From assembly GCA_964036195.1 (NCBI GenBank), contig OZ038450.1, positions 15,440,701-15,504,700 of the forward strand: DNA of 64,000 bases, written 5' to 3'. The DNA comes from Sphaerolaimus hirsutus (lineage: Eukaryota > Nematoda > Chromadorea > Monhysterida > Sphaerolaimidae). The first letter of the stretch is position 1; every line of letters starts with the position of its first letter. Positions 1 to 64,000 of the stretch are shown here, one piece after another. Under the pieces are notes generated by a model. That model worked only from the letters and a program-made list of their open reading frames with translations. It was not told the origin of the DNA and ran no database searches. A program made the position numbers and the translations under genes.

Positions 1-427
1 CAACAGTCCTGAAATGGAAGGAGTCATTGCATTAAAACCTCACTGGCCATCGAAATTCAATTATATTTTTTTATGCGGACTTTATGTGCCTACACACATT
101 AGTTTTTATCAAAATCAACTCATACACCGGCTTTTAACACGTTTGCACTTACTGGAATGAGTCAAATTTTCCAAGTGAACAGTAGTTAACGGACACTTCA
201 TTCCATAAAACGGAAATGTACGTAAAGCTGACTAACGAGTTTTTCAAAGTTTTTTTATGAAATTTCGGTAGATAACTAGGTTTATATGACATGAATAGCC
301 ACAGCATAAAAATTGTTTAAAAAAAATTGGATAAGCACCGATGTTGGATATCAACAAAAATCATGATGACGCTCTTGATTCTGTGCAACCGGAACACATG
401 AGTATGGGCATCAACAAACTGTAAATA
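1..427. other. Intergenic, no gene seen
   Basis: AT-rich sequence with no convincing coding or RNA signal. Around 89-110 it has a diverged copy of the 'CCTACACACACTAG' terminus that recurs at 31052, 56266 and 58880, so part of it is old transposon sequence. Confidence 0.5.
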
Positions 428-982
428 CAGGGTGCGGCAATTTAGACCTGCGCTCTAGATTTCGAATAACTTGTCACTGGGTGGGCGGATTAACGTCAAA
501 TTTTAGTTCAACATTAACAACTAAATAGGAAAGGATTCCTGAAAATATGGCTGCGATAGCTCCACTCATTCTCAAGTTATTCATGCAAACGCGTAATTGT
601 CACTTTACCAACACCCCGTGATAGGTTTCAAACGGGATCCACTTTTCGGGACTCGGATCGGGATTGGGATGGTTTTTCAGTTTTTTTTCTCTTTTTTTCG
701 CAGCGGCATGCCAAAATGCGTTCACGCGCGCCACTAATCCGCTTTACCGATAAGGAAATCGGCAGACGCTTGCGTAATTGGCTGTAAAGCAAGGTGGTAG
801 TAAAGTGACAATTGTTGATGTTTGCATCAATAACTTGAGAACGAGTTGAGCTATCGAAGCTATATTTTCAGGGATCCTTTCCTATTTAATCGTTAATGTT
901 GAACTAAAAATTTACGTTAATCCGACCACCCAGTGACAAGTTATTCGAAATCTAGAGCGCAGGTCTAAATTGCCGCACCCTG
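428..982. mobile_element. TA-flanked inverted-repeat MITE (CAGGGTGCGG ends)
   Basis: The ends CAGGGTGCGGCAATTTAGAC and its reverse complement (ending CCGCACCCTG) form terminal inverted repeats of roughly 90 bp, directly flanked by TA on both sides (426-427 and 983-984). TA duplication plus long inverted repeats and no ORF fits a Tc1/mariner-like non-autonomous element. A related, more diverged copy is at 25919-27017, and a terminal remnant (CCGCACCCTGTA) is near 50171. Confidence 0.75.
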
Positions 983-1055
983 TACATTTATTTTGACAGT
1001 GCGTACTGTCATGTGCCAAACTTGACGCGACCAAACCCTAGCAAAAGAGAAAAAT

Positions 1056-1219
1056 CAGGGCGCGCGCGAACGCGCAGCCCCGCACGCAAAAATTCCGCGG
1101 TAGGCACCCAACCACTCGTTGAGCCCTCGGGGGTCAGCGCGGCCGGCGTGCAGTGGCCGAGCCTCGCCCCGGGAGTCCGGCCCTCCTGACCGCCGGAAAC
1201 TCCCCCGCCAGGTAAGTTT
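1056..1219 (-). ncRNA. U1: U1 spliceosomal snRNA (copy 1)
   Basis: U1 RNA base-pairs with 5' splice sites as part of the U1 snRNP. Read on the minus strand, the 164-nt sequence starts AAACTTACCTGGCGGGGGAG, which contains the splice-site-recognition arm. It continues through stem-loop I, the GGGCGAGGCT block, stem-loop II with loop ACTGCACGCC (U1A-type, compare AUUGCACUCC), GCTGACCCC, Sm site AATTTTTGCG, and a stem-loop IV closed by a TTCG loop ending CCCTG. Length and block order match canonical U1. The stem-loop I loop, GGTCAGGAGG, differs from the usual GAUCACGAAG. The region 1250-1277 holds the shared promoter element, and 1021-1038 (downstream) has a TTTGGTCGCGTCAAG motif also found after the copy at 53943, a possible 3' box. 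Confidence 0.93.
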
Positions 1220-1249
1220 ATGAGTGCTCGCCCTCGCCCAACCCACGCA

Positions 1250-1277
1250 CGCCTGAAACAACTATGTCGCGGGTTCA
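1250..1277 (-). promoter_or_regulatory. U1 proximal sequence element (PSE-like)
   Basis: Minus-strand TGAACCCGCG begins at -58 relative to the RNA start and is followed by TGTTTCAGG. The same two blocks occur at the same distance in all seven U1 genes of this window, which is the position of the snRNA PSE in animals. Confidence 0.75.
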
Positions 1278-1370
1278 GGTCCACGGATTCTAGTCCTCCT
1301 CAAACTCACCTTTCGAAAAACTGCCTGCTGTTAGCTGCGTGAACAAAATTGTGATGGTTACATCCTTCTA

Positions 1371-1746
1371 CCGTATTTCCTCGAAATACCCCCCCCCCCT
1401 CGAAATACCCCCCCCCCTCTCGAGACCACCATGAAACAATCACCCCCCCCCCCTCGAAATACCCCCCAAATTGAGTGTAAAACAATGTCGGAATCACGTT
1501 AGAACAGTGTTTATACCATCTACGTACTACTATTAGTCTACAGGAGTCTTTACATGTCAGTTATTGATGCATTTTTCTACCCCAGCGCACATCACAAACA
1601 ACGATTTTGTACTAGGATTTCAAAAAAGTTATTGTGAAAAAATACCCCCCCCCCCCCCTCGAAATACCCCCCCTCGTTTACCCCCCCCTCCTCTCGGGAC
1701 CACTATGAAACAATTACACCCCGGGGGGTATTTCGATGAAATACGG
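1371..1746. mobile_element. TA-flanked MITE, CCGTATTTC family
   Basis: Ends CCGTATTTCCTCGAAATAC and the reverse complement of CCGTATTTCATCGAAATAC, with TA at 1369-1370 and 1747-1748. The interior is runs of C or G punctuated by TCGAAATACC motifs. Each terminus is itself a small hairpin (GTATTTC..GAAATAC). A full-length relative in opposite orientation is at 8534-8957. Confidence 0.8.
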
Positions 1747-1896
1747 TAGTTAATTTCTTTCACAACAGACATAAAAATACATTACCTATGTGCTTTTTAG
1801 TTTACACACTAGATCTATTTTTGTTATTAAATCCAATTGTGGGCAATTAAAAAACAACTCATTTAAAAAAAATCAATTTCAATTGGAAAAGTGATT

Positions 1897-2825
1897 ACCG
1901 TATTTCCTCATAATACCCCCAGCAGGTTTAGTATTCCAGAGTGTAAATTTTGAGGGAGGCTTATTCGGTGGGGGGGGGGGGGTATTATTCCCCAGAAATT
2001 TGTGAGATGGGCCATAGTAAAGATTTGCTTTTTTTATACCCAAAAACGGTAATCAACCAGAGTTGTTAAAAGGTACGTACGTTTACTCGAAAAATAACGC
2101 ACTTGTACGCGTACACTTTCAAAGCGTACGCGTACGGAAAATGTATTTATGAAAATTCAATGTGGGACATATTTATAAAGTAACTACACTGCTATGTATT
2201 TACAGGAGTGGTTCCATTGAATATTTTAGATATGCGGGGGTAGTGCCTTTAAAAATTTCAAATTTCGCAACCAAATCGAAATGGTTGTGGAGACAATGGA
2301 TGTGGTAAACGAGTCGGGAGAACGATGATTTTTATCTCCAAGAAAAAAAGAGACCTTGAAAACAATATAATCTGTCATTTGCTTATAGAAAAACATACGT
2401 TGTGCTGTACACGTATGAAAAAGTGCCCACTTTAACACATTCTATGAAGAAAAGAAGTCATTTCAACACTCACAAAAAAGTACCCACATTTACGTGTACG
2501 TACGAGTAAAAAAAAAGTATTTTACGTTTTCTATACTTTGTGGTGAGTAAAAAAAAATACTTTATGTTTACATATACTTTAAAAAAAGATCAGTAATTCT
2601 AACAACTCTGTAATAAACATGATAAAACAGGATATATTTAGACATATCAATGAAGATAGCTACACAAGCTAGTCCTATGTGTAGCTGGGATGCATATTGG
2701 CATTAATTAACACATCATGTACCTTGCATGCATGATGTACCTTATTCCAGACGGGGGTATTTCGAGGGGAGTTTATTTTTCTTCGGCTCCAAAAGACCCG
2801 GGGGTATTTCGAGGAAATATGGTAT
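1897..2825. mobile_element. CCGTATTTC-family MITE interrupted by another element
   Basis: A left end TACCGTATTTCCTC near 1897 and a right end GAGGAAATATGGTA near 2825 bracket about 900 bp. Inside it sits the hAT-like element 2058-2610, which has its own target-site duplication, so this is a nested insertion. The remaining interior is G-rich and has no gene. Confidence 0.5.
2058..2610. mobile_element. hAT-like MITE (CAGAGTTGTTAAAAG ends)
   Basis: Left terminus CAGAGTTGTTAAAAG, right terminus ..AACAACTCTG. Flanks TAATCAAC (2050-2057) and TAATAAAC (2611-2618) match at 7 of 8 bases, an 8-bp duplication typical of hAT elements. The interior is rich in GTACGT/TTTACTC motifs and has no transposase. 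Relatives lie at 6300-7720 and 7730-7940. Confidence 0.75.
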
Positions 2826-2934
2826 GTGTGTTTAAGCACCTTTTAAAGTACTAATTTGTTCAATCTCTACTGCTTCCAATGATATCTGATTGCAGGCGTC
2901 CATTGAACTTTAGCGTATCCTGTCAACAAGCATA

Positions 2935-3401
2935 CCGTATTTCCTCGAAATACCCCCGGGGGGTTTATTTTTTCAGAGTGAGAATTTTGAGGGGGGGTTA
3001 AACAAGGGGGGGGGGGGGTATTTCGAGGGGGGGGTTTATTATTTCGCCAGAAATTTTTTGAAATCCCAGTACTAAAATGTCGTCTGAAACGTACGCAGAC
3101 GTCGAAAAATGCAACAAAAATCGCCATTTATAAGACTCTAAAGACATTTATAAGTGTGTAGACGTACAAACACTGTTCTCACATAACAGAGTCATCGTTT
3201 TTAACGTGTGTTCTGCATTGTCGGGATGACAAACCGCAGCCTTTGTCGTTTACGTTCTTTATACACTAAATTTGGGGGGGGTATTTCGAGGGGGGGGTTT
3301 ATAAGTTCATAGTGTCCATTTTGAGGGGGGGGTTTATAAGTTCATAGTGTCCATTTTGAGGGGGGGTATTTCGAGGGGGGGGGTATTTCGAGGAAATACG
3401 G
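2935..3401. mobile_element. TA-flanked MITE, CCGTATTTC family
   Basis: Termini CCGTATTTCCTCGAAATAC / GTATTTCGAGGAAATACGG are flanked by TA (2933-2934, 3402-3403). The interior, including the block with TCGTCTGAAACGTACGCAG, is shared with the copy at 59166-59556. Confidence 0.8.
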
Positions 3402-3491
3402 TATATTAGGTACATTGATTTTGGCAGTGTTTACCGGGGCAACATTAACTGCCAAACTTGACGTGTCCGAAGACCATCAAAAGAGAAAAAT

Positions 3492-3655
3492 CAGGGCGCG
3501 CGCGAACGCGCAGCCCCGCACACAAAAATTCCGCGGTAGGCACCCAACCACTCGTTGAGCCCTCGGGGGTCAGCGCGGCCGGCGTGCAGTGGCCGAGCCT
3601 CGCCCCGGGAGTCCGGCCCTCCTGACCGCCGGAAACTCCCTCGCCAGGTAAGTTT
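3492..3655 (-). ncRNA. U1: U1 spliceosomal snRNA (copy 2)
   Basis: A 164-nt minus-strand U1 gene with the canonical-type arm AAACTTACCTGG and Sm site AATTTTTG. It differs from copy 1 by few bases. One falls in the CGGGGG strand that pairs with CCCCCG (helix H), where CGAGGG breaks a pair, so this copy may be less stable. The promoter element starts at -58. Upstream sequence (TCAGGCGCCAACTC..) is shared with copy 4 at 8079, and a downstream block (GTACATTGATTTTGGCAGTG, 3410-3429) is shared with copies 1 and 4, so the duplicated unit is larger than the RNA. Confidence 0.9.
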
Positions 3656-3686
3656 ATGAGTGCTCGCCACTGCGCGGCCCACGCGC

Positions 3687-3713
3687 GACTGAAACACCTA
3701 TGTCGCGGGTTCA
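3687..3713 (-). promoter_or_regulatory. U1 PSE-like element
   Basis: Minus-strand TGAACCCGCG at -58 followed by GTGTTTCA, as in the other U1 copies. Confidence 0.7.
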
Positions 3714-3749
3714 GGCGCCAACTCTAGTTGAAAATCTGAACTGGCAGGT

Positions 3750-4473
3750 CATCAATTCAAATTTCGCGAATTCGCGGCGCATAGCGAAAAGGAATATGTA
3801 TTCTGACGAATATTGCAACACAATTTATGGTGCCTGGCCCCATTCCTCTTGCGCCATCTAGTGCCTGGTGCTATTTTTTGTGGCGCCATCTGGTCAGTGG
3901 GCCATGTTTTACAATGCCTGGCGCCATTGTGATGGGAGTTTCTATCACTAGTGAACACCACAGTTGCGAAAACATATTGCTTTCACTCAAAAAAGTGTAT
4001 ACTCGAGTACCGAGTAAACAAGTAGTCCTTCTAATAAAGTAAGGTAGCTGAGAAATATTCCTTTGAATATTTTAAGCTATTGAGTTCAACTCTGCGTTTT
4101 GGTGTCAGATATCAGAATAGTTGTGAACTAAAAATTGCCAGGTCAGTTATAACATATAAGAAGAACTTAGAGTTTGTGGGTGTAAAAAAGTTTGGTTCAA
4201 CTATTTTCGGGTTGGGTATCAGTTTCCCCTGGAATTAAGGATGGGTTTTTTGGTTTGCTTTTCATATTGTAATTTTCAAAGGTTTTATCCATTTAATAAA
4301 ATGACCACGAATCGGGTTGAAAAATAAAGGCACTCCCTCCTCTACTTTGAATGAGCTACTGCACAAATTGTTTTCCATTGTTTTGATCAAGCTTCCTGAA
4401 CAATTTGCAAACTGATCTCCTTTAGGATGCAGCAGCCCTCTGGATTAAGTTTGATCTGAATCGATAACAGTTA
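3750..4473. other. Intergenic, no gene seen
   Basis: AT-rich, with a short run of GGTGCCTGGCGCCAT-like repeats around 3830-3930 that resembles the GGCGCC-rich cores of transposons elsewhere in the window. No coding signal. Confidence 0.45.
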
Positions 4474-5050
4474 GGTAAAACTCGGCAGACATAATGCGAG
4501 TCAATGGTCTAACGAATTTTTGTACAAGTGCCATTGTTACTCAATTTTATTGCAATTGACACCTGTATTTCATGCTTAGGGATGACCATCAACAAATTTT
4601 TCAATTAGATAAGTGAAAAGTCGCCGACGAAAGTTGAATTTAACATCTACACTTGATAAATATATGATAATTTCTTATTATTACGAACAAAGTGAGCGTT
4701 TTTGTTATTCAGAGCAATTTTTAGATTTTCAAAATGATCCAGATTTCGCTAGTGGTGTACAGTGATTAGGGTCGTACTTCCCTTGTTCTTTCGCACGCAC
4801 ACGTACGTACTTTTTTGTTGGAATTTGTCTGGGCTGTTACAATGAAATACCTTGCTATCTGCTTTCATATGACAATGTGTGTATCCAGTTTATCCTGTTC
4901 TCGCATAAAACGTTGGATTGAATAAGATCTACTGTAAATCGAATGGAATGCATTCATTCAAATTCTAAATTAACTTACAATTTTAACGAAATTTGAAATT
5001 GGTACGTAAGGGCCGAATCACTGACTCCTTTCATGTCTGCCGAGTTTATG
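4474..5050. mobile_element. Inverted-repeat element (AAACTCGGCAGACAT ends)
   Basis: Begins with AAAACTCGGCAGACAT and ends with ATGTCTGCCGAGTTTA. The whole unit recurs in inverted orientation at about 52477-53055, inside an intron of ZF-D, with the same interior (for example the Y-rich block CCTTGTTCTTTCGCACG). No ORF. Superfamily not assigned. Confidence 0.65.
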
Positions 5051-5327
5051 CGCTTTAATGCACATTGGCAGCAAGCCAATTGTAATTTGCAAAAACACAA
5101 GCAGATGAAAATAAACTACCTAATGTCTCCATGGATAACATAATCAGAGTCAAACAGCTGACTATTGTAGCAACCACATTTGCCTACACAGAAAGGTGTT
5201 AGTGTACAGATAAAGCTTTGATATCGGGTTTGGTTGGGCAGTAGATTTAAGTGTGGATTTTGGATCCAAAAACGCTCGGGGATTGGGTTAGGTCGGGCGT
5301 GGTCCCAAACCTAACTATCAGGTGCCA

Positions 5328-5476
5328 GTCCCGCACCTTGTAAAGACAAATGTCAAATGTCATGCAATATGTTGACAGTTCAGTAATAAAATCCTTTCTT
5401 TTTCATCTTAATTGAACATTATACATGACATTTGACACTTGACTTTACTCTTTACAGGGTGTGGGACCGCCCCAAG
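5328..5476. mobile_element. Short inverted-repeat MITE (GTCCCGCACC ends)
   Basis: Left GTGCCAGTCCCGCACCTTGT and right ACAGGGTGTGGGACCGCCCC form an imperfect inverted repeat around TGACATTTGACA motifs. Similar TGTAAAATGTCATGTGTCA-type units occur at 35083-35448 and 53110-53260. Confidence 0.5.
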
Positions 5477-5769
5477 TACAAAAAATTATTGGGCTTAGTT
5501 GCCTTTGGGTTGGGTCATGTCTGGTCCCAATTCTATTGCAGGTAAGTTGATATTTAGGAATTTACATTATATAATGCCTCCAATTTCCATGAACAAGAGG
5601 AAATAATAGTCATTTTATGCACAGTTGCGCTTGTATTTACTAGAAACATTTCATCTTGGATGTAGGAGTGGATCATTCTTCTGGACTGGATTTAGAATTT
5701 AGAATGGTTGGATTTTTTAGAATTTAGAATGGTTGGACTTTTTTGCGATAAAAATTCGAAAACTTTATA

Positions 5770-5896
5770 ACGTATTTCTTCTAATAGAAAGGCAGGTTTA
5801 TAATAGAAGGGCGTCTCCAATAGAAGGTACACTTTTTCAACTTAATTTGGTCCTAGAAATAACTAGAAGGGCGCCCTTGTATTAGAAGAAATACGG
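5770..5896. mobile_element. TA-flanked MITE, small (CGTATTTCTTCTAATAG)
   Basis: A compact palindromic element ending in GAAGAAATACGG-TA. Related to the one at 11206-11324 inside intron 1 of ZF-A. The middle consists of AATAGAAGGGCG repeats. Confidence 0.6.
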
Positions 5897-6001
5897 TAAA
5901 AAACTTTTAATGTTATAGCTATTCTAAAAGTTATTCCGTCGAATGTATTTTCAATTTTTATCTACATCTTTGCAAAAGGTCGCGAATGCTCACCTGTTGT
6001 T

Positions 6002-6026
6002 TGAACCCGCGACTGCGATGTTTCAA
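6002..6026 (+). promoter_or_regulatory. U1 PSE-like element (variant copy)
   Basis: TGAACCCGCG starts at -58 and TGTTTCAA follows at 6019. The element is conserved although the rest of the upstream DNA differs from the canonical copies. Confidence 0.7.
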
Positions 6027-6059
6027 GTGCGGATGGGGCGCCTGGTTGCGGGGGCTCAT

Positions 6060-6223
6060 AAACTAACCTGGCGGGGGAGGGGCGGCGGTCAGGAGGGCCG
6101 GACTCCCGGGGCGAGGCGCACCCCTTGCACGCCGGGTGCCGCTGACCCCCGAGGCCTCAGCGAGTGGCTGGGCGCCTACCGCAGAATTTAGGCGTGAGGG
6201 GCAACGCGTTCGCGCGTGCCCTG
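6060..6223 (+). ncRNA. U1: Variant U1 snRNA, 5' arm altered (copy 3)
   Basis: 164 nt with all U1 blocks, but the recognition arm reads AAACTAACCTGG: position 6 is A instead of U. It would pair with GGTTAGTTT rather than GGTAAGTTT. The rest carries the variant set seen again at 60251: stem-loop II arms GCACCC/GGGTGC, stem-loop III CAGC/GCTG, and stem-loop IV ACGCG/CGCGT. Unlike that copy, its Sm site reads AATTTAGGCG instead of AATTTTTGCG, which should weaken Sm-ring assembly, so this copy may be a pseudogene. Confidence 0.88.
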
Positions 6224-6249
6224 CTTTGCGTTTCGGTGGTAGACCCATT

Positions 6250-6765
6250 CCTAAGGTTAACAACAAGAACACAATGGCCACATACCTATGGCGTTGCATG
6301 GTGTTAATACATATTTATGTTACTCAAAAATTACGTATACTTGAGTATTTACGTTTGTGTATACTTTGCAAAAAGTACCTGTACTCGCTTTTACGTACAC
6401 TTTTTAAAGTAGTCGAGTACAGAATACGTATTTCACATATGCTTTTTCAAGGCATAGATGGGGAAGAAAGGCGAAAAAATGAAAAATAGGAAAAAAAATT
6501 GCTAAAAATAGGCACAAAACACACGAACTAGTAAATTTGATAGTAGAAAATTGTCAAAAAGGTATGACAATTAGTGATTTTCGAGTGAAAATTACATAAA
6601 AATACTCACTTTTACATTTTCTAGGGGGAAAGTATTTTACTCATGTTGACTCATGAGTAAAAGTCAAAAAATTACTTTATATTTTGTGTACTCAGCGGGT
6701 GAGTAAAAATAAAATACATTATGTTTACGTATACTTTGAAAACATTCCATACTTTGAACAACTCT
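6250..6765. repeat. hAT-like remnant rich in TTTACTC/GAGTA motifs
   Basis: Same low-complexity interior as 2058-2610 (TACTTGAGTA, TTTACTCATG, GTATACTTTG) and a right terminus AACAACTCTGG near 6764. The left end is not clear. No gene. Confidence 0.45.
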
Positions 6766-6839
6766 GGCATGCACACCAGTATTTAGACCAACGAAATTTG
6801 GGGGACTAATAAAACTGTCTCTGACACATTTCAGTTTAC

Positions 6840-7720
6840 CAGAGTTGATAGTGGATATTTACTTTTACTCTGAAATACATGTAAAACTGCATACTGGGTA
6901 AATACTCATGGGTACAATACTTTCATTGTGCCAGTACCCATCTGTACACGTACTTTTTCATCAGTATTTTATATCTAAGTATTTCAGAAAATTCCAATAT
7001 GCACACAAAAGGAAAAGTAACTATGTATTCGCTGTCTGTACATCTGGATGTTTTAATATTTTCACATGTAATTTGTTCTCAGAATGCAGGCATCTATTGT
7101 CTAAAGCTAGTATTTATCACTTGCCGTTAGCACCCATGTAACCCAAAAATTAATCTATTTATGCTCCTGTGACAAAAATATTGATTTACTCAAAAATACT
7201 TGAAAAAATACTTAAATGCAATTTTACCTAAGTACTGGGTAAAAAAAAGTATTTTACCCAGGTATTTTGAATATTTCAGTACTTATAACAACTCTACAAT
7301 AACATGCAGTTTACCAGAAATTTGGCAGCGATCAGAAATCACACATTCTGGTGAACTCAAATGTTTACTAAAAAACAAAGTTGTAAATGAAACGTTACTT
7401 TTACTCAAAAGGTATGCATACTCGAGTACTGAGATAATACACATACACATGCATTGAAAAAGAATCTGTACTTGCCTGTACAATTAATTTTTGAGAGTAC
7501 TTGAGTACAGTAGAGTAATTTGTGTGAGTACAGAAATGGTATTTTGCCATTAACAACCCATGCTTTTCATAAAGAATATTAATTAATAGAAAGAAAAGAC
7601 ATGAGTAAAAGAAAAAATTTCACTTTATCTTTTCTGTACTCGGGGGGGGGGGGGGGTGAGTAAAAAATACTTTATGCATATACATACTTTGAAAAAAGTA
7701 AAGTACTTTTAACAACTCTG
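6840..7720. mobile_element. Cluster of hAT-like MITE copies (CAGAGTTG family)
   Basis: A left end CAGAGTTGATAG at 6840 and right ends AACAACTCT near 7300 and 7720 enclose repeated TACTTTTACTC / GAGTAAAA motifs. CAGTTTAC at 6832-6839 recurs near 7309 and could be a target duplication. At least two overlapping or nested copies. No coding content. Confidence 0.5.
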
Positions 7721-7729
7721 GTTCTTAAC

Positions 7730-7940
7730 CATAGTTGTTAAAGTGTATTTTTGTTTACACGATAAATACTTATACTTGAGTAAATACCTTTATGTTTCCT
7801 CCCAAAAGGAATACCAGTATTCACTTACCAAAAACGTATTTTAAGGGGATGCAGAAAGTCACATTTTTTGTACTCAGCCGTGAGTAAAATAAAAATACTT
7901 TGCGTACTTTAAAAACGTTTAATTGATTTTAACAACCCTG
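7730..7940. mobile_element. hAT-like MITE, short
   Basis: CATAGTTGTTAAAG ... TTTTAACAACCCTG with flanks TTCTTAAC (7722-7729) and TTCTAAAC (7941-7948), a 7/8 match. Same family as 2058-2610, inserted next to the right end of another copy. Confidence 0.7.
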
Positions 7941-8078
7941 TTCTAAACAGCTTCACGAGTGTCAAAACTTTCAAGTCTATTTATCGTTGTTCATGCACAA
8001 TAAATTTTACATGTAAATGTACACAAGTACATTTATTTTGGCAGTGTTTCGTAGGCCAACTGCAGCAGCGGAACAGAC

Positions 8079-8242
8079 CAGGGCGCGCGCGAACGCGCAG
8101 CCCCTCACACAAAAATTCCGCGGTAGGCACCCAACCACTCGTTGAGCCCTCGGGGGTCAGCGCGGCCGGCGTGCAGTGGCCGAGCCTCGCCCCGGGAGTC
8201 CGGCCCTCCTGACCGCCGGAAACTCCCCCGCCAGGTAAGTTT
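8079..8242 (-). ncRNA. U1: U1 spliceosomal snRNA (copy 4)
   Basis: 164-nt canonical-arm U1 on the minus strand, with intact Sm site AATTTTTG and stem-loop IV TTCG loop. The upstream region shares TCAGGCGCCAACTC and CAGGTCATCAATT with copy 2. Downstream it keeps GTACATTTATTTTGGCAGTG (8028-8047). Confidence 0.92.
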
Positions 8243-8272
8243 ATGAGTGCTCGCCACTGCGCAGCCGACGCA

Positions 8273-8300
8273 CGCCTGAAACAACTTTCTCGCGGGTTCA
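8273..8300 (-). promoter_or_regulatory. U1 PSE-like element
   Basis: TGAACCCGCG at -58 on the minus strand, followed by TTGTTTCAGG. Confidence 0.7.
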
Positions 8301-8533
8301 GGCGCCAACTCGAGTTGAATAGCAGGTCATCAATTGAACTCAACTAACTAGCAGGTCATCAATTCAAGTGTGTGTGTGTTTTTCATAGTGTGTTTTTCAA
8401 AAGATCAAAATATCCCATAATATTGACATTTTTACAATTTTTGTAAATTTTATCATGTTGCATAAGTTTCATTTTAGGTAGATGCAGTAGTTTTTCTCTG
8501 ATACTACTGTTGGGCCTGTCAATCAATCAGATA

Positions 8534-8957
8534 CCGTATTTCATCGAAATACCCCCCGGGGGGTGATTGTTTCATAGTGGTCCCGAGAGGAGGGAGTTAA
8601 ACGAGGGGGGGGTATTTCGAGGGGGGGGTATTTTTTCACAATAACTTTTTTGAAATCCTAGTACAAAATCGTTGTTTGTGATGTGCGCTGGGGTAGAAAA
8701 ATGCATCAATAACTGACATGTAAAGACTCCTGTAGACTAATAGTAGTACGTAGATGGTATAAACACTGTTCTAACGTGATTCCGACATTGTTTTAACGTG
8801 TGTTCTGCACTACGCAGAACACAAACTGCAGTATTTGTTTTGTACGTTCTCTTTACACTCAATCTGGGGGGGGTATTTCGAGGGGGGGTGATTGTTTCAT
8901 AGTGGTCTCGAGAGGGGGGGGGGGTCAAACGAGGGGGGGTATTTCGAGGAAATACGG
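8534..8957. mobile_element. TA-flanked MITE, CCGTATTTC family
   Basis: CCGTATTTCATCGAAATAC ... GTATTTCGAGGAAATACGG with TA at 8532-8533 and 8958-8959. It is the inverted, longer relative of 1371-1746, sharing the internal GATGTGCGCTGGGGTAG block. A partial third copy begins at about 8967. Confidence 0.8.
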
Positions 8958-9089
8958 TAGATAGATACCGTATTACCTCGAAACACCCCCAGAGAGTTTA
9001 TTATTTCGCCAGCAACGTTTATTATTTCCATACAAATTTGATGGACTAGATTCAAAGATTGAAAAAACAATTAATCTCAATCACAGCAA

Positions 9090-9375
9090 AAACAATTCTC
9101 GTGAAGTGCTCTGAAGTGGTGTGAAGCGTCCCTTGTGATGACACTTCAGAGCCTGATCATCACGCCTGATCACCAGGCACTTCATGACCCGTGATCACAC
9201 TTCAGAGCCTGATCACGCCTGATCATTGATGGAATGCACTTCATCGACACTTCACGGATGTCTTTATTAAATTGTATGTTTAAAAAAATTGGAAATTCAT
9301 GACGTGACTTGAAATGCCTGCGAGTGCCTGCGTGAAGTCACTTCACCGCAGATCACGGCAGGTCACTAGCACTGT
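9090..9375. repeat. GATCA/CACTTCA-rich degenerate repeat
   Basis: Repeated ACTTCAGAGCCTGATCA and GTGAAGTG units in both orientations, giving hairpin potential. Probably a decayed foldback element. Confidence 0.4.
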
Positions 9376-9455
9376 CTTTGCTGTGAATCTTTTCCATATC
9401 ATTGCAACATCGTCTTTTGTAAAAAAGAATTGAAAATCGCAATTCAGAGTAAATA

Positions 9456-10612
9456 AACACCTTCCCGATCAAGTCCGGCCCCCTAATTTTGTATTCACTT
9501 CGCATGCCCTACCTTCTGTTGTGGGAGGGGTGGAAAGCTAATACTTGTGGGGTATATAGGTGCAACGTCCCACTACCCCTCATGAAAAAATGGGGCAGCG
9601 GCGACTCACTATAGAGGGGGTCGACGTAAATGTGAAAAAATTTGCCCCATTTTCACTGTCCCGCACAGGTCCGGCCCCCAGTTTATTTCTTACACGTCGG
9701 CTTGAAAAAGGGGCATTAGGCACCAATAACACCACATAAAAGTGACGCTAAGGGCTAATGACCTTCTCAAATGGCGCCAGTGCCATGGCGCTATTCCATC
9801 ACTAATCCCAACACCTCAATATTTATTCCCTATCCCAAACGCTAAATTTTAAAAGGCACTTTTCGCTTTTATTTTGTGACAAACTTGACGCGCTGGTTTA
9901 GGGTGTTTTATAGAGGAATGTTGAAGGTGTCAAGTTGCGTAAAGAACTATACCCCAAAAATGCCTCCATTTGAAAATTTACTTGGGGTTAATTTAAAATT
10001 GAAAATTTTGACAATTTTTGTTCCTGTGATCGCTTAATTTTGACATCATGAAGTTCACCCCAAGTAAATTTTCTTATGGAGGCGTTTTTGAGGTAAAGTT
10101 TATTACGCAGCTTGGAACCTTACACCCCCCTCTTAAAATCATTGTAAACCAGCGTGTGAAGTGTGTAAAAAAATAAAAGCAAAAAATGCATTTCAAAATT
10201 TGCAAAAGTTCTTTTTCTTTTCTGCTGCTTAGGGGGTGGGTGTTTGTGGAATGTTAGTGACGGAATGGCGCGATGGCACTGGCGCCATTTGAGGTAGCCA
10301 AGTGGTGTCGCGCCATCGCACCTATTTCCTGTGGCGTTATTGGCGTCTGACGCCCCTTTTTCATGCCGTAGCGTAAGAAATAAACTGGGGGCCGGACCTG
10401 TGCGGGACAGGGAAAACGCCACGAAATTTTTTCACATATACGACGACCCTCTCTATAGTGAGTCGCCGCTGCCCCATTTATTCATGAGGGCTGGTGGGGG
10501 GTTGCACCTATATATCCCACAAGTATTAGCTTTCCACCCCTCCCACAACCAGAGATAGGGAATGTGAAGTGAAAATAAAAATAGGGGGCTGGACTTAATC
10601 GGGAAGGTGTTT
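9456..10612. mobile_element. Large foldback element (AACACCTTCCCG ends)
   Basis: Ends AACACCTTCCCGATCAAGTC and its near reverse complement, with long internal inverted similarity (both arms carry the GGGGCCGGACCTGTGCGGGAC block and TAAGAAATAAACTGGGGG). Related to 40726-41436 in ZF-C. The open frames inside are frames through the arms and do not look like proteins. Confidence 0.65.
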
Positions 10613-10925
10613 GTAATATGAGATAAAAAGTTGGCAGAAAAAGCATACCGTAAATTCGGATAACAAATATGACACCTGCGCCGGCGTGTGTAAGTTTATT
10701 GAGATGTATTGTTATAAATCTGTAACTGTATCCAAAAACAATTTTTCAAAAAAAAGAAAACGGTGTGTGAAAATTTGGCACCTGGCCAACGCGCGAATAT
10801 TTTTATTTGATGCCACCGACCGAATGGTATGACAGCGGCACTGCACGCCCTTCAGCAAATTCCGATTTGTAAAGAAATGATGACACTGAAAATTAAATAG
10901 ATTCTGCTTTGATGCTGGTATAACG

Positions 10926-10994
10926 ATGATAGAAGATGAGGGAGTAGACGTTCTGCGGACTCAAAATTGTTGTCCAGATATTTCGACGGATGAG
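10926..10994 (+). CDS. ZF-A exon 1 (possible start)
   Basis: 23 codons from ATG ending STDE before the donor GTTTGT, phase 0, compatible with the next exon. Short, acidic (MIEDEGVDV) and without a finger, as expected for an N-terminus. Chosen by position and phase only; an earlier exon cannot be excluded. Confidence 0.4.
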
Positions 10995-13900
10995 GTTTGT
11001 GAATTTGGTGCCCAATTGCACGGTTTTATCGCCGCCCAAAATTATTTTGCTGTTCGTGTGACGATTTGTATAAATTGAACAATTTAATTAATTGGGAGAG
11101 TATTGTGGCGTGTGAAATGGAACTAATTTTATCGTCTGGCATATTGCCGCTCCACACACAGCAATTTTTAAAAAAGTTCGAACGTTTCTTGGCAAAGTAT
11201 GAATTCCGTATTTTTTCTAATAGAAGAGCGCCGTCCTATTTTTTCGTCAACCTCCAATAGAACGACAGGTAAACAAGTTGACGAAAAGAAATAGAACGGC
11301 GCTCTTCTATTAGAAGAAATACGGTATTCATAGTTCATACTTCACCAAAAAACGTTCGAACTTATTTTTAAAATCGCTGTGTGTGGAGCGCCATTAATCA
11401 CTTTTGGGATACCGAAATGTTCCACGAACTTATTACAGAAATTCCACCCACCACAAGTTTTTACCGTTGAGAAACTACGTTGACAAAAATTGCAGGGAAA
11501 GCTCCAAATGCACGCATTGAAATGCAGTGAATGTGATTTCGGTTGCAGTCGACGGGCGGCCCTATCAGCACACATTCGCAAACATCACTCGCCGCCAGGC
11601 AAAATTCCAGATGCTCTAACAAAAATGACTCCAAATTCGGGAGAGGTTAGGCATATGTAGGGTTGGGACGATATATCGTATCGAATATCGGATATCGACT
11701 ATTTTTTTATATCGACTATCGATATCGAATATCGACTATTTTTTTCTCGGTATTTTCGATATTCTGCACCATCCATGCATGAATTAAAAAGTGCCAGTAA
11801 TGGCACTTTTAGAAAACAATCTTGTAGACAATTCTAAAAAAATGTGCGCGCAAGCGCGCACTTTGTCATGACAGGTATCACATGGCATCACATGTCATTA
11901 CATAACAGGTATTTCCATATCACCAGTTGCGGCAGCCTCAAATCTATGCACACGCACTCACAAATGTCCATGTCAGAGTATATGTATGATTAATACATAC
12001 AAATAAATACCATCACATTTGGCACCAATGCCAACATCAATGACGGCATGGCCTGGTGCCTATGAGTGGCACCTTTTCCTTACCACATCAGTCAAATTTT
12101 AGAGGGGGGTTCCATTCATCATATGTTACTTCATTTCCTCATTTTGACTGTTGTGAGCCTTGTCAAAAGTTTGTGAACATCAGCTACTTTTGAGTAAAGA
12201 GATGATCAACTATGTTTGTGACCAGATGGAAATACAATATGCACCTTGATATACGCCATGCTATACCAAAAGCAAAATATTGAAAATATCGAAATATCGA
12301 TATTGAATATCGACCATATTCTGATATCGAATACCTATATCGAATATCGAAATCGAGGGTCCATATCGTATCGATATCGAATATCGAGTTTCAAAAAATA
12401 TATATCGAATATCGATATCGAAAAGTCATATCGTCCCAACCCTAGGCATATGCATCATTTTTTATTACTTTTTGAAGAATTAGTTATCAGTATCGAATGT
12501 TCGGATGCGGGAGCGGAACTCATGATCAAAAATTTTAGTTGAAAATCATATTTTTGGAGGATAAAACAGGCACACAAAAACAGTGTTCCGTTCGGTAGAC
12601 TTATTTTTGCCACAATTGTAATTCCCCACCAACCCACCACTCCTCCCAGGTGTCCTACACGTGCACGATATGCCCATTCGTATCCAAATACCGGGAGAGT
12701 TTGCAACGGCACGTGAAGCGGGTGCACACTGCGCCCACCTACTACAAGTGCAACTACTGCGACTTCCAAGGGAAAGACCAGGTGCCAGTTCCGCAAGTGG
12801 AGAAGTGAGAAGTAAAATGGCAAAAGTGAGGTGAAATGGCAAAAGCGAAGTAAAATGGCAAAAGTGAGCTGAAATGGCAAGTAAATTGGCAAAAGCGACA
12901 TCAAAAAATAAAAACAAAAGTAATTTCTTTTCGCTTCTGCCATTTTCCTTCTCAATTCACTTAGCTTTTGCCATTTTACTTCTCACTTCTCCACTTGAGG
13001 AACTAACCCCAGCGCTACCTTGCCAAGCACATGGTCATGAAGCACGCGCCCGACGAGCTAAAAGAGTGGTACAAGTGTGGACACTGCCAGTATAAGACAC
13101 TCAGGAAGGAACGATTGACACTGCACGTGAAGGCGAAGCATGTTGATCCTAGTCAGATTGAGTGGATATGCTGTGATTTGTGCGATTTTAAGGTTCGGCG
13201 GGGATTTATGAAATGAGGCGCTCACTTCTAAAAGTCGATAGCTCTGAAACATGACGAAAACTAAACTAAAATTGAGTTAAACAATGAAACGGCATCTAGG
13301 GTTGGCCGATGTTTTTTTAAAAACGTTTTAAAAAACAACAACGTTTTTTTATCGGCCGAAATTAAAAAAAAGTTTTAAAAAAAACATCGGCTGAAATTTT
13401 TAGTACTGAGCACTAGGTATTTTGCCAAATTTTTGCGCTCAAGCGCGCAATTTCACACACAAATTGACATTGGTGGTTGTTTTCATTGGTCTTGTGGCAT
13501 TTTTAGTATCAAAGTATCCATTTATATGTGCTACCATGGGTTAATAAGCCGTCATATGTTGCTGTAGTATATAATATTGAGGTAATGTGCTTCCATGTAC
13601 CTCCACAGTGTGTAACTTCACTCCCAAAGTAACAACCTCCTTTTAAAACCTTGTTTGATGACTATTCCGTGCCAAACTTTGCCTGAAGTCACGAACATTC
13701 GACTATAAGGCAATATACGAACGATATGTCGACGAAAAATGGATATTTTTGACACAAATCACCACTTATAATGCTATCCCATGGCTCCACAGACATTATA
13801 TGGTCATATATAACATCACAGAGTATTGCCACTGTCTGATATACCTATATATGTTGACACAAGGTCATATCTGGGAGCTTTTAAAAAAAACGTTTTTTAT

Positions 13901-16900
13901 TAAAAAAAACGTTTTTAAAAAAACAACGTTTTTTTTAAAAAAAACATCGAGTTAAAAAAAACGTTTTTTTTCCAACCCTAACGGCATCTAAAATTCCGCA
14001 TATTTTTTAACATTCAACAACATAAATTTTTGCAATCTTGCACCTGAAGTTGCAATTTTGTTGATATCTCCAGCAATAAGTTGATTAGTCGATGCTGTAT
14101 CCAAAGCCAATCAATAGATACACTTTCTGTGGGGAAAAATAGTAACGAATTCGATAAGTGCATTATAGGGACTGATTTCTTAAAGTATATAACTCCATAA
14201 ATTGCTGACACGCATCTTGTGAAATTTCATAGTGAATTTGATCACAGAGTCAATGTTACCCACCGCAGACGAAAACCAAGGACAACCTGAAGCGTCACAA
14301 ACGGCGTCACACCGAAAACCGGCCTGGCGCCGCTTTCCGCCAGCCGGACGGCAGCTACAAGTGCACCGAGTGCCCGCGCACATTCAACAACCTGAACAAC
14401 ATGACGCAGCACCGCACGTTAGCCCATCGCAGGGGCAACGGCGTCGGCTGGTTTCAGTGCGACCAGTGCAGCCATAGGACGCATCGATTGGAGTCGCTGC
14501 ACAAACACAAGAGGGCTGCACATTGTGTCGATGCGGATCCGTCTGTTCGGTTGTTTCCATTGTGTGTTTTTAACCCTGTGCCGGCGGCCATACTTTGTTT
14601 GTCATTTTTCACTTTTTAAAATGCTGAACTAAGTCAAATATGATAAGTAATGACATTTCTTATCATATTTGACTTCTTTTAAATGTGTTCAGCACTTTAA
14701 AAATTGGAAAGTGACAAAAAAACGTCAAAAATGTCTATTTTTGATTTTTTTTGCTACTTTTCATTTTATAAAGTGAAGATATTCCTTGAATAAAGTCAAC
14801 ATGTAATGAGTAAAGATTTCTCATCATATAAATGGGTCTACATGGCCGCCGGGTAGAATTTCATGTCCGTCCGGTCTACATGGCCAGCGGGTTTACATGG
14901 CCAGTGAGCCTACGTCGTTTTTTGGGGGGTTTGGGCGTGGAGCGTGTTAAAAAACATTCGGGACGTTTGCTATACACGCGTTTTGCAATATCGATATGAC
15001 AACTTTGGTTATGCTTAGATCGCATATATTGTATTGAGTGTCATAACTTTTATAGATATCTAAGATTGACAAAAATTATAAAACAAAATTTTCTGCATTC
15101 CTTGATATTTCTCTCTCATTCTTGCAATCCTCCATTTACAGCTCGACGGCAGCTCAACCCAGTGCAAAACACAGCAAAGACAAGCGTAAGCGGGCGCTAT
15201 TACGCTGCCCCAAGTGCGAGTACACGGTGCTGAAGCACACATCCATGGCGCAGCACATGCTGGCGGTGCACACCTCGCCCGACCAAGTGGTGCACTGCAA
15301 CCTGTGCGCTTACATGTTTGAAAATGAAAAGGCATTGGAGAAGCACCAATTGATTGTGCACCCGTTCCAAAATTGCTCTCAGCCAATCGCATGGCGACAG
15401 TGTTCAAAGTGCAATTACAGGGCTAAAAGCAACGTGCACATGAGCAGACATATGCACTACCATCATTCGGAGGGTCGCAGAGAGGTTAGACTTTCTTGGT
15501 ATCATTGCATAGATGCGGCAGCTGCATTCTGGGCTACAGGTTGCACTGATGGCATAGCCAGTGGGTGCTATGTCACTGGGTTGCACCAAAGCCAAAATAT
15601 TCAAGTTTTCTTTTGTCATTTTTAATCATCGTTGTCAAGTGCCATTTGTGAGAAATGATGAATTCAGACAAAAATTCGGTGAACACTATTTTCCCATCAC
15701 TAACAATAATTTTTGCCCTTAACAATCGAAAGTGTAAACTCATAAACTGAAAAATTCGAACACAGCTGGAAAAAATACCCATGCTGCGCTGCACGGCGCC
15801 CCACTGCAGCTACAGCACCAGGTACGCGCCCGCCCTCACGGTGCACGTGCAGAAGAAACACAGACAGCACGGTCAGGACGTGTCCGTCGGCGACATTGTG
15901 CTAACTGTTGGTTGAGTTGGTGGGTATTTTGTTGCAATTTCCTGCAAAAACAAGTTCGGTAACCTGTTTTTATGAATATCAGCATCACTATTGGTTTTAA
16001 AAATTTCACGCGAATATCGGTATACGATATTACTCTCTTTCGAGGTTAATGTGGATTTTCGTGGTCAATAAAAATGTTTTTACTCAAAGTAGTGTTTACT
16101 GTTTTATGATACGGAAAAATTGTAAATAAACTTGCGATAAACTAAAAAATAGTCATCATTCAATATGTTTATAAAATTAACACGTTGAAAGGCAAGCTTT
16201 GAAAACCACTGGCGCCGCCCCCAGGCGAGCCCGCACGTGTGCACGCAGTGCGATTACAAAGCGTCAACCGAATCGCGACTCGAGCGCCACAAGCGCGCCT
16301 ATCACCCAGCCAACCCGAATGACCGGCCGCACGTGTGCCCCATTTGCGGCTACACATCGAAATGGCGCATGAATCTCGACCGGCATTACATCTACAAACA
16401 CGCGGCCGCCCATGAGATTCCGTGGTTGACGTGCTCCGAGTGTGGGCACAAAGCCAAAACGAGGGATAGAATGGCGCAGCATAGGTGTCCATCTTTGGTT
16501 GGTTGGGTACTGAGATGGGTATCTTTGGCTATACTCGGCGGATCGCAAAGTATGCACAGAATCCTACCGTAATTTTATGAATAAAATCTTGTGATCAATT
16601 TCGTGATTTAATTTCTTTAGTAAAAACGGAATAGAGTTGCACGGCACACTCAAATTTTCAGTTGCAGTTCGAACACTTTTTCAAGGGCGGAATTCAAAAG
16701 GGCGGAATTAAAATCGGGGGTGGAATTCAAAAACGTCCGAACCGCCCTCGATCTCAATTCCGCACATGAAACGTTCGAACACTTTTTCGACGGCGGAATT
16801 GCCTTGAATTGTGCACGGGCGGAATTAATTCGGAAAAGGCGGAAAGCGCAATGCATTTGAACAACGTCCGCACTTTTTTACTCATGGCGGAATGGTGCAT

Positions 16901-18724
16901 GGGCCGAATTAATTCGGAAAAGGCGGAAAGCGCAAAGCGTTTGAACAACGTCCGCACTCTTTTGAGTGTGCGATGTGCCATCTAGGCAAGAAAACATTGG
17001 GACACTTTCTAGAGGGTGGAATTCAGTTTCGGTTTACACAAATATGCCACACGGTGAACTTCAATATCTTTTAAACAAGTTGATATTACTAAAAAATTTA
17101 TCTATTCATTTTTGAAGACAAAGCCTAGATCTACCTATAAAAATTTTTTCACAAATATATTTGGCAAGATAAGTGAGATGTGTTTCTCACAACAACCTTC
17201 TCTAATGGGTGGAATTGAAAGTCAAGGGCGGAATTGAAAGTGTCCCAATCATTTTGAAACTTGCTGCGTGGAAATGTTATGACACGCAAATCAGCGAAAA
17301 GTGAACAAATTCGTCCGGACTCCGTTCAAATGTCCAAAAAATGCCCTAAAAATCCTTTGAAAAAATCGTTCAAACTGCACTTGGAGTTCCGCCTTGGTGG
17401 AACTCAAAAATGTTCAAACTGCACTTGAAAATTTTGAGTGTGCGGTGCGCCATTATGATGAAAAAAACAGTATAATTTTTAGTTCATCATTCAGGTGGGT
17501 TTTGGTAGGTTTCCATACTAAGTGTGATGTCCGTCGAGTATACTTATCAATTTTCAACATTTATGTGGTGGTACTCTTGAACCGTGTCAGTGCGAGTTGA
17601 AAAGTGATTGGTAGATTTCCACGTTCCAAGTTTGTTTGAGACTGAGTTATCACGAATAATTGCTTAAATTATCAACAAACATAGTGCGGAATTGGCCCAT
17701 TGATTCGCAATTGTATGGCTATCAAAATCCGGTATCAATCACACACTTCTATCCATTCGCGCACCCAGCGCACGTGCAGTTTAGTTATTCCGTTGGAGCA
17801 GCGCGGCGGCAACGAATATCACACCAACTGTACCACCTTGAACACCGGCGACCAGTTGGTGGTGGTGAACGAGTCGACCAGCGGCTACGTGCACCAGATG
17901 GACATCGTTGACGACACATTGCTGCTAGATGTGACTGCCGACACCTCCGATGGCACTGTGCCAACTGAGGTTGATGTGCTCGATGTTGTTGGCGTGCCGC
18001 CAGCGCAGACTGCGGATTGTACGGTGAGTTTGTTGGGTATTAATAGCGGATGTGTCGTTTGAGGTCTTTGAATTTAATTCCACGCCGAATTTCAAATTTT
18101 CAATCAGTACCCTGAAAACTTGGAGTGATTGAACTTGAACTGGAACGTGGAGTGAACTTGAACTTGGAGCTGATGTTACTCAAACTTGAAAATTCTTAGC
18201 GTACCGCATTCTCACCAAATTCGCGAGCGCGTCAAGCCCTGCATGGTGAACATATTGTACTGTCTTTTTCAGGCTGCAAAGTCGCTTGAGGCTGCTGAAA
18301 TTTGCAGTATATTAGCTGCAACTGATCTTCATTCCAATGATAAACCGGTTAGTATGAAAATGATATCTGTATACCTAAATAAATTTGTGTAAGTAACTCC
18401 GTTCCACTGCAGGTAATCGTACACGGTGGTCTGTTTCTATGCGGCCACTGTAGCTACAGAACAGAATCGCTCTTTTGGCTGGAGCAACACCGCCTTGTTT
18501 ATCACTGCGCGTCGCAGGACAAAAATGACACTATTGTTACACTTCCCTGTGACCTTTGTTATTTTTCAACACAAATCTTCACTCATCTTTTGGCTCACAA
18601 ATATTTTTGCCACAACGATGTCATGTTGAAGCAATTTATAGAGCCCGAATTTAGATTGGGTGAAAAATTGATAAGATGCGACAAAATATATGTGATCGTT
18701 GAGTCTATTGAAACTATGGAATGA
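10926..18724 (+). CDS. ZF-A: multi-C2H2 zinc-finger protein gene (11 exons)
   Basis: Predicted nuclear, nucleic-acid-binding protein of about 727 aa. Exons: 10926-10994, 11496-11645, 12650-12781, 13013-13192, 14269-14549, 15142-15484, 15766-15879, 16225-16497, 17769-18023, 18273-18347, 18413-18724. All phases are compatible. I count about 16 C2H2-type fingers, mostly C-x2-C-x12-H-x3/4-H, an acidic Thr/Val-rich stretch (exon 17769) that could be an activation or interaction region, and a C-terminal module shared with ZF-B and ZF-C (two fingers, then EPEFRLG and ESIET). The finger family is clear; DNA target and biological role are not recognisable. Two fingers are split by introns, one of them by a transposon-like intron. 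hAT MITEs with perfect duplications sit in introns 2 and 4. The start is the weakest point. Confidence 0.8.
11148..11394. repeat. Inverted repeat with TA-MITE core in intron 1
   Basis: GCGCTCCACACACAGC-type sequence at both ends in opposite orientation, around AAAGTTCGAACGTTT arms and a central palindromic element (11206-11324, CCGTATTTTTTCTAATAG). A hairpin in the primary transcript of ZF-A is possible. Confidence 0.55.
11496..11645 (+). CDS. ZF-A exon 2, one finger
   Basis: Acceptor TTGCAG, 50 codons, phase 0/0. Finger CSECDFGCSRRAALSAH with the second His four residues later. Donor GAG|GTTAGG has T at +3. Confidence 0.8.
11658..12444. mobile_element. hAT-like MITE, TAGGGTTGGG ends, ATATCGA interior
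   Basis: Ends TAGGGTTGGGACGATAT and ATATCGTCCCAACCCTA with a perfect 8-bp duplication GGCATATG (11650-11657 and 12445-12452). The 787-bp interior has long stretches of (TATCGA)n variants on each side. It lies in intron 2 of ZF-A. Confidence 0.88.
12650..12781 (+). CDS. ZF-A exon 3, finger plus first half of next
   Basis: Acceptor CTCCCAG, 44 codons. Contains CTICPFVSKYRESLQRH and begins the next finger, CNYCDFQGKDQ, which is completed in the following exon. The donor CAG|GTGCCA is the first base pairs of a transposon terminus. Confidence 0.85.
12782..13012. mobile_element. Introner-like MITE forming a whole intron
   Basis: Element GTGCCAGTTCCGCAAGTGG ... ending AACTAACCC (12782-13009) with about 45-bp inverted repeats, flanked by CAG at 12779-12781 and CAG at 13010-13012. 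GT at its left end and the AG of the right duplication form the intron ends. Removing exactly this segment joins KDQ to RYLAKHMVMKH and restores a C-x2-C-x12-H-x4-H finger. CTAAC near the 3' end could serve as a branch-point-like sequence but is unusually close to the AG. Relatives: 39793, 49776-50067, 52256-52468. Confidence 0.8.
13013..13192 (+). CDS. ZF-A exon 4, two fingers and a half
   Basis: 60 codons. Completes the transposon-split finger, then CGHCQYKTLRKERLTLH, then CCDLCDFK, which continues as TKTKDNLKRH in exon 5 with exact 12-residue spacing. That spacing fixes the donor AAG|GTTCGG. Confidence 0.85.
13297..13980. mobile_element. hAT-like MITE, TAGGGTTGG ends, AACGTTTTT interior
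   Basis: Ends TAGGGTTGGCCGATG and TTTCCAACCCTA with a perfect 8-bp duplication ACGGCATC (13289-13296, 13981-13988). Both flanks are AAAACGTTTTTT arrays; the centre is unrelated AT-rich DNA. It lies in intron 4 of ZF-A. Confidence 0.88.
14269..14549 (+). CDS. ZF-A exon 5, fingers 4-6
   Basis: Acceptor ACCGCAG. Completes a finger (TKTKDNLKRHKRRH), then CTECPRTFNNLNNMTQH and CDQCSHRTHRLESLHKH. The block VGWFQCDQC is shared with VSWFQCDQC in ZF-B and ZF-C. The 3' end (CG|GTTGTT) was chosen because the next exon needs two leading bases. Confidence 0.75.
14618..14705. repeat. Near-perfect hairpin in intron 5
   Basis: AGTCAAATATGATAAG and CTTATCATATTTGAC are separated by about 10 bp, with further pairing outside (TTTAAAATGCTGAAC / GTTCAGCACTTTAAA). 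Intron of ZF-A. Possibly a minimal foldback element. Confidence 0.5.
15142..15484 (+). CDS. ZF-A exon 6 (alpha exon, three fingers)
   Basis: Acceptor TTTACAG, one leading base, then a basic stretch (SKDKRKRALL) and fingers CPKCEYTVLKHTSMAQH, CNLCAYMFENEKALEKH and CSKCNYRAKSNVHMSRH. Paralogous exons are at 25327 and 37268. The basic stretch could contribute to nuclear import. Donor GAG|GTTAGA. Confidence 0.88.
15766..15879 (+). CDS. ZF-A exon 7 (beta exon, one C-x4-C finger)
   Basis: Acceptor ACACAG. The finger CTAPHCSYSTRYAPALTVH has C-x4-C spacing, like CPSPGC in the paralogous exons 27578 and 39672. The 3' end (GAC|GTGTCC) is inferred from phase and length. Confidence 0.7.
16225..16497 (+). 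CDS. ZF-A exon 8 (gamma exon, three fingers)
   Basis: 91 codons, phase 0/0. CTQCDYKASTESRLERH, CPICGYTSKWRMNLDRH and CSECGHKAKTRDRMAQH, the last ending H-R-C instead of a spaced second His. Paralogues at 29072 and 41991. Donor TTG|GTTGGT. Confidence 0.85.
16637..17452. mobile_element. Inverted-repeat element, GGGCGGAATT-rich
   Basis: Left CGGCACACTCAAATTTTCAG and right TTTTGAGTGTGCGGTGCGCC form terminal inverted repeats. The interior repeats GGGCGGAATT and GAACAACGTCCGCAC blocks. It lies in intron 8 of ZF-A. No TSD resolved by eye. Confidence 0.6.
17769..18023 (+). CDS. ZF-A exon 9, acidic linker
   Basis: Acceptor CACCCAG, 85 codons, phase 0/0, donor ACG|GTGAGT. No finger. The second half is acidic and hydrophobic (DIVDDTLLLDVTADTSD, EVDVLDVVGV), the composition of many activation or protein-interaction segments. 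ZF-B has a much shorter exon at this place (30425). Confidence 0.75.
18273..18347 (+). CDS. ZF-A exon 10, short linker
   Basis: 25 codons, acceptor TTTTTCAG, donor CCG|GTTAGT. ICSILAATDLHS aligns with RLTVADVSLAAQG in ZF-B, so the short exon is supported by paralogy. Confidence 0.7.
18413..18724 (+). CDS. ZF-A exon 11, terminal module
   Basis: Acceptor CACTGCAG, 103 codons plus stop TGA. Fingers CGHCSYRTESLFWLEQH and CDLCYFSTQIFTHLLAH, followed by a conserved tail: EPEFRLG, then CDKI and VESIET. The tail, which is not a zinc finger, is kept in ZF-B and ZF-C and is probably a specific interaction module. Confidence 0.88.
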   Translation, partial: VIVHGGLFLCGHCSYRTESLFWLEQHRLVYHCASQDKNDTIVTLPCDLCYFSTQIFTHLLAHKYFCHNDVMLKQFIEPEFRLGEKLIRCDKIYVIVESIETME

Positions 18725-19726
18725 GCTTAAAGTTTAGTAGCTATATTTTGTGCCTGGTGGACTTTGATTCGATAAAATATAAAAAATTGATAAAATATGA
18801 CAAATGCCCGATAAAATGCAAAAAAAATTTTTTATGGCAATTTACATGTCACAAATTTAGCTTGCCGTTACATGACATTTTATAGCGTGTGTGAGTTAAT
18901 TTCCCCGCCTGGGGTGCCTTATGCAGATTAGCATTGAAAAAATCCCTGGATTATTTATATTTAAAAAATCACGGAAAATCTCAAAAAATATAAGATTTTC
19001 TGAGATTTATATTTTTTCACGATTTTCTAGAGTGATTTCATTATATTTTCTTTTTGAGAGATTTTCTGAGATTTTTCAAAATATCAGAAAATCTCAAATT
19101 CTTATATTTATATTTTTTCCAGGTTTTTGAGAGATGAGATGAGGTCTTCTTTTCTTGAGAGATCTTGTGACATTATGTTTAATGATATTTTCTAAAAATT
19201 GACGATTTTTTTCAATGCTAACTCCGATAGTCAAAATCAATGGTTGTACTTTGAAGGGGCGGGGTCCTGCCAGTCGGCACGCAGTTATGACTAGGGAACC
19301 AGTTATGGTCAGTTTGATTCAAAAGAGATATGAAGAAAATGTAAGCGAGTCATTCCTTCTTGTTCAAAGAGGGTGTCTCCAATGGGTGTTTGTGGGATAG
19401 GCATTGGGAAGGGCAACTCGGCCAGCTATCTATTTACACCAAAATCATGGAGATTCCTGGTTCAAAGTACATATATGTATAGTAAAGTTCAAAGTACGGG
19501 AAATCAATTTTTGTCATGTAAAATAAACTGAGGCTGCTGACTGGCAGCCCCCCCCCCCTGAAACGTTTCGATCACTTCATTGAGAGTCAAGCATCGGGAT
19601 TACCTGAGGCAGTGAAAGCAGATCTGAATACCTATATTTGGAAAGTGATAATTTATGGGCCCGGCAAGTTTCGTTGTTGTTCATTCGAATTTTCTCAAAA
19701 ATGGCTGTATCATGTTTCGTGGAATC

Positions 19727-20183
19727 AGGGACGGATGATTTTTGAGCGGGGGGGGGGGGCTGCTTGTTGACGGAGCCCCGCGAACGGGGTGGGGGCTCAG
19801 CCCCCCTCTAAAATTTTACCTACAGAGGGCCGGAATGGCGCCATAGCGCCATGGCGCAGGCGTCTTTACTAGGCGCCATGCCATGGTGCTATTGGCGTTG
19901 GTGCTGACGCCATGAAACGCTGTATATGTATGCAAATTACATACAAATGCAGCGAAAAATCATGCCGTTGAATGTCTTAGGTATAGTAAGTTCTGCTGCT
20001 ACAGCATACAATTAGGTAATAATACTGCTTGCATGGAGGAAAATGCGCGCCTGCGCGCGAAATTTTTGAAAGTAGCGGAAAAAGTTATGGGAAATGTTGC
20101 ATTTCCCGGTATGTTTTGGTCTCAGCCGGGGAACGGGGGGGGGGCTGCAGCCCCCCCCCCCGCCCCCCCTGGATACGTCCTTG
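19727..20183. mobile_element. hAT-like MITE, CAGGGACG..CGTCCTTG family
   Basis: Left CAGGGACGGATG, right GGATACGTCCTTG. G-run/C-run sub-termini surround a core with GGCGCCATGCCATGG-type palindromes. Same family as 22617, 26113 and 31388, which have near-perfect 8-bp duplications; here the duplication is not visible. Confidence 0.65.
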
Positions 20184-20474
20184 CTTGCACTGTAGATTGT
20201 GCAATACTGGCGAAATGTTCTTTACTCATATTTGGTATATTAGTATATTTAATATTTGAATAAATGTGTTTGATTTCGTTGAATCGTGTTTTGCTGATAT
20301 TTTCGCTTCGATGCCACAGTTAAACATCATCTGACCATTGGTCTCACTTGGCCATTTCCGTACCGAAATTTTACCTGTATGTATACCTGTTAAAGCTGCG
20401 TTTACACTGCGACTTGTGCCGACAATTCAAAAAGTGAAAAAGTGATTTGAGGTATTTATCATATATTTGAGATA

Positions 20475-20605
20475 TGATAATTTGAGGGATGGCGATCCCG
20501 ATCCGAAGGACCCGATCCCGATCCCGATGTCCCCAACCCGATTGCAAATCTGAAAATCCCAATTCTGGTCCCGAAAAATGCTCTCTATCCCGATCCCCCA
20601 AAGTT
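20475..20605. repeat. Degenerate CCCGAT tandem array
   Basis: GATCCCGATCC repeats. The same motif forms the interior of the small hAT-like element 51711-51854, so this is probably a remnant of that family. Confidence 0.5.
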
Positions 20606-21031
20606 TTGGAAATTCCAAAGCAAGAGTTTATAAAGTGGAAAATTTCTTGTTTGAGCCGATGAATCTGAATGGAAATCTCCGGTGTGCATTGTATGTCACT
20701 TCTCTCGCAAAATGGTAAAAAATACGTTAGGGAAGCCTCAAATAGTTATACCACAACGCTTCTGTTCACAAAAACCGATGTGAAAATGGACGTTTTGTGA
20801 CTTTGCGCCCTCTATGTCGCACTCTACAAACATTTCCAACATCCATGCCCAATTCTCACGCAGGTACTGTTGGCACTGCTTCAGACTACTCTAATTGTCA
20901 GTTGGCTGAAAAAGGTGGTCAAATCAGACCTGTTTTTGAGGTTGCATATCGCACTTGAATTGTCCCACCCCATGTTCACTTAAATACATGCATGATTTCA
21001 TATAGTTCATGTATTTATAACGGGTGCAACA

Positions 21032-21088
21032 ATGGAACATACACAACAGGGTTCCCCCGGTTATAAATGTGACCGCTGCAGTTACAAG
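21032..21088 (+). CDS. ZF-B exon 1 (start and first half-finger)
   Basis: ATG in context AACAATGG, 19 codons ending YKCDRCSYK, donor AAG|GTGAGT. Exon 2 completes the finger with exact spacing. Structure equals ZF-C exon 34750. An internal acceptor (ACAACAG at 21049) could make this an internal exon instead. Confidence 0.7.
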
Positions 21089-24000
21089 GTGAGTGTGGGC
21101 TCTGCTGAAAGTTCCGGGGAAACTGTCTGGGGTCTCTCCAGTTGCCGGGCCGAGTGACAGTTACACAAAATGTTTTCTGGTAAAGTTTATGTGAGGGTGG
21201 ACTCTGCGAAAAGCACCCAGTTGCGTTCTGAGGACTCATTTAATCCTTGATGGAATCTCAACGGGTCATGATTGATGCTCTTTTTGCACTTTGAACTTAC
21301 AAATCTTTATCAGACCGCGTGCTGATACATAAATATTTATCACATATTTATGCGGTGCATCCAGCTTCAACAAGAGTTGAGCGGTAATTATATTTAGGTA
21401 ATATTTTTGTTTAAAACTACCCTATTACCTCGAAATACCCCCATGGGGGTTTATTATTTCGCCAGCAAAATTTCAGGGGGGGTTTATTCGAGGTAATAAG
21501 GTAACTGGCTGCTGCTAGTGTGACCTCACATTTTTGATGAAACCAAACAAACTCAACGGCACATGCAGGCAAAAACCCGGGCAATGTGGAAGTCGCACAT
21601 GACGGGGCACGTCAAGGATGACCACCGATTGGAAAATGGCCAATTCCAGTGTCCCCACTGTCCGCGCCGAGCGAATCGCATTCATGTGTTGTCTCTCCAT
21701 ATCAAACGTGTACACACAAAGCCCGAACATGTCAGTTGGTTCCAGTGTGATCAGTGCGAAACTCGCACTAGCACCATGTGTGGATTGAGGAACCACAAGC
21801 GCTACTGGCATTCCGGTGTTGCGTCAGTTTGATGGCACCCATGTTTTGAACATTTTTAAAAAGCTAAATGTGGCAGATGTCCAGGGATGTTTTATGTGCG
21901 GGCATTATTTGCCATCTACGAGACCCTGTTCTGAATAGAGATGACCGGCATCCTTTAACCCATCTTCTTTTAAAAAAGATGCGTTTTATTTTGAGGTATT
22001 ATATTTTGCAATTTTTGGCGCTCGACCATGCAACTGGCGAATAACCCCTGGACAACAATCACCCCTGGACAATAAACACCTCTAGACAACAGCGCGCGAG
22101 CAGTGGGCCGCAATGAGTGTGCTACATTGCACATAAAAGCCCATATCACAGTATGTTACCCTGCACATGCCGCAGTGCCCATTAGGGTTGGGAATTTCAA
22201 AATTTTCGGTTCCGGTTCTCGGTTCTAAAAATTTTCGGTTCGGTTCTCGGTTCTCGGTTCCAAAAAATTTTCGGTTCCGGTTCTCGGTTCGATTCTTAAG
22301 TTCGGTTCCGGTTCGGTTCTTTCGGTTCCAAATTTTAAAAAATTTCGGTTCCGGGTAATGAAAAAATCGGGTATCGGGTAATGAAAAAATCGGGTATTGG
22401 GCAATAATAAGCTGAATAAAGGAAAAACAACATACAGTTGTAGTGTAGCAAACATCATACATGAAACCATGTGCAAATCCAAACAAAGCAGCTGTTTCAA
22501 TCTCATTTCAAAGTGCCCTGGATATTCTGCCGCAGCTAACCCGCGACAAGGCAACCCATAAAATTTGAATTAGAACAAGTTTTTTTTATTTTTTGTAACA
22601 TGCAATCACCCGTACACAGGGACGTATCCAGGATTTTGGAGCGGGGGCTGCTTGTTTACGGAGCCCAGCGAACGGGGGGGGGGGGGCTCAGCCCCCCCCT
22701 AAAATTTTTACTATGTGGTGGCGGAATGGCGTCATGGCGCTGACGCCATTTGAAGACGCCACGCCATGGCGCCATTGGCATGGGCGCTGGCGCCAAAAAT
22801 CACTTATATCTATGTAAATATACATACATATTCATATAGCGACAACCCGGCCATTTCATCTATTTAAAAGAGTACAGGGCAAATTCTTTCAAAATACCCC
22901 TGTATGATGGACAAATGCGCGCTTGCGCGCAAAATTTTTTTCACTACACCTTCAAAAGTTGTACTAAAAGTTGCATTTTCAGCAACTTTTTTAGGTCTCG
23001 CCCGGGAAGGGGGGGGGAGGACTGCAGCCCCCCCCTGGATACGTCCTTGCCCCTACATCTGTGGGAGGAAAATGTCCAAAACGCAATGGTGCAAATGTTG
23101 CATTTTGATAGGATTATTGTAAAAAATTTCGGTTCTTTCGGTTCTTTTGTTCGGTTCCGGGTCTAAGTGTCGGTTCTCGGTTCCGGTTCGGGTATTTTTT
23201 TCGGTTCCGGTTCTCGGTTCCAAAATAGTGCTCGGTTCTCGGTTCGGTTCGGTTCGGTTCGGTTCGGTTCGGTTCCCCAACCCTAGTGCCCATCTCACAG
23301 TATGTCGCCCTGCACATGCCCGCGAGTGCAGATCACATGTCGCTGTGTGCATTGCAGATACATGCGGGAAATGTTGTGGAAATGCGTGTGTGCGCGTGAC
23401 GTGCATGTATTTGTCTATAGATGATTGTCTGTTCTCAGTGCCCGCATTATCAAGATTCTTGTGTACAATCACATAAGTAGTGTACATCAGCAATAGCATG
23501 TGCATTAAAAAGCCAGTTGTTAACAAGCTTTTGTTCAAATTGTAGTTTGCATGAGTCACATTTTAATAAGTTGATGGAAAAAAACTCTGTATTAATGTGA
23601 GTTATGATAAGTCCAGATAAGTGTTGACAACAAATTTTTGAAGAAGTTTTGATTTGAACAAACAAGTTAATAATTACAATGAAAAAATACACCCCAAGGG
23701 AGTTTTTCAGGGTAACAAGTTAGTGAATATGTAGTGAATGTGTTGATAAAAATCGATATTATGTAAAGAAATTGAACATAAAATAGAATGTTAAATTATA
23801 GTTAAAATGGTAGCACATTCCCAACAAAAATGACATGAATTTTGAAATGTAATGAAATGCAAAAATTGCAACCACCTGCATCTGCAGAAAATTTTGACAA
23901 TTTTTTAACAAAATGACAACACATTCAGAAATGAAATAAAAATAAAAATACCATATTTGCTATAACAATCAATATCACCAATTCAAATTGTTCATGCTGT

Positions 24001-27000
24001 CAGCTGTGCATTTACACCATGTTAATCAAGGTAGTTATCTATTCTAATTATCTGTATGCATGTTACAGCACTCACGTGTTGCTGCATTATGTATAGAGAT
24101 AAATACATGCACGTCACGCTTGCACAGCATTTCCACAACACCACCCGCGTGTATGTGCACTGCACACAGCGACATGTGATCTGCACTCGCGGGCATGTGC
24201 AGAGAGATGTATTTACTGTGATATGGGCACTGCGGCATGTGCAGGGAAACATACTGTGATATGAGCTTGTATGTTAAATGGGATCTACCCACTAAATCTA
24301 AATTAAATGGGCCCACTGCGCACACGCTGTTGTCTGGGGATGTTTGTTGTCCAGGGGTGTTTGATGTCCACAGCTGCTAGGCCCATGAACTTCATTCATA
24401 CACCAATCAGCATTCGCGGTTGTATTTATATGGCAAGGCATCCATTTACTGCATGCTACCATGCAGGGATCTCCTAGGGGGGGGGCTGCCCCCCCCCAAA
24501 TCGGCCAGCTATCTATCCCGGAGGCCGCTCAGCTATCTATCTATCCCGAGGCAAAATTTTTGGCTACTACCCCCAAAGACCCCCCCCCCCCAAATCGCTC
24601 AGCTATCTATCTATCTGGAGTGGTTTTTGAGAAATTTTGCCCCAATTTTCACTCAAAATCACTAATTTTCGCACCTTTTTATAGTTTTTCACCTTCAAAA
24701 TCGTGCTCTCTGTCTATATGCATGATTATATGCATGTTTTTAGCCATTTTAAACCTACTTTAAGCCACTTTTAACCAATTATTAGCGATTTTTTCGTCGT
24801 TTTGCCTGCTATGCACTGAAAAAAACCTATATATTTTGCCCCCACGAGACCCCCTCAGAAATTTTTTTCAGCTATCCATCCCTCCGGAGGAGCGATTTGC
24901 TATCCATCCAGCCCCCGCGAGGGCCAAAATATTGGAGACCCCTGCTACCATGTAATAATAAGCCGTGATATGTTATTAATGTATAAATAACCTATAGTAT
25001 TAAGCTAATATGGTTCCGGCTGGCTCCAGAAATATGGAACATCACTATCATTCAACATATCAACTTTGTAAATAATTATTTTCTCTTATAAGCGGAGAAT
25101 TTATCTTCTCTTCTCTTCTCTTACTATAGAAGAATAAGTACATAGAAACAATAGAGCATGGTTAAGTTTATATTGTGACACTTAATTCTCACTGTTTCTG
25201 ATAAGTGTGACGCTTTGAAAATTCTTTTTGGATTTTTAGTTGACATTCGATTGACACGAATTTGCGATGTCAACTAACGTGTGTGGACCCATTGTGGAAG
25301 CCTATACAATCTGTGTACTATTGCAGAGTACGGCCAATAGCGAGAAGGCCAAAGGGCAACAGTTCGGCGCAACGTATGAAGTGTCCCGAGTGCGAGTACA
25401 CGATCCAGAGCAACGTGTCCATGCAGCAGCACAAGCTGGCCGTGCACACGCCCGCAGACAAAGTGCTCCACTGCAATCTGTGCGCCCACCTGTTCCCCGA
25501 CCAGACAGAGCTGGAACATCACCAACTGAAAGTGCACCCAAACAAAGATTGTAACAAGCCCACATCGTGGCACAAATGTTCAAAGTGTAACTATCTCGCC
25601 AAAACGGCACATCTAGTAACTACACACATGAATCGACATCACCCCAGTGGAGTGAAACAGGTATTCCCGGTGGACATCACACTAAGTATTGAAACCTAAC
25701 ATAACCCATATGAATAACGAACCAATTTTTTAAATAGTTTTTCATCATAATATTTGGTTTTTACTATGGAATAATTAATTACGAAATTTATGACAAGATT
25801 ATATTCATTAAATTATGTTGGGATTCTGCGCATACTTTGCGGTCCGCCGAGTATATTTCATTTGTTTCGCTGTGAAGATGTCTTGTAGATTTGGACTCGT
25901 GGGTATTTTAGGTACATAAAGGGTGTGGCAATTTTGATGTACACATTAGATTTCTAATAACTACGCAGTGGGTGGTTGAATGAAAGTGAAATTGTATGTG
26001 AACATAAACAACTAAATAGGAAAAGTTTCCACAAAATATGGCTGTGATAGCTCCACTCGTTCACAAGTTAATTTACCACAAGTTAATTGTCATTTTACCA
26101 CCACCTTGTAATCAGGGACGTAGCCAGGATTTTTGAGTGGGGCGGGGGGGGGGGGGGCGGATTGTATACGGAGCCCGGCGAACGGGGGGGGGCGGCGGTG
26201 CCCCCCCCCCTAAAATTTTACCCCTGTAGTAGGGAAATGGCGCCATGGCGCTGGCGCCATTTGTAGGCGCCACTGGCGTTGGCATTGGCGCCAAAACAGC
26301 AGTATACGTCTGTATTTTACAGGCATATACAGCGACATGGACACGAATTGAGTCCATTATCACTGGCTTTGAGGCCACGGTGACTGGTCAGCCAAAAAAA
26401 TACGTTGTGAAGGGAAAATGCGTGCTTGCGCACAAATAAAAAAGTGTAGTTTCTACCTTGGTATTTCTGTTGAAAATGTGGTTGGTTGGGGAACTTTTAT
26501 CCCCGCACTGGAACAAAATGTTTTGGGAATTAGCTATATTCCAATAAATTGCAAAATTTGTAAAAGTCTGTAAGTACTAAATTCTTTCAAACTGTTGACA
26601 AAATCATCTTCTGAATGTGCCATTACTGGCACATTTTCTGGTCTGGCCCGGGAAGGGTGGGGGTGGCCGCCCCCCCACCCCCCCTGGCTACCTCCTTGCT
26701 CGTAATAGGGTTCCAATAGGATCGACTTCTCAGGACATGTATCGGGACAACTGCTTTTTTGACAGCAGTGCGCCTAATACGTGAGCACGCCACCTTTCCG
26801 AGAAGGAAATTGGGGGGTGCTTGTGTAATTGGTCCTCAAGTCACAATCTTTGGTGTTTGCTTGAATAACTCTTGAACTAGTAAAGCTATTGCTACCACAT
26901 TTTGTGGAAACCATTCCTATTTAGTCGTTAATATTCACATAAAATTTTACGTTCATCCGACCACTGACTGCGTAGTTATTAGAAATCTAATGTGTACGTC

Positions 27001-30000
27001 TAAATTGCAGCACCCTGTAAAGATGATAAATCGCTTCGTCTCCAGAGGGATAAGCTGGAAAATTTCTGGGGAATGAGGGTTTGCAGTGGTTCAATATAAA
27101 TATTTATGTTATTCTGATCATTTTAAGTGTTCATTGGCAAAAATCAGTAAAATATGAATCTTATTGTCTGAAGTATTTGTAACAGGGCCAAAAATATTTT
27201 TGTGTCGGAATATGGGGTTACATCATCATGAGGATTTTGGACATTAAAAATGGAATTTATAGGTTATCCCGATCATTGTAGGTGTTGTATGGTCCAAAAA
27301 ATCCCAAAAATGGCTGAGTTATTGATCTTCAAAGTCAATTGGCCAGATCGGCCATATAAAATTAGCACTTTTTGTAGAACCCCCTTATCTCAGGAGTGGG
27401 GATTATTCGTGGAAATTTTTTTCATAGCCAAAGTCATATCCCCGACCCCAAACTCCAATATGAATCAAAATCAGTAAACATAATAAAGAGAAGGGTATGA
27501 TACAAAAGTCTGGTGACATCTGTTTTACATAACATGTCCCTCACTCCGCTGCAAATGTGATACCATCCACCATACAGGTAAAGGAAAAGAAATTCAAGTG
27601 CCCGTCACCTGGGTGCAGTTTTGCCACTGCCCATGAGTCCTCACTTTTTGTACACAAGAAAAGATTCCATCCTGACATGGTGAAGCTCGTAAGTTGGTTT
27701 TGCAGGGCTAGAACCCCATGCACAAGTTTACCCGGTGCACAAGCAGCAATATCCGCAATGCCAATGTGCGTAGACCCGGTGCTTGGTGATTGCCACCGTA
27801 CTTGAGCACTGGGTCTTCATGGACACTGCAAGGGTTTTTGTATGGGGATTGGACGGGGGTTACCCCCCCCCAAACGCTCTAGCTATCTACATAGGTATCT
27901 ATCTAGCAATTTTTCTCCCTTTTTCCTTCTAAAGCTTGAAAACCCTATATATTGAATCCCTGCGAGCCCCCTGCCCCCTCCAAAAACAGCAAGTAAATAT
28001 GTACATGATTAATTATGGATTGGCGCCATTATATGTCGCCTAAGTACGCCGCACCATGGCGCCCTTTTCTACTTTTTCTACTTGCGCACCAGGTAAACTT
28101 GTGCATCGGTACAGGGCCGTTTTGCAGTTTTGTAAACAGTGGCGATAAAAGGACGTGCTTGGATTTAAATACACTTTTGCTTTGCTTAAGCGTGGTTGGT
28201 TCTGATGGTACCTATGCGGAAAATGTGTTTACACTTCATGTACATTTTGCTTGCTATATGCTCCATTTTTGAGTGAAGTAAAATCTTATTTTTATTTAAC
28301 CAAGCAGCTTAACATAATGATGTTTTCCATCCCTATTTGCGCCAGTTTTTTTCTTCAGAGCATCCGTTCAGTGCCGCAAGCAATATGTAAGAGTGGTAAA
28401 ATTTCAAAAAATATTTCAGTCTTAATGGGTAAAGTTCCCCCGGGGTCTCGCTCAGGGGTTTTGTAGATTTCGGGGTTCATATAGATAGTAAATCGCTCCT
28501 CCTCCGGAGGGATAGATAGCTGAAAAAAATTTTGGGGGGATTGGGGGGGGGGTTCGCGTGGGTTCAATATATAGGGTTTTCCGCGGTATAGAAGGAAGAA
28601 AAAGGGAAAACATCGCTAAAAGTAGGTGAAAAATGGCTAAAAATAAGTATATAAGCACATATAGCCAAAATAGGCGATAATGAACATGAACTAGCGATTT
28701 TGGAGGCGAAAAACTATAAAAAGGTACGTAAATTAGCGATTTTGAGCGAAAATTTACTAAGAATTTTCAAAAATCGCTCCAGATAAATAGATAGCTGGAC
28801 GATTTGGGGGGGGGGTTAGGGGATAGTAGCCAGAAAAATTGCCTTCGGGATAGATAGCTGGCGGATTTGGGGGGGGGGGGGTAACCCCCCCCCCCCCACG
28901 AAACCCATGGTCTCGCTGAAGGTTGGGGTAGCAGGATTTACTGTAATGTACATATACTATTTGCCACAATTTGAGAAATTTACTGTACCGTTATGGCAAT
29001 TGATCTAATTGAGCACAAAATAGAGCATTTATATGGCAAGTTAAGTGACGCACGTTTGCATCCCCATTTAGGCTTTCAAATGCGACAAGTGCGAAAGGGC
29101 CTTCCCAGGTGAGTTGAAACTGTCACGGCACAAGCTGGCGTACCACGACAAGGACAAGGCTCTCCTGCCCTTCGCCTGCTCAAAGTGCAGCTACAGCTCA
29201 AAGTACAAGCACAACTTGGAAAGGCACTACAATCTGTTCTGCGCCGCGCCACATGAGGTCAAGTGGTTCAAATGTGACAAATGCGACTACAAGACCAGAA
29301 ACAACGATTCACTTAGCAAGCACAGTTGCTCCAAGGTTACCGTGCCCTTTATTTTGTATCTCACTGACTAAGCCTAGCTGGAGTTTTAAAAACCAACAAA
29401 ACCAGGAACAACGGTAAACTGAGCCAGCACAGATGCGTCAAGGTTGCAGTTAGTGATGGAATGGCGCCATGGCGCTGGCGCCATTTGAGGGCGCCAAAGG
29501 GCGCCGCGCCATGGCGCCATTGGCGCTTGGCGCCCTTTTTCTGTGGCGCCCTTGGCGCCTGGCGCTCACATTCTGAAAGGCGCCATGGCGCCATTGGCGC
29601 TTGGCGCCCTTTTTCCGTGGCGCCCTTGGCGCCTGGCGCCCTGCTTTAGAAGGGCGCCAAAAAGGCGCCAGCAGGGTTTCACGGTGAGTGCCGTGTAAAC
29701 GAAAAAAAAATGAAAAACGCATCCGTGGATGATCAAAATTCGCCAGAAAAATGGACGGAGTGGTGTGCGTGGGTGGAAATCTTTCGTCCAACGGTTCATC
29801 AGATCTGTCTGACGGATCAGAAGACAGGAATGATGGACCGACGAACTTGCAAAATCATAAATAAACGGATTTAAATCGTTGCAATTAGGAAACATTGTTT
29901 GGAAAGGTCTATTTGTAATGAATGGATTGTTGTCAAATGACAATTTCCATTGCGTTTGAATTCGTCATGTGGATTTTATTCAAAAAAATTTTTTGTTGCT

Positions 30001-33000
30001 AGCCTTGTTTTTGTTCATTACATCCTGGAGAACGCGAATTAAGAAGTGAATGCGCGTACAATGGTGCTGTAGAAACATTTTTAGCACACGCATGGTGTTG
30101 TAGGCACTTTTTTATCCTGGCGCCCTTGGCGCCTGGCGCCCTATTTTCCAAATGGCGCCATGGCGCCCTTGGCGCTTGGCGCCCACTTTCCGTGGCGCCC
30201 CTGGCGCCTGGCGCCCACTTTCTGAATGGCGCCATGGCGCCCTTGGCGCCTGGCGCCCTTTTTCTGTGGCGCCCTTGGCGCTTGGCGCTCACTTTCCGAA
30301 TGGCGCCATGGCGCCCTTGGCGCCTGGCGCCATTTTTTCTGGCGCTTTTCCATCACTAGTTGCAGTGCATTATGTTTTGTAGCGTGCTGACAATGAGGCA
30401 AATTACTTCTTGACATTTTCATAGAGTGCGCCTACGGGGGATGGCAGTGTTGCAGTGGAACTGCGCCCCAACTCTGCGCAACGAGCCGGTGCGCCGCCAG
30501 TGGTGGCTGCTGGTGATGCGCAGGTTCGTCAGTCAAACTACTCATCCGTGATAATCGAAAAAGGATACGCTTGAAAATTTGTGCATGCAATTTTGCGTGC
30601 CATTTTTATCGACTTGTTTTTTTGTTCAGCGCGGCACCAGCGGGTTTTTTACTAAATATTTAATTTGATTATGCACTGCTCTTAGCACTGAATCCCCTCG
30701 GTCAATTCTCAAGCATTTCCTTAAAAATCAACCGGAGTGCCCCGGGTGTTATTCAGACCAAGTATGGGTAAGTTCTCAACAAAAAAACACTTTCTGTGTT
30801 TTGAGTTTTTTTTTTCTCGAAAAAAACTTGAGTAACTCTGTTTTTATTTCTGTGTTTTTTGTAAAAACTCAAGTTTTTTTGAGTTTTTTTTCCAAAAAAT
30901 TTGAGTTTCCCCCCAAAAAATTCCCATTTACAGCATTTCGATCTGAAAACAGTGGTTTTCTTATAAAATATTGGTTTTGCACATGTTTTAACCCCACATA
31001 ACATTTGTGTATTCATTCAAGTGTCAAAAAAGTCCATAAAAATGTCCACAATGGCCCTACACACACTAGTTTTCATCGTGACCGATGTGAAAACTGAAAT
31101 GGCGACATGGCGACATCCAGCCTACTCATTTTGTATGCTTTATGTGTTTAAGTTTTCAAATTTTCAAAGTTTAACTATCATTTATTTAAACTCAAATCAA
31201 ATCAAATCATTCAACCGTGATTTTTAATTTGCATTTGAAAAAATTTCAGTTTTCACACGAAGTGACGGTGAAAACTAGTGTGTGTAGGCACAATGAGGAC
31301 ATCAACATTACAACACCAGCAACAAAATGCCCAGAAACGACAATTTACGCAGTACTCCAAAATTCTTCAATGGATGTGCACTGTATGCAGGGACGTATCC
31401 AGGATTTTTGAGCGGGGGGCTGCTTGTTTACGGCTCAGCCCCCCCCCCCCTAAAATTTTAGCTATATAGTGGCGGAATGGCGCCATGGCGCTGGCGCCAT
31501 TAGTAGGCGCCACGCCATGGCGCCATTGGCGTTGGCATCAGCGCCATGGAATGCTGTATATGTATGTAAATATACATACAAAACAGCAAAAACACAACAT
31601 TGAGTGTACTTACTCGAATGATAATACCGTATTTCTGGGGCTGCAGCCCCCCCCCTGGATACAGCCCTGGCTGTATGGAAGACTACAGAATTGATTTGAG
31701 CTACAACTACCATATTGTGCCTACACACACTAGTTTTCACCGTGACTTCATGTGAAAACTGAAATTTTTTAAAATGCAATTTAATGAACAAGGTTGAATG
31801 ATTTTATTAAATTTTATTAGAAATTAAATTAATGAACGTAAAAGTTTGAAAATTTTTAACTAAAACACATATAGCTTACAAAAAGAGTAGGCTGAATGTC
31901 GCCATGTCGCCATTTCAGTTTTCACATCGGTCACGGTGAAAACTAGTGTGTGTAGGGCCAATACCTCAAAATACCCCCCATGGGGGTTAATTATTTCGTC
32001 AGAAAGTTTTGTAAGGATCATAAAAAAGAGTAGACATTTATGTACCCAAAACAGGTTATAAATGCGTACAAACAGAATATATTTGAAATAAACATGTAGA
32101 TAGCTACACAACCTATGTGTAGCTGCGATGCAAATTAGCAGTAATAAATACACCATGTACATTGGATACATGATGTACATCATCCCGGAGGGGGGTATTT
32201 CGGGGGGGGGGGGCTTATTATTTCACCAGTCCATTTTGAGGGGGGTTAATTCGAGGTAATAAGGTATACTTAAATGTCGAAACTCAAATTGTCAAATCCA
32301 CTATGAGATGTGCATGCCATCTTTAATTTCTTTTTTTGTACCATTATAAAATATGAATAAATACATTATGTACACAAATATTTACATGCTATACATGCAT
32401 ATTTTATCTTGTTTAGTTTAACTGAATTAATGTGCATTCAACCGCTTCGCTGAAAAGACACAAAAACTCAAAAAACTTGTCTGTGTTTCTGTGTTTCGGT
32501 GTTCTCCAAAAAAAACTCATTTCAGTTTTGAGTTTTTCAAAATTTATGGGTTTCCGTGTTTCTGTGTAAAACAAAAACACAGAAACTCAATGAGTTTCTG
32601 TGTTCAATTTCTGTGTTTTTTTCATCGTTGATTCAGACCCCTGTGTTTCAGTTTATGTTCAAAGTTAACACTTTTTTCAGCCATCTACTGGTGCCGGCAA
32701 CGGGGAAGATCCACCGAAAGAGTCCTACAGCCGCCTCACTGTCGCGGACGTCTCCCTCGCCGCCCAGGGGGTGAAGCTGGTCTGTTTTTGTGCTTCTACG
32801 CCACTGCACATGCACTCATTCGCACTTGCTCTTGCAGGTGCCGGTGCACGGGGGCCAGTACGTGTGCGACCGGTGCTGCTACTGGAGCGAGTCGTACTTC
32901 TGGCTGGAGCAGCACCGCCTGGTGTACCACTGCGCCGCCGCCGACAAGCTGCACGGCATCGAGCTGCTGCACTGCGACCTGTGCGATTTCGGCACGCCCG

Positions 33001-33146
33001 TGTTCGTCCAGCTGCTCGAGCACAAGCTCGCCAGGCACAACGACGCCGTGCTGGCGCACTTGGCCGAGCCCGTCTTCAGGTTGGGCACCAAACTGGTCGC
33101 CTGCGACGCCATCCTCGTCAGGCTCGAGCCCATCGAGACCTTCTAG
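21032..33146 (+). CDS. ZF-B: multi-C2H2 zinc-finger protein gene (8 exons)
   Basis: Predicted nuclear zinc-finger protein of about 508 aa. Exons: 21032-21088, 21569-21822, 25327-25660, 27578-27688, 29072-29335, 30425-30523, 32681-32779, 32838-33146. It has 12 C2H2-type fingers; the middle and last fingers of exon 29072 use Cys in the final position (CCHC-like). Exon order and phases parallel ZF-A from its exon 5 onward, so ZF-B is a tandem paralogue lacking the N-terminal fingers of ZF-A. Its alpha and terminal exons are nearly identical to those of ZF-C although the introns are not recognisably related. The +3 position of donors is varied (GTTACC, GTTCGT, GTCTGT, GTAAGT). Function beyond nucleic-acid binding is not inferable. 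Confidence 0.82.
21423..21504. mobile_element. Short MITE, TACC..ATTACCTCGAAATAC family
   Basis: A compact copy: left CTATTACCTCGAAATACCCC, right TTCGAGGTAATAAGGTA. It sits 60 bp upstream of ZF-B exon 2, in intron 1. Confidence 0.6.
21569..21822 (+). CDS. ZF-B exon 2, fingers 1b-3
   Basis: Acceptor CATGCAG. AKTRAMWKSHMTGH completes finger 1, then CPHCPRRANRIHVLSLH and CDQCETRTSTMCGLRNH. The 3' end GC|GTCAGT was chosen because exon 3 starts with a single leading base; reading through instead gives a stop within a few codons. Confidence 0.75.
22183..23285. mobile_element. hAT-like MITE, TAGGGTTGGG ends, TTCGGTTCC interior
   Basis: Ends TAGGGTTGGGAATTTC and GGTTCCCCAACCCTA with a perfect 8-bp duplication GTGCCCAT (22175-22182, 23286-23293). 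Both sides are arrays of TTCGGTTCCGG/TTCTCGG. A second hAT-like element (22617-23049) is nested in the middle. Intron 2 of ZF-B. Confidence 0.88.
22617..23049. mobile_element. hAT-like MITE, CAGGGACGTATCC family (nested)
   Basis: CAGGGACGTATCCAGGATTT ... CCTGGATACGTCCTTG with flanks CCCGTACA and CCCCTACA (7/8). The core carries GGCGCCATTGGC-type palindromes. Confidence 0.8.
24464..24944. mobile_element. hAT-like MITE, CAGGGATCTCC ends, AGCTATCTATC motifs
   Basis: CAGGGATCTCCTAGG ... TTGGAGACCCCTG with a perfect 8-bp duplication CTACCATG (24456-24463, 24945-24952). Internal units CCAAATCGCTCAGCTATC are repeated. Related to 62052-62991. Intron 2 of ZF-B. Confidence 0.85.
25327..25660 (+). CDS. 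ZF-B exon 3 (alpha exon, three fingers)
   Basis: 334 bp, identical in length to ZF-C 37268-37601. Fingers CPECEYTIQSNVSMQQH, CNLCAHLFPDQTELEHH and CSKCNYLAKTAHLVTTH. A tract of roughly 200 bp is identical to ZF-C including silent sites. Acceptor TTGCAG, donor CAG|GTATTC. Confidence 0.88.
25919..27017. mobile_element. TA-flanked MITE (GGGTGTGGCAATTTT ends), interrupted
   Basis: Left AAGGGTGTGGCAATTTTGAT and right CTAAATTGCAGCACCCTG with TA on both sides. Diverged relative of 428-982. A hAT-like element (26113-26698) is nested inside. Intron 3 of ZF-B. Confidence 0.65.
26113..26698. mobile_element. hAT-like MITE, CAGGGACGTAGCC family (nested)
   Basis: CAGGGACGTAGCCAGG ... CCTGGCTACCTCCTTG with flanks CTTGTAAT (26105-26112) and CTCGTAAT (26699-26706), 7/8. 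GGCGCCATGGCGCTGGCGCC in the core. Confidence 0.8.
27578..27688 (+). CDS. ZF-B exon 4 (beta exon, one C-x4-C finger)
   Basis: 37 codons, acceptor CATACAG, donor CTC|GTAAGT. Finger CPSPGCSFATAHESSLFVH followed by KKRFHPDM. Same length and spacing as ZF-C 39672. Confidence 0.85.
27706..28119. mobile_element. hAT-like element, GTGCACAAGTTTACCC motifs
   Basis: Flanked by TTTTGCAG on both sides (27698-27705, 28120-28127), a perfect 8-bp duplication. Contains GGTGCACAAG and CTTGCGCACCAGGTAAAC units in opposite orientation. Intron 4 of ZF-B, 17 bp past the donor. Confidence 0.7.
28430..28910. repeat. AGATAGCTG/GATTTGGGGG repeat, decayed element
   Basis: GGATAGATAGCTGGCGGATT units and G-runs as in 24464-24944 and 62052-62991; boundaries unclear. 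Intron 4 of ZF-B. Confidence 0.45.
29072..29335 (+). CDS. ZF-B exon 5 (gamma exon, three fingers)
   Basis: 88 codons, phase 0/0, donor AAG|GTTACC. CDKCERAFPGELKLSRH, CSKCSYSSKYKHNLERH..C and CDKCDYKTRNNDSLSKH-S-C. In the second finger the last His of ZF-A is Cys, giving a CCHC finger. Confidence 0.87.
29451..30358. mobile_element. hAT-like MITE (TAGTGATGGAA ends) with GGCGCC arrays
   Basis: TAGTGATGGAATGGCGCC ... TTTTCCATCACTA with a perfect 8-bp duplication GTTGCAGT (29443-29450, 30359-30366). Two arrays of alternating GGCGCCATGGCGCC / TTGGCGCCTGGCGCC (29457-29670 and 30117-30345) flank a unique middle. The open frames across the arrays are by-products of the repeat. Intron 5 of ZF-B. Confidence 0.88.
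30425..30523 (+). CDS. ZF-B exon 6, linker
   Basis: 33 codons, acceptor TCCATAG, donor CAG|GTTCGT, phase 0/0. Low-complexity Ala/Gly/Pro/Val (SAPTGDGSVAVEL). It occupies the place of the longer acidic exon of ZF-A. I found no equivalent in ZF-C. Confidence 0.6.
31052..31960. mobile_element. Foldback element, TGGCCCTACACACACTAG ends, with nested copy
   Basis: TGGCCCTACACACACTAG and its complement at the other end, with pairing over about 60 bp including AACTGAAATGGCGACATGGC. A second inverted pair (about 31235-31300 and 31690-31790) lies inside, and a hAT-like MITE (31388-31669) within that. Related large element at 56266-58894. Intron 6 of ZF-B. Confidence 0.7.
31388..31669. mobile_element. 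hAT-like MITE, CAGGGACGTATCC family (nested)
   Basis: CAGGGACGTATCCAGGATTT ... CCTGGATACAGCCCTG with flanks ACTGTATG and GCTGTATG (7/8). The core carries GGCGCCATGGCGCTGGCGCC. Confidence 0.75.
31963..32266. mobile_element. MITE, ATTACCTCGAAATACC-type
   Basis: AATACCTCAAAATACCCC ... TTCGAGGTAATAAGGTA. Shares GTTTTGTAAGGATCATA and CATGTACATTGGATACATG with the partial copy at the window end (63488 onward). Intron 6 of ZF-B. Confidence 0.6.
32681..32779 (+). CDS. ZF-B exon 7, linker
   Basis: 33 codons, acceptor TTTTTCAG, donor CTG|GTCTGT. EDPPKESYSRLTVADVSLAA aligns closely with ZF-C 44586. Confidence 0.82.
32838..33146 (+). CDS. ZF-B exon 8, terminal module
   Basis: Acceptor CTTGCAG, 102 codons plus TAG. 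VHGGQYVCDRCCYWSES finger, CDLCDFGTPVFVQLLEH finger, then EPVFRLGTKL and EPIETF at the C-terminus. GC-rich and almost identical to ZF-C 45114-45422. Confidence 0.9.
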   Translation: MPVHGGQYVCDRCCYWSESYFWLEQHRLVYHCAAADKLHGIELLHCDLCDFGTPVFVQLLEHKLARHNDAVLAHLAEPVFRLGTKLVACDAILVRLEPIETF

Positions 33147-33261
33147 ATCTCGCCACATTCTCACGTGTATAACTATTCATTTGTACCCCGCCTTTCTGTT
33201 GTATTACATGGTTATTGTGGTTTCACTACGCAATGCTCGTGAAAATAGTGCTGCTATCGAA

Positions 33262-33267
33262 AATAAA
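33262..33267 (+). terminator. Possible poly(A) signal of ZF-B
   Basis: AATAAA 116 bp after the stop codon. A plausible distance, though the motif is common in AT-rich DNA. Confidence 0.4.
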
Positions 33268-33384
33268 TTTTTCCATGTACCATTCACTCATCAGCTGCTT
33301 TGGTAACGTCAAGTCGGCTTCGAGACTCAGCTAGCCGTCGATTTTCGCGTGGACCATATCGAGCTTGTACATTCATGCATTCGT

Positions 33385-33500
33385 TTATTCGATCTGCAGG
33401 GCTCGGCAATTCGAGCGATTCAAATCTCCGTGTTTAAAAATGCGATTGTAAAAACTGCCCCCATAGTGCAACACTTGAAATTTGTTCATTCAAACATTAA
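33385..33500 (+). pseudogene. Possible decayed zinc-finger exon
   Basis: After the acceptor-like GATCTGCAG, the text KTAPIVQHLKFVHS has the second half of a C2H2 finger (H-x4-H), and the first-half bases ..TGCGATTGTAAAA.. resemble a CD-C-K half with frame damage. Its right part overlaps the start of the long inverted repeat, so it may be coincidence. Confidence 0.3.
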
Positions 33501-34645
33501 TTCCACTGGAACAGGTAAATATAAAATAGGAAAGCTAGTTCGGTTTTGGGTTGTATCAAAAGAAAGCTCAAACATTTATCTACACATGCCTTGGGCCACC
33601 CCTTGACAAAATCCCCTGTGGAATTCGTAAGAGGCCCACACATTTTTTATACAGAATTGTGTTGCTCACTTGGGTTCGGACACTTCCTTTATGCAGCAAT
33701 AAATCTGCCTTTCAAGCTGGATTTTGGCTTTGAAGACAGAAATAAGCTCTGGCTAGTTGTCAGAATCTAATTCCTTTTAAAAATCATTAAGACAGACTTT
33801 CATCACCTCATGCTTCTTGATACTCATTGTGTGAGTTAACAACTATTTTCCCTAGTTCCCCACGAATGTGCATTACTCAAGCCCAGTTGGCACACAATTT
33901 TGGGCATTCAGCAGTGTGTATGCCACTGGAAACTACCATGACAGTTAGAAAAGGTTGTGGGGAATCTTTTATACACACCCCCATTCAAGGAAACCTCCCC
34001 AAACTAGAGGCGCTTGAGTTCAACAAAATTTGTGTTTATCTTACCTTTTTACTACTAAATATTTTATTTTTTTCATTTTTCATTTTTGCTCTTCACATTC
34101 TCGAGTTTGGGAGGTTTTCCTTGAATAGGGGTGATGATAAAAAATTCCCCACAACCTCCTCTAACTGTCCTGGTAGTTTCCAGTGCCCTACACACTGCTG
34201 AATGCTAGTCTTGTGCCAACAGTGCTTGAGTGACACACATTCATGGGGAACTAGGGAAAATGGTTGTCAACTAACCCAGTGAGTATCAAGAAGCATGAGG
34301 TGATGAAAGTCTGTCTTAATCTGATTTTTAAAAGGAATTGGATTCTGGCAACTAGCCAGAGCTTATTTCTGTCTTCAAAGCCAAAATCCGGCCTTGAAAG
34401 GCAGATTTATTGCTGCATAAAGGAAGTGTCCGAACCCAAGTGAGCAACACAATTCTGTATAAAAAAATGTGTGGGCCTCTTAAGAATTCCACAGGGGATT
34501 TTTTCAAGGGGTGGCCCAAGGCATTTGTAGAGAAATGTTTGAGCTTTCTTTTGAGACAACCCAAAACCGAACAAGCTTTCCTATTTTATATTTACCTGTT
34601 CCAGTGGAATTAATGTTTGAATGAAAAAATTTCAAGTGTCCGAAC
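33474..34645. repeat. Long inverted repeat (about 1.2 kb) between ZF-B and ZF-C
   Basis: The left arm from ACACTTGAAATTTGTTCATT pairs with the right arm ending AATGAAAAAATTTCAAGTGT. Shared arm landmarks: AGGAAAGCTAGTTCGGTTTT, GGAATTCGTAAGAGGCCCAC, TCTTGATACTC, CAGTAGTGTAGG-type blocks. Arms are about 550 bp with high identity and the centre is near 34060. It would fold into a very long hairpin. No protein is supported. Confidence 0.8.
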
Positions 34646-34749
34646 CCATGTGAACAGTGTCCGAACCCATGTGTTGTATAATATCAACAAAAAAGTAAAC
34701 TCGTGATTTTCCAACAATCGCGATGATCGTGTGTTTGACAGGTGTGAAA

Positions 34750-34830
34750 ATGGAAGGGAATCTAATCCAGCGCCGCATGCCAAAGGACCCCAATGCTGCC
34801 CTGCTATCCTGCGTCAAATGCACTTACACT
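34750..34830 (+). CDS. ZF-C exon 1 (start and first half-finger)
   Basis: ATG in AAAATGG context, 27 codons, ending SCVKCTYT, donor ACT|GTTAGT. Exon 2 supplies the rest of the finger with exact spacing, as in ZF-B. The frame is open upstream, so an earlier ATG (34723) is possible. Confidence 0.68.
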
Positions 34831-37800
34831 GTTAGTGTGGGGTTTCCAGGAAGTTTGGAAGTTGGCCCAATGGTGAACCAATTTCCAGCTAGTGCAAATG
34901 AGGACGCAAATGAAGCACATTTTGCTCCTCATGATCAGCACCATTAGATTGCATTGTTTCATTAGTTCAAAAAGTATTTGATTGTTTTTGCATTTTACAC
35001 GCATACGGTGCATCGATCCAGCCAAACCTATCTTCCGCACTAGATCATCTTGTAGTATTGCTTGGCATTTGTGAAGAACAACAGCTGGGGCACTCCCAGA
35101 CCCTGTAAAATGTCATGTGTCAAGTAAAAGACCATGAAACATGTCACGTGTCATGTAAAAAACCCTGGAAAGTGTCAAATGATGTAAAAGACCCTGTAAA
35201 GTGTCATGTGTATCAAAATCTTATTTTATCGCATCCAAATCTTATGTTTTTGTATCCAAATCTTACGTCAAAAGTCGGATTTGGATACAAAAACATAAGA
35301 TCTGGACATGGCAACATAAGAGTTGGATACACATGACACTTTACAGGATTTTTACATGACATTTGACACTTTACGGGGTCTTTTACCTGACACATGACAT
35401 TTTACAGTGTCTTGTACACTTTACAGGGTCTTTTACAGGGTCTGGGAGTGGCACCATGTATTTTATTTGCCGGTCAACTAAAAACGACAAAAAACCGCGC
35501 GCAGACACAGTCCCAGTCTCTTCCGGATTTTCACACTCGAAAGTCACACGCTGAGAAGCATCCAATGGTGGATGGCCAATACCAGTGTCCCCAGTGCATA
35601 TAACTATCTGGGGGTGGCATTTTAAGGGGTTGCATCTACAAAATATTGTTGGGGGACCGTCACAGTATGTTGATGAAAAAAGTCACATGATAAATTATTA
35701 ATGAAGTTCACGGATAGTGAAATAATGAAATGTCAAGGGGAAAATTGATGGGTACTTTTTATTGTGGTGGTCTGTGTTGGTGGAATTCACTGAAAAATGT
35801 GTCTCGCTCTATACCTGTTGGTATAGTAATTAGAATACATAAAGGGAAACGTATTGTTGATAGCCATTGTTCCAACACTTATGGAAAGGTTTACTGTAAA
35901 TGCTTCCGGAAAGATCAAGCACCTGAGATATTTATCTTCTCCACTGTGTTGGTGCCATTCTGTCACCCTTCATATTCAAAGTGAAATAGAAGTGGTTTCA
36001 CTGGAAAAATATCACAAGTCGCTACCGCACCATAAATTTTTTTTGTAGAGTCTGCCCTTAAAGTGCCATACCCAAATGTTTCTATGCTTCGGTGTCCGCG
36101 TCGAACTACGAAACATAGCGGCTTACTACAACATATCAAACTTGTACATACAAGCTCCGGACATGTCAGTTGGTTCCAGTGCGATCAGTGCGAAACCCGG
36201 ACTAGCACCAAAATCGGATTGAGGTTGCACAAGCACCGCTGCCATTCTGACGTTGTGTTAGTTTGGGTTTGATAGCAGACAAATAAAAAGATCTGAAATT
36301 ATTTACCTTTATTTAAAATGAATCTTGGCTAGGGTTCAAACGATATATCGTATCGAATATCGGATATCGACCATTTTTTAATATCGAATATCGATATCGA
36401 AAATTTTGAAAAAATATCGAATATCGAATATCGATATCGAAAATTTTGAAAAAATATCGATATCGAATATCGACCATATTTTCGATATATCGAACCTGTA
36501 TAATGTCCTTAATCACGTTATTATTTTTGTTTTGAGATATTTGTGATTAATTTGATTTGCTTATAGTATCTAAGTTGATGAGTAAAAGTAAAGTATTTGA
36601 TGTCATCTTTGTTGGAGTGCTTACTCCTTCTTGTATTTGTTTGGCGACATACCTACTGAACTACCTACCTCAAATTTGAAGCCAGAAAATGCTGATATGC
36701 TGCTTTTTTGCAACATGCCCTTCAACAATTGGGTTATAAGTATGAATTGTAATATCTACCAATTTTTGTTTGTCTGATACAATTCGATTCGTCATGTTTT
36801 TTTCTTCGATTTTCTCATTCTGACCATTGTAAACCTTGTTAAAATCAATTGTACTTTTCAGTAAAGAGATAATCAACCATGTTTGCAACCATATGAAAAT
36901 ACAATATGCTGCTTGAAATATGCCTTGCTATACCAAAAGCTAAATATCAAATATCGAAAATATCGATATCGAATATCGACCATTTTTTAGTATCGAATAT
37001 CGATATCGAGGGTCCAGGTCCATATCGTATCGAATATCGATATCGAAAATTTTGAAAAAATATCGAATATCGAATATCGATATCGAAAATTTTGAAAAAA
37101 TATCGAATATCGAATATCGATATCGAAAAGTGATATCGTTTGAACCCTAATCTTGGCGTTGTGAGTTGACTAATTCTCAGATGGCGCTGGAAAACTGGTA
37201 CGATCCGGTCCCTAAAAACTTGCTCCCAGTGCTGAATCTGAATCCGACAATGTGTATCCTTTTTCAGAGCACCTCCAATAGCAAGAAAGCCAAAGGGCAG
37301 CAGTTCGGCGCAACGTATGAAGTGTCCCGAGTGCGAGTACACGATCCAGAGCAACGTGTCCATGCAGCAGCACAAGCTGGCCGTGCACACGCCCGCAGAC
37401 AAAGTGCTCCACTGCAATCTGTGCGCCCACCTGTTCCCCGACCAGACAGAGCTGGAACATCACCAACTGAAAGTGCACCCAAACAAAGATTGTAACAAGC
37501 CTACATCGTGGCACAAATGTCCAAAGTGTAATTATCTCGCCAAAGCAGCATTTCTAGTAACTACCCATATAAATCGACATCACTCCGACGGAGTGACACA
37601 GGTTGGTCATGCGACAACTCTCGTGTAAACTCTCAGCGCATCTGAGCTCTCAGCGCATGTAAGGCGCCGTTTACACGGTTACTTTGTGACGACCAAAATT
37701 TCGATTTTGTCAACCATATTTTGGGATAAAAATCAATTAGTAGATAGATTGGACGCCTCAATTGATCATGATTTTATCAACCTCACTGCATGCAACCATA

Positions 37801-40800
37801 ATTAACTTTTCTACATTATGTAATCAACACACCAGATAACGTATTTTTTTGTTGTCGGAGGTTGTCGGAGGGTTTGTTCTGTGCAGCTTCGCTAGCGATG
37901 CCACGTAGAACAAATCCTCCGACAACTACAGACCACATGAAAAAAGTGTGATTTAGTGTGCGTGATAACAGAATCTTTGGGATATGATGTTTGCCTCAGG
38001 CAGTGAAGCTGGCACAATCATGATCGATCGAGGTATCTAACATGTAAAATATTTCACGTCCATTCCACAAGAATGATTGAAAAATCACATTTTTTGTCGT
38101 CACAGAAAAACCGTGTAAACGCCGCTTAAACACCCGGTGCATCAATAATTTTTGCCGTGGTGCGCCCTAGTGAAACAAACTTCCGGGTCTTTCATTACTT
38201 CAGTAGTGAATACCGTATTTTCGCGGATCTGCTTGATACTCTTCTACCGTTTTTACTATCTCCAATACTTTTTACCTGCTGTTCTATTGAAAGTCGCTTC
38301 GGGCGTATTTATTTCATTTGTGCCACTGTTTTTATCTTGGCGCACTACCAACCCCTTTCACTGTCCGAGGTGCATAGATGCGCTGGGGGTTTAGATGCGC
38401 CTGAGAGCACACCCCGGTCATTTCTTCGTTATTAATCCCAGCCAACGAGCCTGTGCCTCAGTGCAAGTAAACTCCCAGTGCACGTTGACTCCCAGTGCAC
38501 ATCGACTCCCAGTGCACGTTGACTCCCAGTGCACATCGACTCCCAGTGCACGTTGACTCCCAGTGCATGTAAACTCTCAGTGCACGCAAACTCCTAGTGC
38601 ATGTAAACTCCCAGCGCATGTGTGCACCCTGTTCACCGTGCGGCGCCGCCGCAGCTTTGCCGCCCCCCCCCCCTGGCTGCGTGAAATTTACTATTTGAAA
38701 TTTCGGTCCACATTGTTGACATTTTTCCAACACTAGTTCGGAATTTCCGACTGGTGTTTGCGATAATATATATTTTTTGTTTTTAAATGCTTATCGAAAT
38801 TTCTGGTTTTCAATTTCGAAATTTCATTTTGCATATGAATACAAAAATATTTACAGACGCGGGGGGGGGGTGGCAAAGTTATGACCGCGTGGCGCAGCGA
38901 TAAGGGTGCACACATGCACTGGGGGTTTACGTGCACTGAGAGTTTACGTGCAATGGGAGTCAACGTGCACTGGGAGTATACCTACATGCACTGGGAGTTT
39001 ACGTGCACTGAGAGTTTCAGTCCCAGCGAACCACCGACGGCTCTGTCTCCTTGCATGACATTCAAACCTTTAAAACCTTTGGCTTTATAGCGGAACCTGA
39101 ATAAATTTGAACGGATTTCCCACAGCTTTCAAAATTTGGGTTTCATCACAGTTCATACAGATGAGCTTGTGCCGGCACTCATCTAAACCCGCTACTCATC
39201 TGGATACACCCACTAACCATCTTAACTCCCCTCCCCACATCACAGATGTTGTGCAATGTGCACTGCCGATGGCAGCTGGCTGGCACTTTATGCAGTTACG
39301 TAATTACAACACATTGAAACTGCACATGCCCATGTTAGTGCAGTAATCACACAGTTGCTGCACAGTACCATGTGTGTGTGCATTGTTAATTTCAATTTTG
39401 CATAAAGTGCCAACCATCCACCATCAGCAAGCCTCTTTTATGCATGTGCACCGCTGGGCAGTGTGCAATCACTCATTGCACATTGCAGGACGTGTGCAGC
39501 TGTGGGGGGGTATAGATGAGTTGTGGGTAGATCTATGTAGATGAGAGCCATGGTCAGATGAGTAGGTGGGTTTGGATGAGTAGCAAGCCTACATCCATAC
39601 AGACAGTACAAAACGTAAAGGAGGCAAGTTGCTTTACTTTGCTGCATGTTTGAAACTATCCACCACACAGGAAAAAGAAAAACTACATCAGTGCCCATCT
39701 CCAGGGTGCAGTTTTTCCACTGCCCATGCAATGTCACTTATTGGACACAAGCGAAGGTTTCATCCTGAAATGGAGAAGCAAGTAAGTCCTGGTGCCAGTT
39801 CCGCAAGACGCAAAGTAAAATAACAAATGATAAGAGCACAGTAATTGAACAAATGGCAAGTTGAGTGCGGAGTAAGAAGTTGAGGTTGAAGTAAATTGTT
39901 AATAGTAAAGTAAAAAAGTTAGAGGCAAGTGGCAAGAAATGTTATAAAAGATTTTAAGTAAAAATGAATACACATGTAGAAAGCATCATTTCAATGATCC
40001 TGAGCAGATGCACATCTAAACCCTCAACGCATGTAGACTGACCACTCATCTAATTTTGGCACAGGACCAGTGCACAAGTAAACCTGGTGCACAAGTAACC
40101 ATGTCCGGTGCCAATGTAGACCTGGTGCTTAAGTACGGCCCCCATAATTGAGCAGTGGGTCTTCATGGGCACTGCAGGGGTTCAGTATGGGGCATCGGAG
40201 GGGGTTGGGTTACCCCCCAAACGCTCCAGCTATCTACATATGTATCTAGCGATTTTTCCCCTTTTCCTTCTAAAGCTTGAAAAAACCCATATATTGAACC
40301 CCTGCGACCCCCCTCCAAAAACATCTAATATACAGATGATTAGCGATGGAATGGCGCCATTTGAGGGTGCCAAAGTAAGCCGCACCATGGCACCCTTCTA
40401 CTACTTTTGCTACTTGTGCACAGGGTTTACTTATCGGGTGTACCGAAACACCCCCTCTAATTTTCCCCCTACACATCTGTGGGTGTTATAGATGCGTAGT
40501 GGGTGTAAGTCATGTGTCCATTGGTCATGTATGAATGAAAGCTACATTTATTACCAAAATGATTATTTTGAACAAAATTTGAAACATAAATAAATAGAAG
40601 AAAGAATGCAAAAGACACACAATAACAAAGGAAACTGGTGAATACGAGAGCAAAATGTCTTCTTTCTGGTTAAGTGGAACATAAATACTAGATGATAAAT
40701 ACAAAGATATGTGTTTTAGTAAAATAAACACCTTCCCGGTCATGTCCGGCACCCTATTTTTGATCTTACTTGTGACACCATATCTCCAGTTCTAGGGCGC

Positions 40801-43800
40801 GCCAGAAGCTGAAACTTGGAGGAGGTATTGGTGCAACCCCCCTCTACTTCGCATGAATTTGGGGGGTCGCGGCGACCCCTCTCAGGCTCGGTCGCCCTAA
40901 GTGCAATTTTTTTTGGCTTTTATGGTGTCCCACAGCAGGTCTGGCACCAGCTGATTTCTGAGCTGTGGTAGGGGTATAAATCTAAAATTTTGGGGATGTG
41001 TTACCAACACCACTCCCCTACTATACACTATTCAATAATGTGAGATAAATGTGAAAAATTTCAAAAAAATTCTATTACTCTCTAAAAAACACCACCCCCA
41101 ATAGATGGATGACAAAAAAATCACTTTTTGGAACTTTTTTATTAGACACTTAAAGAGCTGGTTTACGATACTGGTTTGAGATTTATACTCCTCCCACAGC
41201 TCAGAAATCAGCGGGTGCCGGACCTGCTGTGGGACACCAAAACAGCCAAAAAAAATTGCACTTAGGGAGACCCACCCTCAGAGGGGGCGCCGCGACCCCC
41301 CAAATTCATGCGAAGTAGAGGGGGGTTGCGCCAATATCTCCCCCAAGTTTCAGCCTCTGGGGCGCCTTAGAACTGGGAATAGGATGTAAGAAGCAAAACC
41401 AAAAAATGAGTGCCGGACGTGACCGGGAAGGTGTTTATAAACTAAGGGATAGGAAAGTGTTAGGTATAAAGCCTGAATATGGAAGTTGAGTCGGAAAATT
41501 CAATAGAGCACTGGGCAAAATTATCGGGGGGGGGGGTGTCGGTGCACAAGTAGCAAAAGTAGTAGAAGGGCGCCATGGTGCGGCTTACTCTGGCGCCCTC
41601 AAATGGCGCCATTCCATCGCTAATCATCTGTATATTTGATGTTTTTGTCAAGGGAGGGTCGCAGGGGTTCGATATATGCGGTTTTTCTAGCTTTAGAAGG
41701 AAAATGGGGGAAAAATAACTAGATACATATGTAGATAGCTGGAGCGTTTGGGGGTAACCCAACCCCCTCCGACCCCCATACTGAACCCCTGCAGTGCCAA
41801 TGAAGACCCAGTGCTCAATAATGGGGGCTGTACCTAAGCACCAGGTCTACATTGGCACCGGACATTGTTACTTGTGCACCGGGTTTACTTGTGCACTGGT
41901 CCTGCGCCGATTTATCAATCTCTTGATGTATGTCTTGCATGCAATTGTATCATCTATTTGAATCAAATGATACACCCTTGCACCCTCAAGGTTTTCAAAT
42001 GCGACAAGTGCGAAAACGTTTTGCCAAGTGAGAAGCAACTGTCACGGCACAAGCTGGCATACCACGGCAAGGACAAGTCTCTCCTGCCTTACGCCTGCTC
42101 AAAGTGCAACTACAGGTCGAAGTACAAGCACAACTTGGAAAGGCACTACAATGTGAGCTGCGCCGCGCCACACGAGGTCAAGTGGTTCAAATGTGACAAA
42201 TGCGACTACAAGACCAGAAACAACGATTCACTTATTAGCAAGCACAGTTGCTCCAAGGTTAGCGTGCCCTTTATTTTGTATCTTACTGACTAGGCCTACC
42301 TAGCTGGAGTTTTTAAAACCAATGACCCTAGCACCTGTAGCCTTTTTAATTTTTACAGGTGCCAGTGGACTGAAGAATACATTTCAGAAAACAATTCCAT
42401 ACTGTTGTACATAAAAAAGTACGTTATCATATTTTTTGTATGCAAGTGTGAGACTTTCCTCAAATTATTCCCCCATGCAAATGAAGACAGGACAAAAATG
42501 TATAAACACAGGTGCCCATCTCTGAAAAACTCGAAATACAGAAAGTGTTTTCCGAAACGAACTTCCTCACAACTTCACACAGTATTCGATCAGTAAGAAA
42601 AACGATGGTTGCGCGCCGCCCTCAGCACACCAGAGTTCACCAGCTGTGAGTGTTACTGCTGGGCGTCCAAACGGGGCCGGGTCTGTGCACAAGTAAACCC
42701 GGTGCCCAAGTAGGGCCGGTGCACAAGTTGTAATACCCGGTGCCCAAGTAGGCCCGGTGCCCAAGTTAAGTGCCCGTACTTGGGCACCGGGCCGGGCATT
42801 TACTTGTGCACCGGGCGGCTTTTTACTTGAGCATACATGTGCATTGCTTGGGCACCACTCTGAGGCAAAAATGGCGCTGCTCTGCAGTCCATGGCGCCAC
42901 TGCAGAAAAATGGCACCATTTTCCATCCATTCATGCTGCATAGCAAATTCTTTGTATAGTACACGAGTGCATCAATATTTGAATTTTAACACCTGATAGA
43001 TAAGGTATGAAGAGGTGGAACATGTAATAAATAGGAAGTGGAGATACTGACATTTGAGTGAAATTTCACCCGAAACTCTTTATCTCCACTGAATCAGCTG
43101 AGGTGATGTCAAAAAACTCATTATAACTATAAGCATATGAAGGGTGTGCTTCTAAAAGTACCGATCTACAAATTTTTCAAATTTGAGTTAGGACCATTTT
43201 TGGGGTCCCCATAAACATGTGCTTCAAAAAAATATATAATATGTGGGGGGTGCGAAATTCAATTTTGAGATATGAGGGGTCGAAAAAAGCAAAAAAAATC
43301 GCAAAATACGGTTTTTGAAATTTTAAAAGTACCGATCTACAAGCTTTTTCAGCTTTTGTGTCTTTAAAAGTACCGATCTACACACTTTTTTCAAAATTGT
43401 TCTTTTAAATGTACCGATCTGCACATTATTTTTTGTGCTTCTAAAAGTACCGATGTCAGATCGGCGTCTGATTCAGCAAAAACTCATTTTGTGCTTTTTT
43501 ATTATGGGTAAAAGTACCGATCTACAGCTGTCTGATTTTTTGCTTTAAAAAATACCGATCTACATGCTATTACCAATTTGTTCCTTTAAAATGTACTGTA
43601 CTACAAAAATATAATTCACTAAATTTTATATAGCTAGTGTTATGTGTATAATCAGTGATTATACCCATGCATGTGGATACCAAACAATATGGCCAAAATA
43701 CCCATACCCAAAATTCTCATACCCAATACCCAAGTATGGGTATTGCATACTCCAAACTTTCAATTGCGATTATCTCAAAATCGATTTTTTGTAGATCGGT

Positions 43801-45422
43801 ACTTTTAGAAGCACACCCTTCATATATTCTCGCCAGAGGGTTTTAAATGTGGAAAATGTAGACAAATGCATAAGCTTTTCAAAAAGTTTTGGGCAAGGCT
43901 TGTCACTTTAAAGTTGCTCGCTTGGACCAACTTTGAATTTTCAAAACCAATTTTGAAAAAACCCAAAATGATGGACTTAACGACATTCAGAACTAGATGC
44001 CTCAAGTATGGCACCCATTCTTGTGCACTGGGTGGGGGCTTGCACCTGCCCGGTGCACAAGTAAAAAGCCGCCCGGTGCCCAAGTAAATGCCGGGGCCGG
44101 TGCACAAGTACGGGCACTTTACTTGAGCACCGGGCTTACTTGGGCACCAGGTATTATAACTCGTGCACCGGCCCTACTTGGGCACCAGTTTTACTTGTGC
44201 ACCGGTCTGGCGCCGTTTCTATGTACTAGACTGCCATATCATTGTTCATTCTTATGTGTTGTGGTAGCATGCAGAAAAGGAAATGCACACAAATTAAATA
44301 AAACTGATGAAAAATAACCCCCAGTTTGATGCCAAAAGTATTTTTTAATCTTCCGTCCCCATATGGTAGTTGTATACCGTATTTCCTCGAAATTTCTCAG
44401 GGGCTTTATTTTTAAAGTGCAAATTTTGAGTGAGGTATTTCGAGGGGGTTATTTTTCCTTGGCTCTCTCAGACCTGGGGTTATTTCGAGGGGCATTCATG
44501 GTAGTATTTTGGTGTTTTCAAGGGGGTATTTTGTGGAAATGCGGTATTTATATTTATATTTAATGCCGATGTGTGTGACTCCCAGCAAACCGTTGATGCC
44601 GCGAACGGGGCAGATCCACCGGAAGAGCCCTTCAGTTGTCTCACTGCCGAGGACGTCTCCCTTGCAGCAAGAGGTGTAAAGCTGGTCTGTTTCTTAGGCT
44701 CGATGCTCCATTGTTTTTTAGCAGATCAAATAATTTGCAAAGCCGTCTCGTGTACACTTACCTAAACGATGGATTTTGCTGAGAACCTGTTGGCCGCCGT
44801 AATTTTTGAAAGACAAACTTGACCTCTTTCATTTTTTCTGACTTAACTGATTTTTTTGTGGTTTTCCTTTTCTGCAACAGGCTCAATTTCAGTGTACACA
44901 AACACAATTTTTCCTATTTCGGTTCAGAGCGATTAGCTTGTTTTGGAGATAGAGGGTAGGGCAGCACAAAAGTGTATGCTCTAACAGTGGCTGGGGTACA
45001 ACGTTTCTGGTTGTGTTAGGACTTACCTGATATTCAATTTTATTTTCCTGTATTGTTATCTCGATCGATATGCTATAACATGTGTAATTCGCATTGTGCG
45101 CGTTATTTTGCAGGTGCCGGTGCACGGGGGGCAGTACGTGTGCGACCGGTGCTGCTACTGGAGCGAGTCGTACTTCTGGCTGGAGCAGCACCGCATCGTG
45201 TACCACTGCGCCGCCGCCGACAAGCTGCACGGCATCGAGCTGCTGCACTGCGACCTGTGCGACTTCGGCACGCCCGTGTTCGTCCAGCTGCTCGAGCACA
45301 AGCTCGCCAGGCACAACGACGCCGTGCTGGCGCACTTGGCCGAGCCCGTCTTCAGATTGGGCACCAAACTGGTCGCCTGCGACGCCATCCTCGTCAGGCT
45401 AGAGCCCATAGAGACCTTCTGA
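34750..45422 (+). CDS. ZF-C: C2H2 zinc-finger gene, paralogue of ZF-B, damaged or re-wired
   Basis: Exons: 34750-34830, 35505-35567 (end uncertain), 36051-36256, 37268-37601, 39672-39782, 41991-42257, 44586-44684, 45114-45422; about 489 aa if spliced so. Order and phases follow ZF-B, but the linker exon 30425 of ZF-B has no visible counterpart. The finger corresponding to CPHCPRRANR in ZF-B is broken by about 490 bp between its second Cys (35595) and PRRTTKHSG (36093). The third finger of exon 41991 has one extra residue. The alpha and terminal exons are very well kept. It could be an active gene that lost one finger, or a gene in decay kept alike by conversion with ZF-B. Confidence 0.7.
35083..35448. 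repeat. TGTCATGTGTCA/ACCCTGTAAA inverted repeat element
   Basis: GGCACTCCCAGACCCTGTAA ... TTACAGGGTCTGGGAGTGGC: about 25-bp inverted ends, a repeated AAAGTGTCATGTGTA interior and a central palindrome (ATCCAAATCTTATGTTTT). Intron 1 of ZF-C. Confidence 0.65.
35505..35567 (+). CDS. ZF-C exon 2, second half-finger (3' end uncertain)
   Basis: Acceptor GCGCAG. TQSQSLPDFHTRKSH completes the finger begun in exon 1. The frame continues to YQCPQC and then stops (TAA at 35601). I end it at ATG|GTGGAT to keep phase, which loses the next finger's cysteines; other ends are possible. Confidence 0.5.
36051..36256 (+). CDS. ZF-C exon 3, one and a half fingers
   Basis: Acceptor TTTTTGTAGAG, then SALKVPYPNVSMLRCPRR.., HSGLLQH, VSWFQCDQCETRTSTKIG. 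The second finger matches ZF-B exon 2 closely. The first lacks one of its two cysteines. Donor GT|GTTAGT in phase 2, as needed by the alpha exon. Confidence 0.65.
36330..37149. mobile_element. hAT-like MITE, TAGGGTTCAAACG ends, TATCGA interior
   Basis: Perfect 8-bp duplication ATCTTGGC (36322-36329, 37150-37157). Same TATCGATATCGAATA arrays as 11658-12444, but the termini read TAGGGTTCAAACGATAT instead of TAGGGTTGGGACGATAT. Intron 3 of ZF-C. Confidence 0.88.
37268..37601 (+). CDS. ZF-C exon 4 (alpha exon, three fingers)
   Basis: Acceptor TTTTCAG, donor CAG|GTTGGT. CPECEYTIQSNVSMQQH, CNLCAHLFPDQTELEHH and CPKCNYLAKAAFLVTTH. The first two thirds are identical to ZF-B at nucleotide level. Confidence 0.87.
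37850..37935. repeat. Short palindrome, GTTGTCGGAGG
   Basis: TTGTCGGAGGGTTTGTTCT and AGAACAAATCCTCCGACAAC are inverted around GCTTCGCTAGCGATGC. Intron 4 of ZF-C. Confidence 0.5.
38459..39020. repeat. CTCCCAGTGCACGTTGA arrays in opposite orientation
   Basis: About nine copies of a 17-19-bp unit (CTCCCAGTGCACGTTGA / ..CATCGA) at 38465-38625 and about six reverse-complement copies at 38905-39018, with C-run and G-run segments between. Probably a foldback element whose ends expanded as a satellite. Intron 4 of ZF-C. Confidence 0.7.
39672..39782 (+). CDS. ZF-C exon 5 (beta exon)
   Basis: 37 codons, acceptor CACACAG, donor CAA|GTAAGT. CPSPGCSFSTAHAMSLIGH, then KRRFHPEM. Clear paralogue of 27578. 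Confidence 0.85.
39793..39960. mobile_element. Partial introner-family element
   Basis: GTGCCAGTTCCGCAAG followed by AAAGTAAAATAACAAATG, like the left end at 12782. No right terminus found, so it looks truncated. It lies 10 bp inside intron 5 of ZF-C, after a normal GTAAGT donor. Confidence 0.5.
40058..41911. repeat. Nested palindrome, 1.85 kb, GGACCAGTGCACAAG ends
   Basis: Outer arms of about 420 bp (40058-40480 and 41500-41911) pair in detail, including CATAATTGAGCAGTGGGTCT, GGGTTGGGTTACC and GATGGAATGGCGCCATTTGA. The middle holds another foldback element (40726-41436). Intron 5 of ZF-C. No gene inside. Confidence 0.75.
40726..41436. mobile_element. Foldback element, AACACCTTCCCGGTCATG ends
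   Basis: AACACCTTCCCGGTCATGTC ... GTGACCGGGAAGGTGTT with long internal pairing (GTGGGACACC, GAAATCAGC..GCTGATTTC). Same family as 9456-10612. Confidence 0.7.
41991..42257 (+). CDS. ZF-C exon 6 (gamma exon)
   Basis: 89 codons, acceptor CCTCAAG, donor AAG|GTTAGC. CDKCENVLPSEKQLSRH, CSKCNYRSKYKHNLERH..C and CDKCDYKTRNNDSLISKH, the last with 13 rather than 12 residues before His owing to an extra ATT, so it is probably a weakened finger. Confidence 0.85.
42655..44218. repeat. Foldback region, GGTGCCCAAGTA units and ACCGATCTACA array
   Basis: Blocks of GGTGCACAAGTA / GGTGCCCAAGTA at 42680-42830 and the reverse at 44040-44215 bracket a second inverted element (43140-43825), with TTCTAAAAGTACCGATCTAC at both ends and about eight degenerate AAAAGTACCGATCTACA copies within. 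Intron 6 of ZF-C. Confidence 0.65.
44377..44544. mobile_element. TA-flanked MITE, CCGTATTTC family, short
   Basis: CCGTATTTCCTCGAAATTTC ... GTGGAAATGCGG with TA at 44375-44376 and 44545-44546. Intron 6 of ZF-C, 40 bp before exon 7. Confidence 0.65.
44586..44684 (+). CDS. ZF-C exon 7, linker
   Basis: 33 codons, acceptor CTCCCAG, donor CTG|GTCTGT. ADPPEEPFSCLTAEDVSLAA aligns with ZF-B exon 7. Confidence 0.82.
45114..45422 (+). CDS. ZF-C exon 8, terminal module
   Basis: Acceptor TTTTGCAG, 102 codons plus TGA. Differs from ZF-B exon 8 in only a handful of bases; one amino-acid change (HRIVYH versus HRLVYH). Two fingers and the FRLGTKL/EPIETF tail. Confidence 0.9.
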   Translation: MPVHGGQYVCDRCCYWSESYFWLEQHRIVYHCAAADKLHGIELLHCDLCDFGTPVFVQLLEHKLARHNDAVLAHLAEPVFRLGTKLVACDAILVRLEPIETF

Positions 45423-46089
45423 GTTCAGCTCTGAATAATTTTTTTGGGAAGATGCCCTTGAGAAATACGTATGAATGAATTGAAGTATGAATTATAATTG
45501 TAAGCTTATAAATTATTTGCCTGATACAATTTGTTTCATCATGTATTTAATCTTCTCATTTTGTCCGTTGGGAGCCTTGTTTAGATCGCTTGTAAATACA
45601 ATCAGCGATGATAAACCGTGTTTACAACTGTCTTAATATAAATACAATTTGCCACTTGAAATATATCAACCATACTGAATCTCGATAATGAGGGTCTGTA
45701 TCGATATCGATATTGAATATTAAATTTCAGAAAAAGTTATCGATAAGTCATACCGTCCCAAACCTAGGTGTAGGGGGGGTGTTTCAAGCATGTCTATTTA
45801 CAACTGTTCAATATGCAATTTTTTGACATGGCGCAGACTGGAATCCTGTAGTCTGATTGGCAGACGTATTGAGAGATAGTACATTCTATTATGTAAAATA
45901 CTAAACTCTTTAAACTTTTTTTTTGTAAAATTTGAATGAATGGTCTCATTTTTGTATCACCAAACATTCAATGAAGTAGACGGAGCGAACAGAGAAGCTA
46001 CGCCTGGTCTGATTCGTGAATGCTAATGCAGTGCAACGTGTGCAACGATACAAAGTAATGTTTTACTCGCTGCGATGGGATAAAATGTG

Positions 46090-46695
46090 CCTGCTGTATT
46101 TCCTCGAAATACCCACTCGAATAAACCCCCTGGAAATACCCCCTTTGAAATTGTCTGGAGCATGTACATGATGGAGGAAACTGGATGTTTTGGAACCGTA
46201 TTTCCTCGAATTACCCCCCGGGGGGTTTATTTTTTCAGAGTGAACATTTTGAGAGAAAAACGTGAAAAATGCAACAATAACCACCATTTATAAGTTTTTA
46301 CAGCTTTATATAAGGATGTAGATGGTATAAACGATGTTCTAACGTAACACAGTAAGTGTTTTGAACGTCTGTTATGCATTTCCCGGACCACAAATTCATA
46401 GTGCCCATTTTGAGGGGAGTATATATACCTGAATACTTATTTATATAAATAAAAACTACATAGGTACATAAACAGACAGAGGGCCTATTTAAAAATGACT
46501 TTATTCGTGCAATGACTCCTAGTTTTACACTACGAATTTGTTGGAGTTTCGTTATATCTGAGTGTGCTTATAATTGGTTATGAATGATGGACATTCATGA
46601 ATTTTATGACAAAACAGTAACACCCCCTCGAATGAACCCCTTAAATTTTGCTGGCGAAGTTTTCTTCTCGGGGTATTTCGAGGAAATACAGTATA
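46090..46695. mobile_element. Broken CCGTATTTC-family copies
   Basis: GTATTTCCTCGAAATACCC at 46096, CCGTATTTCCTCGAATTACC at 46197 and GTATTTCGAGGAAATACAG at 46672 mark at least two interrupted copies. Confidence 0.5.
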
Positions 46696-47116
46696 TATCC
46701 ACTATTAAATATCTTAAATATATACAAAATACGTGCTCACTATCTAAATTCTAAACCGGTACTTTTGAATTTTTACAGTTTTTCACTTGACATGTATCCA
46801 CTACCTTAACTGGTTCTGAATTGTTTCCAAGTTTTCGTTATTGTACGGTTGATTTTTCGCTAACATTAAGTTTGTTACTTGAAAAAAGGAATTGTTGCTG
46901 CGATTTACTGAATAAATTAAACACCCATTCATAGAATAAATTGATCACACACGAATCTTCCGGAAAATCCTGATGAAAAATCCCCCGCTCTGAAAAATTC
47001 CCTCCCTTGCATAAAAAAGACAACCATCCCCCGCGTGAAATTTTGCGAGAATTGACGTAAACAAAAATATAAAAATCTTTGTACAGTGATCATTTTTCAT
47101 ACTTAAGATTAAAATA

Positions 47117-47545
47117 CCGTATATCCTCGAATAAGTCCCCCCTCAACTCCCCCTCTCGATTAAGTCCCCCCTCTTGTGAGTGTGAGGAAAGAACAACTCC
47201 CCCCCTCGAATAACTCCCCCCACTTTGATGGGTAGAAACATTTCATAACGTTTCACATTTACAAAAAACGTTTTATGTATTTTGTATGTAAATGTATGTA
47301 ATATCTTGCAGCTAGAGTTCACTAACATTGTTTTCACTGCTTGAATTGTGAATGCTGTATTCCTACGAATCATTTAAGTTAACAAATTTACCCCATTTGT
47401 GCAATAAATTTATCATACATTTACTGGAAATACTGACGAAAAAATAACTCCCCGCTCGAAAAACTCCCCCCTCTCGAATAACTCCCCCCTCAAAAACTTC
47501 TGACGAAAAAATAACTCCCCGGAGGACTTATTCGAGGATATCCGG
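47117..47545. mobile_element. TA-flanked MITE, CCGTATATCCTCGAATAAG ends
   Basis: CCGTATATCCTCGAATAAG ... TTATTCGAGGATATCCGG with TA at 47115-47116 and 47546-47547. Interior CTCCCCCCTCGAATAA repeats. The end sequence differs from the GTATTTC family in the same way as 63623-63868. Confidence 0.78.
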
Positions 47546-48184
47546 TACTTAAAATTTTACAATGACTGGCAAAATTGACATAAAATGAATGTAAATCAAT
47601 TGGAATAATGTTTTACTAAAATTCATTGTGCTAATAACGACCTGCTCATAAATGTCACTGAGCGGCTACCTGCTAAATAGGTAATAGGTAAGTACAAACA
47701 CCAAGTTGCTATCGAGCTAGATGACGACACGACACCCCTCTCAAAAAAATTTTTGTCAAATGGCTTTTTGGTTTCTGGTGCCATTTTTGGAACCTTTCCA
47801 TCACGCACCCGCCCGTTTGCTTTTTTCATCCCGTATTTATGCAAGCTACAAGTTCAACAAATAGGTAAACTGGACAGACAGATCGCCTTACAATGAATGA
47901 TACCGTATCCTGATGATTAAGGTCGCTGAAAATGTGATAAACATGATGAGAAATGTTTGTTCTTTAATTCAGGTAGAATATGGTAGATTTCATTTTAAAG
48001 TGTACGATCAGTAGACTTTATTTACATTCTTCGAACGTATACGTGGGTATCAACTATTAATACGATTAAGCCAAACATAAAAAAAACTAAAAAAATTGTG
48101 AATAAGAATCAACCTTAATGTATTTAAATATATATCCATCGTTTTTGGCGTTCCTACTTTGCCGCGCCGCACTAAAAAGGCATA

Positions 48185-48609
48185 CCGTATTACCTCGAAA
48201 TACCCCCAGGGGGTTTATTATTTCGCCAGCAAAATTTGAGGGGGGGATAATTCGAGGGGGGGGGGTTTATTCGAGGGGGGGGTCTATTATTTCGCCAGAA
48301 ATTTTCGGAAATTCCCCATACGCAGACGTAGAAAAATCGAACAATTACATAGATGTACATGTGTTTATAGGCATATATAACTGTATATACACAAAAACCC
48401 CTCCCTAACGTCACTTAATCATCAGTTTTAACGTGTGTTCTGCATTGTATAGATCACAAACTGGGGTATTTGTCATGTACGTTCACGTTTCACTCAATTT
48501 TAGGGGGGGTATTTCGAGGGGGGGGTTTATTATTTCCTCAGCCGAAATTTAGGGGGGGTATTTCGAGGGGGGGGTTAATTCAAGGGGGGGTTAATTCGAG
48601 GTAATACGG
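48185..48609. mobile_element. TA-flanked MITE, CCGTATTACCTCGAAATAC ends
   Basis: CCGTATTACCTCGAAATAC ... TTAATTCGAGGTAATACGG with TA at 48183-48184 and 48610-48611. Shares CCAGCAAAATTTGAGGGGG with 61918 and 21423. Confidence 0.78.
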
Positions 48610-48639
48610 TATTTAAAATGCACATTTATGTAATGCGGG

Positions 48640-48970
48640 TATTTATGTACACTTTTCGTACAGTGTACACGCAGCGACGGCGGCGGTCGCTTGTGCGTGT
48701 ATGTGCGTGCACGCGGCAGTTACATGTGCGTGCACGCCGCGTGTGCGTGGGCGTCCGCGCCGCTGCGTGCGCTCTCGCCGCAGTTCAGTTCCACTCGCGT
48801 GCCTGCCTCCTGCCTGGGTGCAGCTCCATTTTGGTTACATTGCTTTTCGTCCATTCACGTTTCGTCCTTCATCTATTTGTTTGGTTGACTGGGGCAGGCC
48901 TCATACGCACATATGCCCGGCCCGCACATAATGAAACCCGGCCCGCACAAAACCCGGTCCGCACATAACT
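48640..48970. promoter_or_regulatory. GTGCGTG/CpG-rich stretch, candidate ZF-D promoter
   Basis: Alternating purine-pyrimidine GTGCGTGTATGTGCGTGC and CpG-rich DNA in an otherwise AT-rich region, about 0.9 kb upstream of the first ZF-D exon seen. A second such stretch is at 49195-49345. Could equally be an expanded microsatellite. Confidence 0.3.
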
Positions 48971-49583
48971 GGTGCCCCATGTGTGTGCCGATCGTATGTG
49001 CGCGCCAGGCATATGTGCGCGGCGGGCCGGTGAGGGGGGAGGTCTGTCATAAGGAGGCCGGTGAGGGGGGAGGTCTGTCATAAGGAGGCCGCTGAGGGGG
49101 GAGGAATAATTTTCAGTGACCTACAGTTGATAAACGATAAAATAATGGCAAAACCAAAGCGGCCGAATTGCCCTTTGTCGAATCGGGACTGCTTACCGTG
49201 CTGGTAGTGTGTGCGTGTGTGCATATTGGACCGCGTGCGCGTGTCTGCGTGTGCGTTTGCGTGCGGGTGCGCGCGCTCGTGTGCGTGTCTAGTCTGCTGC
49301 CAACCCTAGTGTGTGCTGTGCTCGCTCAGACATTGCGTGCAGCTGTGTGTGACCATTTTCTTACAAAATACCTTTCTTATTCCACTGGTCCATCGTGAAG
49401 AGTTAGGCGCTTATCAATATCTCAAACTTTAGTCTCTTCACTTTCAGGATTTACATTGTGTATCTAAAACTTAAATAAAACCCCCAAATAGGTAGATCGC
49501 CTGTTTAGCAACAATCTAACAATTAAAAAACCCTCCTAATTAAATACCTCATAAACTTCACCCACGCCAGTCGCAGGCGCGCC

Positions 49584-49747
49584 ATGAGCACTGCCGCAAT
49601 GATCGTCCACCGGCACCGGTGCGACCAGTGCAGCTACTCGGCGCGGCAGCGGAGCACCCTGCAGCGGCACGTGCGCTGCATGCACACGCCCGCCGAGCAG
49701 ATCGACTGGCTGCACTGCGACCACTGCGATTACAGGACCAAACTCAG
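49584..49747 (+). CDS. ZF-D exon 1 (possible start), fingers 1-2a
   Basis: ATG in GCGCCATGA context. CDQCSYSARQRSTLQRH, then CDHCDYRTKLR. The reading frame is also open 13 bp upstream to an acceptor-like CCAG, so this may be an internal exon. Finger spacing demands the exon end at CTCAG|GCTGGT, a GC rather than GT donor; the nearby GT (49752) puts exon 2 out of frame. Confidence 0.65.
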
Positions 49748-52700
49748 GCTGGTGAATGAGTGTGGTTGTGCTCACGTGCCGCTTCCGCGAATTGAGAAGT
49801 GAGAAGTAAAATGGCAAATGCGAAGTGAAGTGAGATGTGAATTGGCAAAGGCGAAGTGAAATGGCAAGTAAATTGGCAAAGGCGAAGTGAAATGGCAAGT
49901 AAATTGGCAAAGGCGAAGTGAAATGGCAAGTAAATTGGCAAAGGCGAAGTACAAAAACTTAAAATAAAGGTAATTTCCCTTTTTCGCTTTTGCCAATTTC
50001 CTTCTCAATTCACTTCTCATTTCACTTCGCATTTGCCATTTTACTTCTCAATTTGCGGAACTGGCCCCTGGTCGCTGGTTGTTGACCGCTGAGCCAATGT
50101 GACTTTTAAAGCGCTTATGGTTCAGTGGGCAGTTTGGTAAAATTCGGTGTTCTAGGTCCGGTGTTTATCGCCGCACCCTGTATATGTCAAGCAACTATTT
50201 TTGCGTTTTTGCACGTTAAATGACAAGACCATTCATAAGTGCGGGACTGGCACTTGGAAACTGCAAGTTCGTGTCAAGTCGCAAGTAAAAGTGCTGGTCA
50301 AATTACTGTAAACTACTAGTGTTGGGAATTTCAAATATTTTGCGTTTAGGTTTCGGGTACAAAAAGTGCTCGGGTCGGTTCGGGTCCAAACCTATCTACC
50401 TATCAGTTGAACATCACTAAAGACACTTTTTTATTCACTTACTTTTCATTTGACAAGTTAATGAATTCCCCTCAGGTCGCATCTTTCGAAGCATGTGCAG
50501 CGGCGGCACGGCGGCGATACTCAGTCAACTGCAGCCGCTGGCACTCAACTGGCCAGTATGGTTTGCGTGCCAGATGTCTTCCAGCAGGTGGTCCCATTGG
50601 AGAAGGACACTGTCTCAACTGTTGTTGGCACCGAGCCAACTGTGAATAAGGTATTCTGATTTCCCATATTGTGACTTCAAATCTAGTTGACATCCCTAGG
50701 ATATTTGAACTCGCGTGAAATTTTTGATAGGTTCAATTTCTTCAATCAGTTACTTTTTTGTGAATAATTTTTGGAAATTATTTTTGCATTTTCAATTTAA
50801 ATTTATCCCCAGCAAGTGCATTTCCCGCGGAAGACCGCTAGTTATGCATAACGATGGCTAAAAGTGTTTAAAAAAATTTAAGTGTTTTTTTCTATTAAAC
50901 ATGACAGTTTCAATTTTCTTTGCAGGACTTGCACGCGTGCGATCGGTGCGAATACGTGACGCACTACGAGTCGCGGCTGCGGCAGCACAAGACCGTGCGG
51001 CACGCGTTGCCTGTTGAGGAAAGTCGCTTCAGGGGCATCGTCTCGATGCGCGGCAACAACAGGCGACGGGCGCAGACAAACAATACGGCTGGCAGTGCAC
51101 TGCCCGTCGTGAAACGAGCAACTTCTATGGTTTGTATTTATGGGCGGAATTCAATGGCGGCCTGCACACGATTTAGTTGACACATGTGTGTCAAATAGTC
51201 TGTCAAATCAGATTTCGCCATCACATGTCGCAGAGAGTTCTCCAAATGCACGCAAATGTGGAGAAAAAAAATATTACAGCAGATGCATTGGAAGATCGCT
51301 CTACGATGCGCATCCGAGTTGACACATGTGTCAACTAGCGTGTGGGCAAATCGTAGCCTTTACTTTGCACATTTCCATTATCCATCTAGCGACGGCACGT
51401 GTGCACGCTGTGCGGCTACAACACGCCCCACCTGTACCGGCTGCGCGCGCACATCACCTACAAGCACACGCCCTTGGAGCAAATCACCTGGTACACGTGC
51501 AACCTGTGCGCTTACAAAGCCAAGGTGCCCCGGGATCTGCGCAATCATTGTAAACGAATGCATCGCACTGAGGGAAATTTGGATGAACTGATCATGCGCG
51601 ATAATGTGCGTTGACTTGTTTTTTCAGATCGTGAAAACTTTTATTTATTTCAAACTCACTGAAAATATACTTTTTTGAAGATTTTTTCTTCACATCAACT
51701 TAATTGTAGCTAGGGTTCAAACGGGATCCCCATTCCGAATCCCGATAATTTCCGGGATGGACGGTCCCGATTCCGTGATCTCAATCCCGATCCCTATCCC
51801 GAATATTCCAAAAACCAATCCCGATCGCGAAAAGTGAATCCCGTTTGAACCCTAATTGTAACGTTATAACGCCGTATTTCACCCCCTCTGTCAGGCGACC
51901 ACGTCGCAACAGCAGCAGCACGCAGCTGTAGCACTGAACGCTGACCATAGTGGCACAGAAATCTACACCACATCCTGCGATGCCGCCAGCGGTGCTATTC
52001 AGGTACCGGCGCGACAAAAATTCTCTTTAAAAAAACCTTTTCCCTAATTTTCCGCATTCGCTCATATTTTTAACACCTCGCAAAGGTATGCTACTCGTGC
52101 AGCCAGTGCAATTTCACGTGCAGTGACGGTGCCACGCTGCAGTCTCACTGTCACTTTGCGCACGCCGCTGCCGTGGTGCGCAGTGATGCCGCGCAGCAGC
52201 AACGATCTACTCAGGTAGGCTAGGATACTTTTTATGTTAGAAATTAGTCATACAGGGGCCAGTTCCGCAAGTGGAAAAGTTAAGAGTTAAAATTTAAGAG
52301 TTGTGTAAAATGACAAATGACAAGTTATGAGTAAAGTTAAGAGTTGAGAAAAAAGACAAATGATTTTACTCAACTCTTAACTTTTAACTTTACTCTTAAC
52401 TTATCATTTATCATTTTACTCAACTCTTAAGTTTTAACTCTTAACTTTTCCACTTGCGGAACCGGCACCAAATGTAGGTAAACTCGGCAGACATGAAAGG
52501 AATCAGTGATTCGGCCCTTACGTACCAATTTTAAATTTCGTTAAAATTGTTAAGTTAATTTTGAATTTGAATGAATGCCTTCCAATCGATTCATGGTAAA
52601 TCTTATTCAATCCGACGTTTTATGCGAGAACAGGATACACTGGACACGCATATTGTCATATGAAAGCAGATAACAGGGTATTTTATTGTAACAGCCCGGA

Positions 52701-55700
52701 CAAATTCCAACAAAAAAGTACGTATGTGTGCGTGCGATAGAACAAGGGAAGAACGACCCTGTACACTGTACACCACTAGCGAAATCTGGATCGTTTTGAA
52801 AATCTAAAAATTGCTCTGAATAACATAAAATGCTCACTACGTTCGTAATAATAAGAAATTATCGTATATTTATCAAGTGTATTTAGATCTTAAATTCAAA
52901 TTTCGACGGTGACGTTCACTTATCTAATTTAAAAATTTGTTGATGGTCATTCCTACGCATGGAATACGAGTGTCAATAACAATGAAATTGGGTTAGAATG
53001 GCACTTGTACAAAAATTCGTTAGACCATTGACTCGCATAATGTCTGCCGAGTTTACTTGTAGTGAAGAATGAAAAATTGCTCCAGGTGAATGCCATAGAG
53101 ATTTCACCTTACTAAAAGTATGGCAGTTTACAGTGTCTTTACAGGAGACATGACATTTTACAGGGTATTTTACATGACAAATGACATTTTACAAGGTATT
53201 TTACATGGCAAATGACATTTTACAGGGTCTTTTCCATTGTACAGGGTCTGTGACTAGCACCTGGGTTTCATAAACCACCCAGAAAATCTAAAATGTTATA
53301 AACAAAGAATACAGGCACTTTGTCACATAAATCACTCGTTCGCTCGCAGGCGGACAACGTGCACACGTGCGCCGACTGCAGCTACACGACGCGGCACGCG
53401 TTCAGTCTGAAACGGCACCGCCTGTGCTATCACACGCCGTCGGAGCGCATCGGCTGGCTGCGCTGCTCGCAGTGCGGCTACAAGTCCAAGTTCAAGGCGC
53501 ACCTGCGCGTGCATGGCCAGCGGAGGCACGGCGTCGACGTGACCAGCCACATGGTGCAGTCCATGTCCAAGCTGGTCGACGATGCATCGCCGCAGAACGA
53601 CCCCGCTGCGCTCGCCCTGGTGGGTACGCCGCAGAGCACTCGCGTTGCTAGGAATTTCTCGTGCCCTCCAATTCAGCGATTCGTCTTTACTTTCACTATG
53701 TAAATAAATAAGACTAAAAGTTGAGTGATACTGGACGTGGACAGACTTCAAACGGTCACGTTTGTCTAATGTTTGAATCTGTACGGTACGCGTGTCAAAC
53801 CGTGATTCAAGTAGATAGTTAACAGTGTTTTAATGAACCAAAGGCTTGTCTACTTGAGCCACGCGTCACTTTGTCTCATGTGCCTGAACCCGCGACATAG
53901 TTGTTTCAGGCGTGCGTGGGCCGCGCAGCGGCGAGCACTCATAAACTTACCTGGCGGGGGAGTTTCCGGCGGTCAGGAGGGCCGGACTCCCGGGGCGAGG
54001 CTCGGCCACTGCACGCCGGCCGCGCTGACCCCCGAGGGCTCAACGAGTGGTTGGGTGCCTACCGCGGAATTTTTGCGTGCGGGGCTGCGCGTTCGCGCGC
54101 GCCCTGATTCATTTGATGTTTGGTCGTGTCAGGAGATCAAGCCTATTACACATGTAAACCCATTACGCATCTGACGCATTATAGACACATTGTACCCGCA
54201 GGGGTAAGAAAGGGGGTGGGTAACCACTGCCCAGCTATCTATCTATACCAGAGGCAATTTTTTGGCTACTTTCCCTTGAACAGCCCCCGCCCCTGCAAAT
54301 TGCCTAGCTATCTGGAGCACTTTTACCCTAATTTTCACCGTCGTTGATTTTCATACTTTTTATAGATTTTCACCTTTAAAATCACTAGGTTATGTGTTTT
54401 ATGGATGCCGGATTTAGTCAAATGCATACCGGGTCTAAATGTGTGATGGGTTTACATGTGTAATGGCACAGCCAAAATAAATGCCACTGCCAAAATAAAT
54501 GTTAAAAAATACATACAAAATTTATTGGTTGTATTCACAACCATACCGCACACATACAGGCAACTGATGGTGCTGGTGCGAGCTGCAATGCAGGCAGCAT
54601 GCCGTACACTTACAATTCTAGTCTGGTACGTTTTTAAGAGATATCTTTTCTGTACATTACTTACAGTCTGCCCGCGCATATTTTACACAGCATTCGCTCA
54701 GGGCGTCTATTCCTGCTCGCTGTGCGCGTACGCCTCGCCGCGGCACGGCTGCGTTAAGCGGCACGTGCAGTCGCAGCACGCGCTCGCCCCGCTGCAGTGT
54801 GATTATGACGGTGCACAGAGGCAGCCGCCACAGCCTGAGTCAGTTTTCATCCACGTTGATGGTCCACTTCCAAAGTGCATAATTTTGAAAATTGCGTTAA
54901 GCCTGGAAACTTGCAGTTGATCTGGTCCATTTGTTCGCTATGTATGCAGCAAGTTCACTCTTGTGGCTATTTTTGTGGGGGAAAAAACAAAGAAAGTTGA
55001 TATGTTCAATGTGGACACTGATTTCGAAAAGTCGATAAGACCAGTAATTGCCTAAGGCCAATTTTCCAGAACCAAGTACAAAAGAAATTGCAAAAAGAGG
55101 TTTAAAATTTGAAATCCTGATGAAATCCAAGGCCTTGATTGATTTATTACAAATTTACAACTACCAGATTTCTCCAATACATTTTGAAGAGTAGAGATGG
55201 AAAATTTGACAGTTAAAAACGTTGTTAGATCTTTACATTTTCAGTGCGCAAGTCAATCGGACCTACACTACTAGCAGAGAATCAATTGGACATAAATCTT
55301 TAACTGTCAAACCCACCTACCACAATGTATAACCCCCCCCCCCCCACAGACATCCAATCGCCAGCACCGGAGGCGCGCCGGACGTACAGCAGCACGCGTG
55401 CGGCCAGTGCAGCCGGCACTTCGCCACTCGCCACCAGCTGGCGGCGCACGCGCGCGCCCACTTGCGCACCGACGCGCACACGTGCCCCATGTGCGGCAGG
55501 GGCTTCTCGCTCAAAGCCAACATGATGAGGTCGGGTTGTTGGGAGATAGATACCTACCTAGTTTTGAAGTCCCTGTTGTTTGGTGTTGGACAATTGTCAA
55601 GACCCGACAAAGCAACAAAGATTATTTGGGTGTTGCATTACATTTTGTGAGTGCACGAGCATTACATTTAACTTGACATTTACAATTATTATTTCAACAT

Positions 55701-56005
55701 TTGACAATTCGCGGAATTGCACTATTCTGTTCGAAATTATGGCCGGGTTACATTTTTATACCTTTTCACGCATTGCAAAAACTACCTAAACATATTTCAC
55801 ACTAAAATCGTATTTACCCATCAGGCACTATCAAGCGCACCAGAAATTATGGCCAAGTGGTAGTCATGCAAATGCGCCGCCGACCAGCCAACAAGCAAAT
55901 GTACCTATGACCGTCGATGGCTCACATTCAAATCAACAGGCAGCCAATGATCGTACATTGATAGCAAATTGTGTTGTTAAAGATGAAGGTGCCTCAAAAA
56001 TTTAG
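49584..56005 (+). CDS. ZF-D: multi-C2H2 zinc-finger protein gene (10 exons)
   Basis: Predicted nuclear nucleic-acid-binding protein of about 587 aa. Exons: 49584-49747, 50476-50650, 50926-51129, 51390-51605, 51895-52002, 52086-52214, 53350-53619, 54702-54838, 55350-55529, 55825-56005. It has 11 fingers, mostly C-x2-C-x12-H-x4-H; the last two end C-x2-C-x12-H-x3-H and are joined by a short linker. Low-complexity Gln/Ala segments occur in exons 5, 6 and 10. It lacks the EPxFRLG tail of ZF-A/B/C, so it is a separate gene. The first intron needs a GC donor or has been damaged. A U1 snRNA gene lies in the intron 53620-54701 on the same strand. Exons are GC-rich against AT-rich introns. Confidence 0.78.
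49776..50067. mobile_element. Introner-family MITE in ZF-D intron 1
   Basis: GTGCCGCTTCCGCGAATTG ... CAATTTGCGGAACTGGCCC with an interior of four AAATTGGCAAAGGCGAAGTG units. Flanks CAC and CTG do not match. Here it lies inside an intron rather than forming its borders. Confidence 0.72.
50476..50650 (+). CDS. ZF-D exon 2
   Basis: Acceptor CCCTCAG, one leading base. SHLSKHVQRRH completes the split finger with exact 12-residue spacing, followed by a finger-free Thr/Val/Gln-rich linker. Donor AAG|GTATTC. Confidence 0.75.
50926..51129 (+). CDS. ZF-D exon 3, one finger
   Basis: Acceptor TTTGCAG, 68 codons. CDRCEYVTHYESRLRQH, then a basic region (RGNNRRRAQ). Donor ATG|GTTTGT. Confidence 0.82.
51390..51605 (+). 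CDS. ZF-D exon 4, two fingers
   Basis: Acceptor ATCTAG, 72 codons. CTLCGYNTPHLYRLRAH and CNLCAYKAKVPRDLRNH, linked by TPLEQITWY as in the other genes' HTPxxxxxW linkers. Donor AAT|GTGCGT. Confidence 0.85.
51711..51854. mobile_element. hAT-like MITE, TAGGGTTCAAACGGG ends, CCCGAT interior
   Basis: 144 bp with flanks ATTGTAGC (51703-51710) and ATTGTAAC (51855-51862), 7/8. Interior of ATCCCGATCCC repeats. Smallest complete member of the TAGGGTT group. ZF-D intron 4. Confidence 0.8.
51895..52002 (+). CDS. ZF-D exon 5, Gln/Ala linker
   Basis: 36 codons, acceptor TGTCAG, donor CAG|GTACCG. TSQQQQHAAVALNADHSG; no finger. Supported by phase and by coding frame only. Confidence 0.65.
52086..52214 (+). 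CDS. ZF-D exon 6, one finger
   Basis: 43 codons, acceptor GCAAAG, donor CAG|GTAGGC. CSQCNFTCSDGATLQSH with an extra Cys, then an Ala/Gln tail. The intron before it is only 83 bp. Confidence 0.82.
52256..52468. mobile_element. Introner-family MITE in ZF-D intron 6
   Basis: GGGCCAGTTCCGCAAGTGG ... CCACTTGCGGAACCGGCAC with long inverted arms of AAGTTAAGAGTTAAAA. Flanks CAG (52253-52255) and CAA (52469-52471) match at 2 of 3. Confidence 0.72.
52477..53055. mobile_element. Inverted-repeat element (AAACTCGGCAGACAT ends)
   Basis: Reverse-orientation copy of 4474-5050, bounded by GTAAACTCGGCAGACAT and ATGTCTGCCGAGTTTAC. ZF-D intron 6. Confidence 0.68.
53350..53619 (+). CDS. ZF-D exon 7, two fingers
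   Basis: Acceptor GCTCGCAG, 90 codons. CADCSYTTRHAFSLKRH and CSQCGYKSKFKAHLRVH with TPSERIGWL between, then a linker (SMSKLVDDASPQND). Donor CTG|GTGGGT was chosen by phase. Confidence 0.83.
53885..53909 (+). promoter_or_regulatory. U1 PSE-like element (within ZF-D intron)
   Basis: TGAACCCGCG at -58, then TTGTTTCAGG, identical to the element of copy 1. Confidence 0.75.
53943..54106 (+). ncRNA. U1: U1 spliceosomal snRNA (copy 5), inside ZF-D intron 7
   Basis: 164 nt, canonical arm AAACTTACCTGG, intact Sm site and stem-loop IV, nearly identical to copies 1 and 6. It has its own PSE, so it need not depend on the host transcript. Host intron and U1 gene are on the same strand. TTTGGTCGTGTCAGG follows at 54119, similar to the downstream motif of copy 1. 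Confidence 0.93.
54200..54400. repeat. AGCTATCTATC-type transposon remnant
   Basis: GCAGGGGTAAG at 54199 and CCAGCTATCTATCTATACC resemble the ends and interior of 24464-24944. The right end was not located. ZF-D intron 7. Confidence 0.4.
54702..54838 (+). CDS. ZF-D exon 8, one finger
   Basis: Acceptor GCTCAG. CSLCAYASPRHGCVKRH, then a Gln/Pro-rich linker. The end GA|GTCAGT is inferred because exon 9 starts with one leading base. Confidence 0.72.
55350..55529 (+). CDS. ZF-D exon 9, one and a half fingers
   Basis: Acceptor after a C-run (CCCACAG). CGQCSRHFATRHQLAAH, then CPMCGRGFSLKANMMR, whose histidines come from exon 10 (HYQAH). Donor AG|GTCGGG. Confidence 0.82.
55825..56005 (+). CDS. ZF-D exon 10, terminal
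   Basis: Acceptor CCATCAG. HYQAH completes the last finger exactly, followed by a 54-residue polar Ser/Asn/Gln-rich tail ending VVKDEGASKI and TAG. AATAAA at 56089 and 56116. Confidence 0.82.
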
Positions 56006-56088
56006 TTATAACTGTAGTTCCTTGCATTAGTTCCCCCGCTGGGCCTAGTTCCATTTTTTGAATTTGAATTTCGAAAGACTTATGAATG

Positions 56089-56121
56089 AATAAAAGTATG
56101 AATGCCTTCACATTGAATAAA
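56089..56121 (+). terminator. Poly(A) signals of ZF-D
   Basis: Two AATAAA hexamers (56089-56094, 56116-56121) 84-116 bp past the stop codon. Confidence 0.5.
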
Positions 56122-56265
56122 CAAGATTTAATTGATAGGTATGTTATTTAATGGGTATTTGTCAGTGTTTTTAAGCTTTTGTTCATATGTATTTTAGGTA
56201 TAAAAAAATATTTATCTGATTTGTACTCAAATGACAAGTACATGAAACGAAGGTTCACATTAAAT

Positions 56266-58894
56266 GTGCCTACACACACTAGTTTTCACCGTGACTGGTG
56301 TGAAAACTGAAATGGTAAAAAATGGTGACATGTCGCCATACAGTTTACACATGGTATGCAATGTGTTTTGTAGCTTTCACAAATGACATGCATTTGGCAA
56401 GTTTCTTGTCATGCATTCATAATGTGCAAACTGAATTGTAACATTTATCCATAATGTGAAAACTGAATGGCGACATGTCACCATACCCCATGGCGACATG
56501 GTGACAGTTTTCACATGTGGGCATCAACTGTGGCAAACTGTCACCATGGCGACACCAGTGCCAGTAGTGTCACCACAATGTTGCCAAAAATGTAGCCATG
56601 TGCCCTGAGTTTTCACAGCTTCACCAACTTTGAAAAAGTAGCTTTAAAAGACACTGGATGGTCATAGAAAGTTCATATTTGCAGGTTTTATACAGAATTT
56701 TATGCTCTATTTAATGGTGGGTCACATGACATGTGAAAAGAGCAAAAAAAGACTCAAATTACAAAAATTTTTGAGTTTTCATAATCCATTTTTTTCCAAT
56801 GAAACTGTTGCACATACTGCATAAAATCTGGGTGACTGCATAGTAAACTTTTTTGCAATAAATATGACCCACAGTAAGTTTTTTGGTAAATTTTTTTGAA
56901 AACTTGAAATCAGCACTGGTTTAAAAGATTTACTTGATGCCTAACAATTATAGAACAAATCCTGGAGTGGATGAAGACTCCTAAAGGCTGTTTGCCTGTT
57001 TCTAGCTTTGCTTTTTGTCGAGTTTCCACCTATGTCAGCTTAAAAAGGAAAATTGAATGCTTAGATTTCATATTTTGCTTGCATAAAGTGAAAACAATGC
57101 CACCTTCTTTTCATATTTTTTTAAAACAATTGAGACTGTGACCTCAATACAGTTAATTTCATGTGATTCTACAAAGTTTTGTCTTTCAATTGAACTCAGA
57201 TGTGGCTGTATGCCTGCAAAGGCTGATTTTTTATTCATTATCAAAAAATTATTTACTCATTCCTGCTTACATTGATTATTCCCAATTGTTCACCATTGCA
57301 TTCTAAAAAATATCTGCTGTAATGTGTGCAAAAATTGTAGCTACATGATAAGTAAATCTTATTTTAAAAATTATTTCATGTGAAATACATTTTTATTTGT
57401 TATTTTTATTTTGCATCTTTATTGCTCACTTTCACAACAACCAAATGAAAGAGAATAAAAAACAACACATGTATGCCACTGGGAACATCACAAAAACAAA
57501 ACAGTGAATGATAAGAATTTATTTCATGGATTTATTTGAAAAAATACAGAAAAATACAGAATACAGACATTTGAATTTGTACAGAAATACAGAAAGGAAC
57601 TAAAACACAAGCAAACACCAAAATGTACAAAAAGATACAGTTTCACCTGCTCTATCACATACAACAAAAAGTTACTGCTATCAATGCCATGTTTTTACAG
57701 TGAAACTTATTTATGTTTGTGCATTTTTTCCATAGTTTTCATCAGTGTCTTACACAAAAGCAGGGTTGGCAAAATCTCAGAAAAAAATAAAAATATAATG
57801 GAAAATTGGAGAATAAAATAAAATAAAATAAAATGGAAAATTAATAAAATAAAAATACAATTTTACGAAAATTTGAATTTTTGTAAAATTTTAGTAAAAT
57901 TGTACAAAAATTCGAATTTTTATACAATTTTAGTAAAATTTTACAAAAACTTGAGTGTCTGTAAAATTCTTTAAAAAGTTTTCAATCCTGTTGCTTAAGA
58001 TTCTAGCTGCCAATTTGCAGAAGTGGTGCCTTGTTGTTGCTTTCATTGATGTGATTGAAAATTATTTGTGTTTAAAATTGCGAATTTGCACATTTTTTAA
58101 ATATATTTTCACCTTAAAAGTCACTATACTCCAGTTACTTTCCACCCTGCACGCGTGGTTCCCGCTGGAAGCGTGCCAACGATTTTTTACGCATGCAATT
58201 TTCGTACAAACTTTAAGAATAGTCATCTCTGTCATAACGCTATACGTTAACTTATTCACAACAATGATTTTTCATCTTTTACACAAAAATCGCATGCTTT
58301 ATCAACATTGGCACGCTTCCAATGTGAGACATAAATAAGTGCTAGCGCAGGGTATCATGTACGCCGAGTATAATTTATGTGATATTTTTCCATTTTCTTT
58401 GTTCCATACTTTGAAAAAGCATATATATTGAACCCTGCAAGCCTCCCCCCAACCCCCCCAAAAAAGACAAATCTTTAGCTATCTTCCCCGGGAGTAGCAA
58501 AATTCAAGATAGGTACCTACGTCGCAACCCGTGTCACAAGTCTACATCAATTTTTTGTAATCATCTGCATGCTTCTAGCGTGCACATTGTTTTATGGCTT
58601 TGCATCCAAGATTTCCGATTTTTTGTAAAATTTTTGTAAAATTTTTGTAAAATGGTTTCATTTTATTTTATAAATGACATTTCAGAATAAAATAAAATAA
58701 AATAAACTGAAACAAGAATAAAATTAAAATAAAATACAATTTTAGTAAAAAGAATTTTACTAAAACCAACCATGCACAAAAGGCAAACACAAAAATTCAA
58801 TTTTACGACCTCATTGATCTCATTGCTGTCACAATGTGAAAACCAAATTGAGTTTTCACACAGAAGTCACGGTGAAAACTAGTGTGTGTAGGGC
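56266..58894. mobile_element. Large inverted-ended element (GTGCCTACACACACTAG)
   Basis: GTGCCTACACACACTAGTTT ... AACTAGTGTGTGTAGGGC, 2.6 kb, AT-rich. Interior has GTGACATGTCGCCATACAG repeats, AATAAAATAAAATAAA tracts and an AGCTATCTTC remnant. The longest frame (57955-58338) shows no domain I recognise. Related to 31052-31960. Confidence 0.55.
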
Positions 58895-59165
58895 CAATGT
58901 TTACAGTGCATTCGAAAATTTGCTGGTCACTTGGCGAATGTTTATAGTATAGCGGGTAATTTTATCTGTTCTGGGCTAAATGTGTTCATTTTTAACCAAT
59001 CGTGAAGAGTTTTTTTAGAGGACGACTCCGATTACAAGAGTTATTCCTCAAGCAAATGCGATCTTCACCCGTGATGGGTTTTCATTTTTGTATTCTGTCG
59101 TCGCATTTTATCAGTGATGCACCACGATCATATTTCTATAAAATTTCATAGATCGAATTTATTAA

Positions 59166-59556
59166 AAGTATTTCATCGAAATACCCCCAGGGGGTTTATT
59201 TTTTCAGAGTGAGAAGTTTGAGGGGGGGTTAAACGAGGGGGGTTTATTATTTCGCCAGAAATTTTTTGAAATCCCAGTACTAAATTGTCGTCTGAAACGT
59301 ACGCAGACGTCGAAAAATGCAACAATAATCGCCATTTATAAGACTCTCAGACTTGTATGAGTGTGTTGACGTATAAACACTGTTCTCACATAACACAGTC
59401 ATTGTTTTTAACGTGTGTTCTGCATTGCCCGGATAACAAACCGCAGCCTTTGTCATTTACGTTCTCTATACACTATATTGGGGGGGGGGTATTTCGAGGG
59501 GGGGGTTTATAAGTTCATAGTGTCCATTTTGTAGGGGGTATTTCGAGCAAATAAGG
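59166..59556. mobile_element. CCGTATTTC-family MITE, left end worn
   Basis: Same interior as 2935-3401 (ACGTACGCAGACGTCGAAAA) and right end TTTCGAGCAAATAAGGTA. Confidence 0.65.
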
Positions 59557-59653
59557 TATGCATTTTTGCGTTCAAATTTCTTATTCGTCTGTAGTTTGTC
59601 TTCAAATAAAGTCGATTGTGTTACAGTATTTATTTCACATTTCGTCGCTTTTC

Positions 59654-59678
59654 TGAACCCGTGATGTTCGTGTTTCAC
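59654..59678 (+). promoter_or_regulatory. U1 PSE-like element
   Basis: TGAACCCGTG at -58 and TGTTTCAC; the most diverged of the seven but at the same position. Confidence 0.65.
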
Positions 59679-59711
59679 GCTTGTGTGGGCTGCGCAGTGG
59701 CGAGCACTCAT

Positions 59712-59875
59712 AAACTTACCTGGCGGGGGAGTTTCCGGCGGTCAGGAGGGCCGGACTCCCGGGGCGAGGCTCGGCCACTGCACGCCGGCCGCGCTGACCC
59801 CCGAGGGCTCAACGAGTGGTTGGGTGCCTACCGCGGAATTTTTGCGTGCGGGGCTGCGCGTTCGCGCGCGCCCTG
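59712..59875 (+). ncRNA. U1: U1 spliceosomal snRNA (copy 6)
   Basis: 164 nt, canonical-type arm and all blocks intact. Only 375 bp upstream of the variant copy 7, same strand. Stem-loop II arms CGGCC/GGCCG, stem-loop III CAAC/GTTG, stem-loop IV GCGCG/CGCGC. Confidence 0.93.
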
Positions 59876-60192
59876 AATCTTCTGTTTGCTTTTACCTAAC
59901 TTCCTCTATGTCACTCAATAGCCATCTGATATCATCTAAAAGTGATAGCAAGGGCGTTTTGCCCGATGCTCAACAGCGAAAGTATTTTAAAAATACCTTA
60001 CGCTTTAGTATCCATACTGAACATTTGGAAAGTGTATTTACGCTTACGCTTTCCAAAATACCGGTATTTTAACAACTCTGGTGTTGAGGAGCATAAAAAG
60101 CAACTTACGCGAATTCAAACATTTATTCCATCGAATGTATTTACAATTTTCATCCCATCTTTGCACAAGGTCGCGAATGCTCACCTGTTGCG

Positions 60193-60217
60193 TGAACCCG
60201 CGGCGGCGATGTTTCAA
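60193..60217 (+). promoter_or_regulatory. U1 PSE-like element (variant copy)
   Basis: TGAACCCGCG at -58 and TGTTTCAA, as in the other variant at 6060. Confidence 0.7.
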
Positions 60218-60250
60218 GTGCGGATGGGGCGCCTGGTTGCGGGCGCTCAT

Positions 60251-60414
60251 AAACTAACCTGGCGGGGGAGGGGCGGCGGTCAGGAGGGCCGGACTCCCGG
60301 GGCGAGGCGCACCCCTTGCACGCCGGGTGCCGCTGACCCCCGAGGCCTCAGCGAGTGGCTGGGCGCCTACCGCAGAATTTTTGCGTGAGGGGCAACGCGT
60401 TCGCGCGTGCCCTG
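60251..60414 (+). ncRNA. U1: Variant U1 snRNA, 5' arm AAACTAACC (copy 7)
   Basis: Complete 164-nt U1 with a position-6 U-to-A change in the splice-site-recognition arm and an intact Sm site (AATTTTTGCG). Against copy 6 it differs at many stem positions but keeps pairing: stem-loop II GCACCC/GGGTGC for CGGCC/GGCCG, stem-loop III CAGC/GCTG for CAAC/GTTG, stem-loop IV ACGCG/CGCGT for GCGCG/CGCGC. The stem-loop II loop keeps TTGCAC. Stem I is less well paired. With intact PSE and Sm site it is the best candidate for an expressed variant U1. Confidence 0.92.
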
Positions 60415-61055
60415 CCTTTCTTATCCGTGTCTGAATGCTGCCTGCCGGGGGTCTGTTAGTCTGTTCCCAGTCGTTACCTCACGCTTCAGTAGTTGGCCGA
60501 ATCCTTGGTAGAGTCGCCATCAAGAACAGAATGGATGGCTGGCGCTGCGCACACACACCGCTGGACCCATAACTCTGATTTACCACTCTGATTTTTGGTA
60601 GCTGCACTCTGCGGACTGCAAAGTATCCTGCAAAGGACCGCCCAAAATTACTTATGACTTCGTTGATAACGCGCGAGCCATGTATGTACGCATTTTCACA
60701 AAAAATATTCTGAAAAGAAAAGGCGGAGCCAAGTCAATCAACATACGTATCCTGCCTGAAATAATTTCTCATTTTTCTTAGAACAAATTCTATTTTAAAA
60801 TTGATGACGCCATGACATTGATGGAGTGTCCTTCAGAATAGTGCATAGCAACGGTCCACCGATCATAGTGGAAATCATATGTTCTGGTAAACTCAAACTT
60901 GTTCAAAACAGATACCATATTGGCTTGAAATACCCCCTGGGGGGGGGGGCTATTTCTCATAGTAGAAACGGATGGAGACGTAGAAAAATGCATCAATAAC
61001 TGCCATGTATAACAGTCTATAGACTTATATATTTAGGTAAGTATAATATGTAAAT
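60415..61055. other. Intergenic, no gene seen
   Basis: Unique-looking sequence with a worn CCGTATTTC-family piece (60912-61010: AAATACCCCCTGGGGG, ATGCATCAATAACTGCCATG). No RNA gene or exon recognised. Confidence 0.5.
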
Positions 61056-61914
61056 GAGGCATCTAGTTCCGAATGTCGGTAAAGACCAAAGTGGAAAAAA
61101 ATGAGTTAAGTGCGGATCTGTGATACGTGCACTTATTTCTTCATGATAGCAAAATAATTTTCTCAATATCTTATACCGTTCCCGAGATATATAAATATAT
61201 ATGCCGATTTTTAGAAAAAAACAAAAAAAATCATCAGAAACAGGGTATCTCCACCCTCAAATTCGAAAAAATTCACTCGAAACAGGGTATCTCCAAAAAG
61301 AGCCACCAAAAATTTCACTCGAAACAGGGTATATCCACCAACGGAAAAAATCATCCGAATTACGGTATAGATTTGAAGCAATCAGTCCAAATTCCCATAC
61401 AAAACAGAAAAAATCATCCGAATTACGGTATAGAATTCCCATTCAGTTTTTGAAAAAAATCATCCGAAACAGGGTATCTCTAAAAAAATCTTTGTCCGAA
61501 ACAGGGTATCTCCAAAAAATCTTTGTCCGAAACAGGGTATCTCCACTCAAAATTTACTCGCAAGTGGGACCATTCTGAAGGAGTGGCACCATTGACCCCG
61601 AAGCGGTGCAACACCACTGCCCAGTCAACCTTTGTACTAAGTGGAGATACCCTGTTTCGAGTGATTTTTCCTTAAAAAAATCACTCGAAGCAGGGTATCT
61701 CCACTGAATCTGCTGACCTGCTGTCAATCAAATCATCATAACTCCAGCTATATACGTCGGCCGCAGGGTCGAAAATATGGAAAATGTAGACACTTTCATA
61801 AGCTTTTCAAAAAGTCTTGGGCAAGACTTGTCACTTAAAAGTTGCCCGCTTGGGCAATTTTGGAAAAACCTAAAATAATGGAGATACCGACATTCGGAAC
61901 TAGATGCCTCAAAT
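61056..61914. mobile_element. Inverted-ended element with GAAACAGGGTATCTCC array
   Basis: GGCATCTAGTTCCGAATGTC ... GACATTCGGAACTAGATGCC. Interior has about ten degenerate copies of CCGAAACAGGGTATCTCCA (61236-61700). The right end resembles 43975-44009 in ZF-C (GACATTCAGAACTAGATGCC). Confidence 0.7.
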
Positions 61915-61917
61915 ACA

Positions 61918-61995
61918 GTATTACCTCGATATACCCCCAGGGGGTTTATTATTTCGCCAGCAAAATTTGAGGGGGATAATTCGAGGGAGGGGTCT
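61918..61995. mobile_element. ATTACCTCGATATACC MITE fragment
   Basis: AGTATTACCTCGATATACCC then TTTATTATTTCGCCAGCAAA, as in 48185-48609; interrupted after about 80 bp, with the hAT-like element at 62052 inserted nearby. Confidence 0.5.
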
Positions 61996-62051
61996 AATAT
62001 TTCGCTAGAACTCAGGCGTATAAAAATCAAACAATTACATAGATGTACATA

Positions 62052-62991
62052 CAGGGGTATCTTGAATTTTTACCCTGCGAGTGGTTGGATAGATAGCAAA
62101 TCGCTCCTCCGGAGGGATAGATAGCTGAAAAATTTTCTGTGGGGGGTTGGGGTGGGGGGGTTGTGGTGGTTCGATATATAGGCTTTTTCAGGGCACAGAA
62201 GGAAGAAAAGGGAGAAAAATCGCTAAAAGTAGGTGTAAAATAGCTCAAAATGGGTATACAAGAGCATATAGTACTTAAAACAGCTGAAAATTGGCAGTTA
62301 GACGCATTAACTAATGATTTTGGAGGTGAAAATCTATATATAGGTATGAAAAATAGCGATTTTGAGCGAAAATTGGGGTATAGTTTCTGAAAAATCGCTC
62401 CAGATGGGTAGATAGCTGGGCGATTTGGGGGGGGGGGGGTTTAGGGGGTAGTAGCCCAAAATTTTGCCTCCGGGATAGATAGATAGCTGAGCGATTTCCG
62501 GGATAGATAGATAGCTGGGCGGTTTGGGGGGGAGCGCCCCCCCAACCCCCCCATTCGAGACCCCTGAGCTGAAAAATTTTGGGGCTTTTTTTTTGGGGGG
62601 GGGGAGGTTGTGGTGGTTCGATATTTGGGCTTTTTCAGGGGATAGAAGGAAGAAAAGGGAGAAAAATCGCTAAAAGTAGGTGTAAAATGGCTCAAAATGG
62701 GTATACAAGAGCATATGGTATATAATATAGCTGAAAATAGGCAAATAGGAACCAGAACCATGATTTTGGAAGTGAAAATCTGAAAAAAAGGTATGAAAAA
62801 TTGAGGTATAGTTTTGCAAAAATCGCTCCAGATAGGAAGATAGCTGGGCGATTTGGGGGGGGGGGGGGTTGAGGGTAGTAGCCCAAAATTTTCCCTCCAG
62901 GATAGATAGATAGCTGAGCGGCCTCCGGGATAGATAGATAGCTGGGCGGTTTGGGGGGTAACCCACCCCCACCCCCCATTCAAGACCCCTG
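62052..62991. mobile_element. hAT-like MITE, CAGGGGTATCTTG ends, AGATAGCTGGGCG motifs
   Basis: Flanks TGTACATA (62044-62051) and TGTACATG (62992-62999), 7/8. Interior contains a direct duplication of about 400 bp (AGAAGGAAGAAAAGGGAGAA appears near 62198 and 62644). Frames through it are not proteins. Related to 24464-24944. Confidence 0.78.
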
Positions 62992-63004
62992 TGTACATGT
63001 GTTT

Positions 63005-63480
63005 ATAGTCATATATGATCAACGATGTGTAAGTTCTCCAAAAAAACACTTTCTGTGTTTTGAGTTTTTCAAAAATGAATACCTGTGTTTTTAGTTTTTT
63101 TCTTGAAAAAAAACTTGAGTAACACTGTTTTTATTTCTGTGTTTTATGTAAATACTCAAGTTTTTTTTGAGTTTTTTTCTAAAAAACTCAAGTTTTTCCC
63201 AAAAAATTCCAGTTTTCCCCCAAAAAATTTTGATTTACAGCATTTCGATCTAGAAACAGTGGTTTTCTTATAAAATATTGGTTTTGCACATGTTTTAACC
63301 CCACATAACATTTGTGTATTCATTCAAGTGTCAAAAAAGTCCATAAAAATGTCCACAATGAGGACATCAACATCACAACACCAGAAACAAAATGCCCAGA
63401 AACGACAATTTACCCAGTACTCCAAAAGTTCTTGAATGGATGTGCCCTGTTTGGAAGACTATGGAATTGATTTGAACTAC
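63005..63480. repeat. Copy of the 30770-31420 region
   Basis: GTTCTCCAAAAAAACACTTTC, TGAGTTTTTTTC arrays, CAGTGGTTTTCTTATAAAAT and GTCCACAATGAGGACATCAA repeat sequence seen at 30775-31030 and 31290-31420 in ZF-B intron 6. Transposon-derived, no gene. Confidence 0.55.
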
Positions 63481-63487
63481 AACTACC

Positions 63488-64000
63488 ATATTACCTCGAA
63501 ATACCCCCGTGGGGGTTTATTATTTCATCAGAAAGTTTTGTAAGGATCATAGAAAATAGTAGGCATTTACTTACCCAGGTTATAAATGCGTACAAACGGG
63601 ATATATTTGAAATAAACATGTACCGTATATCCTTGAATAAGACCCCAGGGGTGTTATTATTTCATCAGAGGTTTTGGGGGGAGTTATTCAAGGAGGGGAG
63701 TTATTTTTTCCTCAGAACTTCCAGGAAAACCTGTGCGTACACAAAATGTATCACAAAATGTGCGGACATATTCAAGAGGGGGGAGTTATTCAAGGGAGGC
63801 GTTATATTTTCCTCACCTGGCCAACAGGGGGGTGTTATTCAAGGGGGGTTTTATTCAAGGATATACGGTAGATAGCTACACAACCTAGTACAGTCTATGT
63901 GTAGCTGCGATGCAAATTAGCAGTAATAAATACATCATGTACATTGGATACATGATGTACATCATCCCAGAGGGTGGTATTTCAAGGGGGAGCTTATTAT
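63488..64000. mobile_element. MITE, ATTACCTCGAAATACC type, cut by window end
   Basis: Left end CCATATTACCTCGAAATACC; interior matches 31963-32266 (GTTTTGTAAGGATCATAG, CATGTACATTGGATACATG). Another TA-flanked MITE is nested at 63623-63868. Confidence 0.6.
63623..63868. mobile_element. TA-flanked MITE, CCGTATATCCTTGAATAAG ends (nested)
   Basis: CCGTATATCCTTGAATAAG ... TTATTCAAGGATATACGG with TA at 63621-63622 and 63869-63870. Interior GGGGAGTTATTCAAGG repeats. Sister of 47117-47545. Confidence 0.8.

Follow-up and report, generated by a model that had tools for sequence, protein, structure and literature searches.

In 1986 Zhuang and Weiner reportedly used an engineered suppressor U1 in which a base change in the arm compensated a donor change; the U1 variant described here (A6-U1, with A at position 6 of the 5' arm) would resemble it in this arm–donor compensation, although the suppressor was artificial. 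Human vU1.3 and vU1.4 are, like A6-U1, paralogues with their own genes and a change in the recognition end, and they are expressed, with altered donor use linked to them (PMC13172311, PMC5159530); many human vU1s are changed at the 5' end (PMC5159530). Planarian U1C1 and U1C2 are likewise invertebrate variants in which one recognition base is altered and the structure is kept (PMC6312358). Expressed variants with one altered arm base are therefore a kind already known from human and planarian. Drosophila U1 isoforms, with several genes and developmental specialisation, are also comparable, but the variants G123C and G134U sit outside the arm, unlike A6 (PMC10645366, PMC4291461). Fritillaria, with its massively altered introns, offers a parallel in combining a genome-wide intron shift with the search for a matching snRNA change; there, unlike here, both U1 versions share an identical 5' end, and the proposed answer is U2AF paralogues together with m6A (PMC13326754).

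The differences from the closest cases are specific. The change in vU1.3 and vU1.4 is C to T and is proposed for AT donors, with expression below a quarter of that of U1, and other vU1s may have a change at base 6 (PMC13172311, PMC5159530); that in U1C1 and U1C2 is C to U facing exon position -1, with enrichment in stem cells and no matching donor shift in the accessible part of the report (PMC6312358). The changes named for these four variants are not at base 6, and the portions of the two reports available to us describe no genome-wide donor shift (PMC13172311, PMC6312358). U1 variants in human cells are reported to be more than 1000-fold rarer than canonical U1 in spliceosomes (PMC10645366), which counts against A6-U1 as a functional reader of donors. 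For mammalian splice sites, U1 is described as absolutely conserved at the bases opposite donor positions -2 to +5 (PMC4671708). Among titles and abstracts, mostly from outside the subscription journals, we recognised no report of an A6 U1 class or of its match to donors.

In the 64-kb window, that is, the whole stretch of Sphaerolaimus hirsutus DNA analysed, a cmscan with the Rfam model RF00003 found seven U1 genes above the cut-off of 69.5 bits. The initial annotation had read A at position 6 in the copies at 60251 and 6060 and U in the other five, and this was confirmed. The two A6 genes match the U1 model over its full length (model 1–166) with 99.9 and 92.3 bits, passing the covariance-model check proposed for them, and the five genes with U at base 6 (here the U6 class) reach 114–116 bits each. 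Upstream of all seven genes, starting exactly 58 nt away, stands TGAACCCGYG-N7-TGTTTCA, of which the window holds no other exact occurrence; we call it PSE-like, a putative promoter element, because of its position and conservation. The genes and their elements are as follows.

60251..60414, + strand: A6-class U1 snRNA gene, arm AAACUAACCUG, Sm site intact (RF00003 99.9 bits, alignment)
60193..60216, + strand: PSE-like element TGAACCCGCG-N7-TGTTTCA of the A6 gene at 60251, starting 58 nt upstream
6060..6223, + strand: A6-class U1 snRNA gene, possibly dying, its Sm site altered to AAUUUAGG (RF00003 92.3 bits)
6002..6025, + strand: PSE-like element of the gene at 6060
59712..59876, + strand: U6-class U1 gene, neighbour of 60251, the starts 539 nt apart (Rfam 116.3 bits)
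59654..59677, + strand: PSE-like element of the gene at 59712
53943..54107, + strand: U6-class U1 gene (Rfam 116.3 bits)
53885..53908, + strand: PSE-like element of the gene at 53943
1055..1219, - strand: U6-class U1 gene (Rfam 116.3 bits)
1254..1277, - strand: PSE-like element of the gene at 1055
3491..3655, - strand: U6-class U1 gene (Rfam 114.1 bits)
3690..3713, - strand: PSE-like element of the gene at 3491
8079..8242, - strand: U6-class U1 gene (Rfam 115.0 bits)
8277..8300, - strand: PSE-like element of the gene at 8079

Between the U1 clusters, in the zone 12599–45419, a multi-exon C2H2 zinc-finger gene is repeated in tandem on the + strand, the three copies lying about 12 kb apart, with more zinc-finger exons on the + strand at 11523 and 49527–55647; a protein homology search with one zinc-finger exon gave no match. 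Patterns taken from the U1 5' end were also sought at the DNA level in viral and bacterial collections, where they hit 20 loci, and none of the 17 scanned with Rfam holds a U1.

The observation proved larger than first described. The 348-Mb genome contains at least 25 U1 genes on four contigs, at least 16 of the U6 class and at least nine of the A6 class, these counts being lower bounds because scoring was confined to the best 42 of 7,821 candidates. All nine A6 copies found score above the Rfam cut-off; four lie on contig C1, three on C3 and one each on C2 and C16. The two classes occur as dispersed pairs, with each A6 copy starting 0.54–2.0 kb from some U6-class copy. In an unrooted tree, whose bootstrap has not yet settled, a single branch with support 100/99 separates A6 from U6-class copies; the A6 genes, at least nine, group together and have covarying stems. 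The PSE-like element stands at its fixed distance before 25/25 genomic U1 genes, with small changes in some. In all 25 copies base 2 of the arm is A, which departs from the Rfam consensus AUACUUACC.

Among A6 copies the arm shows no divergence (0%), the RNA 3.9%, the PSE-like element 4.4% and the spacer 42.6%; among U6-class copies the corresponding values are 0, 3.3, 2.7 and 35.7%. An RNA divergence of 3.9% against about 43% in the spacer means that the A6 copies are not decayed pseudogenes, and they show neither the unconstrained decay of U1 pseudogenes nor a loss of the promoter-like element. Within the window, the variant differs from U6-class copies at 0 or 1 of the 17 motif positions and at 12–16 of 34 spacer positions. 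The Sm site AAUUUUUG is intact in eight of the nine A6 copies genome-wide, the exception being 6060, where AAUUUAGG takes its place. Eight columns are fixed differently between the classes, base 6 among them. At column 126, both classes have G on C1 and both classes of the paired loci elsewhere have T, a pattern that suggests local exchange between classes without erasing base 6; judged from these alignments, local homogenisation seems to affect some bases but to spare base 6.

Relative to 59712, the variant at 60251 carries 20 substitutions and three gap columns. The claim that pairing is kept in spite of changes on both sides of stems II, III and IV holds for four pairs (two in stem II, one each in III and IV), which are changed on both sides and still Watson–Crick, a number reached in 1 of 20,000 trials with 20 substitutions placed at random. 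It does not hold throughout, since in the fixed-column structure the variant no longer forms four pairs, namely 21-44 (one side now a gap), 24-43, 97-115 and 139-165, and two stem I losses in the window A6 copies are uncompensated; base 97 can re-pair with 116 through a register shift, and pair 60-81 is gained. Genome-wide, stem II of the A6 class comes in three pairings, GCACCC/GGGTGC, GCGCCC/GGGCGC and GCATCC/GGATGC. Over 15 distinct sequences, 95.9% of the cells of the cloverleaf and stem IV are paired, with stem I weakened in the A6 copies of C1. Changes on both sides affect six pairs (mean of 3.3 in shuffles, attained in 4/500) and 23 cells (mean of 7.5 in shuffles, attained in 0/500), a comparison that the relatedness of copies can inflate; with partners slid by one to three columns, at most two such pairs appeared. 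The number of further pair types goes against covariation, with 13 observed and a shuffled mean of 14.9.

Free folding gave the cloverleaf as the minimum-energy fold in 0 of the 15 distinct sequences. Its gap from the optimum is 1.5–11.2 kcal/mol for A6 copies (7.6 for 60251, 11.2 for the C16 copy and 1.5 for one C3 copy) and 1.4, for the common form, up to 7.4 kcal/mol in the U6 class. As proteins shape U1, this gap weighs little, yet it does not help the case for a functional A6-U1. In U1 generally, loop I serves U1-70K and loop II serves U1A. Here the former is GGUCAGGAGG in 9/9 A6 and 14/16 U6-class copies, where the Rfam model has GAUCAAGAAG; the latter starts with CUUGCAC in seven of nine A6 copies, UUUGCAC in one and AUUGCAC in one, and with ACUGCAC in 14/16 U6-class copies, where the model has AUUGCAC.

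We consider it probable, at about 60%, that the A6 class is a functional U1 paralogue reading GUU donors and the U6 class reads GUA and GUG donors, with both classes maintained. The genome would then keep two kinds of U1 snRNA: the A6 base would pair with U at intron +3, and A6-U1 would thus read GUU-type donors such as GUUAGU and GUUGGU, which the U6 class pairs poorly, leaving the usual GUA and GUG donors to the U6 class. We infer that A6-U1 is transcribed, is assembled into a U1 snRNP and is preferred at U+3 donors.

The initial annotation had proposed a preference for GTTAGT-type donors, and the donors bear this out in part, U+3 donors being unexpectedly common in the window (8 of 16 unambiguous donors of the zinc-finger genes) and elsewhere (14 of 50 inferred donors); the preference itself belongs to the reading above. 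The window donors were located by aligning paralogues and following the reading phase, in part by eye and blind to +3; they come from 22 internal exon ends, of which 16 were used and six ambiguous or unclear ones omitted (14242, 15790, 50905, 53302, 54447 and 55333). Examples are given below, the slash marking the exon border.

36257..36264, + strand: inferred zinc-finger gene donor GUUAGUUU, complementary to A6-U1 bases 1–8 without a mismatch, in a phase that fits the next exon at 37268
15485..15490, + strand: inferred U+3 donor GAG/GUUAGA
42258..42263, + strand: inferred U+3 donor AAG/GUUAGC
37602..37607, + strand: inferred U+3 donor CAG/GUUGGU

Outside the window, donors were placed by a purpose-written spliced aligner that required GT...AG and ignored +3, with human protein queries, in OGT, STK32, RPB11, PSMD6 and nine tubulin loci (from the places behind 85 exon matches). 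U+3 was found in 8/33 donors of tubulins, 4/12 of OGT, 1/2 of STK32, 1/2 of RPB11 and 0/1 of PSMD6, this set of 50 including three doubtful donors (L068 GTACAC, L067 GTAAAA and the in-frame STK32 GTGCAT). In total, +3 is U in 22 of 66 donors, G in 31, A in nine and C in four; five uncounted exon ends without a verified acceptor (three at L048, one each in STK32 and RPB11) are all G+3, and with them the share is 22/71. The higher share in the window zinc-finger genes than elsewhere is not significant (8/16 vs 11/41, P 0.12, on an earlier donor set).

In human, U at +3 is found in about 3% of donors; a few per cent is usual in animals, well below the share of 22/66 seen here, although it may be fairly common in some, such as nematodes. 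Against assumed baselines of 3, 10 and 15%, 14/50 gives P of about 2e-10, 3e-4 and 0.013, values that are too small because the window genes are tandem copies and the tubulins paralogues. At +3, T is present 22 times and C four times (P 0.007 if the expected ratio is 60:40). Matches elsewhere in the donor are 4.45 of 8 for U+3 and 4.40 for purine+3 (P 0.88), so that U+3 donors do not make up for their +3 base by pairing better at other positions, which is what a paired +3 would predict. Median duplex energies are -8.75 for U+3 donors with A6 and -5.6 with the U6 class, and -7.9 for purine+3 donors with the U6 class and -6.0 with A6. At one shared intron position, some tubulin genes have G+3 and others T+3, so the donors are not strictly partitioned. 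Words of the form AG/GTNAGT, counted over 190 kb of random sequence, were too scarce for a judgement, with AGGTTAGT found 0 times against 1.5 expected.

The strongest competing explanation also makes A6-U1 a functional, expressed RNA, for example a stage- or tissue-specific isoform, but treats its arm base as a tolerated change, U+3 being common through a spliceosome simply relaxed at +3 in this lineage. We regard this as unlikely, though it deserves weight: the A6 RNA and its PSE-like element would be constrained irrespective of donors, U+3 is also seen in introns whose counterparts in paralogues have G, and U1 isoforms are often developmentally regulated (PMC4291461). However, mere relaxation is not expected to yield the bias of T over C, and base 6 is fixed inside each class, although 17 and 22 other columns are variable there. 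The roles of competitor or decoy, or of a suppressor of premature polyadenylation rather than a splicing factor, have been proposed for U1 variants (PMC6312358, PMC10645366); for A6-U1 they appear improbable, as nothing specific points there and the presence of U+3 donors at inferred exon ends speaks for splicing.

There is also little chance that the A6 genes arose in a recent burst of duplication and lack a function, a reading to which the changed Sm site of 6060 and the weakened stem I of the C1 copies lend some credit. Such a burst fits poorly with the compensated pairs and the three kinds of stem II spread over four contigs, and with an RNA divergence about one-tenth of that of the spacer while the PSE-like element is kept in nine copies (small changes in some) and the Sm site in 8/9. 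Furthermore, the variants at 60251 and 6060 differ at 2/164 positions in the RNA, both in the Sm site, and at 14/139 upstream (P 6e-4). The initial annotation would have yielded to A6 copies scattered among decayed pseudogenes with unpaired changes; the nine A6 genes found genome-wide are grouped, covarying and largely intact in the Sm site.

If the reading of A6-U1 as a paralogue for GUU donors is true, nine U1 genes altered at base 6 and many U+3 donors would represent natural co-evolution of U1 and donors, and it would become possible to study whether the introns of a single cell can be shared out between two U1 snRNPs. A split donor code, in which U+3 and purine+3 donors are read by different U1s and a normally invariant snRNA base and the splice sites have co-diverged in one animal, is a tentative extension to which we give slightly less than even odds.

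Several minor observations accompany these results. A 26th, U1-like match at C637:14320 (69.4 bits) was excluded from the 25 U1 genes, its contig having a foreign look. That contig (16,245 bases) carries this odd sub-cut-off U1, the only U6 snRNA match and a weak U5 match, and is probably foreign DNA in the assembly. The U6 snRNA model (RF00026) gave no match outside C637 among the best 48 of 26,903 candidates scored, and U5 gave 37 matches elsewhere; the genome's own U6 snRNA may be divergent or missed. Long open reading frames at L043:2849-8153, of 1177 and 560 aa, have the look of a mobile element. In the window, the 231-nt intron 12782–13012 consists almost entirely of one terminal-inverted-repeat element, GTGCCAGTTCCGCAAG...CTTGAGGAACTAACCCCAG, and is introner-like. 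An introner origin of the U+3 donors was set aside, as this sole complete terminal-repeat intron starts with GTGCCA. Introns starting like it, with AG/GTGCCA, were seen at L048, in the STK32 gene of L059 and in the tubulin gene L067.
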